Source: a virus. Taken from it: a DNA stretch of 25,062 nucleotides. The position numbers and the translations under genes are program-made. Numbering within the stretch: position 1 is the first letter of the stretch; each line of letters starts with the position of its first letter. The stretch lies in the IMG/VR virus record IMGVR_UViG_3300025326_000191, positions 1-25,062 of that record. One strand, written 5' to 3'. A model generated the notes under the pieces. The model did not search any database. It was not told where the DNA came from and saw only the letters and a list, made by a program, of their open reading frames with translations. Below, one piece after another: positions 1-25,062 of this stretch.

Positions 1-1
1 T

Positions 2-577
2 GGCGGGGACGGAGGGAACACGACGTTTGGGGACGGGTCAGGATCGCTGCACCAGTGGATCGCGTTTGGCGGGTCAGGTGGGTCGGCGGGGGCGGTAGGG
101 ACGGGAGCGAACGGGGCTGGTGGAGCTGGAGGAGCTGGGGGTGGGTGCGCGAGCGGGACGTGCAGCAAGACAGCGGGGGGGTCAGGCGGGGCGGCGGGGG
201 CGGCTGGGGGGCAGCAAAGTCAGACGATTCCCGGGCTCACGCAGATCTTGCTCGGCGGATCGGGAGGGGGTGGGGGCGGCACGGCGGCTGCCGGCGGTCT
301 GGGGACCGCGTTGGCGCCGTTCTCGGCGCAGGTCGCTGGGGGTGTGGTCGGGAGCAGCGCTGGTGGTGGCTCGGGGGCGGGGTGCATGTTCGCGCCGGGG
401 AGCATTGGAGGGGCGGGCGCCTCGGCGGGCGGGGCTGGCGTGGTGGGAACGGCGCTTGCGTCCTACGCCTACGGGTGTGGGGGCGGGGGGGGATCGAGCG
501 GCGATGACGTGAGCCAGAACGGGGGCGCCGGGGCGGCCGGAGGTGGTGGCGTGATCATCGTGGAGTACACCCAATGA
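2..577 (+). CDS. Glycine-rich fibre-like protein, C-terminal part (5' partial)
   Basis: The frame is open from the left edge to a TGA at 575-577, giving 191 visible residues with no start codon needed inside the window. The sequence is dominated by Gly, Ala and Ser, with runs of five or six glycines, and ends in GGGGVIIVEYTQ. A poly-Gly region closing with a short hydrophobic strand of the V-I-I-V-E-Y kind is typical of the C-terminal domain of phage tail fibre and collar proteins, where polyglycine helices pack at the fibre tip. The N-terminal attachment domain must lie upstream. The stop overlaps the next start by ATGA, so the two are probably translationally coupled. Many internal starts exist but none is needed. 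The fibre role is inferred from composition and context only; another low-complexity surface protein is possible. Confidence 0.75.
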   Translation, partial: GGDGGNTTFGDGSGSLHQWIAFGGSGGSAGAVGTGANGAGGAGGAGGGCASGTCSKTAGGSGGAAGAAGGQQSQTIPGLTQILLGGSGGGGGGTAAAGGLGTALAPFSAQVAGGVVGSSAGGGSGAGCMFAPGSIGGAGASAGGAGVVGTALASYAYGCGGGGGSSGDDVSQNGGAGAAGGGGVIIVEYTQ

Positions 578-975
578 GGCGCATCTGGCTCGGACTTCTG
601 CTCGTGCTGCTGATCGCGGCTCCGGTCCGCGCCGGGGTCTGGCTGACGGGCCAGGCGACGAACCCGGCGGCGAACCAGGTCATTCTGACCACGCCATCCC
701 TCCAGGACCGTCCGGCCGAGTTCGTGGTGTACGTGCGGACGACCGTGGCCGTGAACTTGGCGCTGGAGCGCCGGAATGCGGCGGGCGTGGCGTATGGGAA
801 CGATTCGGTGACGCTGCCGTTCGATCCGAACAACGTGGTGCCGATCGCGTTGACCATGACCTTCGTGAGCGGCGACACGTTCCGCATCCGCGTCGTGACT
901 GGCGTCACCGGGACGGTGCAGGCCGCGATTCGCGTGAACGAGTACTGCCTGTCGGGTCTCGGGTGCGCGCGGTGA
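574..975 (+). CDS. Small secreted beta-rich protein with signal peptide
   Basis: This encodes 133 aa and starts at the ATG overlapping the previous stop (ATGA). Residues 1-20 form a clear Sec signal peptide: an Arg-Arg start, a leucine-rich core and a signal peptidase I-like end APVRA before GVWL. The mature part, about 113 residues, alternates hydrophobic and polar residues and looks like a single beta-sandwich domain (PAEFVVYVRTTVAVNLALER, then VVPIALTMTFVSGDTFRIRV). Only two cysteines are present, both near the C-terminus. The family is not recognised. Exported proteins are unusual in a virion gene cluster; it could be a periplasmic or surface accessory protein made during infection, or a former fibre-associated domain. 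The gene is well supported; the function is unknown. Confidence 0.75.
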   Translation: MRRIWLGLLLVLLIAAPVRAGVWLTGQATNPAANQVILTTPSLQDRPAEFVVYVRTTVAVNLALERRNAAGVAYGNDSVTLPFDPNNVVPIALTMTFVSGDTFRIRVVTGVTGTVQAAIRVNEYCLSGLGCAR

Positions 976-1163
976 ACGCGGTGGCGATGATCGCGCGGTG
1001 TCTCCTGCACCAGGGCGCTGAGATCGAGATTTCACCACCGCTCAGCCGGCGGTCCGAGATGACCGATGCGGGACTGGCGTTGCCGGTCGAGGCGGCGGTC
1101 GGTGTCGTCGAGGGCTATCACGCGCTGCCCAATGAGCGCTCGCTCGATCCTGGGATGGACTGA
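972..1163 (+). CDS. Hypothetical small protein
   Basis: This is a 63-aa protein from a GTG start that overlaps the preceding TGA as GTGA (972-975). An in-frame GTG at 963 would give three more residues, but the 4-bp overlap is the pattern used throughout this cluster. The stop TGA at 1161-1163 overlaps an ATG at 1163. The product starts NAVAMIARCLLHQGAEIEI and continues with acidic and hydrophobic residues; no motif, membrane segment or metal-binding set is visible. Its support comes mainly from the coupled start and stop and from filling an otherwise empty interval. Function is unknown. Confidence 0.5.
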   Translation: MNAVAMIARCLLHQGAEIEISPPLSRRSEMTDAGLALPVEAAVGVVEGYHALPNERSLDPGMD

Positions 1164-1282
1164 TGCGTGACGTGTCCGCGCTGCGGCTGCACTGTCGTCG
1201 AGCGCGAGGGGGCGGACTGGCGCTGCGTGTGGTGTGGGTGGCGCTGGCGGGCTGCCTCGACGATGCCGAGACGAGCCCATGA
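1163..1282 (+). CDS. Tiny lipoprotein-like peptide overlapping a zinc-ribbon frame
   Basis: This 39-aa frame starts at an ATG sharing a base with the previous stop (TGATG) and ends in a TGA that overlaps the next ATG (ATGA, 1279-1282), so it fits the coupled gene chain exactly. The peptide has a basic N-terminus (RLHCRRARGGG), a hydrophobic core (LALRVVWVALAGC) and then LDDAETSP. VALAGC matches a lipobox (L-A-G-C) for signal peptidase II, which would leave a lipidated tail of only nine residues. The same DNA in another frame encodes a convincing zinc ribbon (from 1167). Either both are translated, or one is a shadow, or a frameshift joins the zinc-ribbon head to the LDDAETSP tail. I cannot decide from sequence alone. 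Confidence 0.4.
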   Translation: MRDVSALRLHCRRARGGGLALRVVWVALAGCLDDAETSP

Positions 1283-1463
1283 GCGCCGTGACGCGCGTGC
1301 TGAGCACATCGATCAATCCGGGCCGGCTCATGCAGGAGTTCGTGGCGGTCTTCTCGTTCGGGTGCGGCATCTCGTGGGACGGCTATCAGTATGGAGAGCG
1401 GCAGGCGACGGTCGATGTGACGGCCCCAGTGCCGGGCCAGATCCGTGTCTTCCCGCCGATTGA
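1167..1463 (+). CDS. Small zinc-ribbon protein, possibly frameshifted
   Basis: A GTG start gives 98 aa whose first 27 residues form a textbook four-cysteine zinc ribbon: C3-P-R-C6 and C20-V-W-C23-G-W, with 13 residues between the pairs. From about residue 38 the frame runs inside the next gene (starting 1279) and becomes Arg/Gly/Ala-rich, which looks like an antisense-type shadow rather than protein. A likely reading is that the true product is a roughly 38-aa zinc ribbon ending near 1282. This would need a -1 shift into the frame ending LDDAETSP, through an assembly error, mutation or recoding. No classic slippery heptamer is seen. Small zinc ribbons of this type occur in many phage structural clusters; their role is unknown. 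Confidence 0.4.
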   Translation: MTCPRCGCTVVEREGADWRCVWCGWRWRAASTMPRRAHERRDARAEHIDQSGPAHAGVRGGLLVRVRHLVGRLSVWRAAGDGRCDGPSAGPDPCLPAD

Positions 1464-1686
1464 GCTGACGCCTGCACAGATCACGGTGCTGGACAACGTC
1501 TTGGCCGCGCACAACGCCGCCGTGCTCTCGGACGATCAGGTGCGCCAGGACCAGGATGTGGCGGACCTCGTGAGCTTGCGGACCGCGCTCACGAACTGGG
1601 ACACGCTCACGAACGCGCAACGCAACGCAGCCCTCAAGCTCGCCGTTCGCCTCCTGCTTCGCACGGTGCGGGGCGATGCGATCTAG
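1279..1686 (+). CDS. Hypothetical phage protein (135 aa)
   Basis: The start chosen is the ATG at 1279 in the ATGA overlap; an upstream in-frame ATG at 1234 would add 15 atypical residues. The product begins MSAVTRVLSTSINPGRLMQE. It has a beta-like first half ending PGQIRVFPP and a predicted helical second half starting ELTPAQITVLDNVLAAHNAA, then NWDTLTNAQRNAALKLAVRL. No catalytic motif, signal peptide or membrane segment is visible. Its position behind fibre-like and secreted genes suggests an accessory of the tail block, but there is no direct evidence. The final codons lie just before a strong AGGAGG site that serves the next gene. Confidence 0.65.
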   Translation: MSAVTRVLSTSINPGRLMQEFVAVFSFGCGISWDGYQYGERQATVDVTAPVPGQIRVFPPIELTPAQITVLDNVLAAHNAAVLSDDQVRQDQDVADLVSLRTALTNWDTLTNAQRNAALKLAVRLLLRTVRGDAI

Positions 1687-1698
1687 GAGGAGTCGTCC

Positions 1699-2571
1699 AT
1701 GCTGAGGCCGCTACTCGCCACCGTACTCTTGGCCGCCTTCCCGATGATCGCGGCCGCTCAGACCTTGACCGAGGTCGGGTTCATCCGCACCACGCCCTTC
1801 GCCGGGTCGACCGTCTCCATGGGCGACGGCGAGGGCATGGCCTTCGTGCCGCTCGACAACGCGCTCTGGCTCGTGGACGACCACACCAAGCGCGTGTACG
1901 AGGTGGATCGGACGACGGGGCAGCTCCGGCGGTTCATCAGCCAGTCCGTGTTCGCCAACACCCGGCAGTTCGGCGGCACCGCGCTGGCAGGCTCGGGTCG
2001 CACGGGCGATCTTGAGGCGGCCGCCTACGACGCCGCCAGCGACGAGCTATACGTCTTCAATTCGAGTACGCAGACGGCCTACCGGCTCAAGGCGAGCGCG
2101 ACGACCGGCGCGTTGGAACCGGAGTCCTGGCAGCCGTTCCCGTCGACGATCGACCCGACGGGCGCGGCGTGGCACCCGCTCGGGGCGCTCTACGTGAGTG
2201 CAGGGAAGGGAACGATCAGGAAGTACAACTACGAAGCGAACACCCTCGGACCATTGATCGCGCTGCCAGGCGTCTCAGGCGTCGTGTTCGGCATGGGATT
2301 CAATGCCGACGGCTCCCAGATGTGGGTCGTCACCAGCGCGGATCGGCTGTACCGCGTGGACTGGGCCACGCTTCAGGTGCTCCAGAGCTTCGACCTGACC
2401 GTCCACAACATCCACGACGCCCGGGCCGTCGAGGTGATCGACGGCGCGATCTACGTGCTCGACGGCTACGCCTTGCCGGCCAGCGATCCGAAGTTCCTGG
2501 CCGTGACGCTGTTCGTCGTCGAGGGTGAGGTGGAGCCTCCACCGCCGCCGCCGGACCCGGTCTGCCCGTAG
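1699..2571 (+). CDS. Secreted beta-propeller-like protein
   Basis: This encodes 290 aa and is preceded by a strong ribosome-binding site (AGGAGG at about 1686-1691, 7-8 bases from the ATG). Residues 1-21 are a Sec signal peptide (MLRPLLATVLLAAFPMIAAAQ). The mature protein shows repeated blade-like strands with short Asp/Gly turns: ALWLVDDHTKRVYEVDRTTG, ELYVFNSSTQTAYRL, ALYVSAGKGTIRKYNYEANT, QMWVVTSADRLYRVDWAT and AIYVLDGYALP. This spacing of about 45 residues fits a beta-propeller of the NHL, YncE or SdiA-regulated type. It ends in a proline run, PPPPPPDPVCP. No catalytic residues can be assigned. An exported propeller is not a normal virion component and may act at the cell surface or be host-derived cargo. 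The propeller call is from pattern, not a search. Confidence 0.7.
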   Translation: MLRPLLATVLLAAFPMIAAAQTLTEVGFIRTTPFAGSTVSMGDGEGMAFVPLDNALWLVDDHTKRVYEVDRTTGQLRRFISQSVFANTRQFGGTALAGSGRTGDLEAAAYDAASDELYVFNSSTQTAYRLKASATTGALEPESWQPFPSTIDPTGAAWHPLGALYVSAGKGTIRKYNYEANTLGPLIALPGVSGVVFGMGFNADGSQMWVVTSADRLYRVDWATLQVLQSFDLTVHNIHDARAVEVIDGAIYVLDGYALPASDPKFLAVTLFVVEGEVEPPPPPPDPVCP

Positions 2572-2572
2572 C

Positions 2573-3826
2573 ATGGCCGAGATCGCCCACGCCTTCGCCG
2601 AGCAGACGGCCCTCCAGTCGACGAGCGACAACACGAACTGGACCGACGTCGTCTCGATGGCGTCGACCAGCTTCGTCGTGGGCGGAAAATACTGGCTCTA
2701 CGTGATCGGCGAGTCGAGCCGCAACGCGGGCGCGTCCTTCAGTCATCTGCGCGTTGTCCACGGGTCCACGGCCTTCGACGAGTCCGTGGCGGTGATGACC
2801 ACGCGTGGCTCAGTCGCCTACATCTGCTATGCATGGCAGACGGTTTGGACGGCCATATCTGGGGAAGCCGTCGCGCTCCAGCACAAGGTCTTCACCGGGG
2901 GCACGGACACGATCGACACGGACAATGCAGAGATCGTGGCGATCCGGCTCGATGCGGACCTGACGGAGAACACGGACTGGTTCTTCGTCGAGGATGCGGC
3001 GGACCTCTCACTGACGACGACCTACCAAGACGGTGCGAGCAAGACGTTCACGCCTGGCACCGCCAGCCATGACTGGCTCTGCGTCGCGATGAGCCAGGTT
3101 GACGTGACGAACACGACCAACGCTGTGGCCACGCGCATCAACGCCGCTGGCACCGTCACGGACACCGTGCCCGAGTGCATCGGGCACCCCTCGAACAACA
3201 ACTACATCATCGTCCACACCCTGATGAGGGTGTACGAGGACTTGGCGGCCAGCAGCCAGACCTTCAAGGAGCAGTCGGCGTCGATCACGGCGAACGCGCA
3301 CACGCGCTTTCACAGCTCGATCTTTCTGCTCGATCTGGACAAGTTCAAGGAACATGCTCAGGCGTACACGGCGGCGGATCTCACGCTCGGGACGACGGCG
3401 TGGGCCGATGCGATCCAGACCGTCGGGATCACGCCGAGCTCGGCCGGCGATGTGCTGTTCCTTGGCTGGTGGGGCGCCGACATCGGCGGGGGCGCGACGG
3501 GCGACGTCGTCTCGTCGCGGTCGCAGGTGGACGACACCGACGCACCGGGCACGCAGACGACGGACGCCTACACGCTCTGGACAGGGCGGGCCGCTGCCGA
3601 CGAATACCAGGTGGCGCACGCCACGATCGAGAACGTCACGGCGGCCGCGCACACCCTCGACCTTGATGGTCACAAGGGCGCCAGCGCCACCGCGCCGACC
3701 GCGCAGTACCGTTCGGCCATCGCGGTCACGATGAACCTCGCCGCGGCCGCGTTGACGACCGAGCAGACCCTACCCGCCTGGGTGCATCAACGCCTGACGG
3801 TGGCGCTGGGGCGCTCCTATGTCTGA
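2573..3826 (+). CDS. Multi-domain beta-sandwich virion or fibre-like protein
   Basis: This is a 417-aa protein; the ATG at 2573 lies 1 bp after the preceding stop. An in-frame upstream ATG at 2525 would add 16 Arg-rich residues read from inside the propeller gene and is unlikely. The protein is Thr/Ala/Asp-rich and almost cysteine-free, with long alternating strands. Two parts look related: an N-terminal section (TNWTDVVSMASTSFVVGGKYWLYVIG) and a C-terminal one (AWADAIQTVGITPSSAGDVLFLGWWG), each followed by acidic loops and an 'AHATIEN'-type strand. This suggests duplicated beta-sandwich domains. Composition and position near other fibre-like genes point to a surface-exposed virion protein such as a fibre or a receptor- or glycan-binding protein. 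No enzyme motif is visible. Confidence 0.7.
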   Translation: MAEIAHAFAEQTALQSTSDNTNWTDVVSMASTSFVVGGKYWLYVIGESSRNAGASFSHLRVVHGSTAFDESVAVMTTRGSVAYICYAWQTVWTAISGEAVALQHKVFTGGTDTIDTDNAEIVAIRLDADLTENTDWFFVEDAADLSLTTTYQDGASKTFTPGTASHDWLCVAMSQVDVTNTTNAVATRINAAGTVTDTVPECIGHPSNNNYIIVHTLMRVYEDLAASSQTFKEQSASITANAHTRFHSSIFLLDLDKFKEHAQAYTAADLTLGTTAWADAIQTVGITPSSAGDVLFLGWWGADIGGGATGDVVSSRSQVDDTDAPGTQTTDAYTLWTGRAAADEYQVAHATIENVTAAAHTLDLDGHKGASATAPTAQYRSAIAVTMNLAAAALTTEQTLPAWVHQRLTVALGRSYV

Positions 3827-4133
3827 GGGGTCCGTGCCGTGGCATCACGCGGGGAACCGCATCCTGGGCAACCCGTTCTCCTCGTTGGGCGAGTCGTGGT
3901 GCCCGCGGTGTAAGATGCCGGTGGAATGCGACACCGAGTCCTCGCACCGTGGGACGCAGTACGTGTGGTCGCGGCGTTGTCCGCGGTGCGGCGCCGTCGT
4001 GAGTTGGGGCGCCTACCAGAACGTGCCGATCCTCGGGGCCGCGGATGCGCGACGCCAGCGTGAGGCGGTGGCGTTCGTGACGCGACCCGGCGCGGACCGG
4101 CGCGGATCACGAAAGGGAAGAGCATGCCTCTGA
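3819..4133 (+). CDS. Zinc-ribbon protein (CPRC...CPRC)
   Basis: This encodes 104 aa, overlapping the previous gene by 8 bp. It contains two CPRC knuckles, C28-P-R-C31 and C54-P-R-C57, separated by 22 residues, with an extra Cys at 37. Around them are aromatic and charged residues (YVWSRRCPRCGAVVSW), the arrangement of a rubredoxin-like zinc ribbon. The C-terminal 30 residues are Arg-rich and may be disordered. The family is not recognised. It is one of several cysteine-motif proteins in this window and is followed by another one (4124), overlapping by 10 bp. Zinc binding is inferred from the cysteine pattern; the role could be nucleic acid or protein contact. Confidence 0.7.
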   Translation: MSEGSVPWHHAGNRILGNPFSSLGESWCPRCKMPVECDTESSHRGTQYVWSRRCPRCGAVVSWGAYQNVPILGAADARRQREAVAFVTRPGADRRGSRKGRACL

Positions 4134-4402
4134 TCATCGAGCTTCCCCACTGCGCGATCTGTGGGAAGGACTACGTGGCTGGCGAGATCATGGCCGGCGT
4201 GCGGTTCGGCCACACCGAGATCCCGGGACCGGACGGGATGCCGGTCCTCACCGACCCCGGCGAGTACTTCGAGGGGCACTACGACTGCATCTGTGAGGCG
4301 ATGGGTCCGGTCAAAACCCTGGAGGCGATCCAGACGAGCAAGTTGTCCCCGCGCGACCTCGCCATGGCCGCCGGGTTCACCGTCAAACAGAAAGGAGCTT
4401 GA
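4124..4402 (+). CDS. Small Cys-motif protein
   Basis: This encodes 92 aa from an ATG inside the end of the preceding gene (10-bp overlap), with a purine-rich GAAAGGGAAGAG stretch just upstream as a ribosome-binding site. Residues 10-13 form C-A-I-C and residues 52-57 form H-Y-D-C-I-C, so four cysteines and a histidine could bind one metal ion. The middle (EIPGPDGMPVLTDPGEYFEG) looks like a beta hairpin, and the tail (LSPRDLAMAAGFTVKQKGA) like a short helix. No family is recognised. The gene is closely followed by a Shine-Dalgarno AAAGGAGC serving the next start. Confidence 0.65.
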   Translation: MPLIIELPHCAICGKDYVAGEIMAGVRFGHTEIPGPDGMPVLTDPGEYFEGHYDCICEAMGPVKTLEAIQTSKLSPRDLAMAAGFTVKQKGA

Positions 4403-4403
4403 C

Positions 4404-4880
4404 ATGGCCAAGATGGGAGTCTTTTTCGGATCGGCCGTGGCCTCGTTCGCCACGACGACGGGGCGCAAGACGGCGCTACGGATCGCGCCGGCGGCGACGC
4501 GCCGTGTCGAGATCGTCGAGATCAGGATGACCGGCGCTGGGTCGATTGCGCCGGCCGACATCCAGCACGAATGCACGTTGGGGGCCTGCACGGCGGCGGG
4601 CGCGGGGACGTTGACCGCCCAGACACCGCAGCCCATGGATCAGGGCGCGCAGGCTGCCGGCTCGACGTGCGGCGTCAACGCCACTGCGGAGCCGACCACG
4701 TACTCCGCGGTGCTTCCGATCAGCTTCGGCTTCAACCAGCGCGGCGGGGATCGGTGGGCCGTGCCGCGCGGGGAGGGCTACATCTTCGGCGCTGAGAACA
4801 CCAACCTCGTCGCCGGCGTGCGAATCGTGTCCTCGTCCGCAGGCAACATTGACGGGGACGCGCATTTCTGGGAGCCGTAA
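4404..4880 (+). CDS. Beta-rich virion-like protein
   Basis: This is a 158-aa product with start ATG 4404 preceded by AAAGGAGCTTGAC, a good ribbon of purines at proper spacing. Longer in-frame ATGs upstream lie inside the previous gene and give an Arg/Ser-rich shadow. The sequence is a run of beta strands: TALRIAPAATRRVEIVEIRMTG, then SAVLPISFGFNQRGGDRWAVP, then GYIFGAENTNLVAGVRIVSS. Proteins with this layout (strand-rich, ending with an H-x-x-F/W-E-like motif, here DAHFWEP) are common hypothetical virion proteins in environmental phages, possibly small decoration or fibre-associated jelly-roll domains. That assignment is from general familiarity and is not proven. Three cysteines are present without a metal-site pattern. 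Confidence 0.65.
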   Translation: MAKMGVFFGSAVASFATTTGRKTALRIAPAATRRVEIVEIRMTGAGSIAPADIQHECTLGACTAAGAGTLTAQTPQPMDQGAQAAGSTCGVNATAEPTTYSAVLPISFGFNQRGGDRWAVPRGEGYIFGAENTNLVAGVRIVSSSAGNIDGDAHFWEP

Positions 4881-4897
4881 CCGCGACGGCTTAGCCG

Positions 4898-6229
4898 ATG
4901 TCCGACTTCTTCACGCGCGTTGCGGTTGAGCGGCCGACCGGCCAGCGCGGCGCACTGTTCTCGACGCTCCCAACCACGCCGCTCTTCACGGCGGCGTTCA
5001 TCCAGTCGCCGGGCTTGCATCTTGTCGATCGCCGTTCCGGCCGAGACGTCACGTACCAGCGTGTCCAGCACCCGGAATGGCCGATCTTCCAGACGCTTCC
5101 CGGTGTGCCGCTCTTCCAAGGCGCCTACGATCAACCCGTCACGCCACAGGGGCCCGTGCCGGCGCGTCCTGATCGCCCGCTGGCGCTTGATGCGGTTCGC
5201 ACGCCCGACTGGCCAGTCTTCAGGACGCTTCCCACGGTCCCGCTGTTCCAGCCGGCCTATGACCAGCGCCGGACACCGTTGACGCCGGTGCCACCGCGGC
5301 TCGATCGTCCAGTTTCGTTCGATCCCGTCCGAGTCCCGGACTGGCCGATCTTCGCTGGTCTTCCGACCACGCCGATCTTCCAAGGTGCGCTGGCGCAGGC
5401 CCGGACCCCTGGACTCGTGCCTTCAGCACCGATCTTGGCGCCGATGTCCACCTACGCGCGCCACGTCCTCGACTGGTGGGCTTCGCTGCCGACGACGCCG
5501 ACCTTCACAGGCGCGGTGGCTCAGCATCACCGGCGAGACCTTGCTCTTCCAGCCCCTCCTACCACGCCCGAAATCTGGACCGGCACGGCATGGGTCACCA
5601 GCATCCTGGCGCCTCCGCTCACGGCGGCCGAACAAGCACCGATTTGGGCGCAAACGCGAGCGCCCCACGCTGGTCCCGCCCCGATGATGGAGCCGATGTC
5701 TCAGTACATGCGGCAGATCTTGGAGGGTTGGACGTCTCTTCCCACGATGCCGACCTTCACAGGAGCCATCACGCAACGGCGTGACATCGCTGAGGCACCT
5801 CCACCCGCAACGCTCGATATCTGGACGGGTGCAGCGTGGATCAACGCGATCCTGGCGCCGCCACCGGCGATCACGCTCGCTCAACAGGCGCCGATTTGGG
5901 CGCAGACCCGAGTCGCTCATGCGGCAGCCGCGTCGTTCGTGACCTTCGATATTCCACGCCCGATCGGCCTCGGCGCGTTGACGGCCTCCGAGTTCGCCGG
6001 CATCTGGAGTCAGCGAAGGGTGACGGATCGTTTCGATGGCGTCATCCGCGAGCTGGCGGCGTACCACAACTCCCGGCCCAGTTGGCCGGTCATCTATGTC
6101 ATCCGGCAGATCCTCCTGCTCAGTGGTGTTCATCTCACCGACTCGCCCCAGGCCAATGATGCTGCGTTACCAGGAGTTCCGCAGACCATCGCCATGGCCA
6201 TGACGAGTTCGCCGCAGACACACCGATGA
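4898..6229 (+). CDS. Tandem-repeat protein with 44-residue period
   Basis: This 443-aa, Pro/Ala/Thr-rich protein is built from repeats. Three consecutive units of exactly 44 residues (59-102, 103-146, 147-190) share P-[DE]-W-P-[IV]-F-x-x-L-P-x-x-P-[IL]-F-Q-x-A, the first two with a later D-R-P and V-R. A 43-residue degenerate unit (16-58) precedes them. From residue 191 the pattern changes to two copies of about 84 residues with LPT-x-PTFTGA, then I-W-T-G-x-A-W and APIWAQTR. The last 70 residues are non-repetitive and include a hydrophobic stretch, WPVIYVIRQILLL. No signal peptide or catalytic motif is visible. The repeat style suggests an elongated or solenoid protein, perhaps a fibre shaft or linker. 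It ends in an ATGA-type overlap with the BppU-like gene. I do not recognise the family. Confidence 0.75.
   Translation: MSDFFTRVAVERPTGQRGALFSTLPTTPLFTAAFIQSPGLHLVDRRSGRDVTYQRVQHPEWPIFQTLPGVPLFQGAYDQPVTPQGPVPARPDRPLALDAVRTPDWPVFRTLPTVPLFQPAYDQRRTPLTPVPPRLDRPVSFDPVRVPDWPIFAGLPTTPIFQGALAQARTPGLVPSAPILAPMSTYARHVLDWWASLPTTPTFTGAVAQHHRRDLALPAPPTTPEIWTGTAWVTSILAPPLTAAEQAPIWAQTRAPHAGPAPMMEPMSQYMRQILEGWTSLPTMPTFTGAITQRRDIAEAPPPATLDIWTGAAWINAILAPPPAITLAQQAPIWAQTRVAHAAAASFVTFDIPRPIGLGALTASEFAGIWSQRRVTDRFDGVIRELAAYHNSRPSWPVIYVIRQILLLSGVHLTDSPQANDAALPGVPQTIAMAMTSSPQTHR
4943..5467 (+). repeat. In-frame 132-bp tandem repeats
   Basis: Within the repeat protein, coding units start at 5072, 5204 and 5336 with an exact 132-bp period, preceded by one diverged 129-bp unit at 4943-5071. 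The DNA copies are diverged while the protein motif is kept, so this is an old duplication rather than a fresh expansion. The most conserved core encodes P-[DE]-W-P-x-F-x-x-L-P. Confidence 0.7.
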
Positions 6230-6522
6230 CCTTCGAGTTCTGGGACAACGACATCGGGATCGAGCTCCGCGTGACGTTGACGGACTCGGATAGGGCGGCG
6301 GTCGATCTGACGGGCGGCACCGCGACGTTGCGCGTTCCGGGGCAGACGGCTCGGACCTGTACGGTGATGAATCAGGTGACCAATCTCGGGACGGTGTCGT
6401 ACACGACCATCGCCTTGGACTTCACGCCCGGCGAGTACTCGGGACAGATCAGGGTGGCGCTGCCCGATGGATCGACCCGTCATTCAGACGTGTTCACGCT
6501 CGCCGTCTCGAAGGCGACGTGA
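6226..6522 (+). CDS. BppU-type Ig-like domain protein
   Basis: This encodes 98 aa and starts in an ATGA overlap with the repeat protein. The order of strands is a match to the N-terminal Ig-like domain of phage baseplate upper proteins (BppU family): GIELRVTLTDSDRAAVDLTG, then ATLRVPG, then GTVSYTTIALDFTPGEYSGQ and IRVALPDG with a final SDVFTLAV. In Lactococcus phages that domain anchors receptor-binding proteins to the baseplate; small stand-alone versions are common in environmental phages near fibre genes. Here it fills the whole protein and probably serves as a small adaptor or tail-surface component. The family call is by pattern recognition; the partner is unknown. Confidence 0.7.
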   Translation: MTFEFWDNDIGIELRVTLTDSDRAAVDLTGGTATLRVPGQTARTCTVMNQVTNLGTVSYTTIALDFTPGEYSGQIRVALPDGSTRHSDVFTLAVSKAT

Positions 6523-8183
6523 TGGTGGCGCCGACGATCCTGACCGGCTCGAAGACGACGGCGGATCCTGACACGATCGCCCAGCTTCGGTGGCTCTGCC
6601 AGCACGATCTGTGGGTCCTGGCGTCCGTCATCCTCAATAGTGACAACCCGACGAGTCAGCTCTGCCCGCCGCTGCATCGCGAGCTCTGCACCTTCATACA
6701 CACCACGCCGTACCGCAAGAACCTCTATCTCATGTCTCGCGGGTATCTGAAAACCTCGTTCATCACGATCTGGGGCAATGTCCAACGCATCCTCCGCAAT
6801 CCAGAGATTCGCATTCTCATTGCCTCGAACAAGGCCGAGAATGCCCAGACCATGCTCGCGGAGATCAAGGTGGCGCTCCAGCACCCCCTACTGCTCTGGC
6901 TCTTCCCCGATGTGCTCTATCGAGACCCGGCTCGAGAGGCCGATCAGTGGACGACGTCCTCGATCATCGTGAAGCGGAAGCGCCGGCGTGGGATCGCGAC
7001 CGTGGAGACGATCGGCGCGTCGGGTGAGATCACGTCGCGCCACTACGATCATGCCGTCTTTGACGACCTGGTGGGCCGGGAAAACTACTCGACGCGCGAC
7101 CTGCGCGAGGCCACCAAGCTGTTCATTCGCCAGGCCCAACCGCTGCTTGACCCGACGACGACGACCCAGGACTACGTAGGGACGCCGTGGCACTACGACG
7201 ACGCCTACGCGGACCTCCTCGCTCGTCGGGCCAAGGGCGCGCCGCTCGGCGTCTTCATGCGGGCGTGCTGGCGACCCGATCCCGAGGGCGACGAGACGGC
7301 GGTGTTCGGCCGCGTCCGCTCCAACTATCCCGAGAAGTTCCCCGTCGCAGAACTCGTCGCCATTCGGGACGACATGGGGCCCAGCGAGTTCAGCGCCCAG
7401 TACTTGATCGACCCGATGAGCGCCGACACGGCCTACTTGCCGCGCGACAAGGCCATCATCGTGCCCCGCGCGGAGTGCCCGCCACTCGATACGCTCTGGA
7501 TCGTCATGACGGTGGACCCGGCCATCTCGCTCAAGGCGTGGGCGGACTACTCGGCCATCGCCACCGTGGGGTACGATGCCGACGGGTTCCGCTGGGTGCT
7601 CGATCTGCGCCGGGGCCGGTGGACGGAGAGCGAACTCGTGGCCCAGGTCTACGATGCCTGGGCCTGGACACGAGGCGTGCGAGCCATCGGCTTCGAGATG
7701 ATCGGGTTTGCCAAGATTTTCCGACGGATCTTCACGGCGGAGGGCCAGGCGCGTGGCCAGCAGCTTCCGATCATGGCCTTGGAACGCGATACGCGCGTGA
7801 CGAAGAACGTGCGGCTCCGCGCGCTCGAAGTCCCATGGCACAAGCAACAGTTCCGGTTCCTCGGTGATGCCCCGGCACTCCAAGAGTTGCTCCACGAGGC
7901 CGAGGTGTTCCGCCCTGACCGTGAAAACGCGCACGACGATCTGCTCGACGCGCTCGTGGACGCCGACCAGCTTCGGCTCAAGCCCGAGATCGCGGCGCCG
8001 GACTCGCCCTACGACGATCCTGAGCTGGCCGAGCGTGCCGACCGAGAGGAACAGGTGCAGGAGCGGCGTCGGCAGGGCGGTCATGAGGCGCTGGAGCACC
8101 TCGATCTCCAGATTGCGGTGGCGATGCAGCGCCGGCGCGAGGCGTGGGACGAGATGCGGGCCGAGGAGCACGAATTCGCGTGA
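6522..8183 (+). CDS. terL: Terminase large subunit (DNA-packaging ATPase/nuclease)
   Basis: This is a 553-aa protein that pumps DNA into the procapsid and cuts the concatemer. The N-terminal ATPase shows a Walker A-like loop S72-R-G-Y-L-K77-T-S, a Walker B V-F-D181-D182-L after the strand HAVF, and a coupling motif V219-G-T-P-W. The C-terminal RNase H-like nuclease shows T-V-D332-P, D342 and the terminal A-H-D472-D473-L-L-D476-A triad. The length is usual for TerL. The start is ATG 6522, sharing a base with the preceding stop (TGATG); GTG 6519 would add one residue. The last 60 residues are a charged helical tail. No small terminase subunit is recognisable next to it. Domain motifs are seen; the role is established for the family. 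Confidence 0.96.
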   Translation: MVAPTILTGSKTTADPDTIAQLRWLCQHDLWVLASVILNSDNPTSQLCPPLHRELCTFIHTTPYRKNLYLMSRGYLKTSFITIWGNVQRILRNPEIRILIASNKAENAQTMLAEIKVALQHPLLLWLFPDVLYRDPAREADQWTTSSIIVKRKRRRGIATVETIGASGEITSRHYDHAVFDDLVGRENYSTRDLREATKLFIRQAQPLLDPTTTTQDYVGTPWHYDDAYADLLARRAKGAPLGVFMRACWRPDPEGDETAVFGRVRSNYPEKFPVAELVAIRDDMGPSEFSAQYLIDPMSADTAYLPRDKAIIVPRAECPPLDTLWIVMTVDPAISLKAWADYSAIATVGYDADGFRWVLDLRRGRWTESELVAQVYDAWAWTRGVRAIGFEMIGFAKIFRRIFTAEGQARGQQLPIMALERDTRVTKNVRLRALEVPWHKQQFRFLGDAPALQELLHEAEVFRPDRENAHDDLLDALVDADQLRLKPEIAAPDSPYDDPELAERADREEQVQERRRQGGHEALEHLDLQIAVAMQRRREAWDEMRAEEHEFA

Positions 8184-8194
8184 AAGGAGTCGAC

Positions 8195-8389
8195 ATGATA
8201 CACGGGATGCCCGGAAAGATGGCGAACATACGCGGCAAGGGCAAGAAACCGCCGCCGCGAGCGGCTCGGGCGGCCCGGAAGGCATCGAAAGAGCCTTCGA
8301 TGCCGATGTCGGGGCCGATGCCGATGCCCATGGGGGGCGGGCGCCCCACCATGGCGTACCAGGGCGGTCTGGCGGCCCTCGGGAGGTAA
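8195..8389 (+). CDS. Small Met/Pro/Lys-rich protein
   Basis: This is a 64-aa protein from ATG 8195, preceded by GAAAGGAGTCGAC, one of the clearest ribosome-binding sites in the window. The first half is very basic (RGKGKKPPPRAARAARKASK) and the second is a Met-Pro-Gly tract (MPMSGPMPMPMGGGRP) ending AYQGGLAALGR. It is low-complexity and probably disordered. Short proteins of this composition between terL and portal are frequent in environmental short-tailed phages, but I know no defined function. A DNA- or head-associated role would suit the charge. It is followed within 4 bp by another basic small gene. Confidence 0.65.
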   Translation: MIHGMPGKMANIRGKGKKPPPRAARAARKASKEPSMPMSGPMPMPMGGGRPTMAYQGGLAALGR

Positions 8390-8392
8390 GGT

Positions 8393-8584
8393 ATGCCGAT
8401 TCCAGGCGGTGGACGCTACCGGGTCAAGACGACGAGAGGCGGGAAGAAGGTCCGGCTCCACTTCACGCCCGGCGGCAAGGTCAACGAGGCGAAGAATCTC
8501 AAGACCGGGGCGACGCACACGCCGGCCGAGTTCGCGGCGGACCGAAACTCGCGTCGGCCCTACGGGCTGGAGACGCTGCGGTGA
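8393..8584 (+). CDS. Small basic protein
   Basis: This encodes 63 aa, with ribosome-binding site GGGAGGTAAGG at the end of the previous gene. It is rich in Lys, Arg and Gly (GGRYRVKTTRGGKKVRLHF, then PGGKVNEAKNLKTGATHTP) and looks like a small beta-barrel or DNA-contacting domain. The last codons overlap the GTG start of the next gene as GTGA (8581-8584). No known family is assigned; a head-associated role is only suggested by its place between terL and portal. Confidence 0.65.
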   Translation: MPIPGGGRYRVKTTRGGKKVRLHFTPGGKVNEAKNLKTGATHTPAEFAADRNSRRPYGLETLR

Positions 8585-8823
8585 TCTTCTTCGCTGGTCG
8601 GGCCTACATCCGCCATCTCGAAGCCGAAATCGCGTGGTATCGGACCCAGATGATCCACGAGCGCCAGCGGGCCGAGAAGGCGCTGGATCGACTGCTCGAA
8701 CAGCGCGGAATCGGGCCGATCACGGTCCCGACGCCCGAGGAGATCATGGCCGCGGTCGAGGACAACCCGGTCGAACGGCTCATGCGCGATCCCGAGTTCG
8801 CCTCGGCGGGAAGCGCGGAATGA
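8581..8823 (+). CDS. Small coiled-coil-like protein
   Basis: This 80-aa protein uses a GTG start in a GTGA overlap. It opens with a short hydrophobic stretch (IFFAGRAYI), continues with a charged amphipathic helix (HLEAEIAWYRTQMIHERQRA, EKALDRLLEQ) that could form a coiled coil, and finishes with an acidic region (PTPEEIMAAVEDNPVERLM). The N-terminal hydrophobic segment is too short for a confident membrane anchor. The size and helical nature would allow a small scaffold-like or regulatory role, but nothing specific is visible. The stop overlaps the next ATG (ATGA at 8820). Confidence 0.6.
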   Translation: MIFFAGRAYIRHLEAEIAWYRTQMIHERQRAEKALDRLLEQRGIGPITVPTPEEIMAAVEDNPVERLMRDPEFASAGSAE

Positions 8824-9044
8824 GCCTGTGGGAACCTCCCAAGGCCGTGAGGTTCCACGTGGAACGTCCGTCCGCCATCCGCATCATGAACGCCGAGGGT
8901 CGGCTCCTGCGTGTCGTCCAGCCCGATCTACGCGTCGCGGCGTGTCGTTACCACCAGCGCCGCGACTGCCCGACCTGCACCTACGCCCTGACCAGCGAGG
9001 GGGCACTGTCACGTCGGCGCGCGTCCGAGATCGAGGGTTCGTGA
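8820..9044 (+). CDS. Small zinc-knuckle-like protein
   Basis: This encodes 74 aa and is coupled at both ends (ATGA at 8820 and TGATG at 9044). Residues 42-53 form a compact C-x2-H-x4-C-x2-C set (C42, H45, C50, C53) inside ACRYHQRRDCPTC, a plausible single-zinc site. The N-terminal half, RFHVERPSAIRIMNAEGRLL, looks like a small beta sheet. An in-frame upstream extension into the previous gene is Arg-rich and rejected. Metal binding is inferred from residue spacing; the function is unknown. Confidence 0.6.
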   Translation: MSLWEPPKAVRFHVERPSAIRIMNAEGRLLRVVQPDLRVAACRYHQRRDCPTCTYALTSEGALSRRRASEIEGS

Positions 9045-9442
9045 TGCCGATCCGTGTCGGGTGCTGCACGGCCTGTGGGACCGAGACATGGCGCTCAGCC
9101 GAGGCCCAGCGTGAGGACAAAGACCAAGGGATTCATCTCGGCCAGCGGTTCCTGCTCTGGCCCGTGCCCTCGTCGGTCTACATCCAGACCTGGACGCCGA
9201 CGGGCCACACCGTAGGGATCGGGTACTGCGCGGCGTGCGTGCCCAGCTTTGGCACTCCTGGGCCTGTCGAGGTGGGCGAAGCGCGCGTCGTCGGCCACGA
9301 AGCGGCAACAAGCCGATACGGCGAGTGGTACACCGACGAGAAGGGCGAGTTCCTCCGTGCCTGGCTCGTCGATGCCCTGGGCTATGATGAGGCGGGAAGA
9401 GACCAGATCATGGCGGTGTGGGAGCAGGATCGAGTCGCCTGA
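9044..9442 (+). CDS. Zinc-binding-like hypothetical protein
   Basis: This encodes 132 aa; the ATG shares a base with the preceding stop (TGATG), and its own stop shares a base with the portal start. It carries two Cys pairs, C8-T-A-C11 (with C7) and C62-A-A-C65, separated by a strand-rich stretch, HLGQRFLLWPVPSSVYIQTW. This would make a split zinc site. The C-terminal 50 residues are charged and end in a helix (AGRDQIMAVWEQDRVA). It is immediately upstream of the portal and probably co-translated. The family is not recognised. Confidence 0.65.
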   Translation: MPIRVGCCTACGTETWRSAEAQREDKDQGIHLGQRFLLWPVPSSVYIQTWTPTGHTVGIGYCAACVPSFGTPGPVEVGEARVVGHEAATSRYGEWYTDEKGEFLRAWLVDALGYDEAGRDQIMAVWEQDRVA

Positions 9443-11676
9443 TGGCCATCACCGTCGCGCCCGCCGATCCGTACAAGGACCACGCCGCGATCCGGTCGCT
9501 GATGCGCCGGAAGCGCGACGAATGGCAGAAAGGCCGCGAGCCGTTCGTCCGAGCCGCGTACCGGAACCTGCTCTTCTACCGCGGGCTCCAGTGGATTCGG
9601 TGGGACCGGGCCATCAACCGCTTCCGGCCAGCGCGGCTCACCAAGGGGACGCCGACCCCGATGACGAATATCTTCAGCTCGACGCTCGACGCTGTGGCGT
9701 CGGTCTTCGCCCGGATCGAGCCTCGATTGCTCTTCGCGCCGGGCAGCGAAACGGACCCAGAGGACCGTGCGGCCGCCGATGTCGCCTCCCGTGTCATGGA
9801 GGTGATCGAGGATGAGGTGGAGGTGCGCTCGATGCGCCAGATCCTCGCCGCGTGGGTGGCGCTGACCGGCGGGGCCTGGCTGGAGACGGGCTACGACCCC
9901 GACCCGGAGCACGGGACGCGCCAACTCCTCGCCAGCGTGTGCCAAGCCCCGGGGTGCGGCCACGTCCAGGCGCCTGGCGCTCCGGCCTGTGAGGACTGCG
10001 GGGTTTCTGGCCCAGCGGATGTGATGCAGACCGTGCCGATCGGCCGCATGTACCTGGACGTGGTCTCGCTCTTCGAGATGTACTTCGACGCCGGCGTGAC
10101 GGACTGGACGAAGCAGCGCGGGTATCGCCGAGAAAAGTCGGTGTCGATCGACGAGGCGAAACGGCGCTGGCCCGCGCTTGCCGAGACGCTCCAGCCCAAC
10201 ACGGCCGGGAGCACGGCGGACGAGTGGTATGCCGAGGCCCTCCCGACGCTTCCGCCAGCGCTCGACGAGACGAGCTCGACCCGGTTCCTGGCCAGCGTCC
10301 GGCTCCGGGCCGACCGCGTCACGGAGGCGTGGCATTGGCAACGTCCCGATTCCACCTACCCGGACGGGCTGCTGGCGATCGAGGTTGGCCGCGATCAGCT
10401 CGCTCACGCCGGCCCGATTCCCTATGGCTCGCGCCGGGCCGACGGTTCACGGGCGCCCTTCCTGCCTCACGTCTGGTTCCCTCAGAAGTACGTGCCGGGC
10501 AGCGGCTATCCGAAGACGGTCGCCGACGATCTGGCCCACAAGCAGGCCCAGCGCAACCGCTGGGAGTCGATCATCGAGGCGTGCGGGATGCGGATGGGGT
10601 CGCCCACATGGCTGATCCCGGGCGGCTGCGGCGTCCAGGGCTTCACGGGCGAGCCGGGCGCCAAGATGTACTGGACACCGAACCCGATCGCGCCGAACGC
10701 GAAGCCAGAACGTCTCCAGGGCCTCGGCATCCCGCTTGCGTTCATCCAGATGATCGAGAAGATCGACAAGACCTTCGAGGAGCTCGCTGCGACGTTCGAC
10801 GTGATCAAAGGGGCCCGGCCGGCTGGTGTCTCGGCCGGCATCGCGCTCCAGATCCTCCAGGAACGCGGCCAAAGCCGCTTCGCGCCGCTGTTCATCACGT
10901 GGGAGAACGCCTGGGGGGCGTGGTCCCGGCAGGCCCTCGACATCTTCCGCGAGTTCGTGACCGAGGAGCGCCTCCGGCGCATCCAGGGGCGTGATGGCGG
11001 CTGGGAGGTCGAGAAGTTCCTCGGTGCCGATCTTCGCGGGCGGGTCGACGTGATGCCGGAGGCGGGGTCATCGACTCCGCGGTCAACGCTCGTGGAGCGG
11101 GCCGAGATCGAGCAGTTATTGACGCTCGGGGTCCTGTCGCCGGCTGAGCCCGAGGTGCGGCACAAGATTCTCGAGACCTACGGTAAACTCTACATGGTGC
11201 CGACCATGGCGGCGGACGTGAAGAACGCGATGCGGGAGAACGAAGCCTTCGAGGCGCTGGCGCAGGACCCGACGCTCTCCCAGGCGATCGGCGACGACAT
11301 CATGGCCCTGGAACAGATGCCCTACCCGCTGATCATCCAGCAGATGCGGCTGCGCGGCGTCACGATCCCGAAGGTCCGGGCCGCCGTCGACAACCACGGG
11401 CTCCACAGCCGGGAGCATGGGTCGTTCCTGAAGGCGGAGCGGTCGCAGCGGCTTCCCGAGATCGTCCAGGTCCTCGCCGAGCGGCACAAGGCGTACCACG
11501 ACGAACTCATGATCCAGCAGATGCAGTCCGTGGTAGGGCTGAATGCCCAGCCGAACCCGTCCGGTGGGTTCCTGGCCAAGCCAGCGACCTCGCCGATGCA
11601 AGGCGCCTCGTCGCCGATGGGGCTGGAGGGTCAAGGACAGGAGATGATGGGCGAGATGGCGCAGAGCGCGTCTTGA
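9442..11676 (+). CDS. Portal protein with internal zinc-ribbon-like insertion
   Basis: This 744-aa protein is the likely dodecameric head vertex through which DNA enters and leaves. The size is near that of the P22 portal (725 aa). The N-terminal wing shows typical portal features: RKRDEWQKGREPFVRAAYRN, then LQWIRWDRAINRFRP, NIFSSTLDAVASVFARIEPR and ILAAWVALTGGAWLETGYD. The middle part (ERLQGLGIPLAFIQMIEKID followed by AATFDVIKG) fits the stem and crown-proximal helices. The Gln/Met-rich C-terminus may form the crown or barrel. Residues 167-186 contain C167-x4-C172-x10-C183-x2-C186, a zinc-ribbon-like insertion in the wing. The start is ATG 9442 in a TGATG overlap. The TerL-portal-scaffold-coat order supports the call strongly. 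Confidence 0.9.
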   Translation: MAITVAPADPYKDHAAIRSLMRRKRDEWQKGREPFVRAAYRNLLFYRGLQWIRWDRAINRFRPARLTKGTPTPMTNIFSSTLDAVASVFARIEPRLLFAPGSETDPEDRAAADVASRVMEVIEDEVEVRSMRQILAAWVALTGGAWLETGYDPDPEHGTRQLLASVCQAPGCGHVQAPGAPACEDCGVSGPADVMQTVPIGRMYLDVVSLFEMYFDAGVTDWTKQRGYRREKSVSIDEAKRRWPALAETLQPNTAGSTADEWYAEALPTLPPALDETSSTRFLASVRLRADRVTEAWHWQRPDSTYPDGLLAIEVGRDQLAHAGPIPYGSRRADGSRAPFLPHVWFPQKYVPGSGYPKTVADDLAHKQAQRNRWESIIEACGMRMGSPTWLIPGGCGVQGFTGEPGAKMYWTPNPIAPNAKPERLQGLGIPLAFIQMIEKIDKTFEELAATFDVIKGARPAGVSAGIALQILQERGQSRFAPLFITWENAWGAWSRQALDIFREFVTEERLRRIQGRDGGWEVEKFLGADLRGRVDVMPEAGSSTPRSTLVERAEIEQLLTLGVLSPAEPEVRHKILETYGKLYMVPTMAADVKNAMRENEAFEALAQDPTLSQAIGDDIMALEQMPYPLIIQQMRLRGVTIPKVRAAVDNHGLHSREHGSFLKAERSQRLPEIVQVLAERHKAYHDELMIQQMQSVVGLNAQPNPSGGFLAKPATSPMQGASSPMGLEGQGQEMMGEMAQSAS

Positions 11677-11700
11677 CAAGTTCCGTGCCACGGGCATACC
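11673..11700 (+). promoter_or_regulatory. Possible promoter at portal stop
   Basis: TTGACA at 11673-11678, overlapping the portal stop codon, is a perfect -35 consensus. At a spacing of 16-18 bases there is only a weak -10 (CATACC or TACCGT). It lies at the start of the single long non-coding interval, just upstream of the scaffold and coat genes that need high expression. The support is modest because the -10 is poor and a chance match is possible. Confidence 0.25.
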
Positions 11701-11930
11701 GTGCGGGCGAATCGCGGAGGCGCCCGGCGTACAGGGCGCGGTAGTCGACAACTGAATCGGGGCGCGGGTTGATCCCCCGCCGTAAGCCTCTGGGCCTCGT
11801 CCCAGGGGGCCGACCACGGGACGCACGAGGGCGTCGGAAGGGTGATCCCTTACGGGGACGTGAAACCCTTCCGGCGCCTTCGTCGTTTCGGGCACTGCCG
11901 CACGATGAGGCGCGCGGCGAGGCGAAGTCC
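11677..11930 (+). ncRNA. Structured intergenic region, candidate leader or ncRNA
   Basis: This 254-bp interval between portal and scaffold has no convincing gene; the open frame from 11769 is Arg/Pro-rich and reads through the hairpins. It contains successive inverted repeats: CACGG/CCGTG (11689-11703), GCGCCC/GGGCGC with an 8-base loop (11720-11739), a GC-rich arm (11761-11781), CCTCTGGG/CCCAGGGG with one G-U (11787-11808), and a perfect 9-bp CGGAAGGGT/ACCCTTCCG (11835-11873) enclosing TCCC/GGGA. The arm at 11764-11780 (GCGGG, 7-base loop TTGATCC, CCCGC) resembles a tRNA T-arm, but I could not build a full tRNA. A structured 5' leader, a stable small RNA or a packaging-related RNA are all possible. 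Confidence 0.35.
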
Positions 11931-12722
11931 ATGCCAGACGATCTGGACGTCAGCACCGGCGAGTCGTTCCCGCTACCCGAGGTTCAAGGCGCTCCTGCAT
12001 CCACCACGGCCACGGCGACGCTACCGCCGCAGGATCAGGGCCCCGCCAAGGAACCCCCGTTCCACACCCATCCCCGATGGCAGCAAATGATGCAGCACAA
12101 CCGGGGTCTCACGGGTCAAGTCGGCCAACTCACCCAGGAACTCGAACGCCTCAAGCAGGCTCAGCAGCAGGCGCCGGCGGGCCGGATGACGCCCGAGCAG
12201 CAGTTCGAGTTGCAGCAGGCCGGCGCCGCGCTGGAGAACCTGATTCGCCAGCATCCCAAGCTGGCCTGGATTCTCGACGAGCGGGCACCCAAGATCCTCG
12301 ATTCTGGTGATCGGCTCGAATCGCTCTCGAAGGCGCAGTTCAACGCGCTGACCCGTCAAGGGCGCAATACGCTCGGTGATCTGTTCAAGGCGGACAACCT
12401 GCCACCCGAGACGCATACCGAACTCGAAGACCTCATTGCCGCGAAGCTGAAGATGAACCCGGAGCGGCTCCAGCGGTACATGGCGGGCGACATCGACGTG
12501 GTCCGCGAGGTCTATACGGAACTCAAGCCGTTTGTCGAGGCGCTTCGGCGGACGGCCACCACGACCACCCTCGAAGCCAAAGGTCGCGTCAGCAGACTTC
12601 CGCCTCGCCCCGTCGGCGGCGGCCCCGGTCAACCGGCCTTGCCCAAGCTCCAACCTGGCAAGGAACGGGAGTACCTGGGCAGTGTCGCGAAGATGGCGCG
12701 GAACCTGTTGAGCAGCGGCTAG
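11931..12722 (+). CDS. Capsid scaffolding protein
   Basis: This 263-aa protein lies between portal and coat, where scaffolds usually sit (P22 scaffold is 303 aa). It is highly charged and Gln-rich. An acidic, disordered N-terminus is followed by a long helix (QVGQLTQELERLKQAQQQAP), further helices (EQQFELQQAGAALENLIRQH) and a basic C-terminal end (LQPGKEREYLGSVAKMARNL) of the type that binds coat. Scaffolds direct procapsid assembly and then leave. The start is ATG 11931, with purine-rich GCGAGGCGAAG upstream; an extension to 11769 would add 54 Arg/Pro-rich residues encoded by the structured interval. The identification rests on composition, coiled-coil character and position. Confidence 0.8.
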   Translation: MPDDLDVSTGESFPLPEVQGAPASTTATATLPPQDQGPAKEPPFHTHPRWQQMMQHNRGLTGQVGQLTQELERLKQAQQQAPAGRMTPEQQFELQQAGAALENLIRQHPKLAWILDERAPKILDSGDRLESLSKAQFNALTRQGRNTLGDLFKADNLPPETHTELEDLIAAKLKMNPERLQRYMAGDIDVVREVYTELKPFVEALRRTATTTTLEAKGRVSRLPPRPVGGGPGQPALPKLQPGKEREYLGSVAKMARNLLSSG

Positions 12723-12732
12723 GGAGACGCTC

Positions 12733-14031
12733 ATGGCTGGACAGGACACAGTATCCTTCGACGAAGTCCTCAGAACCGTGTGGGGCCCCGCGATCCTCGA
12801 ACTGGTGCCCCAGAAGATCAAGCTGTTGGAGTTGTTCGAGGAGCGTGACGCCAACGACTGGGGCGGGCGCGAGGTGCAGCAAACCATTCACATCGGGCGC
12901 AACCGCGGGGTCGGCGCCTACTCCGAGATGGGAGCGGTGCCGGCGGCGGGTCAGCAGGAGTACGCCACGGCGCGCATCCCGATGAGGTACATCGGAGGGC
13001 GCATCCAGCTCAGCGCCCAGGTCATGAAGGCGTCCCAGGGTCCGCGTCACGCCGCCGCGTCTGCGATGGAGGAGGAGACGACGCGACTCATCAAGGATCT
13101 TCGCGCCGAGTTGAACCGGATGTTGAACGGCGACGGACGCGGCGTGCTCGCCTTCGTCAACGGCGATCCGAGCACCGGGACGACCATCACGGTCGATTCG
13201 CCTCACGGGGTCGCGGGCGCCACCAACGGCAACCGCTTCATCTCGGTCAACGACCGCGTCACGTTCGTCAACCCAGCCACCGGGGCGATCCGCGCGTCGG
13301 CTGATCATCTCGTGTCGGCCTACGCCGCGGGCGGGACGACCTACACGGCGAGTGCGGCGGCCGCCGCTGCCGTGGAGGACAACGACTACATCGTGCGGGC
13401 CAACAAGGCAACTCTGACCGACGTGTCGGATACGAGCTACGCCAAGGAGACCATGGGCCTTCGGGGCCATGTGGACGATGGGACCTATGTCTCCACATAC
13501 TTCGGGCTGAACCGGACGACCTTTCCGAAGCTCCAGGCGTCGGTGATCGCCGTCAACGGGGCGGTGAGCGGCGAGGTGATCCAGAAGGGCCTCGACATGA
13601 CCGACCAGCGCGGTGATGGCGAGGTCAGCGATTTCGTCTTGCACCACTCAGTCCGGCGGGCCTACCTGGCCGTCACCGAGGATGCGCGCCGGTATCAGGG
13701 CGGCGATCTGTCGAATCCTGACGCCGGGACGCGCGCGGCGAAGCGCCAGGCCGTCACGTTCGGTGGCATCCCGTTCATGGAGGAGAAGTACTGCGACTAC
13801 GGCGTCATCTACGGCATCGACCGCTCCAACTTTATCCAGTTTGTCGAGGAACCCGGCAAGTGGTTCGACGATGACGGATCCATCCTCCAACGGCTCGGTT
13901 CCGGGACCACGTTCCAGCATGGCGTGGAGGGCTTCTACTACATCTGGAAGAACTTTTTCTGCAAGGCGCCCAACCAGAGCGTCCGATTCGACGGCATCTC
14001 GGCCAGCGTCGCCGTGGTCCACGTGGACTAG
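12733..14031 (+). CDS. Major capsid protein
   Basis: This encodes 432 aa, close to the length of the P22 coat (430 aa), with a good ribosome-binding site (AGGGAGA) 7 bases before the ATG. The sequence shows HK97-fold-like order. The N-terminal arm contains VPQKIKLLELFEE. It is followed by an E-loop-like stretch, IHIGRNRGVGAYSEMGAVP, and the helix MEEETTRLIKDLRAELNRML that would be the spine helix. An Ala/Thr-rich inserted domain comes next (about residues 150-220), and the C-terminal region has FVLHHSVRRAYLAVTEDARR and TFGGIPFMEEKYCDYGVIYG. The last motif, a target-site strand followed by 'G-x-P', is typical of coat proteins. It directly follows the scaffold. No protease gene is adjacent, so coat processing is not indicated. 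Confidence 0.88.
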   Translation: MAGQDTVSFDEVLRTVWGPAILELVPQKIKLLELFEERDANDWGGREVQQTIHIGRNRGVGAYSEMGAVPAAGQQEYATARIPMRYIGGRIQLSAQVMKASQGPRHAAASAMEEETTRLIKDLRAELNRMLNGDGRGVLAFVNGDPSTGTTITVDSPHGVAGATNGNRFISVNDRVTFVNPATGAIRASADHLVSAYAAGGTTYTASAAAAAAVEDNDYIVRANKATLTDVSDTSYAKETMGLRGHVDDGTYVSTYFGLNRTTFPKLQASVIAVNGAVSGEVIQKGLDMTDQRGDGEVSDFVLHHSVRRAYLAVTEDARRYQGGDLSNPDAGTRAAKRQAVTFGGIPFMEEKYCDYGVIYGIDRSNFIQFVEEPGKWFDDDGSILQRLGSGTTFQHGVEGFYYIWKNFFCKAPNQSVRFDGISASVAVVHVD

Positions 14032-14041
14032 GAGGCGCCTC

Positions 14042-14488
14042 ATGGCAGACGATCGAGACCTCACGCCGATTCTGCTCATCGACCGGGCGGGTCTCGGCGG
14101 GTTCGAGTTCCAGTACGACGGGCGGCCCTTCGAGTTCAAGCGCGGCCAGATCACGAAAACGACCTACGCCGATGTGGCGCGGTTCCTCTTCGTAGGCCGC
14201 AAACTCATGGTCTGGACCACCGAGGGTGAGTTCGTCTTTCGGCTTGCGCTTCGGGATGCTCCCGGATTCGAGGGCGTGTCCCAGCATCTGGCCAACGAAC
14301 TCGGTCCCGACGTGGTCGACACGGGTGAACGGATCGAGATCGATACGAGGCGCGTTGAGGGCTGGGACCTCGACGGTGTCGATCGATCACACTCGCAAGT
14401 CCTTCGGCTCAACGTGCCGCGTAACGAACTTCGAGAAAACCAGGGGCGCGAGCCGGGCTCTCGGATCGTCGCCGCGGAACGGGGGTAG
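14042..14488 (+). CDS. Hypothetical head-associated protein
   Basis: This encodes 148 aa; ATG 14042 is preceded by GGAGGCGCCTC. The protein begins with a predicted beta domain (PILLIDRAGLGGFEFQYDGR, PFEFKRGQITKTTYADVARF) and continues with strands and an acidic C-terminal half, ending Arg/Glu-rich. No cysteines or catalytic motif are visible. Its position right behind the coat gene is where phages often encode head decoration or completion proteins. That is inference from position; the family is not recognised. Confidence 0.65.
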   Translation: MADDRDLTPILLIDRAGLGGFEFQYDGRPFEFKRGQITKTTYADVARFLFVGRKLMVWTTEGEFVFRLALRDAPGFEGVSQHLANELGPDVVDTGERIEIDTRRVEGWDLDGVDRSHSQVLRLNVPRNELRENQGREPGSRIVAAERG

Positions 14489-14491
14489 ACC

Positions 14492-14965
14492 ATGGCCAAC
14501 GTGGTGCAGATCCGGAACTTGCAGAACCTCGGCGCGTACCTGCCCGACGGCGTGTGGCAGGTCATGGAGGGACTGCTGCGCGCTGTCCCGCCGGCGCTCA
14601 AGGCGGGCGACAACATCAACCTGTACTCGGCCACGGCGCTCCACACCATCGTCGAGATCAGCAACACGGCGGGGTCCTACCCGCTGGTCGTCGTGGCGCG
14701 GAGCAACGGCACGGCCTGCACGGTCAAGCTGTACGAGGAAGACAGCGCCGACGTAACGGTGGGAACCACGGATGCCGTTCTCTCCGTCGGCGTGTCGGCT
14801 ACGTCGGGCGAGATCAGCGCCGCAGCGCTGTTCGGCAAGGGCCCCGTGACGCTGGCGAACGCGACGGACATCGACGGGCTGTCCATCGCGGCGCCCGCTA
14901 CCGACGTCGGCACCGGCACCGTGGCGAACGACCCCGACGTCTGGGTGCTCTACGCCGCTGGGTAA
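14492..14965 (+). CDS. Small beta-rich head decoration-like protein
   Basis: This is a 157-aa product starting 3 bp after the previous stop, with upstream GGGGGTAG as a possible ribosome-binding site. An N-terminal helical segment (residues 1-35) is followed by a Thr/Val/Ala-rich strand series (SYPLVVVARSNGTACTVKLY, then DVTVGTTDAVLSVGVSATSG, ending DPDVWVLYAAG) typical of an Ig-like or jelly-roll domain. Comparable small beta proteins next to coat genes often decorate capsids. No membrane or signal sequence is visible. The gene is followed by a 99-bp interval with a perfect 9-bp hairpin. The decoration role is plausible but unproven. Confidence 0.6.
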   Translation: MANVVQIRNLQNLGAYLPDGVWQVMEGLLRAVPPALKAGDNINLYSATALHTIVEISNTAGSYPLVVVARSNGTACTVKLYEEDSADVTVGTTDAVLSVGVSATSGEISAAALFGKGPVTLANATDIDGLSIAAPATDVGTGTVANDPDVWVLYAAG

Positions 14966-14978
14966 GCGTTGAACGGGT

Positions 14979-15003
14979 GAGCGGCCCGCCCGCGGGGCCG
15001 CTC
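14979..15003 (+). terminator. GC-rich hairpin without T-tract
   Basis: A perfect 9-bp inverted repeat, GAGCGGCCC/GGGCCGCTC with a 7-base loop GCCCGCG, lies 14 bp after a stop codon in a 99-bp gap. There is no run of T after it, so intrinsic termination is uncertain. It could instead stabilise the upstream coat mRNA end or attenuate transcription of downstream minor genes. A second weaker stem, GGCGC/GCGCC, follows. Confidence 0.4.
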
Positions 15004-15064
15004 CAGGCGGTAGGGGGGCCTGGGCGCACCAGACGCGCCGAATGCCGTCAAGGAGATCGCGCGC

Positions 15065-16057
15065 ATGAACCTGAAGAACCTCGTCAACCAGTTCAACGAA
15101 CCTGACTTCGGCGAGACGTACTATCTGGTCGACGCCAACTACCGCACCGTGGCCCAGGGCTGGACCAAGCCGGACGGTACGGGGCCGCTCGATCTGTACG
15201 CCCAACGCAACCCGGGCCGCGTGTTCGGCTCTGGCGGCGGGGCCAGCGGGGGCATGGACTACGCCACGGATTCGGCCGCGTTCCAGGCCGCTCTCGATGC
15301 CATGGTCGACTTCCGCAACGACAAACTGCTCCTGACGCCGGGTGCCTACTCGCTCGCGACGGCGGTGGCGATCAACGTCCCGGGCTGCCGCATCCTCGGG
15401 CCCCCCGTGCGGCACCCGAAGCGCAGTCTGGTCACCGTCACGGCCGCCGTCGACGCCGCCTACACGATCTCGGTGGACGACGTCGAGATCGGCTACCACA
15501 CCCTGATTCCGCTCACGGCCACGAACACGCTCGATCTGAGCAGCGGCGCGGATCGGGGCTATCTGCATGATCTGTACTGGAACGCCGCCGGCATCGCCAC
15601 GAGCGTCTCCACGGAGTTCTGCAACGGGACCACGAACGTGGACTGGCTCGTCGAGCGGTGCGTGTTCTACGTCGACGACGAGCAGGGTGATGCCTTCACG
15701 CTCACGTCGTCGCAGCGGTGGGTCTGGCAGGACTCCGACTTCATGGTCGGTCTGACGGGCGTGGCCTGGGCGAGCGTCTTCACCTTCGTCACCTCGGCGC
15801 TGGGGAACATCGCGCGACGGCTCTGCTTCCGGGGCTGCGGAGGTGCCACGCCGGCCGTGTTCACCAACATCTTCACTGGCGTCGCCGACATCAACGGCCA
15901 GTTGATGGTCTCGGATTGCCGCGTCGATGGCACGGCCCTCGCGACTGCCACGGCGATCGAGACGACGTTCGGGACGGCGACGGATATCGAGATCGCCGAG
16001 ACGTACCAGACGGGCGATGCGACGGGCGAGGGCGGGACGCTCGTCAAGCTGGCGTAG
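15065..16057 (+). CDS. Beta-helix (pectate-lyase-like) virion protein
   Basis: This encodes 330 aa; ATG 15065 is preceded by AAGGAG with 9-base spacing. The N-terminal part, up to about residue 60, looks like a strand-rich attachment domain (ETYYLVDANYRTVAQGWTKP). From residue 60 on it shows the marks of a right-handed beta-helix: MDYATDSAAFQAALDAM, then KLLLTPGAYSLATAVAINVP and GCRILGPP, followed by repeated short strands with Cys-containing turns (CVFYVDDEQGDAF, LCFRGCGGATPAVFTNIFTG). Such folds occur in phage tailspikes and capsid glycan-binding or depolymerising proteins. It is short for a tailspike and lies in the head-gene region rather than with the tail genes, so a head-fibre role is also possible. 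No catalytic pair can be assigned. Confidence 0.65.
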   Translation: MNLKNLVNQFNEPDFGETYYLVDANYRTVAQGWTKPDGTGPLDLYAQRNPGRVFGSGGGASGGMDYATDSAAFQAALDAMVDFRNDKLLLTPGAYSLATAVAINVPGCRILGPPVRHPKRSLVTVTAAVDAAYTISVDDVEIGYHTLIPLTATNTLDLSSGADRGYLHDLYWNAAGIATSVSTEFCNGTTNVDWLVERCVFYVDDEQGDAFTLTSSQRWVWQDSDFMVGLTGVAWASVFTFVTSALGNIARRLCFRGCGGATPAVFTNIFTGVADINGQLMVSDCRVDGTALATATAIETTFGTATDIEIAETYQTGDATGEGGTLVKLA

Positions 16058-16060
16058 CGG

Positions 16061-16411
16061 ATGCGGTGTTCGACAGGCGGGTGTTGCCGGTCCTTCCGGC
16101 TTTCCGAGTCGCCGGCGGCCATGGCTCGCCGGCCGCTCACTCTAGACGAGTTCACCGTGGCGACCATGGTGGTGCCCCTCGGGGTCTTCCCCGAGGGCGC
16201 CACGTTGCCATCAGGCGAGCAGGCCCGAACGACGGGGATGTATTACGACTGCCGGCACCTCTTGGCAAACGGGGATTGCCGCATCTACGAGCAGCGGCCG
16301 AAGATGTGCCGGGACTTCCCGAACGGAACGTCCTGCCCGCGGGCCGGCTGCACCTTCACGGAGGATGAAACGTGCCGACCTATGCCGAGAACGCTCACCG
16401 TCGTGAGGTAG
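16061..16411 (+). CDS. YkgJ-type cysteine-cluster protein
   Basis: This encodes 116 aa. The Cys pattern is C3, C8-C9, C64, C73, C83, C92, C97 and C105, with the diagnostic stretch C73-R-I-Y-E-Q-R-P-K-M-C83-R-D-F-P. That segment, together with an N-terminal C-x4-CC, is the hallmark of the YkgJ family (putative zinc- or iron-chelating domain). The family binds metal through conserved cysteines, its biochemical role is mostly unknown, and related domains occur in the FliB flagellin lysine methylase. The start is ATG 16061, 4 bp after the preceding stop. The C-terminus overlaps the next gene by 40 bp. Finding it inside a phage virion operon is unusual; a cargo or host-modifying role is inference. 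Confidence 0.75.
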   Translation: MRCSTGGCCRSFRLSESPAAMARRPLTLDEFTVATMVVPLGVFPEGATLPSGEQARTTGMYYDCRHLLANGDCRIYEQRPKMCRDFPNGTSCPRAGCTFTEDETCRPMPRTLTVVR

Positions 16412-16593
16412 TGGCGGCACGGGCCGCCCAGGATCGGCGCGACGCAATCAGGCACGCCGGCTTCGATCTGGAGGCCCAGGACCACACGCAGAAGTACGAG
16501 CGACCGCACTTCGCCGTCGTCGGCGAGGGCACACGCAGCGCGAGGGAAGCCTACGACCGCGGCTACGCACAGATCGACTGGAGCCAGCCATGA
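16372..16593 (+). CDS. Small charged hypothetical protein
   Basis: This encodes 73 aa from GTG 16372, preceded by GGAGGATGAAAC (a good Shine-Dalgarno) inside the end of the YkgJ-like gene, a 40-bp overlap in another frame. The product is rich in Arg, Ala, Glu and His (RREVVAARAAQDRRDAIRHA) with a predicted helix, then ends YDRGYAQIDWSQP. The stop overlaps the next ATG (ATGA at 16590), supporting real coupling. No motif is recognised. The ribosome-binding site and the coupled stop are the main evidence. Confidence 0.55.
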   Translation: MPTYAENAHRREVVAARAAQDRRDAIRHAGFDLEAQDHTQKYERPHFAVVGEGTRSAREAYDRGYAQIDWSQP

Positions 16594-17471
16594 GAAACGG
16601 CGCGGCGTACACCCCGATCGACCAAAGCTACCCGTACAAGCTCCGGGGTACGAACCAGGGCACGGACACGGGTCTCCTCTGGCGCCCGCCGACCTACAAG
16701 GCGTTCGCCGGCGGAGGCGTGCCGTCCACATCAACGCTCTACTTCCCGGGCTGCGCGCTCGGCAAGTGGGCGCTCCACAATCGCGCCGCGGCAACGATCG
16801 TTGCCGGCATCGGAGTTCGGCTACCGAACGGGCTATGGAAGGCCGGCCAGTGGGTCAACGCCACGACGACCTATACGGACGACACGACCGATGCCCAGGA
16901 CGCCGGGACCGACGACTTCGTTCTCGAGACGACGACGAACAACGACGGCTTCTGCGTCTTCTCACGCGTCCCGTTCAACGCCATCTCAATCAACGTCTCG
17001 ACGGCATCGGTGGACGCGACGAATCCGGCCCGTGCGGTGCGCTTCTCGGACGGGGCAGGCGCCTGGGCCACGGCGCTCACCAACCTGTTCATCCAGGACG
17101 GCCTGGCGGACGAGTACGCCCTGGGTGAGAACCTGATCGTCTGGGCGCCGCCCGTCACGTGGGGCCGGACAACTGGCGCCGAAGGGACCGGTGTGCCCAT
17201 CGGCTACTACGGGGTCAACGTGCGCGCCACCACGGCCCCCGACACGACCGCGGCGCTGGCCACCGCGCTGGAAATCTGCCGCCTCTACGAGGTGACCGAG
17301 GGGCTTGCAGATAACTCGATCCTCTCGGACGACTTCATCGGTGGCGATCTCGTCATGGCGCGTGACGACCTCGCGGGCGGCACTTTCGAGGTCTACGGCG
17401 ACGCCCTCGTGGCGCTGTTCGGCACGGCGAACAACATGAACCGCGTCACCGCGATGGTGCGGGCGGCGTGA
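16590..17471 (+). CDS. Hypothetical virion-like protein (293 aa)
   Basis: The start ATG lies in an ATGA overlap. The 293-aa product is Thr/Ala/Asp-rich, with an N-terminal extended region (YTPIDQSYPYKLRGTNQG), a strand-rich middle containing Asp/Thr-rich loops (TTYTDDTTDAQDAGTDDFVL), and a C-terminal alpha-beta part with LEICRLYEVTEGLADNSI. Only four cysteines are present and no metal cluster. The composition resembles phage structural proteins such as minor head or fibre-linked proteins. It sits between the YkgJ-like gene block and the neck genes. I do not recognise the family. Confidence 0.6.
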   Translation: MRNGAAYTPIDQSYPYKLRGTNQGTDTGLLWRPPTYKAFAGGGVPSTSTLYFPGCALGKWALHNRAAATIVAGIGVRLPNGLWKAGQWVNATTTYTDDTTDAQDAGTDDFVLETTTNNDGFCVFSRVPFNAISINVSTASVDATNPARAVRFSDGAGAWATALTNLFIQDGLADEYALGENLIVWAPPVTWGRTTGAEGTGVPIGYYGVNVRATTAPDTTAALATALEICRLYEVTEGLADNSILSDDFIGGDLVMARDDLAGGTFEVYGDALVALFGTANNMNRVTAMVRAA

Positions 17472-17481
17472 GGGTTGGCCC

Positions 17482-18012
17482 ATGCTTGCCGATCCCACGC
17501 CGCCCGCGGCACTGACGGAGGCGCTGCGCCGCTACGACGCCGACTTGCGCGTCCGCTGGGGCCGGCATCGCGCCATCTGGCTCATCGAGCGCAAGCTGCC
17601 GCCCCGCCATCGCACACTCCTGGGCGAACGGCCCTCGCCCTGGAAGTCCGCCCGCGGGCGTGATCTGTATGAGGGCTGGCGTGAGGGCTACGTCCACATC
17701 CTGAGCGTCCATCCCGACTTGATTCAGAACACGCCACGGATCCTCGATGAACTCGCGAGCGCTGATCTTTGGCGCCAAGGCGGGATCGAGGCGATCAACC
17801 GGCGACTCGACGAGGTGGCGGAGCAGGAACAGCGCGATGTCAACCAGATGATCCAGGACCGGGCGCATGTGGTGGCCTACGACAGCGTGGACCGGCTTGC
17901 GTGGCTGGAGGGTCGGCGCGTCGCGGTGACGCCCCCGGCCGAGCGGACACCGTCCGTCGAAGTCTGTGACGGCTTCGTGATCCGGGACCGTCGCCAGGTG
18001 GCGCGTGTCTGA
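17482..18012 (+). CDS. Helical hypothetical protein upstream of the adaptor
   Basis: This encodes 176 aa; ATG 17482 follows the previous stop by 10 bp and no strong ribosome-binding site is visible. The N-terminal half has LRRYDADLRVRWGRHRAIWL followed by IERKLPPRHR, a Trp/Arg motif I associate with uncharacterised phage proteins encoded near head-tail joining genes. The centre (EAINRRLDEVAEQEQRDVNQ) is a long charged helix and the tail is short and strand-like. It overlaps the next gene by 8 bp. A head-completion or neck role is plausible from its position immediately upstream of the adaptor. No catalytic signature is visible. Confidence 0.6.
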   Translation: MLADPTPPAALTEALRRYDADLRVRWGRHRAIWLIERKLPPRHRTLLGERPSPWKSARGRDLYEGWREGYVHILSVHPDLIQNTPRILDELASADLWRQGGIEAINRRLDEVAEQEQRDVNQMIQDRAHVVAYDSVDRLAWLEGRRVAVTPPAERTPSVEVCDGFVIRDRRQVARV

Positions 18013-18718
18013 CTACCAGAAGTCGCTGACGGAGCTGACGACCATGGTCCGCGGCTACCTGGACGAAGCCTCGACCTCGTTCTGGACCGCCGCGCAGATC
18101 ACGAGTTACATCAACCAGGCGAAGGATCGTGTCGCTACGGAGTGCCGTCGACTCAAGCGCGACTTCTTTCTCGTCACACGGTCGTCGACGGATGGCACAT
18201 TGACGATCCTGGGCCAGAGCTACGCGGCCTCTGGGTTTGCGATCGCGGTGGGCGGGACCACGATGACGCTGCCCCATGACTTCTTGGAGATGCGGCTGAT
18301 CGAGTGCCTGACGAGCAACTACGAACAGGTGCGCTTCGTGCATCGTGATTTGGCGGATGCCGACATGCGTGCCGCCATGGAGGTGACCGCGAACGTCACC
18401 CCAGGAATGTTCTATTTCGATCTCATCGCTGAGCGCACGCTCCGGTACGCGCCTAAGAGCGATACCGCGCTCGATCTCAGGATCAACTATCTTCAGCAGT
18501 TCCCTGATCTGAGTGGTTCTGACGCGCTGACCATGCCCTACCCGCTCTACCTCGCCGTGGTGAGCTATGCCACGGCATCGGCGCTCATGCAGGATCGTGA
18601 TCCTAACGCCGCGGCCTTCGAGGCGCGCGGCAAGCAGATCATCGGCGAGGTGTTCTACGCGACGATGCGCCAGAGCCAAGACCTTGAGATCATCCCGGGT
18701 TACATGGAGGACTGGTAA
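18005..18718 (+). CDS. Head-tail adaptor (gp4/gp11-like neck protein)
   Basis: This is a 237-aa protein from GTG 18005. The N-terminus carries the pattern of phage adaptor proteins: DYQKSLTELTTMVRGYLDEA, then FWTAAQITSYINQAKDRVAT with the Trp and Tyr-Ile-Asn of the adaptor helix bundle. A central beta part contains GTTMTLPHDFLEMRLIECLT, and the C-terminal helices contain YPLYLAVVSYATASALMQDR. Adaptors of this type (P22 gp4, T7 gp11, and the environmental adaptor family DUF6682-like) form a ring under the portal. The length is larger than P22 gp4 (166 aa) and near T7 gp11 (196 aa). Its 1-bp coupling to the propeller protein downstream supports the role. The family call is by pattern. Confidence 0.75.
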   Translation: MSDYQKSLTELTTMVRGYLDEASTSFWTAAQITSYINQAKDRVATECRRLKRDFFLVTRSSTDGTLTILGQSYAASGFAIAVGGTTMTLPHDFLEMRLIECLTSNYEQVRFVHRDLADADMRAAMEVTANVTPGMFYFDLIAERTLRYAPKSDTALDLRINYLQQFPDLSGSDALTMPYPLYLAVVSYATASALMQDRDPNAAAFEARGKQIIGEVFYATMRQSQDLEIIPGYMEDW

Positions 18719-20307
18719 TGCCGCGCGTGGCCGCGAGTCGCGGACGCGAGTTTGAGCGGTACAGCGTCTACAACTTCGCGGGCGGGCTCGATCTACGCAC
18801 CAATCCGAGGGTGCGGGCGATCCAGAAGGGCCAGAACACGCTCAGCCAAGCGAACGAGTGCCTCTATACCTCCTCGGGGGCCGTGGCGCGGCGCCTGCGG
18901 TCTCAACGAGTGGAAACGCACGTGGGTTCGGTGCGAATTACTGGAGGAGTGGACTATCGGACAGCCAATGGAACACAACATATCGTGATTGGGACAGATG
19001 ATGGTCGACTCTTGGAAGTCACCGGCACGACGTCCGCTATCGAAAGCGCGATTCTCACAACCATCGGCACAGGATTCACCGTCGGGACACGATGGTATTT
19101 CGCCACGATCAATGACAAGTTACTTTGCTGCAACCGCGCGGATGCACTTCGTTCGTGGGACGGGACGACGCTTTCGACGATCAGCGGGACGAATCTGCCC
19201 CTGACCCCTGGTCCCATCGCGGTCTGGCGTAACTATGTCTTTGCCCTTGACGCGACGAACAAGTCCCGCATCTCGTGGTGCGCGAATCCGCTCGGCATCA
19301 CGGATGAGACGGACTGGTCAGGCGCCACGTCGGGCTTCGCGCAGATCGACCCCGGCGATGGCGCGATCTGCGTCAACCTGGTGCCGGGCGTGAGCGAAAT
19401 GATCGTGCTCAAGTCGTCGCGGCCTTATCGGTGGCAGGGCGGCACGCCGTCGAGCGCCACGGTGCTGCCAACGACGGGGGCGGTCGGAAGTGCGAGTCAT
19501 CATGGCGCTGTGTTCGCGTTGAACGACGTGTGGTATCTCTCGAGAAGTGGCGTGGTCAAGCTATCGACCTCGCAGGCGTTTGGTGACTTGAAATCGTCGT
19601 TTCCATCTGACGCGATCCGACCATACTTCGAGCCCTACACGTCATATTCGATCGCGAGCCAGCAACTCGATGCTGGGATGATGGCCTATGACTCATCGAT
19701 GAATCTGATCTATATCGCAGTGGACACGAACGGTGACCGTGACAATGATCTTCTGCTCGTGTACGACGGACGATTGAATGCTTGGAGCACATGGCGCGGT
19801 TTGGACATCACCGCCATGTTTCCGGTCGTCGATCCTGAATCTGGACGCATCGAGATATGGGTCGGGGTCTGGGATGGAACGTTTGGGAGACTGCGCGTCT
19901 TGAATCGCAAGACATCGACGAGCGGTGTCACGTACAGTCCCGAAGCGCGTCATCTTTCCGTACTCAACGCACCCGGCATCGACAAGTCGATCCGCCACGG
20001 CTTCTTCTATTTCGCGGAGAAGGGCAGCCACACCGTGACCGTGGACTGTAAGATCGACAATGAGCAGGTCGCGTCAAAGTCGTACTCCGTGTCGATGCTC
20101 GGGGCCTCAAAGACGCTGGGATCGACGTGGACCCTGGGCGTCGACCCGCTTGGGGCGCGCTCGTCCATCGCCAAGCGCGTCGATCTCTCCGGCGTCGGCG
20201 AGTCGTTCGAGTTCGGGGTCAAGAACGCGAGTGCCACGCAAGAGTGGGAGTGGCTGGGCTATGACATCTTCTGGCGTCCGCGTCGCACGATCCGTCGAGG
20301 AGCCTGA
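18718..20307 (+). CDS. Beta-propeller tail protein (P22 gp10-like or tail-tube-like)
   Basis: This is a 529-aa protein whose ATG shares a base with the adaptor stop. The N-terminal signature YSVYNFAGGLDLRTNPRVRA, followed by QANECLYTSSGAVARRLRSQ, is the standard opening of phage tail-nozzle or stabilisation proteins. These have a beta-propeller repeated with strand-turn-Trp/Gly motifs such as GTRWYFATINDKLLCCNRAD, VWRNYVFALDATNKSRISWC and LLLVYDGRLNAWSTWRG. P22 gp10 is 472 aa. The C-terminus is a strand-rich domain ending EWLGYDIFWRPRR. It would form the tail hub under the adaptor ring. Codon third positions look richer in A and T than in neighbours, especially 18940-20050. Gene order after the adaptor supports this strongly. 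Confidence 0.75.
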   Translation: MPRVAASRGREFERYSVYNFAGGLDLRTNPRVRAIQKGQNTLSQANECLYTSSGAVARRLRSQRVETHVGSVRITGGVDYRTANGTQHIVIGTDDGRLLEVTGTTSAIESAILTTIGTGFTVGTRWYFATINDKLLCCNRADALRSWDGTTLSTISGTNLPLTPGPIAVWRNYVFALDATNKSRISWCANPLGITDETDWSGATSGFAQIDPGDGAICVNLVPGVSEMIVLKSSRPYRWQGGTPSSATVLPTTGAVGSASHHGAVFALNDVWYLSRSGVVKLSTSQAFGDLKSSFPSDAIRPYFEPYTSYSIASQQLDAGMMAYDSSMNLIYIAVDTNGDRDNDLLLVYDGRLNAWSTWRGLDITAMFPVVDPESGRIEIWVGVWDGTFGRLRVLNRKTSTSGVTYSPEARHLSVLNAPGIDKSIRHGFFYFAEKGSHTVTVDCKIDNEQVASKSYSVSMLGASKTLGSTWTLGVDPLGARSSIAKRVDLSGVGESFEFGVKNASATQEWEWLGYDIFWRPRRTIRRGA

Positions 20308-20310
20308 GCC

Positions 20311-20883
20311 ATGCCGAGCCTGATCACCCTCGTTAATAACACGGTCCCGGTAGACTCCGACTTCAATTCCAACTTCACGGCGCTGAACCAAGTCTGTGGC
20401 ACAGGGACCACGATCATCACATACTCGGCGGGCGACATCCTCTACGCGAGCGCCGTCAACACGCTGACACGACTCGGGATTGGTACCCAGGGCATGTTTC
20501 TGGCTGTCACATCCGGCTTTCTGCCGACATGGACCCGTCCGGCCTCCTATGAATCGACAGCTTTGGTCACCGACACACTCACGGTCGCCGAGAGCGGCAA
20601 GGTCTTTTACTGTACCCTCGGGAGTGGGACGCAGACGTTCACGCTGCCCGCGACCGTCGCCGGCGTCGTCTACACGTTCTTCTGCGCCGATGCAGGCGGC
20701 GAGATCAACATCAGCCCAGCGGCGGCCGACAAGATCACGGGCAAGGGGATCGCGGGCGCCGACGATCAGGATGTCAAGAACACGGCGGTCTCGAACGCGG
20801 TGGGGGACTGCCTCATGATCATGGGCGATGGCGTCGACGGCTGGCTCGTGGTGAACATGCTTGGTACCTGGGCGGTGGTGTAG
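20311..20883 (+). CDS. Tail fibre or tailspike-like protein
   Basis: This encodes 190 aa, starting 3 bp after the previous stop, with CGAGGAG upstream. The N-terminus (LITLVNNTVPVDSDFNSNFT, then ALNQV) matches the D-x-D-x-N-x-N-F-x-x-L pattern often seen at the N-terminal end of fibre proteins. The middle, from residue 85, reads TLTVAESGKVFYCTLGSGTQ and TFTLPATVAGVVYTFFCADA followed by GGEINISPAAADKITGKG. This is the typical strand-loop sequence of fibre shaft or tip domains. It may be a short fibre or an accessory of the propeller protein. The position between the tail hub and the ejection genes is where short-tailed phages place needle or fibre genes. The fibre role is an inference from family-like patterns. 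Confidence 0.7.
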   Translation: MPSLITLVNNTVPVDSDFNSNFTALNQVCGTGTTIITYSAGDILYASAVNTLTRLGIGTQGMFLAVTSGFLPTWTRPASYESTALVTDTLTVAESGKVFYCTLGSGTQTFTLPATVAGVVYTFFCADAGGEINISPAAADKITGKGIAGADDQDVKNTAVSNAVGDCLMIMGDGVDGWLVVNMLGTWAVV

Positions 20884-20937
20884 GAGGCGGTCCTGTGGTG
20901 GCTCGTCCTGATCGCAGTTCTGGCTGGAGGCGTTGAG

Positions 20938-22926
20938 ATGCCGCTGAACCCGCGCGCGTTCGGTCCGCGCCTCCCGGCCGCACTGGAGCAGTTTGGACCG
21001 GCCCAAGCGCCGGGTGGGCTGGCCGGAGTTGGACAGGGGCTCCCGGAGGCGAAGGACGACACCCTAACGGGTCTGGGCCGGCTTCCGACGTTTGGGATGG
21101 CCGAGAGCGGGGGCGTGCTCCCCGATACCGCGACCGGAGGGGGCGGGGGCGCCACCACGCAGGCCATGGCGGCTGCACCCGCCGGCGTGACGGAGGCGAC
21201 GCCCGAGGAGGCGTCGGGGCTCGCTACCGGCTTCGGCGTTGGGGCGAAGGTGTTGGGCGGGCTCGGCAAGGGGCTGACGGAAGCAGAAAAGGACACCGTA
21301 GCGAAGGAACCTCCGCCACCGACCGGCCTCGCCGGCTTGATCGACCAAGGACCGCTCACCTTCGGCGTGCCGCCCCTGGACGTGAACGTGCCTACTTCCC
21401 CGCTGGTCTCCCCGGACATCGGCACGACCATCGACGAACAACTCAACCCGCCGCTGACGCTCGGAGTCCCGCCCCTCGACGCCACCCTGCCGGATGCCCC
21501 GCTCGTGGCTCCCGCACTCGGCGGCAGCTTGCCGGCGGCGCCCGAGCAAGGGTTCGGGCTGGAACGACTCGCTGACGACTTGACACTGACGACGCCCGAG
21601 TTGGGGAGCAGCTTGGATCAGCAGCTCGGGGGCGAGCCCTACACCCTTGGCGTGGCGCCCCTGGACAGGGAGCTGCCCGATCTCTCCACTGTGCCCGACA
21701 CGCAAGGGCTCGGCGGTCTGACGCCCTCGGACGCCGACCTGGCCGCGCAAGCCGAGTTTGGTGACGCGGGCGGTGGCGGGATCACGGCGGGCGGTCTTGC
21801 CGGGGGGCTCGCCGGTCTGAGCAGGATCGGCCAGTCGTTGGCCAGTGATCAGAGCCCAGCCGCGACGGGTCTCGGCGTGGCTGGCGGCGCTGCTCAGACA
21901 TACAACAGCATCGCCGGCATGGCCGGCTGGCAGCAGATTCCCTATCTCAACTGGATCCTCGGAACAGCGAATGCCGTTCGGGCAGGCATTGAAGCCGAGG
22001 ATACCGGCCAAGCTGCCGCGAACATCGGTGGTTCCGTAGTGGATTCCGCCTTCAATGCCATGTTCGGTCCGGTGTCCCTGTTCATGGGAGGCCACGGGTT
22101 CGGCGACATCATTCGCAGTCTCTACCGTCCCGACGTGCCGCACGGCGTGCGAGAGGCGCAAGAGCTGGCCGACGTGGCGCTGCCCGCCGCGCGCTTCGCC
22201 CAGTATCTCGCGCTCTCGACCACGCCCGAAGAACTGGATGCCGCGTTGGCGATGGCGCCACAGTTCACGGGTTTGGTCCTCTCGCCGGATCGGCAAGCCA
22301 TCTCGGTGCAGGCCGGCGTCAGCCCAGGGCTTCTGGACTCGACGCAGCAGATGCTGAGCCAGGTGTTGACCGGGATGCGTGGGCTGTTCGCCGCGGCGGA
22401 GGAAGGAGTTCCCGAGGCGCAAGAACTGGTGGAGGCCATCGCGCGGCGGCGAGGTGAGTTCCTTGGAGCGATTCAATATGCCGGTTCGCTTCCGGTGGAC
22501 ACGAACACGGGATCGTGGGGGACGGGCGGTGCGGGATCGCTGTCCTCGGTCTCGGAGCCGCAAGGCGCGGAAGGCGCTCTCCTGAACCTGCTCGTCTTTG
22601 GCGGCGCGTCGCCGAACGCGATCTACGGGGGCACGCAGACTCCCACGGGGCCGCCCGATCCCGATACAGGTATGCCGGGCAGCGAGTTGCGCGTCGAGAT
22701 GCCCATGAACATCATGGACATCGCCTCACGGATCCCGCAGCCCACCGATCCCGATTGGCAAACTGCCGGGAGTAGCTTCGTCATGGACCCGGAACGTGGC
22801 ACGTTCACGTTCGCACCCGGCACGTCGGCGCCCGGCTATGTGCGTCCGCCGGAAACGGAGGCTGAGATCGCCGCCGCGTGGGAAGCCGAGATGGAGCGGA
22901 TGCGCCAGCAGCAGGGCGGAGGATAG
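20938..22926 (+). CDS. Large ejection or internal virion protein with GV-PLD repeats
   Basis: This is a 662-aa Gly/Ala/Pro/Leu-rich protein; GGAGG at 20926-20930 sits about 7 bases before ATG 20938. The N-terminal 130 residues are low-complexity. Residues 140-245 contain three copies of T-[LF]-G-V-[PA]-P-L-D (starting near 141, 174 and 236), two preceded by D-[EQ]-Q-L, a period of about 33 residues (once doubled). Residues 285-400 are hydrophobic and Gly-rich (GGLAGGLAGLSRIGQSLASD, then WQQIPYLNWILGTANAVRAG), with helices that could insert into membranes. The rest is Pro/Gly-rich and ends in an acidic helix with REQ-like residues. Such features fit proteins ejected with the DNA of short-tailed phages. 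The family is not recognised. No lysozyme motif is visible. Confidence 0.65.
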   Translation: MPLNPRAFGPRLPAALEQFGPAQAPGGLAGVGQGLPEAKDDTLTGLGRLPTFGMAESGGVLPDTATGGGGGATTQAMAAAPAGVTEATPEEASGLATGFGVGAKVLGGLGKGLTEAEKDTVAKEPPPPTGLAGLIDQGPLTFGVPPLDVNVPTSPLVSPDIGTTIDEQLNPPLTLGVPPLDATLPDAPLVAPALGGSLPAAPEQGFGLERLADDLTLTTPELGSSLDQQLGGEPYTLGVAPLDRELPDLSTVPDTQGLGGLTPSDADLAAQAEFGDAGGGGITAGGLAGGLAGLSRIGQSLASDQSPAATGLGVAGGAAQTYNSIAGMAGWQQIPYLNWILGTANAVRAGIEAEDTGQAAANIGGSVVDSAFNAMFGPVSLFMGGHGFGDIIRSLYRPDVPHGVREAQELADVALPAARFAQYLALSTTPEELDAALAMAPQFTGLVLSPDRQAISVQAGVSPGLLDSTQQMLSQVLTGMRGLFAAAEEGVPEAQELVEAIARRRGEFLGAIQYAGSLPVDTNTGSWGTGGAGSLSSVSEPQGAEGALLNLLVFGGASPNAIYGGTQTPTGPPDPDTGMPGSELRVEMPMNIMDIASRIPQPTDPDWQTAGSSFVMDPERGTFTFAPGTSAPGYVRPPETEAEIAAAWEAEMERMRQQQGGG

Positions 22927-22935
22927 AATACGGCC

Positions 22936-23796
22936 ATGGCCACAGCCGACCAGCTCTACGGCACCGCGCTGACGGGTCTGGAGTCGCTCGCGTCGACGGA
23001 CCCGAAGGCTTACGAGGAGGCGCTGTACCAGCGCGTTGCGCTTGACTTGCAACGTCGGTCCGAGTTGCAGGAGCGCCAGATCGGTGAGCAGATGGCGAGC
23101 CGCGGCCTCGGGCTGTCGAGCGTGGCGAACGATCTGCGCGCCAGGAATACGCGCGAGTTGGCCGACGCCCTCGTGCGCGCCCGCCTCGACGCCTCCACGA
23201 ACGCGCGCCAGGCCACGCAGTCGGCGCTGGGACAGGCCGCCGGGGTCGCCCAGGGCGAGATGCAGCGGCGCCAGCAGAGCGACCAGTTCCAGGCGGGGCT
23301 GGCGCAGCAGAAGCGAGGGCTGGCCCAGCAGCGCGACATCGCCTCGAACCAGATGCTCGCCCAGGGGCTCGGGGGCCTGACGAGTGCGGCGCTGTACGGG
23401 GCGGGCCGGGCCATGGGCGGGACTCCTGAGATGAAGCGATTGGGAGGCCGAGCCGCTGGTGCTATCGACCGCTGGACGGGTGGCGGGACTCCTGCGGCGC
23501 TCGCGGTGACCGGGCCGGCCGCCGCAGGCAGCAACGTCGGCATGTCGCCAGAGGCCATCTCCGAAGCGTCCGGGTACGCCGGGCCCTTCGGATTCGACTC
23601 GCTGGCGCCGCCGCCCAGCTATGCGCCGTCGAGCTATGAGGCCAGCGGCGGCGGATGGGACTTCGGCGGCTGGGATGATTGGGGCGCTGGAGATTGGTCA
23701 ACCGGGTTGAACTCGATCTTGGCGAGTGCGGATCCGAACTACTTCGGCTGGAGCGATCCGTGGGACTCCTATGACCGGAACGCCGGGATCTGGTGA
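22936..23796 (+). CDS. Ala/Gln-rich internal virion protein
   Basis: This encodes 286 aa with GGAGGATAGAATACGGCC before the ATG. Residues 1-135 are almost entirely helical, rich in Ala, Gln, Arg and Leu (SELQERQIGEQMASRGLGLS, ELADALVRARLDASTNARQA, QKRGLAQQRDIASNQMLAQG). Residues 140-200 are Gly/Ala-rich. The last 85 residues are aromatic and Gly-rich with Trp/Asp repeats (GGGWDFGGWDDWGAGDW, ending YDRNAGIW). The helical Gln-rich part is typical of DNA-ejection or internal virion proteins; the aromatic tail is unusual. It is coupled to the next gene by TGATG. The role is inferred from composition and position. Confidence 0.65.
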   Translation: MATADQLYGTALTGLESLASTDPKAYEEALYQRVALDLQRRSELQERQIGEQMASRGLGLSSVANDLRARNTRELADALVRARLDASTNARQATQSALGQAAGVAQGEMQRRQQSDQFQAGLAQQKRGLAQQRDIASNQMLAQGLGGLTSAALYGAGRAMGGTPEMKRLGGRAAGAIDRWTGGGTPAALAVTGPAAAGSNVGMSPEAISEASGYAGPFGFDSLAPPPSYAPSSYEASGGGWDFGGWDDWGAGDWSTGLNSILASADPNYFGWSDPWDSYDRNAGIW

Positions 23797-25062
23797 TGGC
23801 CGCCACCGGCCTCGCGTGGCTCGCCGGACTCGGCCAAGGCGCCATGGGCTTCCCGCAGGGGCTCGACGCCGCCGCCAAGATGCAGATGGAGGAGCAGGAT
23901 CGCAGGCTCCGGGAGCGGCAGGTGGCTACGGGCGAGGCGGCGCAGCGGTCGGCCGACGAGGCCCGCTTCACCGAGTTGGGCTCCTTTTACGACGCGCTCA
24001 AGATTCCGCGACCTGCTCAGACGCGAGTACCGACGAGCATCGCCGGGCCAATGCTGACGTTGGCCGAAAAGCAACAGTTGAACGAGCAGCAGCGGCAAGG
24101 CCGATCCAGGGTCATGGAGGGACTGATCGGTCAGCAGGGCCCACCGTCAAGCTCGGGCGTGGTCGCGGCAGGTGGGGCACCATCGGAGGCGCCAGAGCAG
24201 TCTCCGGCATTCCCGGGACTGTCGAAGTACCGGAGCTTGGCTGAATCACCGGAAGGCTGGGAGCTGCTCAAAGGGATGCTGCCCCAACTAACGGGCGCCG
24301 AGCAGAAGATCACGCCAGTTCCGCGAGGATCGCCCGGCGCGTTCGTGGGCGGCAAGTATCAGCCCATCCCACGGTCGGCCAGCCCGGATTTCACACCTCC
24401 GGCCGGGAGCCGGCCCATCCCCACTGTGACCGCGCAGGGAGAAGTCAGCACGCGGTACGAGCCGCCGCCGTGGCAACACGGTCTTGCCGAGCGCGCTCTT
24501 GCCGATGCGGGTTGGCGCCCCGAGATGCCAGGCTATGCCGGCGCGCTGTTCAGCGCCGTGACGGCGATGACGCCTTACACCGAAGGTGGTGGCGCTGTTC
24601 CGAGGACTTTTGCGATCCCGCCGCCATCGTCCGGCGGACGTGGCGCGGCCCTTCCGTCTCCTGCGGCACCTGGACCGCCCGGTCCTACTCGACTTCCCGG
24701 CGGAGGTGTCCAGGGACCGCCCAAGACGCAACCGCTGTCGGCGGAGCAGACGGTGAATCTTGCCGACTTCAGGACGCTGCTCGGTCAACTGAAGCGCGTC
24801 GGAGACATCTATGATCCGTCGTTTGTCGGACCAGTCGCGGGCAATGTTGGTCGCGCGAGAACCGCGACCGGAATCGGAGCGAGTGCAGAAGAAGCGACGT
24901 TCCGTTCCGAACTCGCGAGCATTCAGAACTCGATCATCTATCTGAAGTCGGGCAAGCAGATCAATGAGCAGGAATTCGTGCGACTCAAGCGCGAACTCCC
25001 CTTGGCAACTGATCCAGAGGTGGTATTCAAGGCGAAGCTGGCTCGGGCCACGAGGCTGACGC
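23796..25062 (+). CDS. Large ejection-like protein, 3' partial
   Basis: The ATG at 23796 shares a base with the previous stop. The frame is open to the right edge, giving 422 residues without a stop. It starts with a short hydrophobic region (MAATGLAWLAGLGQGAMGFP), then a charged helix (AAAKMQMEEQDRRLRERQVA), and then a long Pro/Gly/Ala-rich part with many PPP and GGG runs. The last 110 residues (QTVNLADFRTLLGQLKRVGD through EATFRSELASIQNSIIYLKS and ISNEQ-like GKQINEQEFVRLKRELP) form the helical segment I associate with conserved C-terminal regions of phage ejection proteins. The product may be much longer. The role follows from context with the two preceding genes. Confidence 0.7.
   Translation, partial: MAATGLAWLAGLGQGAMGFPQGLDAAAKMQMEEQDRRLRERQVATGEAAQRSADEARFTELGSFYDALKIPRPAQTRVPTSIAGPMLTLAEKQQLNEQQRQGRSRVMEGLIGQQGPPSSSGVVAAGGAPSEAPEQSPAFPGLSKYRSLAESPEGWELLKGMLPQLTGAEQKITPVPRGSPGAFVGGKYQPIPRSASPDFTPPAGSRPIPTVTAQGEVSTRYEPPPWQHGLAERALADAGWRPEMPGYAGALFSAVTAMTPYTEGGGAVPRTFAIPPPSSGGRGAALPSPAAPGPPGPTRLPGGGVQGPPKTQPLSAEQTVNLADFRTLLGQLKRVGDIYDPSFVGPVAGNVGRARTATGIGASAEEATFRSELASIQNSIIYLKSGKQINEQEFVRLKRELPLATDPEVVFKAKLARATRLT

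Follow-up and report, generated by a model that had tools for sequence, protein, structure and literature searches.

Between the portal and scaffold genes of an uncultivated phage lies a structured RNA, at positions 11761-11893 of the window, by which we mean the whole IMG/VR virus record that was analysed (25,062 bases). It is built from three stems, namely P1, which is followed by CGUAA, P2, with the loop CCUCGU, and a long P3, and it has so far no name and few known members. Both its existence and its fold are well supported, with four clear members. With moderate confidence, we read it as a conserved element of the late mRNA that works in cis at the portal/scaffold boundary in a handful of uncultivated phages of podovirus-like type. 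Production of the phage head is probably under its control, which is likely to be exerted in cis on the part of the message that encodes scaffold and coat. Tailed phages need hundreds of copies of the coat and scaffold proteins and few portals, all from neighbouring genes. That an RNA is conserved at this boundary in phages whose scaffolds are just 25-32% identical to that of the window points to a solution at the level of RNA, one that a reporter assay could test even with no phage in culture.

The portal stop codon and the scaffold ATG are separated by 254 bases, and the features in and around this interval are listed in Table 1. The one other apparent gap that was examined, at 14032-14491, is coding, being similar to the gene 3' of the coat gene in two relatives. 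An earlier note on this DNA had described the interval as hairpin-rich and as lying upstream of the scaffold and coat genes, and the folded RNA found there bears this out. Among the consecutive stems that the note had seen, P1, P2, and P3 are confirmed, P0 is recognised by eye, and a weaker P4 is predicted; what it had likened to a T-arm, a 5+7+5 hairpin, is P1, a real stem. A P0-like hairpin can be seen by eye at the same place in one relative (L108), and none was recognised in two others (L032 and L029). P4, predicted by RNAalifold from the alignment A8, is weaker than P1-P3 and partly broken in the window. The members show no common arrangement by which the RNA would sequester the ribosome-binding site.

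Table 1. Features of the portal-scaffold-coat region (window coordinates).
Feature	Positions	Strand	Basis and remarks
Portal protein gene (P22-like)	9418..11676	+	Pfam PF16510 (P22_portal) and PHROG 156; stop at 11676
Promoter-like site	11673..11700	+	TTGACA, 16-nt spacer, CATACC; 6 + 3 of 12 matches; 2% of shuffles as good
P0 hairpin, GCGCCC-8-GGGCGC	11720..11739	+	By eye; 5' of the conserved core
Conserved GGY	11761..11763	+	In all 5 members; could pair with GCC 11786-11788
P1 hairpin, GCGGG-7-CCCGC	11764..11780	+	5 bp, loop 7; two-sided changes in 4/5 pairs (four members, and also by hand with L105)
Conserved CGUAA + GCC	11781..11788	+	GCC could pair upstream (GGY) or downstream (P2 extension)
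P2 hairpin, loop CCUCGU	11790..11805	+	Two-sided changes in 5/5 pairs (five members, by hand) and 4/5 (four members)
P3 long hairpin	11817..11890	+	7 outer + 18 inner pairs, one bulged C, 23-nt loop; two-sided changes in 6/21 counted pairs
Linker, 37 nt	11894..11930	+	Weak predicted P4 hairpin and possible ribosome-binding site GAGG
Scaffold gene	11931..12722	+	Position and alignment with relatives; without family match
Major head (coat) protein gene	12733..14031	+	PHROG 14242

The 254-nt interval folds with -134 kcal/mol (z -2.66), a value equalled by 1 of 200 shuffles, and among 196 other windows of 254 nt a lower energy is seen in one, at 11685, which overlaps with the interval, and a lower z in one, at 17273. 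For the 160 nt upstream of the scaffold ATG, z falls to -4.43, and the leader z lies between -4.0 and -5.5 in the four clear members and at -1.08 in the more diverged L105. The outlying stretch at 17273-17526 contains a long GC-rich hairpin that spans the junction of two ORFs (z -4.17; 0 of 200 shuffles as good); the first ORF stops at 17471, the ATG of the second, at 17482, lies inside the hairpin loop, and the hairpin might exert translational control over the second ORF.

Relatives were gathered by searches with the coat and portal proteins, which yielded phage contigs with coats 24-55% identical to that of the window; L001, with a coat identical to the window's, has an identical RNA too. 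The four clear and distinct members are the window (the same RNA as L001), L032 (L002 is the same contig), L029 (L006 is the same contig, and L003-L005 are alike), and L108, and in the phages that bear the RNA it stands at the same place. A fifth relative, L105, has a diverged form in which P1-CGUAA-P2 is kept, the long P3 is missing, and the fit to the model is weak. It should be mentioned that coat similarity alone had brought in L108 and L105, both of which then turned out to have the RNA where it was expected.

R1, a covariance model whose training set was L032 and L029 alone, was run on 55 sources, made up of the window plus 54 loci out of 111. It matched the window with 52.7 bits (E 1.8e-7) and L108 with 36.7 bits (E 1.8e-4), and its best score outside the member loci was 20.8 bits (E 0.18, in L011); reverse-strand echoes of P3 reached 32.5 bits in L029 and 29.7 bits in L032. 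On L105, at the right place, R1 gave 13.3 bits (E 4.7), and a model of all four members (R2), with filters off, put its best match within that locus at this same place, with 19.4 bits (E 0.0057) and several P3 pairs broken. In a search of the complete records from which 22 loci derive, R2 scored strongly in the four training records or their copies, by construction, with reverse-strand echoes of P3 at the same positions there, and its best E in the other whole records was 0.033, the RNA of L105 not being reported in this search (E up to 1).

Compensatory changes in related phages, which the earlier note had proposed to look for, are indeed found. In the alignment A12, which consists of four sequences and was fitted to the structure with an inclusion E of 5e-5 (L108 enters at 1.8e-5; at 1e-5, there are three matches and L108 is left out), 124 of 124 cells pair and 14 of the 31 pairs have two-sided changes (Table 1 gives them by stem), a result that none of 500 shuffles reach, and structures slid along the same alignment pair just 43.9-52.3% of the cells. 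A check that is blind to the structure, RNAalifold on the plain MAFFT alignment A8, also recovers P1, P2, and P3. For the count with helices placed by hand, which includes L105, the shuffle test of two-sided changes is weak when taken helix by helix (P1 7%, P2 4%, outer P3 13%, and inner P3 0.6%), and that of paired cells gives 0 of 5000 for P1 and P2, 13% for outer P3, and 0.2% for inner P3. In this count, some positions given for the three-letter helices P1a and P2ext belong to an identical triplet that occurs earlier, and L105, where GUC stands in place of the GCC triplet, did not enter the count of the downstream pairing. G-U pairs make up 17 of the 124 cells of the four-member alignment and, since a G-U pair would be a mismatch on the other strand or in a DNA dyad, the element acts as RNA of the coding (+) strand.

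How widely the RNA is distributed was judged from 16 distinct scaffold leaders that were folded, P22 apart (a set that excludes MW202554 and MW507126 as well as loci stopping short of the leader, and in which some scaffold starts were guessed from ORFs). It is present in 5 of the 16 and was not found in the other 11 (L097, L104, L012, L014, L015, L016, L018, L019, L020, L021, and L022). Because L097, L104, and L012 are of similar divergence and lack the element, the RNA seems to be dispensable within the group. The closest named phage by coat, MW202554 (43.6%), gave no R2 match. Two of the leaders without the RNA have other structures at the same place. In L012, at about 3930-4043, a long hairpin (longest stack 17) is followed by UUUUU and is terminator-like; P1 and P2 were not found there, and the leader z is -4.15. 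In L097, the short portal-scaffold leader (6951-7032) holds two hairpins, both with GCGAA in the loop (by eye), and this pair is possibly a different control element.

Scans with DNA patterns of the motif picked out 10, 57, and 12 stretches, which a stem test resolved into three known types without any further member; the stretches outside these types have no P2 stem above 4 and served as negative controls. A descriptor of P1 and CGUAA, which was written after the members had been seen and is therefore not independent, recovers the five members and one chance sequence (in L035 and L037) from 2.1 million bases, with both strands and overlapping loci counted. Searches farther afield brought no new member: a search with the terminase as single protein gave no pattern match, a coat search in genome contigs with two peptide patterns confirmed no relative, and BLAST with the RNA, or with the sequence around it, returned no hits or short, weak ones from phages and plasmids. 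A coat-alignment search of 396 and 395 genomes from two phyla found one remote coat in each set, and the two loci concerned (2,299 and 3,744 bases, which may stop short of the leader) have no RNA match above 8.3 bits.

The distance to the scaffold gene is nearly constant. Measured from the modelled end of the RNA (in the four clear members, 3 nt beyond the last P3 pair), the distance to the scaffold ATG is 37, 37, 39, and 37 nt in these members and 42 nt in L105; in other words, P3 lies about 40 nt upstream of the scaffold start in the four clear members. In L105, the preceding ORF ends 24 nt upstream of the RNA. A structured leader, which was among the possibilities raised in the earlier note, is thus supported by the compensatory changes, the fixed position, and the near-constant spacing.

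In letters, the window and L108 are 77% identical over the RNA, 46% over the scaffold gene, and 57% over the coat gene, and their scaffold proteins share 31% of residues; the RNA of the window is 65% identical to that of L032 and 68% to that of L029, with 50% for the scaffold. Pairs that do not involve the window show no such advantage of the RNA over its neighbours: between L108 and L032, it is 48% identical in a plain alignment, the same as with a shuffled partner, so that the kinship of these two rests on motif, pairing, and place. The coat of L108 (322 residues seen) is 69% identical to that of L097, whereas the scaffolds are 27% identical and the RNA was not found in L097. On sequence comparison, this contrast suggests that the scaffold gene, perhaps together with the RNA, has been exchanged between phages. 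Given these values for coats and scaffolds, the RNA may be exchanged along with the portal/scaffold boundary, and it does not track a single partner protein.

As to function, we propose that the RNA would separate the expression of scaffold and coat from that of the portal, or would raise it relative to the portal. A substrate of RNase III is a duplex of about two helical turns or more. The P3 duplex has 25 counted pairs in the window, 24 in L108, 21 in L032, and 22 in L029 and is shorter in L105; with 21-25 pairs, about two helical turns, it is of sufficient length in the window, L108, L032, and L029, and it may act as a processing site of the RNase III type or as a stability block. P1-CGUAA-P2 could be the recognition module for a host factor, which would read the RNA, perhaps for RNA processing, stability, or termination. 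For the window and L108, the scaffold diverges faster than the RNA, which speaks for a partner encoded by the host rather than for the scaffold protein. A further speculation, to which we give a rather low probability, is that P1-CGUAA-P2-P3 would be a portable regulator that recognises a conserved host factor (RNA polymerase, an RNase, or the ribosome), comes and goes as a module between portal and scaffold, and resets the expression of the head proteins.

Somewhat unlikely is a reading of P3 as a present or former intrinsic terminator between portal and scaffold that would be controlled by the stems 5' of it; loop 2 (CCUCGU), for instance, might pair with ACGAGG in the 5' arm of P3. RNA-driven antitermination of the HK022 type would be a precedent for such an attenuator, L032 is U-rich at the 3' arm of P3 (UUUUGUUU), and the hairpin of L012 with its UUUUU occupies the same place. 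On the other hand, there is no U-run after P3 in the window or in L108, so the arrangement of an intrinsic terminator, a GC-rich hairpin with a U-run directly behind it, is not found in the window; terminator scans of the window, L032, and L029 did not report P3 either, the 23-nt loop of the window being outside the limits of the scan. In each of the four clear members, loop 2 and the 5' arm of P3 could form six base pairs, one of which is changed on both sides in L029, but this complementarity is at chance level (10-64% of shuffles are as good in the four members, and 25% in a pair shuffle). We rejected a loop 2 switch, with the P3 arm or the linker as partner, on the same ground: the pairing is present, but chance gives as much.

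The exact TTGACA that the earlier note had marked as a consensus -35 box does exist (11673-11678, overlapping the portal stop codon), but this hexamer occurs in the window at chance frequency (5 found against 5.2 expected), and its best -10 partner has 3 of 6 matches. Scans of the five members gave promoter-like sites upstream of the RNA in the window, in L032 (1% of shuffles as good), and in L029 (5%), and none in L108 or L105. Between the site and the RNA, there is a small ORF in L032 (9822-10031, 69 codons) and in L029 (10465-10662, 65 codons); the two are 80% identical to each other and have no Pfam or PHROG match. A free-standing small RNA, with its own promoter, acting in trans and ending at the P3 hairpin, would agree with the promoter-like sites in three members, with the compact fold, and with the higher conservation of the RNA than of scaffold and coat between the window and L108. 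We nevertheless consider it unlikely, in view of the two members without such a site, the ORFs of 65-69 codons that intervene in L032 and L029, the RNA abutting the scaffold gene at near-constant spacing, and the missing U-run after P3 in the window and L108, where nothing marks the end of an RNA. The stable phage RNA of the earlier note, taken as a separate transcript, would have a promoter-like site in only three of the five members.

In P22, the scaffold protein, the product of gene 8, is reported to regulate its own synthesis. By analogy, the RNA might be an operator at which free scaffold protein represses its own translation, which would suit both the place directly upstream of the scaffold gene and the P22-like portal. 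This is quite unlikely, for the RNAs of the window and L108 are 77% identical while the scaffold proteins that would have to bind them are 31% identical, and L097 and L104 have scaffolds 31-34% identical to that of the window and no RNA; P22 itself, where the scaffold starts 13 nt past the portal, has no R2 match in its first 12,000 bases.

Very improbable, in our judgement, is that the stems are chance hairpins of GC-rich DNA (leader GC 0.71) or part of a coding sequence in the frame that runs open from 11769; conservation of this frame was among the findings that, according to the earlier note, would speak against an RNA. In three of five members (the window, L108, and L032), the scaffold frame runs through the RNA without a stop, but it contains stops in L029 and L105, its translation in L032 shows no similarity by eye, and it reads alike (by eye) only between the window and L108, where the RNA is 77% identical anyway; the protein is thus not conserved. 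Not all differences between the RNA lengths (133, 115, 107, 110, and 92) are divisible by three, and neither the covariation of the stems nor the leader z of the four clear members agrees with chance. A packaging-related RNA, another suggestion of the earlier note, finds no support: no Rfam family (pRNA included) matches at threshold, and the terminase of the window is of the large-subunit type (PHROG 38).

We return, then, to a cis-acting element of the late mRNA and to its likeness to known systems. GOLLD, ROOL, and phage pRNA, which are present in Rfam, resemble it in being structured RNAs borne by phages, but it differs from them in that the Rfam search, one of the checks that had been proposed for this interval, gave no family at threshold and no match at all in the whole window; the best sub-threshold scores in Rfam 15 were 28.3 bits against 95, 18.8 against 46, and 18.9 against 40, and the lowest E was 0.088 (sbcD in L108). 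ARAGORN found no tRNA or tmRNA gene in the window. Candidate phage-linked RNAs are the subject of PMC8040213, and the words "capsid" and "portal" are absent from its text. The literature search, from whose scope most subscription papers fell out, found no description of the RNA at 11761-11893.

With the portal-scaffold-coat cassette of P22, the locus has the gene order and the portal family in common, but portal and scaffold are just 13 nt apart there, and the first 12,000 bases give no R2 match. The put RNA of HK022 is likewise a set of compact stem-loops in a nascent phage transcript that works without need of a phage protein; put precedes early genes, whereas the element described here stands before structural genes, and the HK022 record (L114) has no R2 match at E up to 5. 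The RNase III sites of the T7 late mRNAs are similar in that a long duplex lies in an untranslated gap before a strongly expressed gene; here, cleavage is only predicted, and two extra stems and the conserved unpaired CGUAA and CCUCGU are located 5' of the duplex.
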